Shown one piece after another: positions 1 to 38,587 of a stretch of 38,587 bases of DNA. The notes beneath the pieces are model-generated. The model saw only the letters and a program-made list of their open reading frames with translations, was not told the origin of the DNA and ran no database searches. Position numbers and translations under genes: made by a program. The stretch is from an uncultured Verrucomicrobiota bacterium (GTDB lineage Bacteria > Verrucomicrobiota > Verrucomicrobiia > Palsa-1439), in the NCBI GenBank assembly GCA_903825435.1, contig CAIKAP010000108.1:1-38587 (forward strand), read 5' to 3'. Within the stretch, counting starts at the first letter, position 1; every line of letters starts with the position of its first letter.

Positions 1-418
<418 letters not shown>

Positions 419-453
419 CTCGCCACACTGAAAAAAGTTGTTGACGCCACATA

Positions 454-468
454 CTTTATACCATAAAG
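454..468. promoter_or_regulatory. Operator-like inverted repeat CTTTAT-ACC-ATAAAG
   Basis: A perfect 6-bp inverted repeat with a 3-bp centre just upstream of the ribosome-binding site of the 477 gene. A near-identical site (CTTTAT-GAG-GTAAAG) lies at 1406-1420 before ispH. Because this operon encodes a winged-helix regulator, autoregulation through this site is a reasonable inference; no binding data are available. Confidence 0.5.
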
Positions 469-476
469 GTGGTGTC

Positions 477-1058
477 ATGAATACGAATTTGGCCGAGGAG
501 AACCTTTCATTGATCCGTACACTGATGGAGCGCGCCACGGTCTACCGTCGCGCTCTCGCGCCGATCATGATCACCACCGGCGTCATCGGCACAACCGCGT
601 CCGTCTTCGGGATGCTCGGCAAGCTCGCCGCGTCGTTGCAATTCCTCGCCTGCTGGGCGGGCGCCGCGGCTGTTGCCTTGCTCGCTGGCTTCGCGCTGGC
701 GCGACGCGAAGCGCTCCAAGAACGCGAGGCGTTCTGGTCGCCGCCAACCCGACGCGTCGCGCTGGCGTTGCTGCCGGCAGGCGCAGCAGGCGTCATCGCG
801 GCGTGTGTCGAGACCGACCCGACGCAACTGGCTGGCTGGTGGCTGTTGATTTACGCCGTCGGACTGCACGGCGCAGGTTTCTTTATGCCGAGCGGCGTAC
901 GGCGGTTGAGCTGGCTCTTCCTGCTGGCTGGTGGCGTGGCACTTGGCTGGAAAAACTCTTGCTCGCCGCACGTGGTGATGGGGCTTGGCTTCGGCGGGCT
1001 GCATCTGGTTTACGGAATCTACCTCTACGCCACGCGCGCGAGGCAAACATCGTTGTGA
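477..1058 (+). CDS. Membrane protein paired with a winged-helix regulator
   Basis: 193 residues starting MNTNLAEENLSLIRTLMERA. The protein has a short charged N-terminus and then about six hydrophobic segments (for example ALAPIMITTGVIGTTASVFG, LQFLACWAGAAAVALLAGFA and the MGLGFGGLHLVYGIYLYA end). The ATG at 477 is preferred over the in-frame upstream codon at 438 because it follows an AAAGGTGG ribosome-binding site and avoids a non-conserved extension. Its stop overlaps the GTG start of the next gene (GTGA, 1055-1058), so the two are translationally coupled. I recognise this pair, membrane protein plus small winged-helix protein, as a recurring arrangement in PVC and acidobacterial genomes; its function is unknown. 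A role as sensor or target of the partner regulator is inference only. Confidence 0.8.
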   Translation: MNTNLAEENLSLIRTLMERATVYRRALAPIMITTGVIGTTASVFGMLGKLAASLQFLACWAGAAAVALLAGFALARREALQEREAFWSPPTRRVALALLPAGAAGVIAACVETDPTQLAGWWLLIYAVGLHGAGFFMPSGVRRLSWLFLLAGGVALGWKNSCSPHVVMGLGFGGLHLVYGIYLYATRARQTSL

Positions 1059-1363
1059 AACCCGACACGTTCCAGAAGATTGACAAGGTCATCCACGAGA
1101 AAGTGCGACTCGCCATCGTGTCGTTGCTCGCCGCGTCGCCTGAGCTCTCGTTCACCGAGCTGCGCGACAACCTGAACCTGACCGACGGCAACCTCTGCAT
1201 CCAGCTCCGCACCCTCCAGCAAGCCGGCTACATCGCCGTCACCAAGACCTTCGAGAATCGCCGTCCGCGCTCAACCTGCGCGTTGACCGCCAAGGGCCGC
1301 CAGGCGTTTGCCAGCTACATCGGCATCCTCGAAGAGATCGTCAAACAGAACCGACCGAACTAA
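1055..1363 (+). CDS. Winged-helix DNA-binding transcriptional regulator
   Basis: 102 residues from a GTG start at 1055 that overlaps the preceding stop codon. The sequence KVRLAIVSLLAASPELSFTE, then LRDNLNLTDGNLCIQLRTLQ, QAGYIAVTK and ALTAKGRQAFASYI, is a MarR/ArsR-like winged helix of the small HTH_34 (PF13601) type. The recognition helix lies at about residues 42-56 and the wing at about 65-80. It has no obvious ligand domain and no metal-binding cysteine cluster. Two similar inverted repeats, before its own operon (454-468) and before ispH (1406-1420), are candidate operators. The start in the previous reading frame at 803 is rejected because it would overlap most of the membrane protein. 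Confidence 0.85.
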   Translation: MKPDTFQKIDKVIHEKVRLAIVSLLAASPELSFTELRDNLNLTDGNLCIQLRTLQQAGYIAVTKTFENRRPRSTCALTAKGRQAFASYIGILEEIVKQNRPN

Positions 1364-1405
1364 TCCCCCATGAATGAACACCCCAGCCCCCGGCATGGTC
1401 ATTTA

Positions 1406-1420
1406 CTTTATGAGGTAAAG
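1406..1420. promoter_or_regulatory. Operator-like inverted repeat CTTTAT-GAG-GTAAAG before ispH
   Basis: An imperfect copy (5 of 6 pairs) of the site at 454-468, ending 2 bases before the ispH start codon. The overlapping TTTAC-N8-GTAAA arms at 1402-1419 are perfect. The GAGGTAAAG part also serves as the ribosome-binding region, so binding of a protein or pairing in RNA here would block translation initiation. Confidence 0.45.
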
Positions 1421-1422
1421 CT

Positions 1423-2283
1423 ATGAGAATTCTGCGCGCTACACATCTCGGCTGGTGCTTCGGCGTCCGCGACGCCGTCGCGCTGGTCGCCAACGAAGAC
1501 CGGCACGGTCACGTCGCCGTGCTGGGCGAGTTGGTCCACAACGAAACCGTCAACAACGCGCTCCGCGCCCAAGGCGTCCAGTTGACGCGCGATCTCGACG
1601 AGGTTCGCGCTGACACCGTCGTCGTGACCGCACACGGCCTGTCCGACACGGCGCTGGCACGCGTGCGCGAGCGGGTGCCGCGCGTGCTCGACGCGACTTG
1701 TCCGCTCGTGCAACGCGCCCACCGCGCAATGCGCCAACTGGTCGCCGATGGGTTTCACCCGGTTGTGATTGGGAAACACGACCACGTCGAGGTGCGCGGC
1801 CTGACCGAAGACCTCGTGGAATTCGACGTGGTGCTGGCGGACGAGGATGTTCGTCTGCTCGCGCCGCGCTGGCGTTACGGTGTGGTTGCGCAAACGACGC
1901 AGCCCGTCGAGCGCGTCGCGCGTTTGGTGGAAGCGATCCGTCAACGATTCCCCGAATCCGAGGTGCGTTTCGTTGACACCGTCTGCCGCCCGACGAAACA
2001 ACGTCAAGCCGCCGCCATCGCGTTGGCGCAGCAGTGCGACGCCGTCGTCGTGATCGGCGGACGACAGAGCAACAACACGCGCGAACTGGCAGAAACCTGT
2101 GCGCAGTTCTGCCGGCGCGTGTTCCGCGTCGAGAGCGTCGAGGAACTCGACGCGACGTGGTTCGCGGAATCGGAAACAGTCGGCGTCACGGCGGGAACGT
2201 CAACACCGGACAAGGTGATCGATGCGGTCGAACAATGGCTGTGGGCGTTGGCGTCACAACACGCCCACGGAGTGGCAGCGTAA
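1423..2283 (+). CDS. ispH: 4-hydroxy-3-methylbut-2-enyl diphosphate reductase
   Basis: 286 residues. IspH (LytB) catalyses the last step of the MEP isoprenoid pathway, reducing HMBPP to IPP and DMAPP with a [4Fe-4S] cluster in the cytoplasm. The three cluster cysteines are visible: GWCFGV (Cys12), DATCPLV and DTVCRPTKQRQ. Substrate-binding motifs are also present: LGELVHN, TAHGLS, GKHDHVEVRG (in place of the common GHPEVxG), QTTQP, GGRQSNNTREL with the Ser-x-Asn motif, and GVTAGTSTPD. The length is slightly short of the usual 300-320 residues but both termini look complete. It lies 59 bp after the winged-helix gene and is preceded by a copy of that operon's inverted repeat, suggesting shared control. 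Confidence 0.95.
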   Translation: MRILRATHLGWCFGVRDAVALVANEDRHGHVAVLGELVHNETVNNALRAQGVQLTRDLDEVRADTVVVTAHGLSDTALARVRERVPRVLDATCPLVQRAHRAMRQLVADGFHPVVIGKHDHVEVRGLTEDLVEFDVVLADEDVRLLAPRWRYGVVAQTTQPVERVARLVEAIRQRFPESEVRFVDTVCRPTKQRQAAAIALAQQCDAVVVIGGRQSNNTRELAETCAQFCRRVFRVESVEELDATWFAESETVGVTAGTSTPDKVIDAVEQWLWALASQHAHGVAA

Positions 2284-2311
2284 GACAAAACAAACAAAAG
2301 GAGACAAGAAC

Positions 2312-2815
2312 ATGAAGGAGCTATGGAGGCTGGTGGATGTGTTGTTGCGGGATCGCGAGACGGTTTCGAGCGAGGAGGCGCTCGGCCGGATGCGGGTGGC
2401 GAGCTTGGTGATCATCATATTGTTGCTGGGAGCGATGTACGGGATCTTCATGGGCGTATACGGGATGTCCTCGCGTGAGGTGCTGGAATACCGGCCAATG
2501 GTGTCGTCCATGTGGAAAGTGCCGGCGCTGTTTCTGTTGACGCTGCTGATCTGTTTCCCGTCGCTGTATGTATTCAGCACGCTGCTCGGATCGCGGCTGT
2601 CGTTTCTGGCGACGCTGAAGGCGCTGCTGGGGATCGTGGCGATCACGGTGACAGTGCTGGCGTCGTTCGGCCCGATCGTGGCGTTCTTCTCAGTCAGCAC
2701 GGAGAACTACGCGTTCATGAAACTGTTAAACGTGGTGTTCTTCGCCGTGGCGGGCTTGCTCGGCGTGGGGGCGCTATTGATGGCGCTGCCGGTGTTCGGG
2801 AGCAACTGCCGATGA
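2312..2815 (+). CDS. Conserved polytopic membrane protein, copy 1
   Basis: 167 residues starting MKELWRLVDVLLRDRETVSS. The start is set by an AAAGGAGA ribosome-binding site at 2297-2303. About four transmembrane segments follow a cytoplasmic N-terminal helix: VASLVIIILLLGAMYGIFMG, VPALFLLTLLICFPSLYVFS, LGIVAITVTVLASFGPIVAF and LLNVVFFAVAGLLGVGALLM. The protein is a paralogue of the next gene over the segment with KVPALF, LCxPS and an ASFGPI/STxNY motif. The stop overlaps the start of copy 2 (ATGA, 2812-2815), so both are translated together, probably as two halves of one complex. I believe this family is conserved in planctomycetes and often lies beside radical SAM or glycosyltransferase genes; biochemical function is unknown. 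Confidence 0.75.
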   Translation: MKELWRLVDVLLRDRETVSSEEALGRMRVASLVIIILLLGAMYGIFMGVYGMSSREVLEYRPMVSSMWKVPALFLLTLLICFPSLYVFSTLLGSRLSFLATLKALLGIVAITVTVLASFGPIVAFFSVSTENYAFMKLLNVVFFAVAGLLGVGALLMALPVFGSNCR

Positions 2816-3387
2816 TCGTGGTCTGCGGTGCGTTGTACGGCGCGATCATGGGAAGCTATCGCGGGCTGGATGGCGACGGCTGGAAACAGATGTTGCTGTC
2901 GGCCACGAAGGTGCCGGCGTTGTTCTTCGTGACGTTCCTGCTCTGCCTGCCGTCGTACTTCGTGCTGAACGTGCTGGCCGGGTTGCGTGACGATTTTCCG
3001 AAGGTGCTGCGCGCGTTGTTGTCGTTTCAATCGCTGGCGGCGGTGGTGTTGGCGGCATTCGGGCCGATCTCGTGGCTGATGAACGTCTCGACGGCGAACT
3101 ACGGTTTCATCGTGCTCTGGAACGGCGTCATGTTCGCCGTCGCCAGCCTGCTGGGACAGTGGCGGATGCACCGCCTTTATCGTCTGCTGATTGCCGCCAA
3201 TCCGCGCCACCGTGTGTTGTGGCGGGTGTGGATGGTCTTGTACTGGTTCGTGGCGATCCAGATGGCGTGGGTGTTGCGTCCGTTTGTGGGCGATCCAACG
3301 AAACCGTTTCAGCTTCTGCGCCCGGAGGCATGGGGCAACGCTTATGTCGAGGTCGTCACACTGTTCTGCCGGGTCTGGGGGAGGTGA
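2812..3387 (+). CDS. Conserved polytopic membrane protein, copy 2
   Basis: 191 residues starting MIVVCGALYGAIMGSYRGLD at the ATG inside the ATGA overlap with copy 1. Membrane segments at about residues 1-15, 30-55, 70-95 and 100-120 align with copy 1 (KVPALFFVTFLLCLPSYFVL; AAFGPISWLMNVSTANYGFI). Copy 2 adds a C-terminal part with one more hydrophobic helix (VLYWFVAIQMAWVLRPFVGD) and a conserved-looking tail LLRPEAWGNAYVEVV. The longer open frame beginning at 2512 is rejected because it would overlap copy 1 in another frame. The pair looks like a tandem duplication followed by loss of the tail in copy 1. Only 3 bp separate it from the radical SAM gene at 3391, so all belong to one operon. Function unknown. 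Confidence 0.75.
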   Translation: MIVVCGALYGAIMGSYRGLDGDGWKQMLLSATKVPALFFVTFLLCLPSYFVLNVLAGLRDDFPKVLRALLSFQSLAAVVLAAFGPISWLMNVSTANYGFIVLWNGVMFAVASLLGQWRMHRLYRLLIAANPRHRVLWRVWMVLYWFVAIQMAWVLRPFVGDPTKPFQLLRPEAWGNAYVEVVTLFCRVWGR

Positions 3388-3390
3388 GGC

Positions 3391-3909
3391 ATGAGGTTCC
3401 GAGAGGCTTTGTTGATCAATCCGTTTTACCCAAAAGACCCGCACACCAGCTTCGCCAAGCACGTGTTGACGCCGAGCGTGGCGCTGACCAGCGTCGCGGC
3501 GGCAACACCGCCGGAATGGACGGTGCGGTACTGGGACGAGAACCTGTTGCAAGGGCGGCCGCCGGCGGAACCGGTGCCGCAGGTCGTCGGAATCACAGTG
3601 CACCTGACATTTGCGCGGCGGGCGTTCGAGTTGGCGGACTGGTATCGTCGGCGCGGGGCGGTGGTGGTGCTGGGCGGGATGCACGTGACGGCTTGCCCGG
3701 ACGAATGTGCGTCGCACGCAGATGCGATTGCTGTCGGCAACGGCGTGGTGTTGTGGCCGCGGATTCTGCGCGACGTGGAGGCGGGCACACTGGAGAAAGT
3801 TTACCGGGCAGACTACACGAGTCCGTTCGCGGAGGAGCCGACGCCACGCCGCGATATTCTGGACCGGGAGAGCTACCTGACGACGACGAGCTTGATCGCG
3901 ACGCGTGGG
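3391..3909 (+). pseudogene. B12-binding radical SAM protein, 5' fragment (gene split by insertion)
   Basis: 173 codons of a cobalamin-binding radical SAM protein. The start MRFREALLINPFYPKDPHTS leads into a B12-binding-like Rossmann region with VVGITVHLTFARRAFELADW and VVVLGGMHVTACPDECASHA, then a linker ending TTTSLIATRG. In this family ATRG is followed directly by the CxxxCxxC cluster motif. Here homology stops at base 3909 and resumes at 4908. The open frame continues into inserted DNA and ends at 4077 with unrelated residues, so any product lacks the Fe-S domain. It would have been the last gene of the 2312-5777 operon. The rejoined protein would be about 462 residues, a normal length. 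Confidence 0.85.
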
Positions 3910-3910
3910 T

Positions 3911-4100
3911 TGAGCACATGGCAGAGGTACGAGTACGACACTCCGAGCTTGGAAGCGGCTGCTCGATACGACCAGCCTAGCCGCTTAAATTCAGTCTTTG
4001 CCTCCGTCTTCACTTCTTTGATTAGGATGACCTGCATCTTCGCCGAACCAGCAACAGCTCGGAGCCAACCATCATGAACAGCCTGCTTGAGCGCCTTCAT
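3911..4100 (-). pseudogene. HTH protein truncated at the insertion border
   Basis: From the ATG at 4100 the minus strand encodes a protein ending with FKRLGWSYRAAASKLGVSYS and then YLCHVLN before it runs across the junction at 3910/3911 into antisense radical SAM sequence, stopping at 3873. The segment aligns with the intact upstream paralogue (LKRRGWSYRRVAPELGVTYQ, then HLCLVLTGKRESRRLL), so the last helix is missing. The start overlaps the upstream stop (ATGA, 4097-4100). The residues before the HTH (about 1-35) are not shared with the paralogue. Either the element was truncated during insertion or this end is a recombination point that normally supplies the 3' end. Confidence 0.65.
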
Positions 4101-4282
4101 GCTGCCCTCTGTTCTTCAGTGTGTGGAATTTCTTTGATCGCCTTCAGCAGGCGGCGGCTCTCTCGCTTCCCGGTCAACACCAGGCATAGATGCTGGTATG
4201 TGACACCGAGTTCGGGAGCCACGCGGCGATACGACCAACCTCGCCGTTTCAACTCGACCTTTGCGCGTTCTCGTGTGAACAT
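4097..4282 (-). CDS. Small HTH (Cro/CI-like) DNA-binding protein
   Basis: 61 residues, MFTRERAKVELKRRGWSYRR and so on. A single helix-turn-helix (WSYRRVAPELGVTYQHLCLV) with basic flanks GKRESRRLLKAIKEI resembles very small phage/ICE repressors. The start is supported by an excellent promoter reading into it: TTGACG (complement of 4311-4316), 16-bp spacer, TATACT (complement of 4289-4294), then only 6 nt to the ATG and no ribosome-binding site, implying a leaderless mRNA. The -35 overlaps the perfect 10-bp inverted repeat at 4300-4324. It is coupled by ATGA overlap to the truncated paralogue downstream and divergent from the XRE gene at 4342. Likely the regulator of the inserted element. Confidence 0.7.
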   Translation of the reverse strand: MFTRERAKVELKRRGWSYRRVAPELGVTYQHLCLVLTGKRESRRLLKAIKEIPHTEEQRAA

Positions 4283-4341
4283 GATTGCAGTATATCCAGA
4301 ATAGATATTCCGTCAATATCTATTTCAGATACATTTAAGCG
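4283..4341. promoter_or_regulatory. Divergent promoter/operator of the inserted HTH module
   Basis: The 59 bp between two divergent HTH genes holds a perfect inverted repeat AATAGATATT-CCGTC-AATATCTATT at 4300-4324. Minus-strand promoter: TTGACG-N16-TATACT-N6-ATG. Plus-strand promoter: a weaker TACATT (4330-4335), 6 nt, ATG at 4342. The repeat covers the minus -35 and spacer and the region upstream of the plus -10, so one bound dimer could control both genes, as in a phage-type switch. Far more AT-rich than its surroundings. Confidence 0.7.
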
Positions 4342-4725
4342 ATGAGTGATTTTGGCCAATGTTTTCAAGCTCTTCTGCGTGATAAAAAAATCACACAGAT
4401 TCAGGCTGCCGCGCGCTGCGGTTTTTACCAGTCGCGGATTAGTCGTCTCTGCAATCAACCTCATCCTCCGCAGGATGCCGTTGTGAAACACATCGCGGAG
4501 AGCCTGGATGTGAGCGAAGATGAGTTGTTGGGTGGCGCGGGTGGGGGAGTCTTGCGCGAAAAAGGAACGGCGTATCGCGCCTCCATCTCAGATCCGTGGA
4601 TCGCCTGGGGAAAACAACTGGCCGCCGCTTACAAGCGTGATCCCGATGTAGTGGCGAGTGCTGTCCGCGCCGCATGGCCTAGGGCGACCGCCGAGAATAT
4701 TTTAGCCTGGCTTAAAGATCGTTGA
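4342..4725 (+). CDS. XRE-family transcriptional regulator
   Basis: 127 residues. The N-terminal Cro/CI-type HTH occupies about residues 5-62 (LLRDKKITQIQAAARCGFYQ, then SRISRLCNQP, HIAESLDVSEDELLGG). A C-terminal part of about 55 residues (ISDPWIAWGKQLAAAYKRDP, then VVASAVRAAWPRATAENILA) is unrecognised, probably a helical oligomerisation or effector segment. No ribosome-binding site precedes the ATG; a TACATT -10-like box ends 6 nt before it. The gene is the only plus-strand gene in the 998-bp insertion and faces the minus-strand HTH pair across a shared operator. It may be an antagonistic regulator. No toxin-like domain is visible. Confidence 0.75.
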   Translation: MSDFGQCFQALLRDKKITQIQAAARCGFYQSRISRLCNQPHPPQDAVVKHIAESLDVSEDELLGGAGGGVLREKGTAYRASISDPWIAWGKQLAAAYKRDPDVVASAVRAAWPRATAENILAWLKDR

Positions 4726-4907
4726 AGTGGGGCTTAATGGGGCTTCAATAGTTTCTCAAACCTACATGAAGTAGGGGGTTTAACCCCAAAACCTTATCAT
4801 ACCTCCGTCGCGCCGCGCCCAAATCTGCTAACACCAACCCGGTCACTCCAATTCACGCCTCCTAACGCCTTTTCACGCTTTATTAGACCTCTTAGCATCA
4901 TTGGGGG
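4726..4907. other. Non-coding right end of the insertion
   Basis: No plausible gene. It contains two GGGGCTT direct repeats (4729-4735, 4739-4745), the short palindrome GGGGTT-T-AACCCC (4775-4787), and a pyrimidine-rich stretch with TTCACGC repeated near 4852 and 4871. Such clustered short repeats would fit recombinase- or transposase-binding sites at an element end, but I cannot assign a class. Confidence 0.45.
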
Positions 4908-5777
4908 TGTCACAACCGGTGCCGGTTTTGTTACATGGCGACGGAGCGGTTGCGGATGCCGTTGCAGACGCGCGACCCGCAGGCGGTGGCGTCGGAATTC
5001 GCGGCGGACGGCAACCCGTACGGCGTGTTCATTGACAACAATCTCGGCTCGCAGCCGGAGTATCTGCGGGCGTTGTGCCGGGCGCTGCGTCCGCTGGAGA
5101 AAATCTGGAGTGCGGCGGTGAGCCTCGACGTGGCGGACGATCCGTCGATCGTGCGCGAGATGGCGTTGGCGGGCTGCACAGGCGTGTTCATCGGGTTCGA
5201 GACGTTGACCGACCAGAACCTCGCGGACGCAAGGAAGAAAACGCCGCGCAGCGCCGACTATGCGCGCCGGGTGCGGCTGTTTCACGACAACGGCATCCAG
5301 GTGAACGGTAGTTTTGTGTTCGGGTTCGACGGTGACGGCCCGGATTGTTTCGAGCGAACGTGCGAGTGGATCGAGGCGCAACGGCTGGAGTGCGCGACGT
5401 TTCACATCCTGACGCCGTATCCCGGCACGCCGCTGTTCGCGCAGTTGGAGGCGGAGGGCCGTCTGCTGCACCGGAACTGGGAGCTGTACGACACGGGGCA
5501 TGTCGTGTTCCGTCCTAAACGGATGAGCGCGGAGCAACTGGCCGAAGGCTACTCGTGGAGCTACCACCGTTTGTTCTCGCATCGCTCGGTCTGGCGGCGT
5601 CGCCCGAAGGACTGGCACGCGGTCGCGCCGTATCTGGCGATGAGTTATCTCTACAAGCGCGCGAACTGGCTCTGGCCACTGCTGATCCGTCACCGGCTGA
5701 CAGCGAGAGCGTGGCGTCCCCTCATCGAGTTATCGCGCCGCCGACATCTGCGGTTTCGGCGGAGGGGGCATAAATGA
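4908..5777 (+). pseudogene. B12-binding radical SAM protein, 3' fragment
   Basis: 289 codons in frame from the first cluster cysteine. TGT at 4908 begins CHNRCRFCYMATERLRMPLQ, the CxxxCxxC motif that binds the SAM-coordinating [4Fe-4S] cluster. The rest is a typical radical SAM barrel (VFIDNNLGSQPEYLRALCRA; FIGFETLTDQNLADARKK; VNGSFVFGFDGDG; FHILTPYPGTPLFAQLEAEG) and a C-terminal helical tail ending RRHLRFRRRGHK. The first available ATG (4935) lies after the cysteines, so translation from it would give an enzyme without its cluster. The fragment has kept an intact frame, which suggests that the insertion is recent. It ends 91 bp before the convergent kinase gene. Confidence 0.85.
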
Positions 5778-5868
5778 GGGCTTTGCGTTTTGCGGGATGC
5801 ACCGCACAAAAGACGGCGGCAGGGTGGGCGGTGTTTACGTGAAGGTGATGCGGTTGCGGTAGGGCCGC

Positions 5869-8340
5869 TTACTTGCCGAGAGCCTTGTTCAGTTCTTCTT
5901 GGAGTGCGGGTCGGAGTTTGATAGCCAGCTGCGCGTAGGCGTCCACAAACCGGTCGAGTCCGTACTGTTTACAGAAAACGGCCAGGCGCATGTACCAGAA
6001 AGCTTCCTGCTCCTTGTCGTTGCGCGCGTAACCGGCGGCTAGATTGACAATGGTGGCGGGCTGCAACTTGCGCCATTCTCGCGGCGTATCGCCAAAATCC
6101 AAGACAAAGACAAGCTGTGTGTCGGAGGCGCGGCTAAGTTTACCTATGAACGAGGCGCCGCCGGGTTGTTTGATGTCCTCGCCGTTGATGGGCTGGCGCT
6201 TGAAGGCAGCAGCTAGTTGGAGTTTAAGGTCGGCCAACGCTTTGACGACGGCGAGGTGCTGGTTAATCCGAGCGCGGGCGTCGGCGGTCTGGAGTTCGGA
6301 CTGGAGCAAACTGTATTTTTCGAGGAGCCCATTGAAATCATAAGCGGCCAGCAGTTTCGGCGCGTCAACCTCGACAGTCGCCAGCAGTCTAGCATCAGCC
6401 TCAGTTTGTTGGCGCTGGCGTTCGAGTTTCTGGCGTTGTTGTTCTTCGCGCTCGCGCTTCCCGTCGGCGAGGCGTTCGGTTTGTTGCTGTTTGCGAAAGT
6501 CGTCGTCGCGCTGGCGCAAATCAGCGGCAGCGTGTTCGATTTGGGCCTTGAGGAATGGGATTCTCATCTGCGACTGCACGTCTTTGAGGGCTTTGAGAGC
6601 AGGCCGGAGTTCGCCCTGCTTGTAAAGTTGTTCGGCCTTAGCGGTGGTCTTGGGGATAAACAGGCACTCACGGGCCAATTCAGCGACTAGCGGTTGAAGA
6701 GTGTACACCCATTTATGTTCGTCGTCCACGGTGGCGTTCTTAAAGCGGTCGAAATGCGACACTGCGTTCGTGAACCGCTGTGCACGCAGTTCGATCAACC
6801 CGGTGTTGAAGTCGGCGAGAGTCGCTGCCCATGGTGGCATGGTGGTGGCGATCTTGTTTATGTCGGCCTGTGGGAGTTTTTGGAGTATGACGCTGGCAAG
6901 CAGGCTGACGAAGTTGCTGGAGTTGATCTTAGGTAAAATCTTGGGCTGGAGAAGAGGATCCTCCGCCTTTTCGAACACAGTGCGTGCCTCTTGAGGTTGA
7001 TTGTTCAAAAGCAGGCCAACGCCTTCCATGTAGAATAGCCAGCGCAGGTGGCTCGGTTGGGAACGGAACTGTCTCTGTAACGCCTCGTAGCCGAGTAAGG
7101 CCGCCGTCATCTTTCCGTTGGAGAGTTGTTGTGCCGTGTCGTTCCAACCTTGGTTTTCGTTGAAGTTGACTTCCTCGATCTTGATCGTGGTTCTTTCGAG
7201 CTGTTGTGTCACGCTCTGGTGTGGTGATGGCGGCGGCTCTTCTCCAAACAACTTATCGCGCTTCAGCCACAAGAACATCCCGACGGCAGCTACGGCCGCC
7301 AATCCGACCACCGTGAGGACCACCGAAGCCAAACTGATCCGCTCGCCGGTTTGGGTGACGATTATGGGTTTCTTCTCTAGATCCTCCAATACTACCCTCG
7401 CTTTCTGCAGGTCGGTAATCAATGCGTCGTAACTCTCGTAGCGTTCGGATGGGCTCTTGGCTAGCATCCGTCCAATCACTTGTGCCGTGGTGTCCTGCAC
7501 AGTAGGCACGTATGTCTTTAGTGAATAGGCTGGCGCCGTTGTGTGTTTGACAGCCACATCCATCGCCGTGGCCGCATCAAACGGCGGACGACCTGCCATT
7601 GCGTGGAACAGTGTCGCTCCAAGCGAATAAATGTCGCTGCGGAAATCCTCCTCATGTCCGAGTAACTTCTCTGGAGCAATGTAGTATGGGGTGCCCCAGA
7701 TTGGTTCGACACTACCGGATGCCTTACTGTCGCTGTTTTTGGGGCGAGCGAGGCCGAAGTCCACGATCTTCGGAACACCTTGTTCGTTGAAGAGAATGTT
7801 ACCCGGCTTGACGTCACGGTGCAGTAATCCGGCCTCGAATGCGGACTTCAAGCCTCCGGTGACTTGTATGCCGATGTCGAGGACATCCTTCTCGGTAACC
7901 TTGCCAATCTTCGTGAGGCGGTCGTCGAGGCTGCCACGCTCCAGCAACTCCATCACAAGGTAGCATTGGCCTTGGTGTTCGCCGAAAGAGAAGACGCGGA
8001 CGACGTTTGGGTGGTTGACCGCCGCCGCCGCCTGCGCTTCGCGGCGAAAGTTCGCCAAAAACTCGGAATTTGTGGCAAATTTCTGGCGGAGAATCTTGAC
8101 GGCCAGCGTGCGGTTCAGTGCTAGATCCACGGCCTTGTACACGGTGCCCATACCGCCGAACCCGAGCGCGTGCAGTAATAGAAAATCATTGAACTGCACC
8201 GGTACAACCGTGGGCGCGCCGCAATGCGGGCAATCCACGTGCGTCAAGCCCACCATCCCCTCCATGGACATCACGCTCTTGCAGGTGGGGCAGACTGTTG
8301 ATTGGGGTACTGTACCGGGAACTTCCATACTCATTGCCAT
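5869..8340 (-). CDS. Zinc-ribbon, membrane-anchored Ser/Thr protein kinase
   Basis: 823 residues. Zinc ribbon Cys17/Cys20 and Cys37/Cys40, then a Hanks-type kinase domain (about 52-315): G-loop LGFGGMGTVYKA (59-70), invariant Lys82 in AVKIL, catalytic HRDVKPGN (Asp176), DFG (194-196), GTPYYIAPE activation segment. One membrane helix lies at about 337-358 (ASVVLTVVGLAAVAAVGMFL). The extracytoplasmic part contains a long charged coiled coil (around KREREEQQRQKLERQRQQTE) and helical repeats, probably TPR-like, to the C-terminus. The architecture is typical of PVC kinases. The start at 8340 is followed by in-frame ATGs at 8334 and 8328; none has a strong ribosome-binding site. The gene is convergent with the radical SAM fragment and divergent from the 8451 gene. 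Substrate unknown. Confidence 0.93.
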   Translation of the reverse strand: MAMSMEVPGTVPQSTVCPTCKSVMSMEGMVGLTHVDCPHCGAPTVVPVQFNDFLLLHALGFGGMGTVYKAVDLALNRTLAVKILRQKFATNSEFLANFRREAQAAAAVNHPNVVRVFSFGEHQGQCYLVMELLERGSLDDRLTKIGKVTEKDVLDIGIQVTGGLKSAFEAGLLHRDVKPGNILFNEQGVPKIVDFGLARPKNSDSKASGSVEPIWGTPYYIAPEKLLGHEEDFRSDIYSLGATLFHAMAGRPPFDAATAMDVAVKHTTAPAYSLKTYVPTVQDTTAQVIGRMLAKSPSERYESYDALITDLQKARVVLEDLEKKPIIVTQTGERISLASVVLTVVGLAAVAAVGMFLWLKRDKLFGEEPPPSPHQSVTQQLERTTIKIEEVNFNENQGWNDTAQQLSNGKMTAALLGYEALQRQFRSQPSHLRWLFYMEGVGLLLNNQPQEARTVFEKAEDPLLQPKILPKINSSNFVSLLASVILQKLPQADINKIATTMPPWAATLADFNTGLIELRAQRFTNAVSHFDRFKNATVDDEHKWVYTLQPLVAELARECLFIPKTTAKAEQLYKQGELRPALKALKDVQSQMRIPFLKAQIEHAAADLRQRDDDFRKQQQTERLADGKREREEQQRQKLERQRQQTEADARLLATVEVDAPKLLAAYDFNGLLEKYSLLQSELQTADARARINQHLAVVKALADLKLQLAAAFKRQPINGEDIKQPGGASFIGKLSRASDTQLVFVLDFGDTPREWRKLQPATIVNLAAGYARNDKEQEAFWYMRLAVFCKQYGLDRFVDAYAQLAIKLRPALQEELNKALGK

Positions 8341-8450
8341 TTATTAGCGAGCCACCCTACACACGACCTCCGTCGGCATCAACAGCAAACCGGTTTCCCG
8401 CTTGGATTGACATCGGCAGTGGTGTGGGCATACTGATAGCCGTGCTACCT

Positions 8451-8936
8451 ATGAATGTCAGACAAACAATTGAATCCGCCTTCGAGAATGTAGGGTACCC
8501 TGGCGATGTGAATATCATCAAGTGCAGTTGTCCGATCTGCCGCCACATCGTTGATGATTTTCGCGGCACCACCTGGCGCAACCAGAATCTAGAGGCCCTT
8601 CGCAAACATCAGATCGCCATCTCCTTATTCACTCACGAGGCGTTCCAATATTTCCTGCCAGCCTTCATGATCCACTCACTCGGCGCGTGGGGGGACACCT
8701 ATTTGATCCCATTCCTGATCACTAAACAATTCCTCCCGTTGCGCCCCGCAGAGAACGCCGCCCGTCAAGCGCACCACGCCAAACGCACCGCCCTATTCTC
8801 CTCGCCACAACGCTCCTCCATCATCGCTTACCTGCGAGAGTACGCTGCCTCGGGTACCGCGCCGGTCGGCGATGACATCGCGTGCGCTATCGCCAACATC
8901 GAAAACGCTCCGCCCGCCAAATCACCTCAGAGATGA
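8451..8936 (+). CDS. Conserved hypothetical protein, DUF6714-like
   Basis: 161 residues from the ATG at 8451 (MNVRQTIESAFENVGYPGDV). The longer frame from 8298 is rejected because it would overlap the kinase start and adds non-conserved residues. Features: an N-terminal CSCPICRHIVDDFRGTTWRN motif with three close cysteines, then HQIAISLFTHEAFQYFLPAF, then a C-terminal SSPQRSSIIAYLREYA. This pattern matches, from memory, the DUF6714 family of unknown function. No signal peptide or membrane helix is seen; cytoplasmic. The 110-bp gap to the kinase start holds no clear promoter. Function is not known. Confidence 0.75.
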   Translation: MNVRQTIESAFENVGYPGDVNIIKCSCPICRHIVDDFRGTTWRNQNLEALRKHQIAISLFTHEAFQYFLPAFMIHSLGAWGDTYLIPFLITKQFLPLRPAENAARQAHHAKRTALFSSPQRSSIIAYLREYAASGTAPVGDDIACAIANIENAPPAKSPQR

Positions 8937-8980
8937 TTTCCCCTAAGAGTGCTCTGGATTTCGACAGCTACAAGATTCGC

Positions 8981-11056
8981 TCAGAGTTCCAGCGCGGTGA
9001 CAACGACTTGTTCGCCGACCATGCGGCACTTGGGGCCGATGGTCAGGCGGGCGAAATCGGTTTCGACGTAGGCTTCGAACACGAACCGTTTCTTGCGCGC
9101 GGCGTCGGGGATTTCGAGGCGGTAGCCGGTGCCGTCGCGGTGTGCGCTGAACGGAATCCGCTCGGCGCGGAGCCAGTCCTGTACGCGTGCGCCGATGCCG
9201 GGCTGGCGGAGTTCGACTTTGGCTTGCCGGAACATTTCCGGAACATAACCTTCGAGTGGCTTCAGGCCGAGCACCGACGGCTCCCACGCTTTCAGCGCAA
9301 AAACGGTCTTGCCGGTCACGGTGACGCGGCGTGGGGTGAAGAGCGATTCGCGGACGGAGAGAAGATTGTCGGTGAGTTCGGGATTCTGCTGGAGCAGGTG
9401 CGCGAACATCCGGGCGTTGAGTGACTCGGCGGTCGCACCGGACCATTCGGGCGGGACGTGGAGACGAACGTAGACCGGTTTGAGCCGGACTTTGCGCGCC
9501 ATCAGGTCGCGGAACGCCTCCAAGTCTTTCGGCGGATGGAGTTTTCGGACAACTGGCTTGGTGGGGCGGACGGATTTGAGATTCGCGACGTGAGGTTGTT
9601 GCCACGTTTTGATTTGGTCCCAAGCGGACGGAGGCAATGATTGGTCGTAGCAGATGTCTGCGTCGGGGTTGATCTTGCCGCCGAGCGCCAGCACTTGCGT
9701 CGCGGCGTAGTCGGCCCAGCCGGTGGCGAGGCGGAACTCGAAGTTGTTGGTCTCGCACGCGGACTTCACCGGGCCGATGATCGGCTTGAAGTCGGCTTCG
9801 TCGAGGAACAGGCGGTCGTGTTCGAGCGGCGTGCCCGGCATCCGCACGAGTAGCCCGGCACTGAAGAGGACGCGCAACGACGGATTCGCGTCGCGGCGTT
9901 TTTCTTTCAGCCAGCGGACGAATTCGCGAAACTCGACGAGGTCGGCGTCGGTCTCGTGGCCGGTGAGGATGTAGAAAAGTTTGATCTCCCGGATGCGTTC
10001 GCGCAGCAAGGCGATCAGGACGGTGCGGATGTCGGCGGTGGCGAGCGATTTGTTGAGGAACGTGCGGAGCCGTTCGCTGATGCCTTCGATGCCGAGCGTG
10101 AAACTGCGTTTGTCGGCGACGACTTCCAGCGGCAATAGCCACGGCGTTTGCGCGAGGATGTCAACGCGCTGGCTCTTGAAGGTGACGCGGTCGAACATGC
10201 GGTTCAACTCGACGATGAGCCGCGCGATGTCGGTGTGTGTGTTGAAGTTGAAGCTGGCGAGGTCAAGTTCCTCACAGCCGGTCTGCTGTTTCAGGAGGCT
10301 GGCGTGGGCGATGAGGTCGGCGGCGGGAAGTTCACGGTACGGTTTGCGGTCGAAGCCCTCGAAGCAGAACGAACAGGTGGACGGGCAGCCGTAGGTGATC
10401 TGGAGGCGCGCGGTGCCGGCTTCGGGGCTGTTGAGGATCGGGTAGCGAAGCGGCAGCAACACGGCGGAAGGATGCGCGACTTTGACGCGCGGGCTGGTTT
10501 TGACGCGGCGTGTGCGGACGATCTCCGCGATGGCTTGCTCGGCTTCGCCGTGGAAGGTGCTGTCAACGAAATCGGCGAGGCATTGCGCGGCACCGGCGTT
10601 GGAGCCGCCGAGGATGACCGGCGGAAACTTGCCGGTGCGTTCGGCAGCCAGCAGCGGCCAACCGGAATGACGGAGCAGATACGGCAGGTTCAGCATCTCC
10701 AGCACGAAAGAGTTCGAGACGAGGACGAGGTCGAAATCCTCGGCGGAGCGCCACGATTGGATGCCGGTGAGTAACGGCACGCGGGATTCGATGAGGAGGC
10801 GTCGGTCGTGCGCGGGCGGGAAGAAAACAAAATCAATGTAAGCGCTCGGCGCGGCGCGACGGACGGCGTCGAAGATGAAGAGATGTGAGGTCGAGCGGTC
10901 AACGTCGCGGAACGGCGAGAGCCGCACGATCAACACACGCAGCGGCGCAGTGGCGAAGTCGGGATTGCCGAACGTCGGATCTGGGCGCGGCGCGAATAGC
11001 GCGGCCTGCTGCATCCGCGCGGCGTTGGCGGCAAAGAACTGGCTGTAGTCGCTCAT
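8981..11056 (-). CDS. Radical SAM protein with B12-binding-like N-terminal domain
   Basis: 691 residues. The N-terminal 200 residues resemble a cobalamin-binding Rossmann domain (LRVLIVRLSPFRDVDRSTSH; VILGGSNAGAAQCLADFVDS). The radical SAM domain begins with YGCPSTCSFCFEGF, giving cluster ligands Cys224, Cys228 and Cys231, followed by barrel elements (ELDLASFNFNTHTDIARLIV; FTLGIEGISERLRTFLNKSL; LRVLFSAGLLVRMPGTPLEH). A C-terminal 200-residue region (from about 490) has no assignment and contains a segment resembling a substrate or RNA-binding fold. Its start overlaps the stop of the upstream glycosyltransferase (ATGA, 11053-11056), so the two are co-translated. Reaction unknown; methyl transfer or rearrangement on the glycosyltransferase product is only a guess. 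Confidence 0.85.
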   Translation of the reverse strand: MSDYSQFFAANAARMQQAALFAPRPDPTFGNPDFATAPLRVLIVRLSPFRDVDRSTSHLFIFDAVRRAAPSAYIDFVFFPPAHDRRLLIESRVPLLTGIQSWRSAEDFDLVLVSNSFVLEMLNLPYLLRHSGWPLLAAERTGKFPPVILGGSNAGAAQCLADFVDSTFHGEAEQAIAEIVRTRRVKTSPRVKVAHPSAVLLPLRYPILNSPEAGTARLQITYGCPSTCSFCFEGFDRKPYRELPAADLIAHASLLKQQTGCEELDLASFNFNTHTDIARLIVELNRMFDRVTFKSQRVDILAQTPWLLPLEVVADKRSFTLGIEGISERLRTFLNKSLATADIRTVLIALLRERIREIKLFYILTGHETDADLVEFREFVRWLKEKRRDANPSLRVLFSAGLLVRMPGTPLEHDRLFLDEADFKPIIGPVKSACETNNFEFRLATGWADYAATQVLALGGKINPDADICYDQSLPPSAWDQIKTWQQPHVANLKSVRPTKPVVRKLHPPKDLEAFRDLMARKVRLKPVYVRLHVPPEWSGATAESLNARMFAHLLQQNPELTDNLLSVRESLFTPRRVTVTGKTVFALKAWEPSVLGLKPLEGYVPEMFRQAKVELRQPGIGARVQDWLRAERIPFSAHRDGTGYRLEIPDAARKKRFVFEAYVETDFARLTIGPKCRMVGEQVVVTALEL

Positions 11057-12285
11057 TGGACCGAAGCTAGCACAGTTTCGACATGCTCGGCCATTTTATC
11101 GACGCCGAATTTTTCCTGGACGGCGATGCGGCCGGCTTGGCCGAGTTGGCGGGCGCGCGATGGGTCGGTGAGGAGTTGGCGAAGAGCGGCGGCGAGCGAG
11201 TGAACGTCGTTCGGTTCGCAGAGGAGGCCGCCGCCGGTGGCGGCGATGAGTTCCGGAAATGCTCCGTGTCGCGGTTGGACGACGGGAACGGCGCAGGCGA
11301 GCGATTCGAGGATGTAGAGTCCGAACGCTTCGGCGTAGAGCGTGGGGACGGAGAGAACGTTGAGGCTTTGGAGGAAAGCGATCTTGGCGTCGCGCTCCAG
11401 GTTCGGAAGAAACTCGACGCGGTTGCCGAGCCGTCGGCGCAGTGCGGCGACGAGTGGTTTGTCGGCGTTGGTCATCGCGCCGGCGACGCGGAGGCGGGCG
11501 TTGAGGATGTTCAACTCGGCGAATGCGTCGGCGAGGAGGCCGAGACCTTTGCCGTGAGACATCAGCGAGAGAAAACCGATGGTCGGCACGGGGGGCGGCG
11601 CGGCGGCAGGCGCGAATTTTTCGAGCGCGATGCCGTTGTGGATGACGTTGATGCGGTCGGAGGGGAGGTTCAGACGCGTGCGCATCAGGTCGGCGAAGTA
11701 ACGGCTGACGGCGATGAAACAGTCCACGTCGGCGCAACGTTGGGTGAGCAGTTGCCAGGACTGGGTGCGATACGGTTCGGCGAGGCCGTCGAGAAAGGAG
11801 TCTTCACCTTGCATCGTGGCGACGAGCGGAGCACGGAGTTCTTCTTTCAGGCGGCGCGCCATGCCGGTGAGGAGGGAGTTGGAGAGGCAGATAACATCGA
11901 ATTGCGGTTGGGTGCGGAGCCAGTCGAGAAGACGGTCGAGTTCGGGCGGTGCGCCGGTGAGCATGGCGACGGCGGATTCGCCGAGGTCCTTGGCGGTGGT
12001 CATGTGGGCGAAGCCGGAACAAAACCGGAGCATGGCGGGGGCACTGAGAGCACGGTCAAGCCAGCGCGGGACGCGGAATTTTCGTTCAAGGAAGACGCTG
12101 ATGCCGCTGAGGAAGATCGGCGAGGTGCCGGTTTCGAGTGGTGTCTCGGGGACAATCGGCAGGTAGAGCGGCACCATGAGGACGTCGTGGCCGCGAGCGC
12201 GGAGGGCATGGACGAGCGCGTTGTCGCGAAGGCAGCCGCCGCAGTGGTAATTGCCGGTGCCGGGGGTGAGTTGGAGGATGCGCAC
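11053..12285 (-). CDS. Glycosyltransferase family 4
   Basis: 410 residues from a GTG start at 12285 (VRILQLTPGTGNYHCGGCLR, initiating as Met). GT-B fold: N-terminal acceptor domain with GGCLRDNALVHALRARGHDV, and C-terminal donor domain with VPTIGFLSLMSHGKGLGLLA and the EX7E-type motif EAFGLYILESLACAVPVVQP, then a closing helix. GT4 enzymes transfer sugars from nucleotide-sugar donors at the cytoplasmic face. There is no signal peptide. First gene of a two-gene operon with the radical SAM protein. The promoter (TTGGTG-N18-TAAACT) ends 6 nt before the GTG, implying a leaderless transcript, and an inverted repeat overlaps its -35. Confidence 0.9.
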   Translation of the reverse strand: MRILQLTPGTGNYHCGGCLRDNALVHALRARGHDVLMVPLYLPIVPETPLETGTSPIFLSGISVFLERKFRVPRWLDRALSAPAMLRFCSGFAHMTTAKDLGESAVAMLTGAPPELDRLLDWLRTQPQFDVICLSNSLLTGMARRLKEELRAPLVATMQGEDSFLDGLAEPYRTQSWQLLTQRCADVDCFIAVSRYFADLMRTRLNLPSDRINVIHNGIALEKFAPAAAPPPVPTIGFLSLMSHGKGLGLLADAFAELNILNARLRVAGAMTNADKPLVAALRRRLGNRVEFLPNLERDAKIAFLQSLNVLSVPTLYAEAFGLYILESLACAVPVVQPRHGAFPELIAATGGGLLCEPNDVHSLAAALRQLLTDPSRARQLGQAGRIAVQEKFGVDKMAEHVETVLASVQ

Positions 12286-12340
12286 GCCAGCAGTTTAGCA
12301 CAGCGACTCTGTCTTCACCAAGTGGGTTGCACCTACTTGG
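12286..12340 (-). promoter_or_regulatory. Promoter and operator of the glycosyltransferase/radical SAM operon
   Basis: On the minus strand: -35 TTGGTG (complement of 12316-12321), 18-bp spacer, extended -10 TGC-TAAACT (complement of 12292-12297), then 6 nt and the GTG start. A 10-bp inverted repeat with 9 of 10 pairs (CCAAGTGGGT-TGC-ACCTACTTGG, 12318-12340) overlaps the -35 box, the position expected of a repressor site. No ribosome-binding site is present. Confidence 0.55.
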
Positions 12341-12405
12341 ATGATATTTATGAAAAGCCGTCGGCTGAGAGTGAGCGGGCCGTGACATGATACACCGCCC
12401 CCGCA

Positions 12406-13120
12406 AGCCGTTTTCAAGTTTCAAGAGTTGACCCCAATGACCAATGACCCAATGACCTCATTGATTACCGCCAGTTAGGATCCTTGCAATTGTTGTTTGG
12501 GCTGAAACAGGGTTTAACAACCTCGCTTCCCCAAATCTTCTTTCCTGCTCGTTGCGGATTTCTGAGGAACGATTGATTTCTATCAGTGAAGTACCGGTCA
12601 ATCGCTGCGCGGCAATCCCTGTGATTTCCGCCACGCATAGAAGTGCCAAACAAATTGGGAGAATCCATAACCTTTTGGATCGCGCATCCTGTAATTAGTC
12701 CATGCCTGCTTTAGGTTTGCGACCCCATTACTCAATTGTGCGTGCACCTGAGGAAACACGGTCAACAGTCGAGTGTAGCGCTCTCGTGGTCTTCTGCCCG
12801 TGGTTATCTTCGTGAGGACGGCGCGAATTCTTCTTGGGTGGAGCGTAGCGAAATCTGCAAACGAGTAGCCACACGTTCTGATTAACCCCTTGTACTTACG
12901 AACCGTTGGCCGCGAGATTCGCAGGACCTTAGCAAGGGAATAGACGGGTGGAACTTCATCGGACACATGCAGCGCCGCTAACCGGATGATTTTGGAGATT
13001 GCAATTCTCGGGGGTGACATTTCTTCTTCCTCATCACCCGCATTTTCGGCCGGTCAGAAGTCGGGAGAAAGGGGTCAACGGAAGGGGAAGGGGGTCAACT
13101 CTTGAAACTTGAAAACGGCT
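12406..13120. mobile_element. 715-bp element with perfect 30-bp terminal inverted repeats
   Basis: Bases 12406-12435 and 13091-13120 are exact reverse complements over 30 bp (outer end AGCCGTTTTC, inner end GAGTTGACCCC). No target duplication is evident outside them. The only gene inside is an orphan IstA-like DNA-binding protein at 12598-13020; no DDE catalytic domain and no istB are present. Just inside the left repeat lie three tandem CCAATGA units (12433-12453). Perfect repeats suggest recent movement, so a transposase must have acted in trans or was deleted. Confidence 0.75.
12598..13020 (-). CDS. Orphan IstA-like (IS21-type) DNA-binding N-terminal protein
   Basis: 140 residues. An N-terminal HTH (YSLAKVLRISRPTVRKYKGL) and the YRMRDPKGYGFSQFVWHFYA-then-WRKSQG segment match the N-terminal DNA-binding part of IS21 IstA transposases (usual motif YGYSQFCExYRRW). 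The protein stops right after this point, so the DDE catalytic core found in full-length IstA (about 350-500 residues) is absent. A ribosome-binding site (GAGGAAG) precedes the ATG. It sits inside the inverted-repeat element. It could be a truncated transposase fixed as a repressor of transposition, or simply a remnant; the intact start, ribosome site and clean stop favour an expressed protein. Confidence 0.65.
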   Translation of the reverse strand: MSPPRIAISKIIRLAALHVSDEVPPVYSLAKVLRISRPTVRKYKGLIRTCGYSFADFATLHPRRIRAVLTKITTGRRPRERYTRLLTVFPQVHAQLSNGVANLKQAWTNYRMRDPKGYGFSQFVWHFYAWRKSQGLPRSD

Positions 13121-13246
13121 CTGTTTGTTGCTCGACGGAATTGTGTGTCCCCTTTCACGATGAGCATTTCATGCTGGTGACGCTTCAAGGCAATCCTTTT
13201 TCTATGCGACGACACGCTGGCGAGCGAGAGTTTGGACCGCTGCTTG

Positions 13247-14314
13247 TCATGGCTTATTCCTCGGGCCGAAGGCGTAGACGGTGCCGTCTTCCGCACCGAT
13301 GATGATGAGGTCACCGGCAACAGCGGGCGAACCGGTGATCGGTTTACCGATGTCGTAGCTCCAGAGTTCTTTACCGGCGGCGAGACTGACGAGGTAGAGG
13401 CGTCCGTCGCCGGAACCGAAGATGACTTTGTCGGCGCAGACGACGGGCGAACAGTCAATCTCGTCGCGTGTTTGGAAGGCCCAGAGTTCTTTGACGGTGG
13501 CGCGGTCGAGGCAGTGGAGGCGTTTGTCGCGTCCGCCGATGAGGACGAGTTTGTCGGTGACGGCGGGCGAGGAGAAGAATGGCTCCTTGCCTTTGAAACG
13601 CCAGACGACGTTGGTGCTGGCGAGGTTGGCGCAGATGACTTCGCTGCCGTAGTGGCCGGCGTAGGCTTGTCCGTCGCGGATGGCGGCGGAGCCGGGGACA
13701 TAGGCACCGGCTTCGATGGCGGCGAGTTCTTTGCCGGCGAGGTCGAGGACGTGGAGTTGGCCGTCGCAACCACCGAAGACGATCTTGCCGTCGGCGATGG
13801 CGGGGGCGCCGTTGATGTAGTTGGAGGTGTCGAAGGTCCAGACGGCTTTGCCGGTGGCGGCATCGAGGCAGTGGAGCCGGTTGTCGTAGCTGCCGACGAG
13901 GATGCGCGTGGAGTTGCCGGTGTGGAAGTAATTGGCTGCGCCGGGGATTTTCCCGTCAGTGGCGTATTTCCATTTGAGTGCGCCGGTGGCGGCGTTGAGG
14001 GCGTAGAGGTTGTCGTCGGTGGAGCCGACATAGACGGTGCCGTCGAGGAGGAGAGGGGCGGCTTCGACGGCATTACTGGTGGCGTAGGACCAGACGAGGT
14101 CGCCAGTCTTGAAGGAGAGGGCGTACACCTTGCCGTCGTCGGAGCCGATGAAAACGCGGTCGCCAGAGATGACGGGAGAGGATTTGATGGCGTCGCCGGT
14201 TTTGTAGGTCCAGCGCAACGAGAGCGACGATGGAAGCACATTGGTGGTGACACCGGTCAACGCGGGGTCGGCGCGGAACGCGAAGGCGGCAGCCAATACA
14301 AGCGGGAAGAGCAT
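13247..14314 (-). CDS. Secreted PQQ-like beta-propeller repeat protein (BamB-like)
   Basis: 355 residues. A short hydrophobic N-terminus (MLFPLVLAAAFAFRADPALT) acts as a probable signal peptide. The mature part is a chain of about seven propeller blades with the recurrent pattern V(F/Y)xGSxDGxLYALxxxTGxxxW (for example GDRVFIGSDDGKVYALSFKT, GTVYVGSTDDNLYALNAATG, ADKVIFGSGDGRLYLVSLAA). Such proteins are periplasmic or outer-membrane-associated; the family includes BamB and quinoprotein-like enzymes. I see no evidence for PQQ binding or enzymatic residues. The start lies 1 bp after the stop of the upstream propeller gene at 14316, so both form one operon. Confidence 0.85.
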   Translation of the reverse strand: MLFPLVLAAAFAFRADPALTGVTTNVLPSSLSLRWTYKTGDAIKSSPVISGDRVFIGSDDGKVYALSFKTGDLVWSYATSNAVEAAPLLLDGTVYVGSTDDNLYALNAATGALKWKYATDGKIPGAANYFHTGNSTRILVGSYDNRLHCLDAATGKAVWTFDTSNYINGAPAIADGKIVFGGCDGQLHVLDLAGKELAAIEAGAYVPGSAAIRDGQAYAGHYGSEVICANLASTNVVWRFKGKEPFFSSPAVTDKLVLIGGRDKRLHCLDRATVKELWAFQTRDEIDCSPVVCADKVIFGSGDGRLYLVSLAAGKELWSYDIGKPITGSPAVAGDLIIIGAEDGTVYAFGPRNKP

Positions 14315-14315
14315 T

Positions 14316-15506
14316 TTATTTCAACGCGAGACAGGCGAGGGCGCTCTTGTTGCGGATGATGAGTTTGCCGTCGGCGATGATGGGCGCGGTCCAGCTTTGG
14401 CCGCCGAGCGGTTTGATGCGGCCGAGTTCGCGGAAGGCACGCGGGCTGGCCTCGGCCATGACGACGTCGCCTTTCGCGCCGTCAACAGCGATGATGACGC
14501 CATCAACGATGACAAGGCCGCCTTTCTCGAAGCCGGATTGTTTCCACAATGCCTTGCCGGTTTGCGGGTCGAGGCAGGCGAGGTCGCCGCTGATGCCGTA
14601 GATGTTGCCGTTGTAGAGGATCGGGGAGTTGAAGTGGCACTGGAGGTCTTTGTTTTCCCACGCGATGGAGGCGTTATTGCCGGTGACGGTGATCATGGCG
14701 CAGCCGTGGCCGTAGTTGCTGGAGATGAAGACGCGGTTACCGACGACGAGCGGTGTGGCGGCGTTGACGTAGTACTTGGTTTCCCAGGCGACCTGCCAGA
14801 GAAGGTTGCCGTTGGCCGCATCGACGCCGATGAGGTGCTTGGCGGTGAAGACGAGGTACTGTTTCTTGCCGGCGAGGGTGGCGACGGCGGGCGTGGCGTA
14901 GCCGGGGGCGTCGCTGTTGCCGCCTTTCCAGATCGTTGCGCCAGTGTTCTTGTTGAGGGCGGCGACCGCGGCGCCGCTGCCACCGGAGCAGACGATGAGT
15001 TTGTCGCCGTCAATGAACGGTGACCAAGCCATTTCCCAGCGGGGGACTTCGCCTTTGAACTCGGCGACGACGTCCTTGGTCCAGACGGGTTTGCCGGTTT
15101 TCTCGTCGAGGCAGTTGACGACGCCGAATCGGCTGACGGTGTAGACTTTGCCGTTGTCAACGGTCGGCGTGGCGCGGGCGAAACCATAGTTGGCCTTCGC
15201 GCTGTCGGCGTAGGTGTGGGTCCAGACGTCCTTGCCGGTCTTCAAGTCAATCGCACGGACGATGTCCTTGGCACCTTCGTGGTTGATGATGAAAACTTTT
15301 CCGTTGGCGACGCTCGGCCCGGCGTAACCGTCGTCGCTCATCGGTACGCGCCAGAGTTCGCGAGGCGGCTGGGTGTTCCAGTTCTTGTTTAGACCGGTCT
15401 CGGTCGAGATGTTGTCGCGGTTCGGGCCGAGGAAGTTCGGCCAGTCCCCAGCGTAAAGGGTGGTGGCGGTCAATATAGCGGTTGCAGTCAATAATTGGTT
15501 CATCAT
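14316..15506 (-). CDS. Secreted PQQ-like beta-propeller repeat protein
   Basis: 396 residues. Signal peptide MMNQLLTATAILTATTLYAG, then the hallmark DWPNFLGPNRDNISTETGL of the PVC-type PQQ-like proteins, followed by propeller blades with TGKDVW, TGKPVW, TGATIW, NGNLLW and TGKALW repeats. The ATG at 15506 is chosen because GGAG (complement of 15513-15516) lies 6 nt upstream. It shares the N-terminal motif and overall plan with the protein at 16689 and is therefore a paralogue. It is divergent from the dehydrogenase at 15595 across 88 bp that contains an AAACGTTT palindrome (15568-15575). Function unknown; extracytoplasmic scaffold or quinoprotein-like role are the alternatives. Confidence 0.88.
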   Translation of the reverse strand: MMNQLLTATAILTATTLYAGDWPNFLGPNRDNISTETGLNKNWNTQPPRELWRVPMSDDGYAGPSVANGKVFIINHEGAKDIVRAIDLKTGKDVWTHTYADSAKANYGFARATPTVDNGKVYTVSRFGVVNCLDEKTGKPVWTKDVVAEFKGEVPRWEMAWSPFIDGDKLIVCSGGSGAAVAALNKNTGATIWKGGNSDAPGYATPAVATLAGKKQYLVFTAKHLIGVDAANGNLLWQVAWETKYYVNAATPLVVGNRVFISSNYGHGCAMITVTGNNASIAWENKDLQCHFNSPILYNGNIYGISGDLACLDPQTGKALWKQSGFEKGGLVIVDGVIIAVDGAKGDVVMAEASPRAFRELGRIKPLGGQSWTAPIIADGKLIIRNKSALACLALK

Positions 15507-15594
15507 GATAATCTCCGTTTACAGGTACTCTGCCTCAAGAGAGCGTTGCTATCAACCTTGAATCGGGAAACGTTTTCTGAGAGAGTCGGCGCCC

Positions 15595-16674
15595 ATGTAC
15601 AGGAAACTGAGATTTGCATTGATCGGCTGCGGCCGCGTTTCCGAGAACCATCTCGGCGCGTTGACCTGCGGCCAGTTGCCGTCGGAACTGGTGGCGGTGT
15701 GCGACATTGACGAGGCGAAGGCACGCGCCAAGGGCGAGAAGTACAAGCTGCCGTTCTACACCGACTACCACGCGATGCTGGCGGCGCATCCCGACGTGGA
15801 CGTGATCAACGTCGCCACGCCGACCGGCTACCACGCGACGCATGTCATTGACCTCGCTCGCTACGGAAAACACATCGTCGTCGAGAAACCGATGGCGTTG
15901 CGCGTCGCCGACTGCGACAAGATGATCAAAGCCTGCCAGCGGAATCATTGCCGGTTGTTCGTCGTGAAGCAGAACCGGTTCAATCCCGCCGTTGTCGCGG
16001 CGCGCAAGGCGCTCGATGAAGGCCGGTTCGGCAAACTCGTGATGGGCACGGTGCGCGTTCGCTGGCGGCGGACGCAGGAGTATTACGAGCAGGACAACTG
16101 GCACGGCACGTGGGCGCTCGATGGCGGCGTGATGTCGCAACAGGCCAGCCATCATCTCGACCTGCTCCAGTGGTTCCTCGGCCCGATCAACAACCTCCAT
16201 TGCCGGACCGCGACGCGGCTGCTCGACATCGAGGTCGAGGACACAGCGGTCGCGACGTTCCAGTTCAAGAGCGGCGCGCTCGGCGCGTTCGAGGCGACCG
16301 TCGCCACGCGCCCGCAAGACCTCGAAGGTTCGCTTAGCATTCTCGGCGAAAAAGGCAGCGTCGTCCTCGGCGGCCACGCGGTGAACAAGATTCTGTACTG
16401 GGGTTTCTCCGACGCCCGTCCCGAAGACGCCGAGATTCACCAACTCTTTTCGCAGGAAGTCCCGAACGTTTATGGCCGCGGCCACACGCCGTACCTGGCC
16501 AGCGTCATCGAGGCGCTGCATCACAAGAAACCCGGCATGGTCGAGGGACACGAAGGCAAGAAGAACATCCAGATTTTGACTGCTCTCTACGAATCCGCCG
16601 CCCGTGGCGGCGTGTTGCTCAAGCCCGGTTGTCCCATCCGCCGCTCGCGGTTGGGCGAGAAAAAGAAACGTTAA
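15595..16674 (+). CDS. wlbA: Gfo/Idh/MocA dehydrogenase, WlbA-like (UDP-N-acetylglucosaminuronate 3-dehydrogenase type)
   Basis: 359 residues. Rossmann NAD motif IGCGRVSENHLGAL (about 10-23), then VATPTGYHATHVIDLARYGK, the family EKP signature with catalytic Lys98, and KQNRFNPAVVAARKAL. The substrate-domain segments RVRWRRTQEYYEQDNWHGTW, GGVMSQQASHHLDLLQWFLG, RLLDIEVEDTAV and TRPQDLEGSLSILGEKG closely fit WlbA/BplA, which oxidises the C3 hydroxyl of UDP-GlcNAcA using NAD in biosynthesis of diacetamido uronic acids for surface glycans. The symbol is by family resemblance. It lies 14 bp before a secreted propeller gene on the same strand. The EPS genes later in the window could use such a sugar; that is inference. 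Confidence 0.85.
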   Translation: MYRKLRFALIGCGRVSENHLGALTCGQLPSELVAVCDIDEAKARAKGEKYKLPFYTDYHAMLAAHPDVDVINVATPTGYHATHVIDLARYGKHIVVEKPMALRVADCDKMIKACQRNHCRLFVVKQNRFNPAVVAARKALDEGRFGKLVMGTVRVRWRRTQEYYEQDNWHGTWALDGGVMSQQASHHLDLLQWFLGPINNLHCRTATRLLDIEVEDTAVATFQFKSGALGAFEATVATRPQDLEGSLSILGEKGSVVLGGHAVNKILYWGFSDARPEDAEIHQLFSQEVPNVYGRGHTPYLASVIEALHHKKPGMVEGHEGKKNIQILTALYESAARGGVLLKPGCPIRRSRLGEKKKR

Positions 16675-16688
16675 ACACGAGGTATCCC

Positions 16689-17909
16689 ATGCGCACCACA
16701 AACCTGCTCGTCGCCCTGTTGCTCACCGCCACCGCCACATTTGCGGCAGACTGGCCGCAGTGGCACGGCCCCAACCGCGACAACATCTCCACCGAGACCG
16801 GCTTGCTCGCCGCTTGGCCTTCCGACGGCCCGCCGCTCGCCTGGAAAATCGGCGACATCGGTGCCGGTTACTCTGGCGTCTCCATCGCCAACGGCAAAAT
16901 CTTCACCATCGGCGACCTCGACGACGGTGCCTACGTCATCGCGCTTGACGCCAACGGCGGCAAACAACTCTGGAAAACCAAGCTCGGCAAAACCGGCGGC
17001 GGTGGTGGCTTCCCTGGCCCGCGCGCCACGCCCACCGTTGACGGCGACCTCGTATATTCGCTCGGCCAGTACGGCGACCTCCTCTGCGTCCAAGCCGCCA
17101 CCGGCAAGGAAGTCTGGCGCAAAAACCTCGGCAGCGATTTCTCCGGGAAAATGATGTCCGGTTGGGGCTACAGCGAGTCTATCCTCGTTGACGGCGACAA
17201 ACTCCTCTGCATGCCCGGTGGCGCTGGCGGCACGGTCGCAGCCCTCAACAAAAAGACCGGCGCCCTGATCTGGCGCAGCAAAGACCTCGCCGACTCCGCC
17301 ACCTATTCCTCGCTCCTCCCCGTCGTCATCAACGGCGTGCGCCAAGTCATCGTCTTCACCGACGCCCACGTCGCCGGCGTTGCCATCGACACCGGCAAAC
17401 TCCTCTGGTCCGGCCCACGCAAAGGCAAGACGGCCGTTATTTCGATGCCGATCTACAAGGATAATCAGGTCTTCGTCAGCTCCGGCTACGGCATCGGTTG
17501 CAACCTCTTCAAAATCACCGGTGCCAACGCCACCGAAGTGTACGCCAACACCAGCATGGTCAACCACCACGGCGGCGTCATTCTCCTCGGCAATAACCTC
17601 TACGGCTTCAGCGACAAAGGCGGCTGGACCTGCATGGACTTCAAGACCGGCAATGTAGTCTGGACCGAGAAGAAGCTCGGCAAAGGTACCATCAGCTACG
17701 CCGACGGCCATTTCTACTGCCGCGCCGAAGGCGGCCCCGGCACCATCGTCCTCATCGAAGCCTCGCCGACCGGCTGGAAAGAAACCGGCCGCTTCGACCA
17801 ACCCGATCGCAGCAAGAAGAACAGTTGGCCGCACATGGTCATCAGCAACGGCAAGCTCTACATCCGCGACCAGGAAGTGTTGCTCTGTTACGACATCCAC
17901 AAAAAGTGA
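16689..17909 (+). CDS. Secreted PQQ-like beta-propeller repeat protein
   Basis: 406 residues from the ATG at 16689, which has a GAGG ribosome-binding site 6 nt upstream and begins a clear signal peptide (MRTTNLLVALLLTATATFAA). The mature N-terminus DWPQWHGPNRDNISTETGLL is the PVC PQQ-like hallmark. Blades follow with ITFG-type YVIALDANGGKQLW, VQAATGKEVW, LNKKTGALIW, IDTGKLLW and FKTGNVVW repeats. The upstream in-frame start at 16629 lies inside the dehydrogenase and is rejected. It is paralogous to the protein at 14316. It follows wlbA by 14 bp, and its stop overlaps or closely precedes the Cys-rich small gene at 17918. Likely periplasmic; function unknown. Confidence 0.88.
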   Translation: MRTTNLLVALLLTATATFAADWPQWHGPNRDNISTETGLLAAWPSDGPPLAWKIGDIGAGYSGVSIANGKIFTIGDLDDGAYVIALDANGGKQLWKTKLGKTGGGGGFPGPRATPTVDGDLVYSLGQYGDLLCVQAATGKEVWRKNLGSDFSGKMMSGWGYSESILVDGDKLLCMPGGAGGTVAALNKKTGALIWRSKDLADSATYSSLLPVVINGVRQVIVFTDAHVAGVAIDTGKLLWSGPRKGKTAVISMPIYKDNQVFVSSGYGIGCNLFKITGANATEVYANTSMVNHHGGVILLGNNLYGFSDKGGWTCMDFKTGNVVWTEKKLGKGTISYADGHFYCRAEGGPGTIVLIEASPTGWKETGRFDQPDRSKKNSWPHMVISNGKLYIRDQEVLLCYDIHKK

Positions 17910-17917
17910 AGCGCGTC

Positions 17918-18121
17918 ATGGAGTGCAAGAAAGACAAGAACAAGAAGAAATGCGCCTGCACCTACGATCCATGCAGCCGCAAAGGCGTCTGCTGTGATTG
18001 CCTCACGTACCACCTCGCCAACCGCGAACTCCCCGGCTGCTGTTTCCCCAAGGACTCCGAAGCAACCTACGACCGCTCGTTCGAACATTTCGCCCGCTTG
18101 GTAAACGCTCATCGCGTCTGA
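17918..18121 (+). CDS. Small cysteine-rich protein, DUF6485-like
   Basis: 67 residues, MECKKDKNKKKCACTYDPCS then RKGVCCDCLTYHLANRELPG and CCFPKDSEATYDRSFEHFAR. Nine cysteines in a C-x8-C-x-C-x5-C-x5-CC-x-C-x13-CC pattern suggest a bound metal (Zn or Fe-S). The sequence matches what I recall of DUF6485, a widespread family of unknown function. ATG at 17918 is the conserved-looking start; an in-frame GTG at 17906 that overlaps the preceding stop (GTGA) is an alternative. Same operon as wlbA and the propeller gene. Its 3' end overlaps by 13 bp the end of the convergent propeller gene at 18109. Confidence 0.8.
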   Translation: MECKKDKNKKKCACTYDPCSRKGVCCDCLTYHLANRELPGCCFPKDSEATYDRSFEHFARLVNAHRV

Positions 18122-19368
18122 GTTGACGGCGGCGGCGGCGGTTTCACGCCGATGCAGTAGAGGTTCTTTGCTGTGCGGACGTAGAGGCGTCCGTTCGCGG
18201 CGACGATGGTCGAACGGCAAACCGGTTCGGCGAGATTTGTCCTGCCCAGTTCGCGGTACTCGTCGCCTGCCGCCAGCACAACGACTTCGCCAGTCACGCT
18301 GATGAGGTAAATCTTGTCGTCGGCGCCGGTCGGCGATGCTTGCAGCGGATTGGCGACGGGAAGTTTCTGTTGCCAGATCACGCGCCCCGTCTTCGGCTCC
18401 AAACACGCCAGTTCGCGTTCCTGTTCCTGGAGAACGTAGAGCCGGTTCTTGTAGACCAGCGGCGAGGCGATCCAACAGCGGTTCGCCTCGAACACCCACT
18501 CGACCGCCTTGCCGCCCGCGCGCAACGCGAACAACGGCCGATGCTCCGACCGGGCCACGAAAATCAAATCGCCCAGCGCCACCGGCGTCGGAACGTTGTG
18601 CTGACGAATCTGCCGGTCCGCCGGTGTGAACCACCAACGCCACAACTCTTTGCCGCTCGCCGGGTCGTGCGCCGTCACGCATTCGCCACCCGCGATGATG
18701 ATCTCGCGGCGACCGTTCCACTCGAATGGGTACGGCGTGACGTAGGATTCGCGCGATTGATCTGTCGCGTCGGTCGGGCGTTCCTGTTTCCAGAGCGTCT
18801 TGCCCGTCGACGGGTCCACGGCGAGCAGGTACGAGCTGTTGCTGTGCAATGCCAGCACGTACAGCTTGCCGTCGTACAGCAACGGGCTGGAACTGTAGCC
18901 GAAGTTTGCGACGAACTCGCCGTACTCCTTCGACAGATCGCGCCGCCAGAGCGGTTGGCCGTCGCACGTGAATGCCGCGAGCGCGCCGTCGCCAGTGAGA
19001 AACCAGACGTTCGTGCCGTCCGTCACCGGCGAAGGAGACGCCATGTCGTTCGCGCCGGGCGTTTTGTGGTCGCCGCTCAACTGCTGACGCCACGAAATCT
19101 TTCCGCTCCGCGCGTCCAGACCGAGAGCGAGTACCTCCTTCGCCGCCTTGTCCGCCGCGCTCAGGAAGATGCGGTCACAAACAACCACCGGCGTCGCCGC
19201 GCCCGGCCCCGGCAACGGCGTCGCCCATTGCACGTGGTTGGTCGCGTCCCACGTCGCAGGCAGGTGTGTCTCGGTGGTCGAGCCGTTGAATGACGGCCCA
19301 CGCCATTGCGGCCAGTCGGCAGCAAGGGCGGTCGTTGCCAGGAGAAAACAAATCAGCAGCGTGCGCAC
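18109..19368 (-). CDS. Secreted PQQ-like beta-propeller repeat protein
   Basis: 419 residues. Signal peptide MRTLLICFLLATTALAA, then DWPQWRGPSFNGSTTETHLP, the canonical PVC motif. Blades include ARSGKISW, DGQPLWRR, VDPSTGKTLW, HDPASGKELWRWW and LEPKTGRVIW. The protein ends with a short proline-rich tail (KPPPPPSTQTR). It is convergent with the Cys-rich gene (13-bp overlap) and divergent from the methyltransferase-like gene at 19452. It is the fourth propeller protein within 6 kb. No catalytic residues can be assigned from sequence alone. Confidence 0.87.
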   Translation of the reverse strand: MRTLLICFLLATTALAADWPQWRGPSFNGSTTETHLPATWDATNHVQWATPLPGPGAATPVVVCDRIFLSAADKAAKEVLALGLDARSGKISWRQQLSGDHKTPGANDMASPSPVTDGTNVWFLTGDGALAAFTCDGQPLWRRDLSKEYGEFVANFGYSSSPLLYDGKLYVLALHSNSSYLLAVDPSTGKTLWKQERPTDATDQSRESYVTPYPFEWNGRREIIIAGGECVTAHDPASGKELWRWWFTPADRQIRQHNVPTPVALGDLIFVARSEHRPLFALRAGGKAVEWVFEANRCWIASPLVYKNRLYVLQEQERELACLEPKTGRVIWQQKLPVANPLQASPTGADDKIYLISVTGEVVVLAAGDEYRELGRTNLAEPVCRSTIVAANGRLYVRTAKNLYCIGVKPPPPPSTQTR

Positions 19369-19422
19369 GCCGTCACAATACCAAATCGAGCAAACACCCG
19401 ACCAGCAGAATACCCGTTGTGC

Positions 19423-19451
19423 GAATGGCCGTCATCTTCTACGATGCGGCC
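19423..19451 (+). promoter_or_regulatory. Candidate promoter giving a leaderless mRNA for the 19452 gene
   Basis: TACGAT (19440-19445) ends exactly 6 nt before the ATG at 19452, and no ribosome-binding site is present. A weak TTGTGC box lies 17 bp further upstream. The geometry matches the arsR and glycosyltransferase promoters in this window. The -35 is poor, so the call is tentative. Confidence 0.4.
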
Positions 19452-20177
19452 ATGAGTGACAACTTTGCCATCCTCGATTCACAGTCAACGCCGCTGGGCG
19501 AATTGATATTGCGGCGCCGGCGCCTCCTCTCGCTGGATGGGCTGGAGGTTTTTGAAGTGAAACTGGGCGAGGCATTCCTGATGTCCAGCCTGTTCCATGA
19601 TGTCGAAGTCGCGCTGGCCGACCTCGGCTTGGCTGTGCTCGACGCCCCGGCGCTTGATGTCGTCGTGGGCGGACTAGGGCTGGGTTACACTGCGGTGGCT
19701 GCCTTGAAACATCCCGCCGTGCGCTCCCTCTTGGTGGTCGAAATGCTGGACGCGGTGATTGGCTGGCACAAACAAGGACTCGTCCCGCTCGGCGCAACGC
19801 TGACCGGTGACGCCCGGTGCCGGTTTGTTCAGGGCGACTTCTTTGCCATGGCCGGTGCGCCCGAACAAGGCTTCGATCCCGCCCAACCCGGTCGACGGTT
19901 TCACGCCGTGCTGCTGGACATTGATCACTCCCCGCACGATCTGCTGCACCCGCGCAATGCATCGTTCTACCAGCCGGACGGCCTGCGACGGCTCGCCGCG
20001 CATCTTCATCCCGGTGGGGTGTTTGCGATGTGGTCCGATGAACCGCCCGATCAGGGGTTTCTGGAGAATCTCGACCAAGTCTTCGTCAACGCACAACCGC
20101 ACGTCGTCAAGTTTCACAACCCGTTACTCGACTGCGATTCGTCGAGCACGGTCTATGTGGCCTGCAAGGCGAAGTGA
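19452..20177 (+). CDS. Spermidine-synthase-like methyltransferase-fold protein
   Basis: 241 residues from the ATG at 19452 (MSDNFAILDSQSTPLGELIL). Fold: Rossmann methyltransferase/aminopropyltransferase with the nucleotide-binding motif VVVGGLGLGYTAVAALK, acidic loop VVEMLDAVIGWHK, and a catalytic-region DIDHSPHDLLHPRNASFYQP. The motif KLGEAFLMSSLFHDVEVALA is typical of spermine/spermidine-synthase-domain proteins that are not true polyamine synthases. It is homologous to the 21328 protein. An earlier in-frame ATG at 19425 is possible but adds a non-conserved tail. The actual substrate is unknown; do not read it as proof of polyamine synthesis. Confidence 0.8.
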   Translation: MSDNFAILDSQSTPLGELILRRRRLLSLDGLEVFEVKLGEAFLMSSLFHDVEVALADLGLAVLDAPALDVVVGGLGLGYTAVAALKHPAVRSLLVVEMLDAVIGWHKQGLVPLGATLTGDARCRFVQGDFFAMAGAPEQGFDPAQPGRRFHAVLLDIDHSPHDLLHPRNASFYQPDGLRRLAAHLHPGGVFAMWSDEPPDQGFLENLDQVFVNAQPHVVKFHNPLLDCDSSSTVYVACKAK

Positions 20178-20183
20178 TTTACG

Positions 20184-20230
20184 TTGGGACAGTGAGCCAA
20201 TTCAGGTTAAAATGAGGACGGAGGCAGACC
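20184..20230 (+). promoter_or_regulatory. Promoter and ribosome-binding site of the 47-residue protein
   Basis: TTGGGA (20184-20189), 18-bp spacer, TAAAAT (20208-20213), then a strong GGAGG ribosome-binding site 6 nt before the ATG at 20231. Together with a terminator-like hairpin downstream, this argues that the small ORF is a real monocistronic gene. Confidence 0.55.
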
Positions 20231-20374
20231 ATGAGTGACGCCGAGACCAAACTAACCAACAAGGCGGAGCCCAAACCCGTTGGCAAGGCCGAGAGCAGAC
20301 AGGCTGGCAAGGGATCAAAACGTCGCCCGTTCAATGCGAAGCAATTCGGCGCGAATTATGAGACGATCCACTGA
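20231..20374 (+). CDS. Small basic protein (47 residues), unknown
   Basis: Begins MSDAETKLTNKAEPKPVGKA, continues through a Lys/Gly/Arg-rich linker with GKGSKRRPF, and ends NAKQFGANYETIH. Strongly basic, low in hydrophobics, no cysteines; it looks intrinsically disordered with a conserved-looking C-terminal tip. Evidence for expression is its own -35/-10, an ideal GGAGG ribosome-binding site and a downstream T-rich hairpin. It sits between a spermidine-synthase-like gene and a CvfB-like RNA-binding protein gene. It could be a nucleic-acid- or ribosome-associated microprotein; I know no family for it. Basic composition and the KRRPF motif are the only hints. Confidence 0.6.
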   Translation: MSDAETKLTNKAEPKPVGKAESRQAGKGSKRRPFNAKQFGANYETIH

Positions 20375-20383
20375 GGCAATCCC

Positions 20384-20422
20384 AGAAACCGAAGTATTAG
20401 GGGCGAGCCCGGTTTTCTTTTT
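20384..20422 (+). terminator. Candidate intrinsic terminator after the 47-residue gene
   Basis: AAACCG (20386-20391) pairs with CGGTTT (20410-20415); the loop contains a GGGC/GCCC mini-hairpin; a T-rich run (TTTTCTTTTT, 20413-20422) follows. Placed 10 bp after the stop codon at 20374. The stem is short, so moderate confidence. Confidence 0.5.
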
Positions 20423-20467
20423 CGTATCTCTCCCACTCACGCCGGTTAAGTGTATACTGCGCCCATC

Positions 20468-21331
20468 ATGGTAATGATTGGCAGACGAAACACACTCCGC
20501 GTCGTGCGCGATGCCCCGCCCGGGTTTTATCTCACTGGCGACGGCCAGCAAGAGATTCTGCTCCCCGGCCGCTATATCCCGCCCGGCGCGAAACCGGGCG
20601 ACACGATCGACGTATTTGTCTATCTGGACTCCGAGGACCGGCTCGTGGCCACCACCGAGACACCGCTCGCCATGGTCGGCGAATTTGCCTGGCTACAGGT
20701 CATCAGCCTCGCGCCCCACGTAGGCGCGTTCCTCAACTGGGGACTCGCCAAGGACCTGCTCCTGCCGTTCCACGAACAGGCCACCCCCGTCCGCCGCGAA
20801 CAATGGGTGGCGGCTTTCATCTTTCTCGATCCGGTCAGCCACCGCATCGTCGCCACCACGCGGTTGGGCCGGCACCTGAACCGCACGCCCCCGACCTATG
20901 CCGAGGGACAATCGGTCAATCTCCTCATCACCGCCAAGACCAATCTCGGCTACAACGCCATCGTTGAAAACGCCCACCGCGGCCTCCTCTACCACAGCAA
21001 CCTCGCCGGCCCGCTCACCCTCGGCCAGAAACTGCAGGCGTTCGTCCGCAAACTCCGCCCTGATGGCAAAATCGACCTCAGCCTCGACGTCGCCGGCTAC
21101 AAACGCGTCGCCCCGCTCACCGAGCAAATCATCGCCGCGCTCCAGGCGAACGGCGGCCGCCTCGCCTTCGACGATGACAGTACGCCCCAGGCGATCCGCG
21201 ACAAATTCAGCGTCAGCAAAAACGCCTTCAAACAAGCCCTCGGCGGCCTCTACAAAAAACGCCGCATCCGCTTTCTCAACCCCGGCATTGAATTGATCGG
21301 CAAACCGTCCGCACCCACCGGCAAACGATGA
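20468..21331 (+). CDS. cvfB: CvfB-like S1-domain RNA-binding protein
   Basis: 287 residues from the ATG at 20468 (MVMIGRRNTLRVVRDAPPGF). The opening IGRRNTLRVVRDxxxGFYL, the ILLPGRYIPPGAKPGDTIDV segment, and VFVYLDSEDRLVATTETPLA followed by VGEFAWLQVISLAPHVGAFL and NWGLAKDLLLPFHEQ are the tandem S1-like OB folds of CvfB/YitL. The C-terminus (IRDKFSVSKNAFKQALGGLY) is the family's winged-helix end. In Staphylococcus CvfB binds RNA and affects virulence gene expression. A TATACT -10 box (20453-20458) lies 9 nt before the ATG and no ribosome-binding site is present, so a leaderless or very short leader is likely. The stop overlaps the next start (ATGA at 21328-21331). Confidence 0.88.
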   Translation: MVMIGRRNTLRVVRDAPPGFYLTGDGQQEILLPGRYIPPGAKPGDTIDVFVYLDSEDRLVATTETPLAMVGEFAWLQVISLAPHVGAFLNWGLAKDLLLPFHEQATPVRREQWVAAFIFLDPVSHRIVATTRLGRHLNRTPPTYAEGQSVNLLITAKTNLGYNAIVENAHRGLLYHSNLAGPLTLGQKLQAFVRKLRPDGKIDLSLDVAGYKRVAPLTEQIIAALQANGGRLAFDDDSTPQAIRDKFSVSKNAFKQALGGLYKKRRIRFLNPGIELIGKPSAPTGKR

Positions 21332-22008
21332 AACCCGAACGCAAACTCGCCGAAACGACCACGCGCAATGGCGCCCGCCTGACCCTCTGCGAACACGACG
21401 GCAACTACGCCATCCGCCTCAACGGCCAAACCCTGATGCACTCCGCGATGGCCGCCTCCGAACTCCACCTCGGCGAACTCGCCGTCGCCCGGCTGCCCCA
21501 TTCGTCCGCGCCCCGCATCCTCATCGGCGGCTTGGGCATGGGGTTCAGTTTGCGCAGCGTCCTCGCCCAGACCGGCCGCCACGCCAGCGTCCACGTCGCC
21601 GAGCTGATCCCGCAAGTCGTCGCTTGGAACCGCGAATTCCTCACCACGGTCAACGGCAAGCTCGTGGACGACCCGCGCGTCACCATCTTCACCGACGACG
21701 TCTGGAACGTCCTGCTCCGCACCAAACCCGGCCAGTACGACGCGCTCGTGCTCGACATCGACAACGGCCCGACCGCGATGGTCCAGCAGCCCAACGCCCG
21801 GCTCTACAAATCGTCCGGCATCCAGCTCCTGCTGGCCGCGCTCAAGCCCGGTGGCCGTGCCGCCATCTGGTCCGCCGCGGAGGATCACGCCTTTGCCGAC
21901 CGGCTGGTCCTCGCCGGTTTCCGTGTCGAGGGCAAAGCGCACAAGCTCTACGAAAAAGCCAAGCGCAACGGCTGCGTCATCTACGTCGCCGACAAACCGC
22001 CGCAGTAA
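21328..22008 (+). CDS. Spermidine-synthase-like methyltransferase-fold protein, second copy
   Basis: 226 residues, starting MKPERKLAETTTRNGARLTL within the ATGA overlap with cvfB. Rossmann nucleotide-binding motif ILIGGLGMGFSLRSVL, acidic VAELIPQVVAWNREFL, then DALVLDIDNGPTAMVQQPNA and LKPGGRAAIWSAAEDHAFAD. The segment LMHSAMAASELHLGELAVAR is typical of spermidine-synthase-domain proteins outside the true polyamine pathway. Homologous to the 19452 protein but with a different N-terminus. Coupling to an RNA-binding protein gene invites the idea of RNA- or translation-linked methylation; that is inference only. Confidence 0.8.
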   Translation: MKPERKLAETTTRNGARLTLCEHDGNYAIRLNGQTLMHSAMAASELHLGELAVARLPHSSAPRILIGGLGMGFSLRSVLAQTGRHASVHVAELIPQVVAWNREFLTTVNGKLVDDPRVTIFTDDVWNVLLRTKPGQYDALVLDIDNGPTAMVQQPNARLYKSSGIQLLLAALKPGGRAAIWSAAEDHAFADRLVLAGFRVEGKAHKLYEKAKRNGCVIYVADKPPQ

Positions 22009-22021
22009 GTCACCGAACCCG

Positions 22022-22045
22022 GCGCCGCCGCGGCGCAACTCCGTT
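22022..22045 (+). terminator. Candidate terminator hairpin after the cvfB operon
   Basis: GCGCCG-CCG-CGGCGC (22022-22036), a perfect 6-bp stem, followed by a short pyrimidine/T-rich run (CCGTTTCTTT). It lies 14 bp after the stop at 22008 and before the convergent gene at 22064. T-run weak. Confidence 0.45.
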
Positions 22046-22063
22046 TCTTTGCTGTCGCATCCG

Positions 22064-22345
22064 CTACCAATTTCCGGCCGCAAAATGGTTATCAGTCTCA
22101 TCGACAATTGAACCATCAGGCAAAACACTTACGGGCACGATGTACTCTTCGACTGTCATGGCATCTTCAAACTCTCGTTCGCCAGCGAGAAATTGCCGAA
22201 GGCGTTCCATCGTGTCCTCTGCAATCACTCGTTGTGCCTCGACTTCGGTCGCATAGACGACCGGGTTTCCTTGTTCGTTACGCTCAATCGGCACGGGACC
22301 ATCGCACAAGGTCGTGATGTAAATGCAGTAACCGGCATCAATCAT
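22064..22345 (-). CDS. Conserved hypothetical small protein
   Basis: 93 residues if started at the ATG at 22345 (MIDAGYCIYITTLCDGPVPI), 98 if at 22360. The internal start is preferred because TTGTGT (complement of 22374-22379), 17-bp spacer and TAAAAA (complement of 22351-22356) end 5 nt before it, which would make a leaderless start. Features: NEQGNPVVYATEVEAQRVIA and a C-terminal AMTVEEYIVPVSVLPDGSIV. I recall similar orphans in accessory regions but no function. Probably soluble. It is divergent from the XRE gene at 22414, which begins the nuclease-helicase module. Confidence 0.6.
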   Translation of the reverse strand: MIDAGYCIYITTLCDGPVPIERNEQGNPVVYATEVEAQRVIAEDTMERLRQFLAGEREFEDAMTVEEYIVPVSVLPDGSIVDETDNHFAAGNW

Positions 22346-22413
22346 AGCTCTTTTTAGCATGTTCCAATCGGGAACACAACTTTCATCCTCATCTGTTACC
22401 CTGGCGGGACATC

Positions 22414-22653
22414 ATGATGCAGGGCCGCAATAACATTGTTGGCGTAAGAATCAAGGAGGCGCGGCTGAAATTGAAACCGCCGCTGACCCAAGATGATCTG
22501 TCGGGCCGGTTGTCCGCTGTTGGCGTTGTGATTGATCGGGCCGGGATCTCGAAGATTGAAATCGGAATGCGTTGCGTACTCGACTTTGAGGTGAAAGCGC
22601 TGGCCAAAGTGTTGCGCGTATCAGTCGATTGGCTGCTTGGCGCAAAGGACTAG
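22414..22653 (+). CDS. XRE-family HTH protein, partner of the nuclease-helicase gene
   Basis: 79 residues. Cro/CI-type HTH across most of the length (IKEARLKLKPPLTQDDLSGR; DRAGISKIEIGMRCVLDFEV; ALAKVLRVSVDWLLGAKD). No effector domain. Start ATG at 22414 or the next codon 22417; no good ribosome-binding site can decide. Only 6 bp before the DUF2075-type gene, so the two form a unit. This size and placement fit an autoregulatory repressor controlling a potentially harmful nuclease-helicase, as in many defence modules. The regulatory role is inferred from position. Confidence 0.75.
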   Translation: MMQGRNNIVGVRIKEARLKLKPPLTQDDLSGRLSAVGVVIDRAGISKIEIGMRCVLDFEVKALAKVLRVSVDWLLGAKD

Positions 22654-22659
22654 CTAGCC

Positions 22660-24660
22660 ATGCCCGCGTTCTATCGCGCAACCCTCGCGGCATTCCTTGA
22701 AGACGAACCCAAGCGTATTATTGGACGGCTGACTATCGCCAGTGGCGATAGTGGTTTCACGGAGTTGAAGCATCGGCAAACGAAGGCGTGGCAAGTCGAG
22801 ATTAGTGTACTAACGTCAGCCTGCCAAGTGTTGGTTGCGACACGACCAGAAAGCAGAGAATGGTCGCTTTTGTTGGAATACCCGATCCCGCGCCGACAAA
22901 AACGAATGGATGCTGTCCTGTTAGTCGCCGATGTGGTACTCGGCTTGGAATTCAAGACTGCTGACAAGAATCACAGCCTCTCAACCGACCGGCAAGCCGA
23001 AGACTACGCGCTTGATTTACGCGACTTTCACGAGCAGAGCCGCGACCGCCGGATTATTCCGATTGCAGTCGTACCGCGGGCGCCATCCGTCCCCGTTCCG
23101 TGTTCGACCAACAGCAATCCGGTGCGTTCGGTTTATCATGCTAACGCTGTCGATCTCGCGCAGGTCATTCTGTCGGCCTACGATACGGAACACAACGCCA
23201 CAGCCAGTCCATTGGATTCCGCCGCGTGGGACAACTCTGCTTACCGGCCCGTCCCGACAATCATCGAAGCCGCTGAGGCACTCTATGCCGGGCACGATGT
23301 CCGCGAGATTACGCATTCACATGCCGGCCAGAAGAATTTGGCCGAGACTTCAGAAAAACTTGTCGAAGTAATTCGCCGCGCTCAGCAACAACGAGACAAA
23401 GTCGTTTGCTTTGTAACGGGGATACCGGGTGCCGGTAAGACACTTGCTGGCCTGAATGTCGTCCACAATCCGGCATTGCGAGGCGAAGGACGTCCACCTG
23501 CCGTGTTTCTTTCCGGTAACGGTCCGCTGGTAAAGATTGTGTCTGCGGCCATCGTCCGTGATTTCCGACGGCGCAAGCAAGTCGGTGGTGCAGAACGAAC
23601 CGTCAGTACGTTCGTCCAAAACGTTCACACCTTCGTGCGCGCTGCTCTCGACAAGCCCGACCAGCCACCGCCTGAAAACGTGATCGTCTTCGACGAGGCG
23701 CAGCGCGCTTGGAATTCAATCCAGAACGAACGCAAGACCGGGCAAGAGCATTCGGAACCGGAAGTCGTTCTCTCCATCATGGACCGGCACGAATGGGCAG
23801 TCGTCGTAGCCTTGGTTGGTGGGGGCCAAGAAATCAACAGCGGTGAAGCTGGTTTGGCAGAATGGGGTCGAACTCTGCACCAACACTTCCGGCATTGGCA
23901 CGTCGTCGCCCCACCTCAAGCGATTGACGGCGATACAAGCTTGGCCGGTCATAAGCTTTTCGAAGCCGGAAACGAAGTCGGACTGCACATCGAATCCGAA
24001 CCGTCACTTCATCTGAACGTGAACCAACGTTCGTTTCGCGCCCAACGGTTAGCCGAATGGGTACAAGCTGTCCTCGACGGCGACGCGTTTGGCGCGACCG
24101 CAATCACCCCTGACCTCTCAGATTTCCCTTTCGTCATCACGCGTTCGCTGGCGAAGGCGCGCGCATGGCTGCGCGAGCACACACGGGGCTTGCGCCGTTG
24201 CGGTCTCATCGCCAGTGCGAACGCATTGCGACTGCGAGCCGATGGACTCGAACTTTCGTCTGGATTTCGCCAAGGTAATCGTGACATGTATGTGCATTGG
24301 TTTCTCGATAATCCAAGCGATGTGCGATCCTCGAACCAACTCGAAGTCGCGGCTTCCGAGTTTGAGTGTCAGGGACTCGAACTAGATTGGGTGGGTCTTT
24401 GTTGGGGCGGGGACTTTACCCGTGATCAAGCGACTCATGACTGGTCGTACCGCAATTTCGCTGGTAGTCGCTGGAATAAAGTTCCTGAAGGGATCGATCG
24501 CCGCTACCTCCTCAACACTTACCGGGTTCTCCTCACGCGCGCTCGCGAGGGAATGATCATTTGGGTGCCGACCGGAAACGCAGACGATCCGACCCGCAAC
24601 CCCGCAGTTCTCGACGCCACAGCCACCTATCTTAAGAGCTGTGGTCTCTCCGAAATTTAG
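22660..24660 (+). CDS. PD-(D/E)xK nuclease fused to a DUF2075/SF1-type helicase
   Basis: 666 residues. N-terminal part: predicted nuclease fold with IPRRQKRMDAVLLVADVVLG, then LEFKT (Asp84, Glu97, Lys99 in the D...ExK pattern) and RQAEDYALDLRDFHEQSRDR. Helicase part: Walker A GIPGAGKT (254-261), Walker B FDEAQRAW (about 344-351), a motif-III-like VALVGGGQEINSGEAGLAEW, FECQGLELDWVGLCWGGDF and the motif-VI-like LLTRAREGMIIW. This architecture matches, from memory, the DUF2075 family ('DNA/RNA helicase domain', often 600-680 residues). The stop is followed by over 300 bp without a gene. Together with the XRE gene it resembles a compact antiphage or DNA-processing module; activity is not proven. 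Confidence 0.85.
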   Translation: MPAFYRATLAAFLEDEPKRIIGRLTIASGDSGFTELKHRQTKAWQVEISVLTSACQVLVATRPESREWSLLLEYPIPRRQKRMDAVLLVADVVLGLEFKTADKNHSLSTDRQAEDYALDLRDFHEQSRDRRIIPIAVVPRAPSVPVPCSTNSNPVRSVYHANAVDLAQVILSAYDTEHNATASPLDSAAWDNSAYRPVPTIIEAAEALYAGHDVREITHSHAGQKNLAETSEKLVEVIRRAQQQRDKVVCFVTGIPGAGKTLAGLNVVHNPALRGEGRPPAVFLSGNGPLVKIVSAAIVRDFRRRKQVGGAERTVSTFVQNVHTFVRAALDKPDQPPPENVIVFDEAQRAWNSIQNERKTGQEHSEPEVVLSIMDRHEWAVVVALVGGGQEINSGEAGLAEWGRTLHQHFRHWHVVAPPQAIDGDTSLAGHKLFEAGNEVGLHIESEPSLHLNVNQRSFRAQRLAEWVQAVLDGDAFGATAITPDLSDFPFVITRSLAKARAWLREHTRGLRRCGLIASANALRLRADGLELSSGFRQGNRDMYVHWFLDNPSDVRSSNQLEVAASEFECQGLELDWVGLCWGGDFTRDQATHDWSYRNFAGSRWNKVPEGIDRRYLLNTYRVLLTRAREGMIIWVPTGNADDPTRNPAVLDATATYLKSCGLSEI

Positions 24661-24991
24661 ATTCCGGTTACCAAGCCGGCGGACGTTTAGCCCGAATGCG
24701 GTTGAGAGCAGTGTGTCGTTTCGGCATGACTCATAGTCATAGAGAGTCCACCGAAAAACTCCACAGCCTATGAGTCAAGTCGTCCTACGCACAATCGCGC
24801 CAGAGCCGCTACCAAACTGGAATCGCCACGAGAAACACGAAAGGTCACAAGAACGGAAAAAACTTTCTTGTGAGTTCTTGTGTTCTTGGTGGCCAATGAG
24901 AATCCTGCCTGCATCACGGCCGGTGCGGCGGTGGACATCATCGTGCCGCTGTTGAGGCCGGTCACGGCGGCGAACGCGGTGCCGCTGGTGG
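24661..24991. other. Gene-free stretch with a hairpin
   Basis: No supportable gene. It holds a perfect 10-bp inverted repeat (TGACTCATAG at 24727-24736; CTATGAGTCA at 24768-24777; loop 31 nt) nested with ATGACT-CAT-AGTCAT (24726-24740). After it comes a stretch containing TTCTTGTGTTCTTGGTGGCC (around 24875), a type of low-complexity sequence I have seen repeated in genomes of this kind, and then GC-rich sequence that shows no ORF with recognisable product. Confidence 0.5.
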
Positions 24992-25294
24992 TCACCGCTT
25001 CCGTTTCGCCGTGTACTTGGCCGGTGCCTCGGCGACTTTGGCCGCGGTGTGGCCACCGGTGGCTTCCTCGTAGAGGCTCTCCGGTGCAATATCCAGATCA
25101 TCCCCCCAACAAATGACGCCAAAATCCGGGTTGATCCGAAACGCCTGGAAAACGTTCACGTCGAGGAGCCGGCGGAACAGCGGTAGGCGGCGCAAGCGCG
25201 GTTCGAGGTCCACCACGCCGGACTTGCCGTCGGCAAACGTCACGGCCAGCCGGTAGCCATCGAGATATTTGGCGGACTTAACGCTCCAATCCAT
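24992..25294 (-). CDS. DUF2442-like protein
   Basis: 100 residues: MDWSVKSAKYLDGYRLAVTF, then ADGKSGVVDLEPRLRRLPLF, RRLLDVNVFQAFRINPDFGV and ICWGDDLDIAPESLYEEATG. This is the standard DUF2442 layout, in which GxVDL and a C-terminal W-x-[DN]-x-DI-[AS]-PE-x-LY motif are conserved. The start has an AAGGAAG ribosome-binding site. It follows the DUF4160 gene by 14 bp in the same orientation. DUF4160/DUF2442 pairs are common in many phyla and are often suspected to be toxin-antitoxin-like. The last 20 residues (KVAEAPAKYTAKRKR) are basic and atypical, perhaps a DNA-binding tail. Confidence 0.85.
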   Translation of the reverse strand: MDWSVKSAKYLDGYRLAVTFADGKSGVVDLEPRLRRLPLFRRLLDVNVFQAFRINPDFGVICWGDDLDIAPESLYEEATGGHTAAKVAEAPAKYTAKRKR

Positions 25295-25308
25295 GTTTTT
25301 GTTCTTCC

Positions 25309-25569
25309 TTATTCCAACGGGGTAATCTTACGTGCCGGCCGGCCGGATTCAATCGCATTCCAGTTGCGCCGCAATTCCGTTTGATGCTTGGCGGCCCACT
25401 CGACCACCAACCCGAGCGTGCGCGGCGGCAATTTTCCTTTGGTAACCACCAAGTCATCAATCCGCAGCACCGCCTCGTGCTCGCCGTAGCGAACATGAAA
25501 GTGTGGGGGCCGATGTTCGTCGAAGAACATGCCGATCACAATTCCGTAAAACCGACAAATCTCTGGCAT
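25309..25569 (-). CDS. DUF4160-like protein
   Basis: 86 residues: MPEICRFYGIVIGMFFDEHR then PPHFHVRYGEHEAVLRIDDL. The IxMFxxEHxPPHFHxxYGEHxA block is the DUF4160 signature (His-rich, possibly metal-binding; His residues in EHRPPHFHVRYGEHEA). The C-terminal helix LGLVVEWAAKHQTELRRNWN completes the family layout. It is the first gene of a pair with DUF2442. Several hundred proteins of this pair exist, always adjacent; function is not established, and toxin-antitoxin is the common guess. Confidence 0.85.
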   Translation of the reverse strand: MPEICRFYGIVIGMFFDEHRPPHFHVRYGEHEAVLRIDDLVVTKGKLPPRTLGLVVEWAAKHQTELRRNWNAIESGRPARKITPLE

Positions 25570-25596
25570 AACATTGTCCGTTTGGTCTTGGGCCGC

Positions 25597-25717
25597 CGCC
25601 GCAGTCGTGCGGCGATTGGTTCAGTTCAGTTTTTGGTTCACACGTTGTTCCACTCAGCCTCGATCCACTGCGAATATTACTACCGACGGGGATTTGCCGG
25701 CAAGTTTGAATGCCGGC
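25597..25717. other. Two hairpins between acr3 and the DUF4160 gene
   Basis: CGCCGCA-GTCG-TGCGGCG at 25597-25614 and GCCGGCA-AGTTTGAA-TGCCGGC at 25696-25717. The second starts 24 bp after the acr3 stop and may serve as end of the ars transcript, but neither is followed by a T-run on the minus strand. The remaining sequence (25570-25740) shows nothing else recognisable. Confidence 0.4.
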
Positions 25718-25740
25718 GGCAGTCCATGAGGAGTTCGTTA

Positions 25741-26823
25741 TCAGGTTTCTGGCGCGAACATCGCTTCACTGCTGGCTTCGTGGCCGAAATAGCGGCGCTG
25801 GAAGAAGAGGGCGACGTTGACCAAGCCGATCAAGACCGGCACTTCCACGAGCGGGCCGATCACGGCAGCGAACGCGGCGCCGCTGTTGAGGCCGAACACG
25901 GCCACGGCGACGGCGATGGCCAATTCGAAGTTGTTGCTCGCGGCGGTGAACGAGAGCGTCGCGGTCTTGGCGTAGTCGGCGCCGGCTTTCTTGCCGAGCC
26001 AGAAGCTGACGAGGAACATAACGACGAAGTAGATCAACAGCGGCACCGCGATGCGCAGCACGTCGAGCGGGATGCGGACGATCCGGTCGCCTTTGAGGCT
26101 GAACATCACGAGGATCGTGAACAGCAATGCCACCAGGGTTACCGGACTGATCCGCGGAATGAACTCCTGCTCGTACCAATCGCGGCTCTTGACCTTGAGC
26201 AGCGCGAACCGCGTGATCAAGCCGGCCAGAAACGGAATGCCGAGATAGACGAACACGCTCTTGGCAATTTGCGCCATGCTCACGTCCACCACGCTGCCGC
26301 GCAGCCCGAACAGCGGCGGCAGCTTCGTGATGAAAATCCAGGCGAACAGGCTGTAGAACAGCACCTGAAACACGCTGTTGAACGCCACCAGTCCCGCGCA
26401 GTATTCCGTGTCGCCCTTGGCCAGGTCGTTCCAGACGATCACCATCGCGATGCAGCGCGCCAGGCCGATCATGATCAGCCCGACCATGTATTCGGGGTAA
26501 CCGCGCAGAAACAAAATCGCCAGCGCGAACATCAGCACCGGGCCGATCACCCAGTTCTGCAACAGCGACAGGCCGAGCACGCGCCAGTTGCGGAACACGT
26601 CGCCGAGTTCCTCGTACTTCACCTTCGCCAGCGGTGGGTACATCATCAGAATCAGTCCGACCGCAATCGGAATGTTGGTGGTACCAACTTGAAACCGGTT
26701 GATGAATCCTTCGACGCCCGGCACAAAATATCCCAGCGCCACGCCAACGCCCATCGCGAGGAAAATCCAGAGCGTCAGGTACCGGTCGAGGAAGGAAAGT
26801 TTGCGGGAAACATGTTCGTTCAT
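25741..26823 (-). CDS. acr3: ACR3-family arsenite efflux permease
   Basis: 360 residues, starting [20 protein letters not shown] at 26823. Ten membrane segments in the usual arrangement. Signatures of ACR3: [39 protein letters not shown] with the functionally essential Cys124, and [20 protein letters not shown]-type motif followed by [20 protein letters not shown] with the conserved Glu. It extrudes As(III) (and usually Sb(III)) from the cytoplasm using the membrane potential. The longer frame to 27450 is a shadow. It is the last gene of the ars operon, separated by 2 bp from ccdA. Confidence 0.95.
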
Positions 26824-26825
26824 AA

Positions 26826-27524
26826 TCACAGTGCCGAGTAAATCAGCCACACCGCGCCAGCCATCACCAACACGCCACAGATGGCTTTCACAATCGTGAC
26901 GCCTTTCGACTGTTCGTTCCAATTCAGGAACCGCTGCACCACTTCCGTAAAAGTTCCCGCCAACACGATGACCGAGCAGTGGCCGACACCGTACGCCAGC
27001 AACAGCGACGCGCCGTAAAACGGCCGGGAGTTCGCGAGCTTGAACGTCACGCCGAGCATCGGCGCCATGTACGCAAACGTGCACGGCCCGAGCGCGATGC
27101 CAAACACCAGCCCGAGCACGAATGCCGCCCACAATCCCCGACGCTTCATGTTGACTTGACCGGGACCAGACCACGGCATCGGGATCACGCCGAGCAGATG
27201 CAATCCGACGACCAGAAAGACCGCCGCGACAAAATAGTTGGCCCAACGGCCCACGTCGCCCAACATTCGCCCCGCCGCCGCCGTCACCGCGCCGATGACG
27301 GCGATGGTGATGAGAATCCCGACTGCAAACAACGTGGCAATCCCACCGGCGCGCGCCGTGGACAATTTCCCCTGACCGCTGATGAACCCGACGATGAGCG
27401 GCAGGCTCGCGAGGTGACACGGACTCAGCACGACACTCAACACGCCCCACACCGCCGCCGCGCCGAGCGCGAGCGCCGGCGCGCCTTGCACGGCGTGCGT
27501 CAAACTGGAAAACAGTTGCTCCAT
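26826..27524 (-). CDS. CcdA/DsbD-type membrane thiol reductase in the ars operon
   Basis: 232 residues ([20 protein letters not shown]). Six membrane helices; the CcdA Cys motifs [19 protein letters not shown] and [16 protein letters not shown] give the two redox cysteines that carry electrons from cytoplasmic thioredoxin across the membrane. This short family is related to CcdA/DsbD beta domains. Its start overlaps the stop of the preceding thioredoxin-like gene by one base (TGATG at 27522-27526). In an arsenic operon this pair may keep exported or periplasmic thiols reduced, or reduce disulfides generated by arsenate reduction. That coupling is inference from operon membership. Confidence 0.8.
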
Positions 27525-27892
27525 CACTTCCCGTCGGTCAGCTTGACGCCGAGTTCCTTCCACTTGGCCAGAATATCGTCCTTGCCGAAGAATCCCTCGT
27601 TGCGGAACAACTCCTTGCCGTCGGCGTCGAAGAAAATCTGTGTCGGAATCAGTTTGATACCGTACTTCTTGCCAGCATCGGGCGTCTTCCACACATCAAT
27701 GAACTCGACTTCCAGCTTACCGGCATACTCCTTCTTCAACTCTTCCAAAATCGGCGCCATTTTCTTGCACGGAATACATTTGGTCGCGCCGAGGTCGAGC
27801 AGCTTCGGCAGTTTCTTCTCCGCCGGAGCAGCGCTGGCGACCGCCAAGCCGGTGAGTGCAACGATGATGCAGAGGTTGATGAATGTCTTCAT
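27524..27892 (-). CDS. Exported thioredoxin-like protein
   Basis: 122 residues. Signal peptide [20 protein letters not shown] then [20 protein letters not shown]. Active site CIPC ([19 protein letters not shown]) followed by a thioredoxin fold ([38 protein letters not shown]) with the cis-Pro in IPTQ. The start is within the ATGA overlap with arsM (27889-27892), and the stop overlaps ccdA, so all three are tightly coupled. It is most likely the extracytoplasmic partner of CcdA. Why a periplasmic thioredoxin is needed in an arsenic operon is open: thiol repair or As(III)-thiol handling. Confidence 0.85.
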
Positions 27893-28950
27893 TGAAGAAC
27901 CTTTTTGATTTCGTCGGGCGACAACACCTTGCCAACCACCTTCACGACACCGTTCACGACCAACGCCGGCGTCGTCATCACGCCGAACGCCATGATCTGT
28001 TGCAGATCGGTGACTTTCTCCAATTCGTACGCGAGGCCGAGTTCCTTCGCCGCGGCTTCCGTATTCGCCGCGAGCGTCGTGCACCGGGCGCAACCCGGGC
28101 CGAGAATTTGCAGTCGTTTCCCGGGCTTGCGCGCCTTGACCTCCAGGCTCGTGACGTAATCCGCCACCTTGGCGCCGACCGGGAGCTGTTCGATGATCTG
28201 CTGGTACAGCGGATCGTCCAGATCGGTCACCGCGTTGATATAATCCGGCTTGGTCGTCAACGTGATGTCGGTAAACCCGGCCGCCCGCACCATCCGTTCG
28301 GTTTCCGCCACCAGCGCCGCGCCCGCCACGCAACCGATGAGCGCCGCCGCCATCGTCGCCACGCCGTCCGGTAACGGCTGGAACAGTGCCAAGTCCGACA
28401 CCGCCACGCGTCCGCCCGGTTTCAGCACGCGCGCCATCTCGCGCCAGACTTGCGGCTTGTCCGGCGACAGATTGATGACGCAGTTGGAAATAATGGCATC
28501 AACGCTCGCATCGGCCACCGGCAGATGCTCGATCTCACCAAGTCGAAACTCGACATTGTCGAAGCCGGTCTGGCGCGTGTACGCGGCGCAGTTGCGCCGC
28601 GCCTTCATCAGCATCTCCGGCGTCATGTCCACGCCAATGGCCCGGCCCGTCGCCCCGACCTTGCGTCCCGCGATGAACACATCGAACCCACCGCCCGCGC
28701 CGAGGTCGAGAACTACGTCGCCGGGCTTGAGTGACGCGATTGCGGTCGGATTGCCGCAGGACAATCCCATGTTCGCGCCTTCCGGCAGCGCAGCGAGGTC
28801 GTCGCTCGAATATCCGATGTGCCGCACCAGTTCCTCCGCCGCAGCCGGCGACGAACCGCAGCACGAGACACCTTCCCGCCGCGGATTACCGAGCACCGCG
28901 ATTTGTGTGTAACCTTCGCGAACTTTCTGTCGGACTGATTCCTTATCCAT
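27889..28950 (-). CDS. arsM: Arsenite methyltransferase ArsM fused to a thioredoxin-like redox domain
   Basis: 353 residues. ArsM part (1 to about 272): SAM-binding LDLGAGGGFDVFIAG (about 81-95) and the three As(III)-binding cysteines Cys65 (LSCGNPTA), Cys157 (SNCVINLS) and Cys207 (GCVAGA); Cys30/Cys31 are extra. It methylates As(III) with SAM using thiols as reductant. The C-terminal part (about 277-353, KRLQILGPGCARCTTLAANT and so on) is a small thioredoxin-like domain of the MTH895/redox-active disulfide type with CARC (287-290). Fusion may supply the thiol reductant directly. The GGAG ribosome-binding site (6 nt before 28950) fixes the start. The stop overlaps the thioredoxin gene (ATGA). 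Confidence 0.93.
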   Translation of the reverse strand: MDKESVRQKVREGYTQIAVLGNPRREGVSCCGSSPAAAEELVRHIGYSSDDLAALPEGANMGLSCGNPTAIASLKPGDVVLDLGAGGGFDVFIAGRKVGATGRAIGVDMTPEMLMKARRNCAAYTRQTGFDNVEFRLGEIEHLPVADASVDAIISNCVINLSPDKPQVWREMARVLKPGGRVAVSDLALFQPLPDGVATMAAALIGCVAGAALVAETERMVRAAGFTDITLTTKPDYINAVTDLDDPLYQQIIEQLPVGAKVADYVTSLEVKARKPGKRLQILGPGCARCTTLAANTEAAAKELGLAYELEKVTDLQQIMAFGVMTTPALVVNGVVKVVGKVLSPDEIKKVLQ

Positions 28951-28981
28951 ATAATTCTCCATTCTAATGGTCATTTCCGTC

Positions 28982-29045
28982 TGGAGGGACGCGCTCCGTC
29001 GCGTCCGTTTCGACGGATGCAGCCACGACGGAGCGTGGCCCTCCA
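28982..29045. repeat. 64-bp palindromic repeat between arsM and arsC
   Basis: Outer arms TGGAGGGACGCGCTCCGTCG... and its complement pair at 19 of 22 positions; the centre is a perfect TCCGT-TTCG-ACGGA hairpin. The whole unit can fold into one long stem-loop in the ars mRNA. I recognise this type of sequence as a dispersed repeat (REP/MITE-like) in related genomes, from memory. It lies in the 103-bp gap between arsC stop (29054) and arsM start (28950). Confidence 0.7.
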
Positions 29046-29053
29046 AACTAGAG

Positions 29054-29491
29054 CTACCGAATACCCAGTAGCGCCCCCGGTAAACTTTCGACGAACGTGC
29101 GGATTTGGTCACGCACGCGCCGGTAAATCGCCAGTTTCGCCTCGCCGTCCGGTAATCCCGCCGACAACTTCGGAGGATCGTCAAACCCGACGTGCACCAC
29201 CGTCGCCTTGCCGGGAAACAACGGGCAGTGCTCGTTTGCATGACCGCAGACGGTGACGACGTAATCAAATTCCACCGGCCCAAGCTCCGCGACACTCTTC
29301 GAGTGTTGCCCGGTGATGTCCACGCCCGCTTCCGCCATGACCTTGATGGCGTGCGGATTCATCCCGTGCTTCTCGATCCCGGCCGAGTACGACTCAATCA
29401 CGTCGGCTTTGAGCTGCCGCGCCCAACCTTCCGCCATTTGGCTGCGGCACGAGTTGCCGGTGCAAAGAAACAAGACCTTCAACTTTTGCAT
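29054..29491 (-). CDS. arsC: Arsenate reductase, thioredoxin-coupled (LMW-PTPase type)
   Basis: 145 residues. P-loop CTGNSCRS with Cys10 and Cys15, resolving cysteines Cys82 and Cys89 in VVTVCGHANEHCP, and the catalytic acid in FDDPPK (Asp104/Asp105). These positions coincide with the S. aureus pI258 thioredoxin-dependent ArsC. It reduces arsenate to arsenite in the cytoplasm using thioredoxin. The start at 29491 overlaps the arsR stop at 29479 by 13 bases, so arsC is translated after arsR on the same mRNA. It feeds As(III) to ArsM and ACR3 downstream. Confidence 0.95.
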   Translation of the reverse strand: MQKLKVLFLCTGNSCRSQMAEGWARQLKADVIESYSAGIEKHGMNPHAIKVMAEAGVDITGQHSKSVAELGPVEFDYVVTVCGHANEHCPLFPGKATVVHVGFDDPPKLSAGLPDGEAKLAIYRRVRDQIRTFVESLPGALLGIR

Positions 29492-29952
29492 GACGGGCAG
29501 CCTTTTCTTCCAACCGTGTCATCCCGAGCTTGTCGAGGGATCTCTGGTGTTTTCGCCCGTTTCTTTGACGACTGAGACCCTTCGAAAGGCTCAGGGTGAC
29601 AACCTCCGCAGGTGTTATTCTTTCCGGCCATCGGTTTGGTCAGCCGGTCGCGTTTGATGTCGCGTTGCAAAAAGGCGATTTCTGTAAAACAACCACGCAG
29701 ACAACGGAGCAGGGAGGTATGCACGGCGTCGGTGGCGGGTGTTAGCGAGTAGTAGATCCATTTGCCTTCTCGCCGAGTCTGCACCAGGCCTGACCGGCGC
29801 AGGTAGGCGAGGTGGCGGGAGATTTTCGGTTGCGGTACACGCAGGATGCTTTGGAATTCGCAGACGCAATGTTCCCGTTGCGCTAGTAAATTCAGCAATC
29901 GTACCCGCGTCGCATCGGCAAACGCCTTAAATAAATCCGTTGGCTGTTTCAC
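29479..29952 (-). CDS. arsR: Arsenic repressor ArsR with an in-frame palindromic insertion
   Basis: 157 residues from a GTG start at 29952 (reads MKQPTDLFKAFADATRVRLL when initiated as Met). SmtB/ArsR winged helix: sensor cysteines in EHCVCEFQ (CVC type), recognition helix PQPKISRHLAYLRRSGLVQT. The C-terminal part contains HPEPFEGSQSSKKRAKTPEI and then PRQARDD, an 81-bp palindromic repeat (29519-29599) in frame, followed by GRKGCPSCKS with two more cysteines. ArsR represses the operon and dissociates on As(III). Its own promoter overlaps a perfect palindrome. No ribosome-binding site precedes the GTG; a leaderless mRNA is implied. Usual ArsR length is about 110-120 residues. Confidence 0.9.
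   Translation of the reverse strand: MKQPTDLFKAFADATRVRLLNLLAQREHCVCEFQSILRVPQPKISRHLAYLRRSGLVQTRREGKWIYYSLTPATDAVHTSLLRCLRGCFTEIAFLQRDIKRDRLTKPMAGKNNTCGGCHPEPFEGSQSSKKRAKTPEIPRQARDDTVGRKGCPSCKS
29519..29599. repeat. 81-bp palindromic repeat inserted in frame in arsR
   Basis: Arms 29519-29544 (TCATCCCGAGC...) and 29574-29599 (...CAGGGTGA) are complementary at 20 of 26 positions. The unit is exactly 27 codons and keeps arsR open. The encoded peptide contains HPEPFEGS and IPRQARDD, a translation pattern I recognise from dispersed bacterial palindromic repeats. In the mRNA it can form a long stem-loop shortly before the arsC start. Confidence 0.75.
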
Positions 29953-29986
29953 ACCGACATCATATTCGCTTAAGCGAATATGTCAA
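29953..29986 (-). promoter_or_regulatory. ars promoter with ArsR operator palindrome, leaderless GTG start
   Basis: Minus strand: -35 TTGACA (complement of 29981-29986), 16-bp spacer, -10 TATGAT (complement of 29959-29964), then 6 nt and the GTG of arsR at 29952. A perfect 22-bp palindrome (half site CATATTCGCTT, 29961-29982) fills the spacer and overlaps both boxes, the ideal place for an ArsR dimer to block RNA polymerase. With +1 expected 6-8 nt after the -10, the mRNA would begin at or within a base or two of the start codon. Confidence 0.85.
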
Positions 29987-29988
29987 GA

Positions 29989-30017
29989 CTCGAACTCAAG
30001 CGCGCCGGTGGGGCAGT
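29989..30017. repeat. Left copy of a 29-bp direct repeat (end of a decayed oxidoreductase 3' end)
   Basis: Identical over 29 bp (starting CTCGAACTCAAG, ending GGGGCAGT) to 31648-31676. On the minus strand it encodes the ...CPTGALEFE end of the 2Fe-2S/FAD/4Fe-4S oxidoreductase. Flanking sequence to about 30060 also aligns (ADGLQ-VG-ECV) but with about 25 percent divergence and a 2-nt deletion, so this is a broken gene end and not a recent copy. It lies directly next to the ars -35 box. Confidence 0.8.
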
Positions 30018-30060
30018 TCAACACATTCCTCCCCGACCGTTTGTAGGCCATCCGCCGGCG
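29989..30060 (-). pseudogene. Decayed 3' end of a 2Fe-2S/FAD/4Fe-4S oxidoreductase
   Basis: The minus strand from about 30060 to 29985 aligns with the end of the intact oxidoreductase gene (31642-31715): residues equivalent to ADGLQxxGxECV...CPTGALEFE, TGA stop. Compared with the intact gene it lacks 2 nt between ECV and CPTG, and third positions differ widely. It is the displaced or ancestral 3' end of such a gene, now just upstream of the ars promoter, with the nuclease island between it and the intact gene. Confidence 0.65.
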
Positions 30061-30109
30061 GCGCGTGAATAAACGAGCGCCACCCGTGAGGTTTTGTAAT
30101 GGACTGAAA

Positions 30110-30126
30110 GTTACTACAACGGTAAC
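30110..30126. promoter_or_regulatory. Inverted repeat before the ERCC4 nuclease gene
   Basis: GTTAC-TACAACG-GTAAC (30110-30126), 9 bases before the ATG at 30136, overlapped by a second near-palindrome GGTAACGTTGCC (30121-30132). A candidate operator; no clear -10/-35 and no ribosome-binding site are seen. Confidence 0.4.
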
Positions 30127-30135
30127 GTTGCCACT

Positions 30136-30723
30136 ATGGATGACGATTACGCTTTCCCAAGCACCAGTCGCCTAATGGTAATGCGTCACGGACACAGCAT
30201 CGTTCGTAGCGCTGGCATACCTAAACCCATAGTGTTGGTTGACACCCGCGAACAACAGCCTTTTCGGTTAGCAACCAACCATCCTAACTGGATCGGTGGC
30301 GAAAAGCATGTGGCTCTAAAAACAGGTGACTACAGCGTCGAGGGTATGGAACAATTGTTGGCACTGGAGCGCAAGAACTTGGCCGACATTGTTGCTTGTA
30401 CCGTGGCTGGTCGAGAGCGGTTCCTGAGTTGCTGTCAACGGTTGACCAGTTTTCCTTGGAAAGCCATCCTTATTGAGGCTTCATATGAGGATCTTAAGCG
30501 TGATTGTCGAGAGTATGGCGTGGTGTCAGAGGTTCACCCGAATGCTGTGATTGGCACGCTCGACGCCATTGAAGCCAAGTTTGGCATTCCAATCATCTAC
30601 ACTTCAACGTGTCGTGAGTTGTCTACTGAGAGAGCCGCGAGCTGGCTTTCGAAGCATTTTACATACTGGTGGCTGGAGAAACATAAGTTTGGCAGAGTGT
30701 TGATTGATTTGGATGGATTATGA
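30136..30723 (+). CDS. Stand-alone ERCC4 (XPF/Mus81-type) nuclease
   Basis: 195 residues. Nuclease motifs of the XPF/ERCC4 fold: VLVDTREQQPF (Asp36, Arg38, Glu39), KTGDYSVEG (Asp65) and LALERKNLADIV (Glu78-Arg79-Lys80, Asp84), the GDY...ERKxxxD signature. No helicase domain and no C-terminal tandem HhH, so it differs from XPF/Mus81 and archaeal Hef. Stand-alone ERCC4 proteins cut branched or single/double-strand junction DNA. Sampled lines of this gene are near 45 percent GC against about 60 percent around, suggesting transfer. It is followed after 76 bp by the GIY-YIG gene in the same direction; the two nucleases appear to form a unit. Confidence 0.85.
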   Translation: MDDDYAFPSTSRLMVMRHGHSIVRSAGIPKPIVLVDTREQQPFRLATNHPNWIGGEKHVALKTGDYSVEGMEQLLALERKNLADIVACTVAGRERFLSCCQRLTSFPWKAILIEASYEDLKRDCREYGVVSEVHPNAVIGTLDAIEAKFGIPIIYTSTCRELSTERAASWLSKHFTYWWLEKHKFGRVLIDLDGL

Positions 30724-30799
30724 ATACTGCCGCTACAACGGAGACGCGGCGGGTCGATGAGTATTGTGAGACACCGCGAACATAGGACTATGAGACAAC

Positions 30800-31624
30800 G
30801 TGATTAAACTTCTCAATTTGATTAATTTGGCTGGTGTGAAACTTGGTAAGTTTAAGATTCACTGTGCAGTAGTCAATCCAAGCGGTGACTCACCATTGCA
30901 AGCCTTTTACGATGGAAAGTTTCAGCGATGGCAGGAATACCAAGGGAAACAAAACTTTCAGTGCGAAAAGGTGTTGTCGCTTATAAAAATGGAGCGAGAT
31001 CAGTGGTTGTTTGCAGGGGTCTTTAATGTCAACGGCGTAAAGCCACGTACCGACAAACTAAATGGTTACATTTATTCGACCTCCGAAGTCGGGGGACTCG
31101 ATAGTCTCGTCGGAAGGGCGATTGTCACATTCAATAAAAAGTTTCGCGCCTCTTATCTTAAAGGTCACAAATACGGCGATTCATTGACCATCTCAGAAAT
31201 TAAGCCAGAACGCGTATCCATTGGAGATTTTCCTGGCTACAATGCCGTACAGCTTCCTTTGCCAATGCTGAGGACAATTGTGCGGCAATCGCTTGCAAGT
31301 TGGAAAACCGCACTCAGCAATGTTGCTGGAGTGTATTTGATCGCCGACAATGCCGACAAGGTCGGCGGAAAACTGTGCGTTGGAAGTGCATATGGTAGTA
31401 AGGGGCTATGGCAGCGCTGGTGTAACTACGCCAGCACAGGTGACGGTGGCGATAAAGAGCTTCAAGAAGTGTTAGCTAAACACGGGGTAGATTACGCACG
31501 CAATTTTCAGTTTACGATTCTGGAAGTTATTGATTTAAACGCGAGCCTTGAGTACGTGCAATTGCGAGAAAGTCATTGGAAAAAGGTGCTGCTCACCAGA
31601 CGGTTTGGATACAACAGTAATTGA
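30800..31624 (+). CDS. GIY-YIG nuclease with a long N-terminal domain
   Basis: 274 residues from a GTG at 30800. The N-terminal domain (about 1-170) contains SPLQAFYDGKFQRWQEYQGK and KVLSLIKMERDQWLFAGVFN, a layout seen in GIY-YIG nucleases of restriction-type families. The C-terminal GIY-YIG domain has GVYLIADNADKVGGKLCVGS (GVY at 177-179, VGS for YIG), WQRWCNYASTGDGGDKE with catalytic Arg206, FTILEVIDL, and RESHWKKVLLTRRFGYNSN with catalytic Glu257 and a terminal Asn. No ribosome-binding site; TATGAG ends 5 nt before the GTG. AT-rich (sampled lines 42-43 percent GC). It ends 17 bp before the stop of the convergent oxidoreductase. Confidence 0.85.
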   Translation: MIKLLNLINLAGVKLGKFKIHCAVVNPSGDSPLQAFYDGKFQRWQEYQGKQNFQCEKVLSLIKMERDQWLFAGVFNVNGVKPRTDKLNGYIYSTSEVGGLDSLVGRAIVTFNKKFRASYLKGHKYGDSLTISEIKPERVSIGDFPGYNAVQLPLPMLRTIVRQSLASWKTALSNVAGVYLIADNADKVGGKLCVGSAYGSKGLWQRWCNYASTGDGGDKELQEVLAKHGVDYARNFQFTILEVIDLNASLEYVQLRESHWKKVLLTRRFGYNSN

Positions 31625-31641
31625 CCAGCGTTATCGTGTTG

Positions 31642-33165
31642 TCAGCGCTCGAACTCAAGCGCGCCGGTGGGGCAGTGGCGGACACATTCCGCGCCGATTT
31701 TCTGCAAACCGTCGGCCAGCGTGCCGGCCAGTGGCACGCCGACTTTCACGTCGAAGCCGCGGCCGATAAACGTCAAGCCGAGCGGTTCCTGCGCCTGCGC
31801 CGCGATGGCGACGCAGATGCCGCACGAAATGCACTTACCGGGTTCAAAGATCACTCCGCCGGGCTGTCGGATTATCTCGAACGCGCGCCGGTGTTCGCCG
31901 GCAAACGCCTTCGGGTTGACGCCGTAATTTTCCGCCACCACACGCAGTTTGCAATCGTTTGCCGCCCGGCAATCGCAGTGACAACACCGGCCCGCCGCTG
32001 TTTGCGCCTCACCAATCAACTCGTGCACGGTCAGCGCCGAGTTCGCGCCGTTGAGTAACTGCCGGTATTCCTCAGTCGTCAGCTTCGGGATCGTTGAGGT
32101 GAATTCTTTCACACCAATTTGAACCGACCGTCCGGCCAGATGACCGGCCACACACTCGGCCAGCAGCTTGCCGTCACCAACTGACCGGGCCGGATCGTAA
32201 CTGGCGCGGATGCACGTTCCGCCGGCAAACACGCCGGGCACACTTGTCTCGAAGTTGACCGGGCTAATGCGAATTGTGCGCTCGGTTGCGGCGGCGCCGA
32301 GTTGCCGGTAATCCGTTTGGGCCATACCGCCGACCGCGAGCACGACAGCGTCGTATTGCGGTCGCAGCTCATCAAGTGTGAAGTTCTGCCCGAGCCGCTG
32401 GCTACCGCGATACTCCAGACCGATCTGGCGAATCGTTTCAATGTCCGCCTCGAGCACGCCGGCCGGTAGCGCTGCCGCCCGCATCTGGCCACCGGGTTCA
32501 GCGTGATCGTCGAATACGGTCACCCGGTGGCCAAGTTTTAAGAGGAAAAAAGCTGCGCTCAAGCCGGTTGCGCCCGCGCCGACAATGGCCACGCGTTTAC
32601 CGGTGGCCGGCGCGCACGCCGGCACGTAACGCTGGCCGGCCAGATCAGCAACCTCGCGTTCGATCAATTGAATTGCGACCGGCCCGTCGTACTGCTTCCG
32701 CCGGCACCCCTGTTCGCACGGCGCCCGGCAAATCCGGCCCAGAACACCGGGGAAAACGATGTTCTCTTTCACCAGCGCGATGGCTTCGTCCATCTTGCCG
32801 GCGGCGACAAGGCGAATGGTTTCGGGGATTTGCAAATGCGCCGGGCAGGCGCGTTGGCAGACCGAAATGCAATCGCCGAGGTGATCGCTGAACAACAATT
32901 CCAACGCGGCCCGGCGCGCGGCTTTGACGTCGGGCGTTTCGCTGGCGACAACCATGCCGGCAGTCACGCGCGTCGAGCAGGACGGTACGAGCCGCGTGTC
33001 GCCGTTGACGCGGACGACGCACGCCATGCACGACGGCCGGTTCTCTTTCACACCGGCAAGGAAACAAAGCGTCGGGATGTTGAGGCCGAGCGAGCGCGCG
33101 GCATCGAGCACAGTGCTGCCATCCGGAACCTCGACGGGGCGGTTGTCAATGGTGAGTTTAATCAT
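31642..33165 (-). CDS. 2Fe-2S / FAD / 4Fe-4S oxidoreductase lacking the NAD(P)H domain
   Basis: 507 residues. N-terminal 2Fe-2S ferredoxin (MIKLTIDNRPVEVPDGSTVL; LCFLAGVKENRPSCMACVVR; VPSC), then a GltD-type 4Fe-4S dicluster helical domain (LGDCISVCQRACPAHLQIPE; GRICRAPCEQGCRRK), then the FAD Rossmann fold (RVAIVGAGATGLSAAFFLLK). After AVVLAVGG the sequence runs straight to RISPVNFETSVPGVFAGG, so the about 110-residue NAD(P)H domain (usually VVVIGGGNxAMD) is missing. A C-terminal ferredoxin follows (CISCGICVAI and ECVRHCPTGAL). Probably an electron-transfer subunit. Its 3' end is duplicated at 29989. It is not a classical glutamate synthase small chain. Confidence 0.85.
   Translation of the reverse strand: MIKLTIDNRPVEVPDGSTVLDAARSLGLNIPTLCFLAGVKENRPSCMACVVRVNGDTRLVPSCSTRVTAGMVVASETPDVKAARRAALELLFSDHLGDCISVCQRACPAHLQIPETIRLVAAGKMDEAIALVKENIVFPGVLGRICRAPCEQGCRRKQYDGPVAIQLIEREVADLAGQRYVPACAPATGKRVAIVGAGATGLSAAFFLLKLGHRVTVFDDHAEPGGQMRAAALPAGVLEADIETIRQIGLEYRGSQRLGQNFTLDELRPQYDAVVLAVGGMAQTDYRQLGAAATERTIRISPVNFETSVPGVFAGGTCIRASYDPARSVGDGKLLAECVAGHLAGRSVQIGVKEFTSTIPKLTTEEYRQLLNGANSALTVHELIGEAQTAAGRCCHCDCRAANDCKLRVVAENYGVNPKAFAGEHRRAFEIIRQPGGVIFEPGKCISCGICVAIAAQAQEPLGLTFIGRGFDVKVGVPLAGTLADGLQKIGAECVRHCPTGALEFER
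31648..31676. repeat. Right copy of the 29-bp direct repeat
   Basis: Identical to 29989-30017. It forms the functional 3' end of the oxidoreductase gene (CPTGALEFE), which makes it look like the attachment-type end of a 1.66-kb island. The distance between copies is 1659 bp and the region between contains only the ERCC4 and GIY-YIG nuclease genes. Confidence 0.8.
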
Positions 33166-33683
33166 TTGACTCAGGATATTAGATGCTGCATTTCCTTACA
33201 AAAGGCAACCCTTCGTCGGCTCTCAGGAGCGGTTACGAGAATAAAGTAACACCAATAAGTGCTGACATCGACCCAGAATTTCGAGGGGCCTTGAAAGCTC
33301 TCATAGTCGAAGATCTCATCCTCTTGCAGTCGATGCATAATTTCGACGGCGCTCCGCCAGATGTGGGCTTTGGGCGGGATGTTTGTGGTGGCCGCCGCCC
33401 AACGCTCGCACGATGAGCGAGAGCAATCGATAGCGATCAGCGTGCATACGATAGAGTTCGTCATGGCGGAGAGGGGCACGGTCGGTAATGATACCCGATC
33501 ACTCCGCTTGGGGGACACCTCCAAAGGCGCCCTTAATCGCTCTCATCCTGAGAGAGCTCGCCGTTTTCAGTTTTACAACAAAGGTCACAATGCCCCTCGT
33601 CCTTTCCTAGTAACCATTTTTCGGCTTGCGCGGCAGTGGAAAACTGGTGTTTAGTGCCATGATCTCTTAACGAGTGGAAAATT
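33166..33683. other. 518-bp stretch before the exopolysaccharide operon
   Basis: No confidently supported gene. A minus-strand open frame (33171-33524, 117 residues, with FWVDVSTYWCYFILVTAPES) ends 6 bp before the oxidoreductase start, lacks a ribosome-binding site and resembles no family I know; it could be a decayed gene. CTCTCA-TCC-TGAGAG (33540-33554) is a small perfect hairpin or operator. The stretch must also carry the promoter of the exopolysaccharide genes, but no -35/-10 pair is convincing. Confidence 0.5.
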
Positions 33684-35804
33684 ATGGACACTAGTAAATC
33701 TTCGATGCCGGAAGTGCGGTTGCATTTCCTTGATTACTGGCGAGTGGTGAAAACTCGCAAAGCGATCGTATTCATGGTATTTTTGATCGTCATTCTGGTG
33801 GCCGCCACAGTGACGTTCTTCCAGCCAAAAATCTACATGTCGGCCTCGCGCATCAAGGTCGAGCAGGAGCGGTTGACCGTAGAACTGTTCCAGCAGCAGG
33901 GCTACGGCGGGTACGATCCTTATTTTCTTCAGACCCAATACGAAATCATCCAGTCGCAAAAAATCCTTTACCCGGTAATCGAGCGATTTGACTTGCGCAA
34001 GCGCTGGGCCTATGGCGGCGATCCGCTGCCGATGGAACTGGTATTTCGGATGTTGAAACGGGCAATGTCAGTGCAACGCTTCCGCGACACCAGTCTGATT
34101 GAGATTCGCGTGTTTGACCAGGACACGCAACTGGCCGCCGACCTGTCCAACAGCATCGCGGACACCTTCGAGAAAGACCGTCTGGAAGTGCGCCGCCAGC
34201 AAACGATGAAGGGACTTTTGAAAGTACAGGAGGAACTGGACAAACAGTCGAAGAAAGTCAGCGATGCCCAGGATAAAGTCGAGAAGCTGCGCAAGGAACT
34301 GAACGTCCAGATGTTTGGCACCGTTAAGCTCAACGACCTGACCGTCCAACAACTGGAGAGCCAGTTGACCTTGGCCCGCGTGGAATGCGTCGGGCGCGAC
34401 ACGCGGCTGAAGGAGTTAAAAAAATTGACCCATGAACAGTTGCGCAACGCCATCGCCACTGTGGTCGGCGACCTAACGCTCCAGCAGTTGATCCAACAGC
34501 TCACTGATTCCGAAGTTCGCCTGGCTGTGCTCAAACAGGATTATGGCCCCGGCCATCCGCAGGTCAAAGCGGCTATCGTCCAGCGCGACACATTGAGCCA
34601 GCAGATTGACTCGCGGCTAGACGGCATCATGCGCGGCTACGAAGTAGACTTCCTCATGACGAAGGAACGCAGCAATGAGTTACAGAAACAACTCGATGAA
34701 CTGAAAAAGGCCAGCATGCTCATGGAAAGCGAGGCGTTCCTGCCATTCCGCAACGCCCAACGTGCAGAAGAATCCGAAACCAAGCTCTTCGAGGTCCTCA
34801 AGCAGCGCCTCCAACAGGTCACCATCGAACTACAAGTACCGCGCAGCCCCGTCGAGTTGATTGACCGAGGCGAGCCGTCGCTCGGCGCCGTCAAACCCGA
34901 CTGGGCGCTCAATCTCAGCATCGGCGGCCTCGTCGGGCTGTTGCTCGGCATCAGCCTGGCCTTCTTCATCGAGTTTCTCGACACCAGCCTTAAGATCATG
35001 GACGATGTTGAGCGATATCTCGGCCTGCCTGTACTCGGCGTCATCCCGCAACAGGCCACCATGCTCAGCGCCAGCAACGCCTCCCAACTTCACCTCGAAG
35101 CCTACCGCATGCTGCGGACAAACCTAGACTTCAGCTACCCCGGCCCCGGCACCAAATCCATCGCGGTCCTCAGTAGTGCCGCCGGCGAAGGCAAATCCTT
35201 CACACTTGCCAATCTCGCCTTCGTTTATGCTCAGCAAGGCATCCGCGTGTTGGTGGTGGACACCGACCTGCGTCGGCCGACTGCCAACAAGTATTTCGGC
35301 ATCAGCCGAGACAACGGGCTGTCCGACTATCTCGCCGGAACTAAGTCGGTGGACGAAGTTATCCACCAAAGTAACCAAACCAATGTTTGGATAATCCCAG
35401 CCGGCGACCCGCAAGCAGCCAAGGCGGCGCTGCCGCTGTTGACCTCGCAACGGATGAATCAGCTCATCCAGGAACTCGCGCAGCGTTTCGACGTGGTGCT
35501 CTACGACACACCGCCGGTGCTCGGCATCAGCGACGCGGCGGTCGTCGCCCGCGAAGTCGGCAACGCCATCCTTGTTGTGCAGCACCGCCGTTATCCGCGC
35601 GCCATGTCGCAGCGCGCCCGCAAGATGATCGAGCACTCCGGTGGCAAGCTGCTCGGCGTTGTCGCCAATAATGTCAACGTTGGTGGCGACGACAGCTACT
35701 ATTACTACCATGAGCACTACGAGCATTACCTTCGCGACCGGGAGACCCACGGGGGTGGGAAGGAAACCAAGTCCGAGGAAATTAAGTTGCAGGGCAAGTA
35801 CTGA
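33684..35804 (+). CDS. Polysaccharide co-polymerase / bacterial tyrosine autokinase (Wzz-BY-kinase)
   Basis: 706 residues. Wzz-type membrane domain: helix 1 around residues 26-47 (AIVFMVFLIVILVAATVTFF), long periplasmic coiled coil (about 160-400), helix 2 around 410-432 (LNLSIGGLVGLLLGISLAFF). The cytoplasmic BY-kinase has Walker A SSAAGEGKS (about 497-505), Walker A' VLVVDTDLRRP (about 522-532), and Walker B DVVLYDTPP (about 602-610). It ends with a tyrosine cluster SYYYYHEHYEHYLRD for autophosphorylation. It controls chain length and export of an exopolysaccharide. It is followed directly by the Wza-like lipoprotein gene and by an O-antigen-ligase gene on the same strand. Confidence 0.95.
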   Translation: MDTSKSSMPEVRLHFLDYWRVVKTRKAIVFMVFLIVILVAATVTFFQPKIYMSASRIKVEQERLTVELFQQQGYGGYDPYFLQTQYEIIQSQKILYPVIERFDLRKRWAYGGDPLPMELVFRMLKRAMSVQRFRDTSLIEIRVFDQDTQLAADLSNSIADTFEKDRLEVRRQQTMKGLLKVQEELDKQSKKVSDAQDKVEKLRKELNVQMFGTVKLNDLTVQQLESQLTLARVECVGRDTRLKELKKLTHEQLRNAIATVVGDLTLQQLIQQLTDSEVRLAVLKQDYGPGHPQVKAAIVQRDTLSQQIDSRLDGIMRGYEVDFLMTKERSNELQKQLDELKKASMLMESEAFLPFRNAQRAEESETKLFEVLKQRLQQVTIELQVPRSPVELIDRGEPSLGAVKPDWALNLSIGGLVGLLLGISLAFFIEFLDTSLKIMDDVERYLGLPVLGVIPQQATMLSASNASQLHLEAYRMLRTNLDFSYPGPGTKSIAVLSSAAGEGKSFTLANLAFVYAQQGIRVLVVDTDLRRPTANKYFGISRDNGLSDYLAGTKSVDEVIHQSNQTNVWIIPAGDPQAAKAALPLLTSQRMNQLIQELAQRFDVVLYDTPPVLGISDAAVVAREVGNAILVVQHRRYPRAMSQRARKMIEHSGGKLLGVVANNVNVGGDDSYYYYHEHYEHYLRDRETHGGGKETKSEEIKLQGKY

Positions 35805-35822
35805 ATGAGGTTTGATGGTGCC

Positions 35823-36431
35823 ATGAAGACAATGTTTCGAGTTCATTGTGTCCCTGTCGTTGTCGCGGCAGTGGTAAGTATGTTGTGGTTGGCGGGCTGT
35901 GGCACTCCCTCCGCCTCCACGGGGAGGGTCGTTACGGAATCCTCGCACGAAGGCGATTCGCTGTTGCGGGCGGGCGATCCGCTACAGGTCCGTGTTGAGA
36001 CGAATCCCACAATGTCGCCGCAGATTTCGGAGGTGACGGTGGACGACGAGGGGTATATCGCGCTGCCGCTGATCGGGCGGCTGAAGGCAGCGGGTTCGAC
36101 GACAAGCGATCTGGCCGACAAGATCCAGAAGGCGTACGTGCCGCAGTACTATGTACGTTGTACGGCGACAGTCCTGGCGCCCACGCGCTTCTTCTACATG
36201 GGTGGCGAGGTTAAGAATCCGGGTCGATTCCCGTGGTCGAAGGATATGACGCTGTTGAAAGCCATTAGCACCGCCAGCGGATATACAGATTTTGCCAACC
36301 GCGCCAAGGTGGAACTTACCCGTGGCCGCAACAAGTTGGTCTACGATTGTGAAGATATCCGCCGTCATCCGGAAAAAGATGTGCCGATCCAACCGGGTGA
36401 TTCGATCTATATTCCCCGCAGCATCTTCTAA
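35823..36431 (+). CDS. Wza-like polysaccharide export lipoprotein
   Basis: 202 residues from the ATG at 35823 (MKTMFRVHCVPVVVAAVVSM then LWLAGC). LAGC is a lipobox, so the protein is anchored in the outer membrane through its cysteine. The Poly_export domain includes LLRAGDPLQVRVETNPTMSP and VTVDDEGYIALPLIGRLKAA, then SLBB-like repeats (FYMGGEVKNPGRFPWSKDMT, LLKAISTASGYTDFANRAKV) and the end IQPGDSIYIPRSIF. An alternative start at 35805, directly after the kinase stop, lacks a signal-type N-terminus. It forms the export channel partner of the BY-kinase. Confidence 0.92.
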   Translation: MKTMFRVHCVPVVVAAVVSMLWLAGCGTPSASTGRVVTESSHEGDSLLRAGDPLQVRVETNPTMSPQISEVTVDDEGYIALPLIGRLKAAGSTTSDLADKIQKAYVPQYYVRCTATVLAPTRFFYMGGEVKNPGRFPWSKDMTLLKAISTASGYTDFANRAKVELTRGRNKLVYDCEDIRRHPEKDVPIQPGDSIYIPRSIF

Positions 36432-36466
36432 ACGGGATGGTTTTTGTTAAACGGTGATCAAGGGTT

Positions 36467-38383
36467 ATGTTGCCTCCAATATCTCGCTCCCACCATAGAG
36501 TAAAGTCTTCCTCCGGTGGCGACACTAGAGCGCCGTTGGCTCCGGTGTCGGCGTTCTGCCATCGGGTCGTTTTCTTTCTGCTGGTGGCATTGCTGACGGT
36601 GGCGCCGCTCGTGCCAGCCGCCTGGGAAGCGTGGGGGCGCAATGGCATGGTGTGTGTCGTTGGACTGATGATGCTGGTGTGGATTGTGAGCCAGCTCTTG
36701 GGGCGCGATGTGCAGCTGGTTTCCACACTTTTGAATGCACCGATGATGTTACTGGCGACCTACGCGGTCATCCGTTATGGATTGAGCGACGTGGAATGGG
36801 TAGCGCGGCGCGACGTGTTACTGTTGTTGGGAATGGCTCTGTTGTTCTTCATGGCCACCAACGTCATCCGCCACCGCTGGCAGTTTGTCTTTCTGATGTG
36901 GATACCACTGGGGGTGGGTGTTGTGTTGTCGCTACAGGGGCTGTGGCAGATGCTGTATAATGAGTGGGGCAGTATCGATTCGGCCATGAGGCGAGAGGCT
37001 ATCCGTGGAAATTTTGTAGAAACGGCAGACCACCTTGCCTATCTGCACATGGCCTTTCCTATAGCCGTCGCCGTCTTCTTTTTTTCCCGGCGCACCCTCG
37101 TGGAAAAAATTCTCTGTGCGTTTGCCTCTGTGATCCTCGTTGCCGGGATGGTAGCGACGGGCGACTTGCATCACTGGTTCGGTTGGATGGTGTCAGTCGC
37201 GGTGCTCGGTGGCTACCTGCTGCGCAAACGCGGCTGGAAATTCCACCGGGTGTTGGTTGGCGCAGGTGTGTTGCTGGTCGTCGTCACTATCAGTTGGCTT
37301 GCTGTTCTCAAACTCGATGGTATCGCGCCGCCTCAACCGGTAATCGGCCCAGCGCCGTCAATAGCCACGGTGCCGTTGTGGCGGAGCGCTGTGACGATGG
37401 CGGTGCGTAACCCGTTGATTGGCATAGGACCCGGTATGTTCACGTGGCGTTACCCTGAATACCGCAGCCAACAAGGCTCACCCACTGGTGCCGACAGTGG
37501 GTGTCTCACCTTCCTTGCCGAGTACGGCGTTACGGGCGCGCTGCTGGCCCTTTCGGCGGTCGTGGCCTTCTGTGTTGTCGCCATCCAGATTCTCAATGCT
37601 CGCGCCCGTCGTTACTCGGTGTCCTCGAACTCCAATCGCTACGCTTTCGCCGTTGCTGGGCTTGCTGTCATGGCAGTGGCGCTCGTGGACGCGGCTTTGG
37701 CCAGCGGCTTCGACGCGAGCGCTAATCAATTCACGCTCGTGACCATCCTCGCCGCCACTGTGACCTGCGGTTTACACCACCGCGATGAACATCCTGAAAA
37801 AATTCACACGCCGGGTAAACACAACTTGTTCCGACTGACCGGCATACACCGGGTCATGTTGACTTCTGGTTTTGTGATGGCGTTGTCGCTCTTTCTGTGG
37901 TTGCTGATGAAAACAATTCCTTCCACCTTTCTGCTAGAACGCGCCCGTCAACGTGTCGCCCAAAAAGACTTTACCGCTGCCGAGGGGTTGTATCGCAAGG
38001 CGATACGGTTCGACGTGCGCAACTTCGAGGCGATGGGCGGTTTGGCCGACCTCTGCGCTGTGCGCGACGAATCCACCAACCACGACCAAGTCTTGAGCCT
38101 GTACGAACGCGCGCTTGCTCGCAATCCCTACGCTTACGAACTATATGTCAAGATCGCGCACCTCTACGATGCTGCGGGCAAACGCGAGAAAGCCGCCGAA
38201 CAGTATCAACTTGCGATTCAGAGCGATCCTCGCAACGCTGCCTACTACATCGCCAGCGCCCAGCATCACCTCCGCTGGGACGAACGCGACTTGGCACAAG
38301 CCGCGTTCCGCCGGGCCGCTGCGCTTGATCCTGCCTGCATCGCGTCCGCAACCAATGCGCCCGCCACCGATAGCAGCGATTAG
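36467..38383 (+). CDS. O-antigen ligase/polymerase family protein with C-terminal TPRs
   Basis: 638 residues. About eleven membrane helices (for example FCHRVVFFLLVALLTVAPLV; GMVCVVGLMMLVWIVSQLLG; AVAVFFFSRRTLVEK) and a periplasmic-loop region NPLIGIGPGMFTWRYPEYRS, typical of the Wzy_C/O-antigen ligase domain. A C-terminal TPR region (about 490-630: ARQRVAQKDFTAAEGLYRKA; VLSLYERALARNPYAYELYV; AAEQYQLAIQSDPRNAAYYI) is extracytoplasmic. It polymerises or ligates the exopolysaccharide made by this cluster. The start lies 35 bp after the Wza stop. The exact reaction (polymerase versus ligase) cannot be told. Confidence 0.88.
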   Translation: MLPPISRSHHRVKSSSGGDTRAPLAPVSAFCHRVVFFLLVALLTVAPLVPAAWEAWGRNGMVCVVGLMMLVWIVSQLLGRDVQLVSTLLNAPMMLLATYAVIRYGLSDVEWVARRDVLLLLGMALLFFMATNVIRHRWQFVFLMWIPLGVGVVLSLQGLWQMLYNEWGSIDSAMRREAIRGNFVETADHLAYLHMAFPIAVAVFFFSRRTLVEKILCAFASVILVAGMVATGDLHHWFGWMVSVAVLGGYLLRKRGWKFHRVLVGAGVLLVVVTISWLAVLKLDGIAPPQPVIGPAPSIATVPLWRSAVTMAVRNPLIGIGPGMFTWRYPEYRSQQGSPTGADSGCLTFLAEYGVTGALLALSAVVAFCVVAIQILNARARRYSVSSNSNRYAFAVAGLAVMAVALVDAALASGFDASANQFTLVTILAATVTCGLHHRDEHPEKIHTPGKHNLFRLTGIHRVMLTSGFVMALSLFLWLLMKTIPSTFLLERARQRVAQKDFTAAEGLYRKAIRFDVRNFEAMGGLADLCAVRDESTNHDQVLSLYERALARNPYAYELYVKIAHLYDAAGKREKAAEQYQLAIQSDPRNAAYYIASAQHHLRWDERDLAQAAFRRAAALDPACIASATNAPATDSSD

Positions 38384-38447
38384 GACGGGCGGATTTGTTC
38401 TTGCGGGCGGCAACACCATAAACACGCGTCACGCTGAGCACACCCAA

Positions 38448-38587
38448 CTAGTGTAGTGTTTCCAACGCTTCTTTACATTTGGCAATTTTTGTCATGATGC
38501 GGTTCACCGGCGCGGTCCAGACGAACACTTTGGGATTTTGGTTGTGATTCTTCAAGTACTCGGCGATGGCGGCAATCAGCTCTGCGA
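38448..38587 (-). CDS. IS630-type transposase, C-terminal end (runs off the window)
   Basis: The last 46 codons on the minus strand: AELIAAIAEYLKNHNQNPKV, then FVWTAPVNRIMTKIAKCKEA and LETLH. The motif YLxxHNxNPKxFVWTA is the end of the DDE transposase of IS630/Tc1-mariner-like elements. The catalytic residues lie outside the window. It is convergent with the O-antigen ligase gene, 64 bp away. Whether the element is intact cannot be judged from here. Confidence 0.85.
   Translation of the reverse strand, partial: AELIAAIAEYLKNHNQNPKVFVWTAPVNRIMTKIAKCKEALETLH

Follow-up and report, generated by a model that had tools for sequence, protein, structure and literature searches.

A small horizontal insertion at a variable ars/oxidoreductase junction of a Verrucomicrobiota genome carries a stand-alone ERCC4 nuclease gene and a divergent UzuA gene

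The DNA analyzed is contig CAIKAP010000108.1 of assembly GCA_903825435.1, from an uncultured Verrucomicrobiota bacterium (Palsa-1439); this stretch of 38,587 nt is referred to below as the window. The features of interest, listed in Table 1, lie where a leftward arsenic operon meets the 3' end of an oxidoreductase gene. At this junction there are two copies of a 29-bp exact repeat, CTCGAACTCAAGCGCGCCGGTGGGGCAGT, which are 1,659 bp apart and are the only exact repeat of at least 20 bp in the window. Only two sizeable open reading frames (ORFs) were found between the copies, one for an ERCC4-type and one for a GIY-YIG protein, both on the plus strand and separated by a gap of 76 bp. The GC content of the insert is 47.6%, as compared to 59.2% for the window, which makes it the lowest-GC of all 1.6-kb stretches in the window. 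On the left side, the promoter-like site of the ars operon contains the palindrome ATATTCGCTTAAGCGAATAT, and its -35 box (TTGACA) overlaps the TGA stop codon of an oxidoreductase fragment. Neither a tRNA nor an Rfam match was found at the site, and a tRNA-linked or RNA-linked insertion site was thus ruled out. A sequence-only reading of the window had reported the identical repeats at this spacing, the right one as the end of an intact oxidoreductase gene and the left one as the decayed end of a similar gene that has lost 2 nt, with only two nuclease genes of lower GC content between them. All of these observations were confirmed by our alignments and by the ORF list, in which the oxidoreductase has a length of 507 amino acids (aa).

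Table 1. Features at the ars/oxidoreductase junction of the window
Feature	Position	Strand	Evidence
ArsR-family repressor, first gene of the leftward arsenic operon	29479..29952	-	ORF; HTH_5 E 1.1e-14
Promoter-like site of the ars operon, TTGACA-16-TATGAT, 11/12	29959..29986	-	near-consensus
Left copy, ~80-nt oxidoreductase 3'-end remnant with 2-nt deletion	29981..30060 (end approximate)	-	alignment
Left 29-bp exact repeat (core)	29989-30017	.	no other exact repeat of at least 20 bp in the window
Stand-alone ERCC4/XPF-type nuclease, 195 aa	30136..30723	+	PF02732 E 1.6e-9, above curated cut-off
UzuA-family GIY-YIG protein, 274 aa	30800..31624	+	PADLOC PDLC03973 E 8.5e-59
Intact 507-aa Fe-S/pyridine nucleotide oxidoreductase; 3' end is the insertion site	31642..33165	-	ORF; Fer2, Fer4, pyridine-nucleotide domains
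Right 29-bp exact repeat (core), coding for ..CPTGALEFE at the oxidoreductase 3' end	31648-31676	.	

The 274-aa GIY-YIG protein was matched end to end by the PADLOC profile (residues 1-274 versus positions 2-278 of the 278-position model) and also by the phage family phrog_26160 (E 5.7e-54), and it had no Pfam hit. Judged by its PADLOC label, it is a member of the catalogued anti-phage family UzuA/Uzume. A published list (PMC12926258) gives Uzume, with its mechanism unknown, among the systems for which Doron et al. (2018) and Millman et al. (2022) are credited. The predicted fold of the protein matches viral GIY-YIG proteins over ~100 columns, and structure comparison of its N-terminal region gave no PDB match at E <= 0.001. 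The nuclease motif reads GVY-CVG-R206-E257-N272, with G177, Y179, R206, E257, and N272 retained. In the family alignments, however, the protein departs from nearly all relatives at three near-invariant positions (Y193C, H215D, and N218D), the tyrosine of YIG being Cys193 and the HGGN motif reading DGGD. Because three conserved nuclease-motif residues are changed, the nuclease activity of this UzuA appears doubtful. The gene family was present in 6 of 286 genomes of the class, and its relatives are located on plasmids, in phage records, in prophages, and in viral contigs. An alignment-based scan of viral contigs retrieved 19 UzuA loci, and single-sequence scans of such contigs retrieved no relatives. 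The window adds a divergent UzuA for a Verrucomicrobia lineage. Anti-phage action of either gene of the insert is putative, and three conserved motif residues of the UzuA have been lost, two observations that count against the reading that we prefer below.

The solved structure closest to the ERCC4 protein is PDB 1j22 (sequence match E 7e-6), which we take to be the Hef nuclease domain, and the protein also matched phrog_3490 (E 5.2e-14). Its catalytic motif is intact (D36-x-R38-E39 / G64DY66 / E78RKxxxD84). Across 19 aligned members, residues G64, Y66, E78, R79, K80, and D84 of the GDX(n)ERKX3D motif are invariant, and D65 is nearly so. The residues singled out earlier as catalytic, E78 and K80 here and R206 and E257 in the UzuA protein, are indeed found at these positions and are conserved in their families. 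A domain-profile search detected no helicase domain in the 195 residues, and no HhH family was matched in Pfam at E values up to 1. The NCBIfam Hef model matched at positions 570-686 of 781 only, far below its cut-off.

A scan of genome contigs retrieved 34 ERCC4 loci from several phyla, a set that takes in the contig of a relative described below (G009; locus L026) and leaves out the window's own locus. Identities were 35-82% over the best segments, mostly 55-74%. The full subfamily was found in 3 of 365 genomes of the class; it is thus sporadic in the class yet 55-74% identical across several phyla, which speaks for the independence of this gene. Its members occur in many different gene contexts, and some of them have restriction, GmrSD-like, HKD-helicase, ARPP-1, or ADP-ribosylglycohydrolase genes next to them. 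Because of these neighbors, a single-gene defence role for the subfamily is plausible. No PADLOC match was obtained for the subfamily, and a literature search on stand-alone bacterial ERCC4 proteins as defence genes returned nothing useful and no assigned function. The earlier view that no described system has this composition does not hold for the GIY-YIG half, which is catalogued in the UzuA/Uzume family as a single gene. By inspection of the 130 nt downstream of at least 25 ERCC4 homologues, no common attC-like element was seen, and an integron gene cassette was ruled out on account of the lack of a shared element. Of the two genes, the one from the stand-alone ERCC4 subfamily, a candidate for single-gene defence, is in our view of greater interest.

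It is possible, albeit doubtful, that the ERCC4 protein is instead a recombination or repair helper of mobile elements, with no part in defence, and that the UzuA copy is a decaying passenger. Proteins of the ERCC4 type recur in haloarchaeal tailed viruses and occur on plasmids, and C193, D215, and D218 of the UzuA replace the Y, H, and N of its relatives. However, the purifying selection acting on the ERCC4 gene (dN/dS 0.09, dS saturated) argues against this explanation, as do the restriction-type and other neighbors named above, which fit defence islands.

The same junction was found in a genome of the same family, G009, which contains genes for a permease, a methyltransferase, ArsC, and ArsR, followed by the oxidoreductase gene, in the gene order of the window (78% aa identity between the ArsR proteins over 118 residues). 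Its ArsR-oxidoreductase gap measures ~1.65 kb, similar to the insert size in the window, and holds, on the minus strand, a gene for a 511-aa N6_N4_Mtase plus Mrr_cat protein, namely, a DNA methylase with an Mrr-type domain. In both genomes the left boundary of the insert is located exactly at the ars TTGACA and the right boundary at the last codons of the oxidoreductase gene. To the left of this insert in G009, no second oxidoreductase end scored above shuffled sequences. G009 also possesses an ERCC4 gene, 74% identical to that of the window and located between purL and purF. It is adjoined by a 141-aa ORF that has no Pfam hit and resembles the PDDEXK-type neighbors of other ERCC4 genes. In genome G000, the purL-purF gap contains only a small lipoprotein-like ORF, without ERCC4. 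The G009 junction thus holds a different insert, with ERCC4 elsewhere, and the ars/oxidoreductase junction is therefore a variable insertion site, in a sample of two genomes. Both the site and the ERCC4 gene are changeable, since the cargo differs in G009 and since the purL-purF ERCC4 gene is present in G009 and missing from G000. The small insertion in the window is accordingly genuine and of horizontal origin. It occupies a variable site, its cargo consists of a stand-alone ERCC4 gene and a divergent UzuA gene, and the junction is marked as a place of exchange for single-gene nuclease and restriction-type cargo.

The 29-bp repeat sits within a longer stretch of homology, of which 37 nt are 92% identical and the following 40 nt are 70% identical. 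Apart from the two copies, the core was not found in the 3.43-Mb assembly, with up to 3 mismatches allowed; the check for the repeat at other islands that had been suggested thus yielded no third copy, and a dispersed genome element was ruled out. The left and right copies are identical at 28 of 45 positions upstream of the core and at all 29 positions within it, so that the 45-nt part contains every one of the 17 mismatches (P 5e-5, assuming a uniform rate). The core of each copy matches the G009 oxidoreductase end at 23 of 29 positions (6 differences each), and the comparison of the right copy with G009 (38/47 and 23/29) reveals no such identity switch. This mosaic supports recombination at the oxidoreductase gene end. 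As judged from these alignments, it fits an exchange within the core, either a crossover or a later conversion, in which a foreign fragment of an oxidoreductase end was paired with the end of the resident gene. The drift of a tandem duplicate fits it less well.

It is nevertheless worth considering that the oxidoreductase gene was duplicated in tandem and then underwent a deletion, which would have made the repeat independently of nuclease genes that came separately. The left copy is a real oxidoreductase 3' end, the spacing of 1,659 bp is near the gene length of 1,524 bp, and the G009 insert exists without a repeat. We regard this origin as unlikely because identity jumps abruptly from 62% to 100% where the core begins, whereas other gene pairs show no such jump, and because the left arm agrees better with G009 (35/45) than with the right copy (28/45). 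Unless the core was homogenized by gene conversion, the left copy is therefore no recent local duplicate.

Neither of the two sizeable ORFs of the insert encodes an integrase or site-specific recombinase. The search for empty sites that had been proposed was carried out in 384 genomes of the class and in the order (11 genomes) and found none. Only G009 has the ars-oxidoreductase junction as well, and there it is occupied; the other oxidoreductase-bearing genomes have no ars neighbor. The sequence-only reading is supported in part: the composition is foreign, the insertion lies at the 3' end of the oxidoreductase gene, the repeat mosaic implies recombination there, and G009 has other cargo. The mobile island, as a dedicated mobile element, was not borne out, because the G009 insert lacks a second oxidoreductase end and flanking repeat, because no recombinase was found here, and with no empty site detected. 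A common insertion mechanism found no support either, for the first of these reasons. It is accordingly improbable that the insert is a minimal integrative element that is served by an integrase in trans and attaches to the oxidoreductase 3' end through the 29-bp core. In favor of such an element, direct repeats of the attachment type occur at a gene 3' end, the reading frame is restored by the replacement end (EFER-stop), and G009 has an insert at the same junction. However, the insert encodes no integrase, the core has no other copy in the genome, no repeat surrounds the G009 insert, and no second genome has the same ends.

The functional pairing of the ERCC4 and GIY-YIG genes that had been suggested from the sequence did not survive the search for the pair in other genomes. 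No UzuA neighbor was found among 33-34 other ERCC4 loci (flanks of 1.5-6 kb, often ending at contig ends), and no ERCC4 neighbor was found at the UzuA loci of other genomes, plasmids, and 19 viral contigs (flanks of 1.5-6 kb, many short). Full-length members of the ERCC4 subfamily were absent from all 14 other UzuA-bearing genomes, one of which has a distant partial ERCC4 match. ERCC4 is thus a neighbor of UzuA in this genome only, and UzuA has no recurring ERCC4 partner. With flanks of 1.5-6 kb at many loci, a distant co-localization could be missed. This point counts against our preferred reading, as do the failure to find an empty site and the presence of the junction in only two genomes. 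A cooperating antiphage or anti-plasmid system, in which ERCC4 would open or nick branched DNA and the GIY-YIG protein would complete its destruction, could be suspected from the shared strand, the short gap, the nuclease nature of both proteins, and their common foreign composition. Its probability is very low, with the pair missing from 33 other ERCC4 loci and from all UzuA loci, no co-occurrence at the genome level, and altered motif residues in UzuA. For lack of a second co-occurrence at any locus or genome examined, a two-gene nuclease system was rejected. Least probable of all is a ~1.66-kb non-autonomous mobile unit with the oxidoreductase 3' end as attachment site and a cooperating pair in which an altered UzuA would be sensor or scaffold and ERCC4 the working nuclease. 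Since the two genes were not together in the other loci and genomes examined and both are infrequent in the class, the simplest explanation of their neighborhood is that two mobile genes have come together by chance.

We therefore consider it probable, with some reserve, that the segment is short, horizontally acquired cargo at a variable junction between an orphan oxidoreductase 3' end and an ars promoter, made up of two single nuclease genes, each mobile on its own, that are neighbors by chance. The composition, the family identities, the lack of pairing elsewhere, and the other cargo that a relative has at this junction were observed directly. Beyond these observations, we infer that a single recombination event, within ~29-34 bp of identity, brought the segment in. 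Its partners would have been the oxidoreductase end already resident in the genome and a fragment of such an end carried by the incoming DNA. The right product would then consist of the resident gene body, the core, and the cargo, and the left product of the foreign 45 nt, the core, and the resident ars promoter. Each nuclease gene alone may act against invading DNA, UzuA via GIY-YIG cleavage, if still active, and the ERCC4 protein possibly in the manner of XPF/Hef-type domains, which nick flap or branched DNA.

As in genomic islands at gene 3' ends, a direct repeat that equals the gene end flanks cargo of lower GC content, but the insert is only 1.66 kb long and lacks an integrase, and the repeat is missing at the G009 insert. 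The junction also resembles defence hotspots with exchangeable single-gene cargo in that it holds UzuA and ERCC4 in the window genome and a methylase-Mrr gene in G009, although it is known in two genomes, a small sample. With Uzume (UzuA; PADLOC PDLC03973/PDLC03974) the GIY-YIG protein shares a full-length profile match, its stand-alone gene, and the C-terminal GIY-YIG domain. It differs from other UzuA proteins in being 27-46% identical to the aligned relatives, in the three changed motif residues, and in the accompanying ERCC4 gene. The GDY..ERKxxxD motif and the conserved HPNA region are common to the ERCC4 protein and the XPF/Hef-type ERCC4 domain (PF02732; PDB 1j22-1j25), whereas the protein is stand-alone, has neither a helicase nor an HhH Pfam match, and belongs to a bacterial subfamily with its own conserved N-terminal stretch. 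In contrast to Hef, the archaeal helicase-nuclease, it lacks the N-terminal helicase domain, and in contrast to the full XPF/MUS81 enzymes, it lacks the tandem HhH domain after the nuclease. The ERCC4-type nucleases of haloarchaeal tailed viruses (phrog_3490) are likewise stand-alone domains, with 24-40% identity; they are encoded in archaeal virus genomes, whereas the bacterial subfamily is found in chromosomes and rarely on plasmids.

The junction between the ars-operon promoter and the oxidoreductase 3' end is occupied by a different insert in G009, a genome of the same family with the same ars/oxidoreductase gene order. The occupant is a 511-aa fusion of a DNA methylase with an Mrr-type domain (L061, 2393-3928). 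This junction corresponds to window positions 29987-31641, and the two inserts are approximately equal in size. The G009 insert lacks the 29-bp repeat. The G009 contig ends soon past the oxidoreductase. The window oxidoreductase (31642-33165) is a solitary gene next to the ars operon; in other genomes (L060, L086-L088), large ORFs that appear NuoEF/HoxEF-like by inspection precede it.

Elsewhere, small PDDEXK-type protein genes directly adjoin the ERCC4 nuclease gene in three unrelated loci (L032, L039, and L072). Two of these proteins match PDDEXK_5 below the cut-off, and the third has no Pfam match. The presence of WYL/HTH-like regulators, ADP-ribosylglycohydrolases, and ARPP-1 proteins near the ERCC4 genes of L031, L032, L041, L042, and L047 suggests conflict-type neighborhoods. 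A more distant ERCC4 subfamily, found in Acidobacteria-type genomes (L053-L057) with conserved neighbors, looks core rather than mobile.

Features flanking the oxidoreductase and ERCC4 genes
Feature	Locus	Position
Polysaccharide chain-length/tyrosine-kinase and export-type genes, after oxidoreductase	window	33684-38383
Small PDDEXK-type protein beside ERCC4	L032	6640-7104
Small PDDEXK-type protein beside ERCC4	L039	6731-7207
Small PDDEXK-type protein beside ERCC4	L072	6718-7143

Relatives of UzuA, the GIY-YIG protein of the window insert, were observed on 19 viral contigs (L108-L126), and almost all of these relatives keep the HG(G/W/N)N motif intact. In the window protein (30800-31624), the YIG tyrosine is replaced by Cys and HGGN by DGGD, and nearly all relatives differ from it here. 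Given these substitutions, the window UzuA is possibly inactive or altered.
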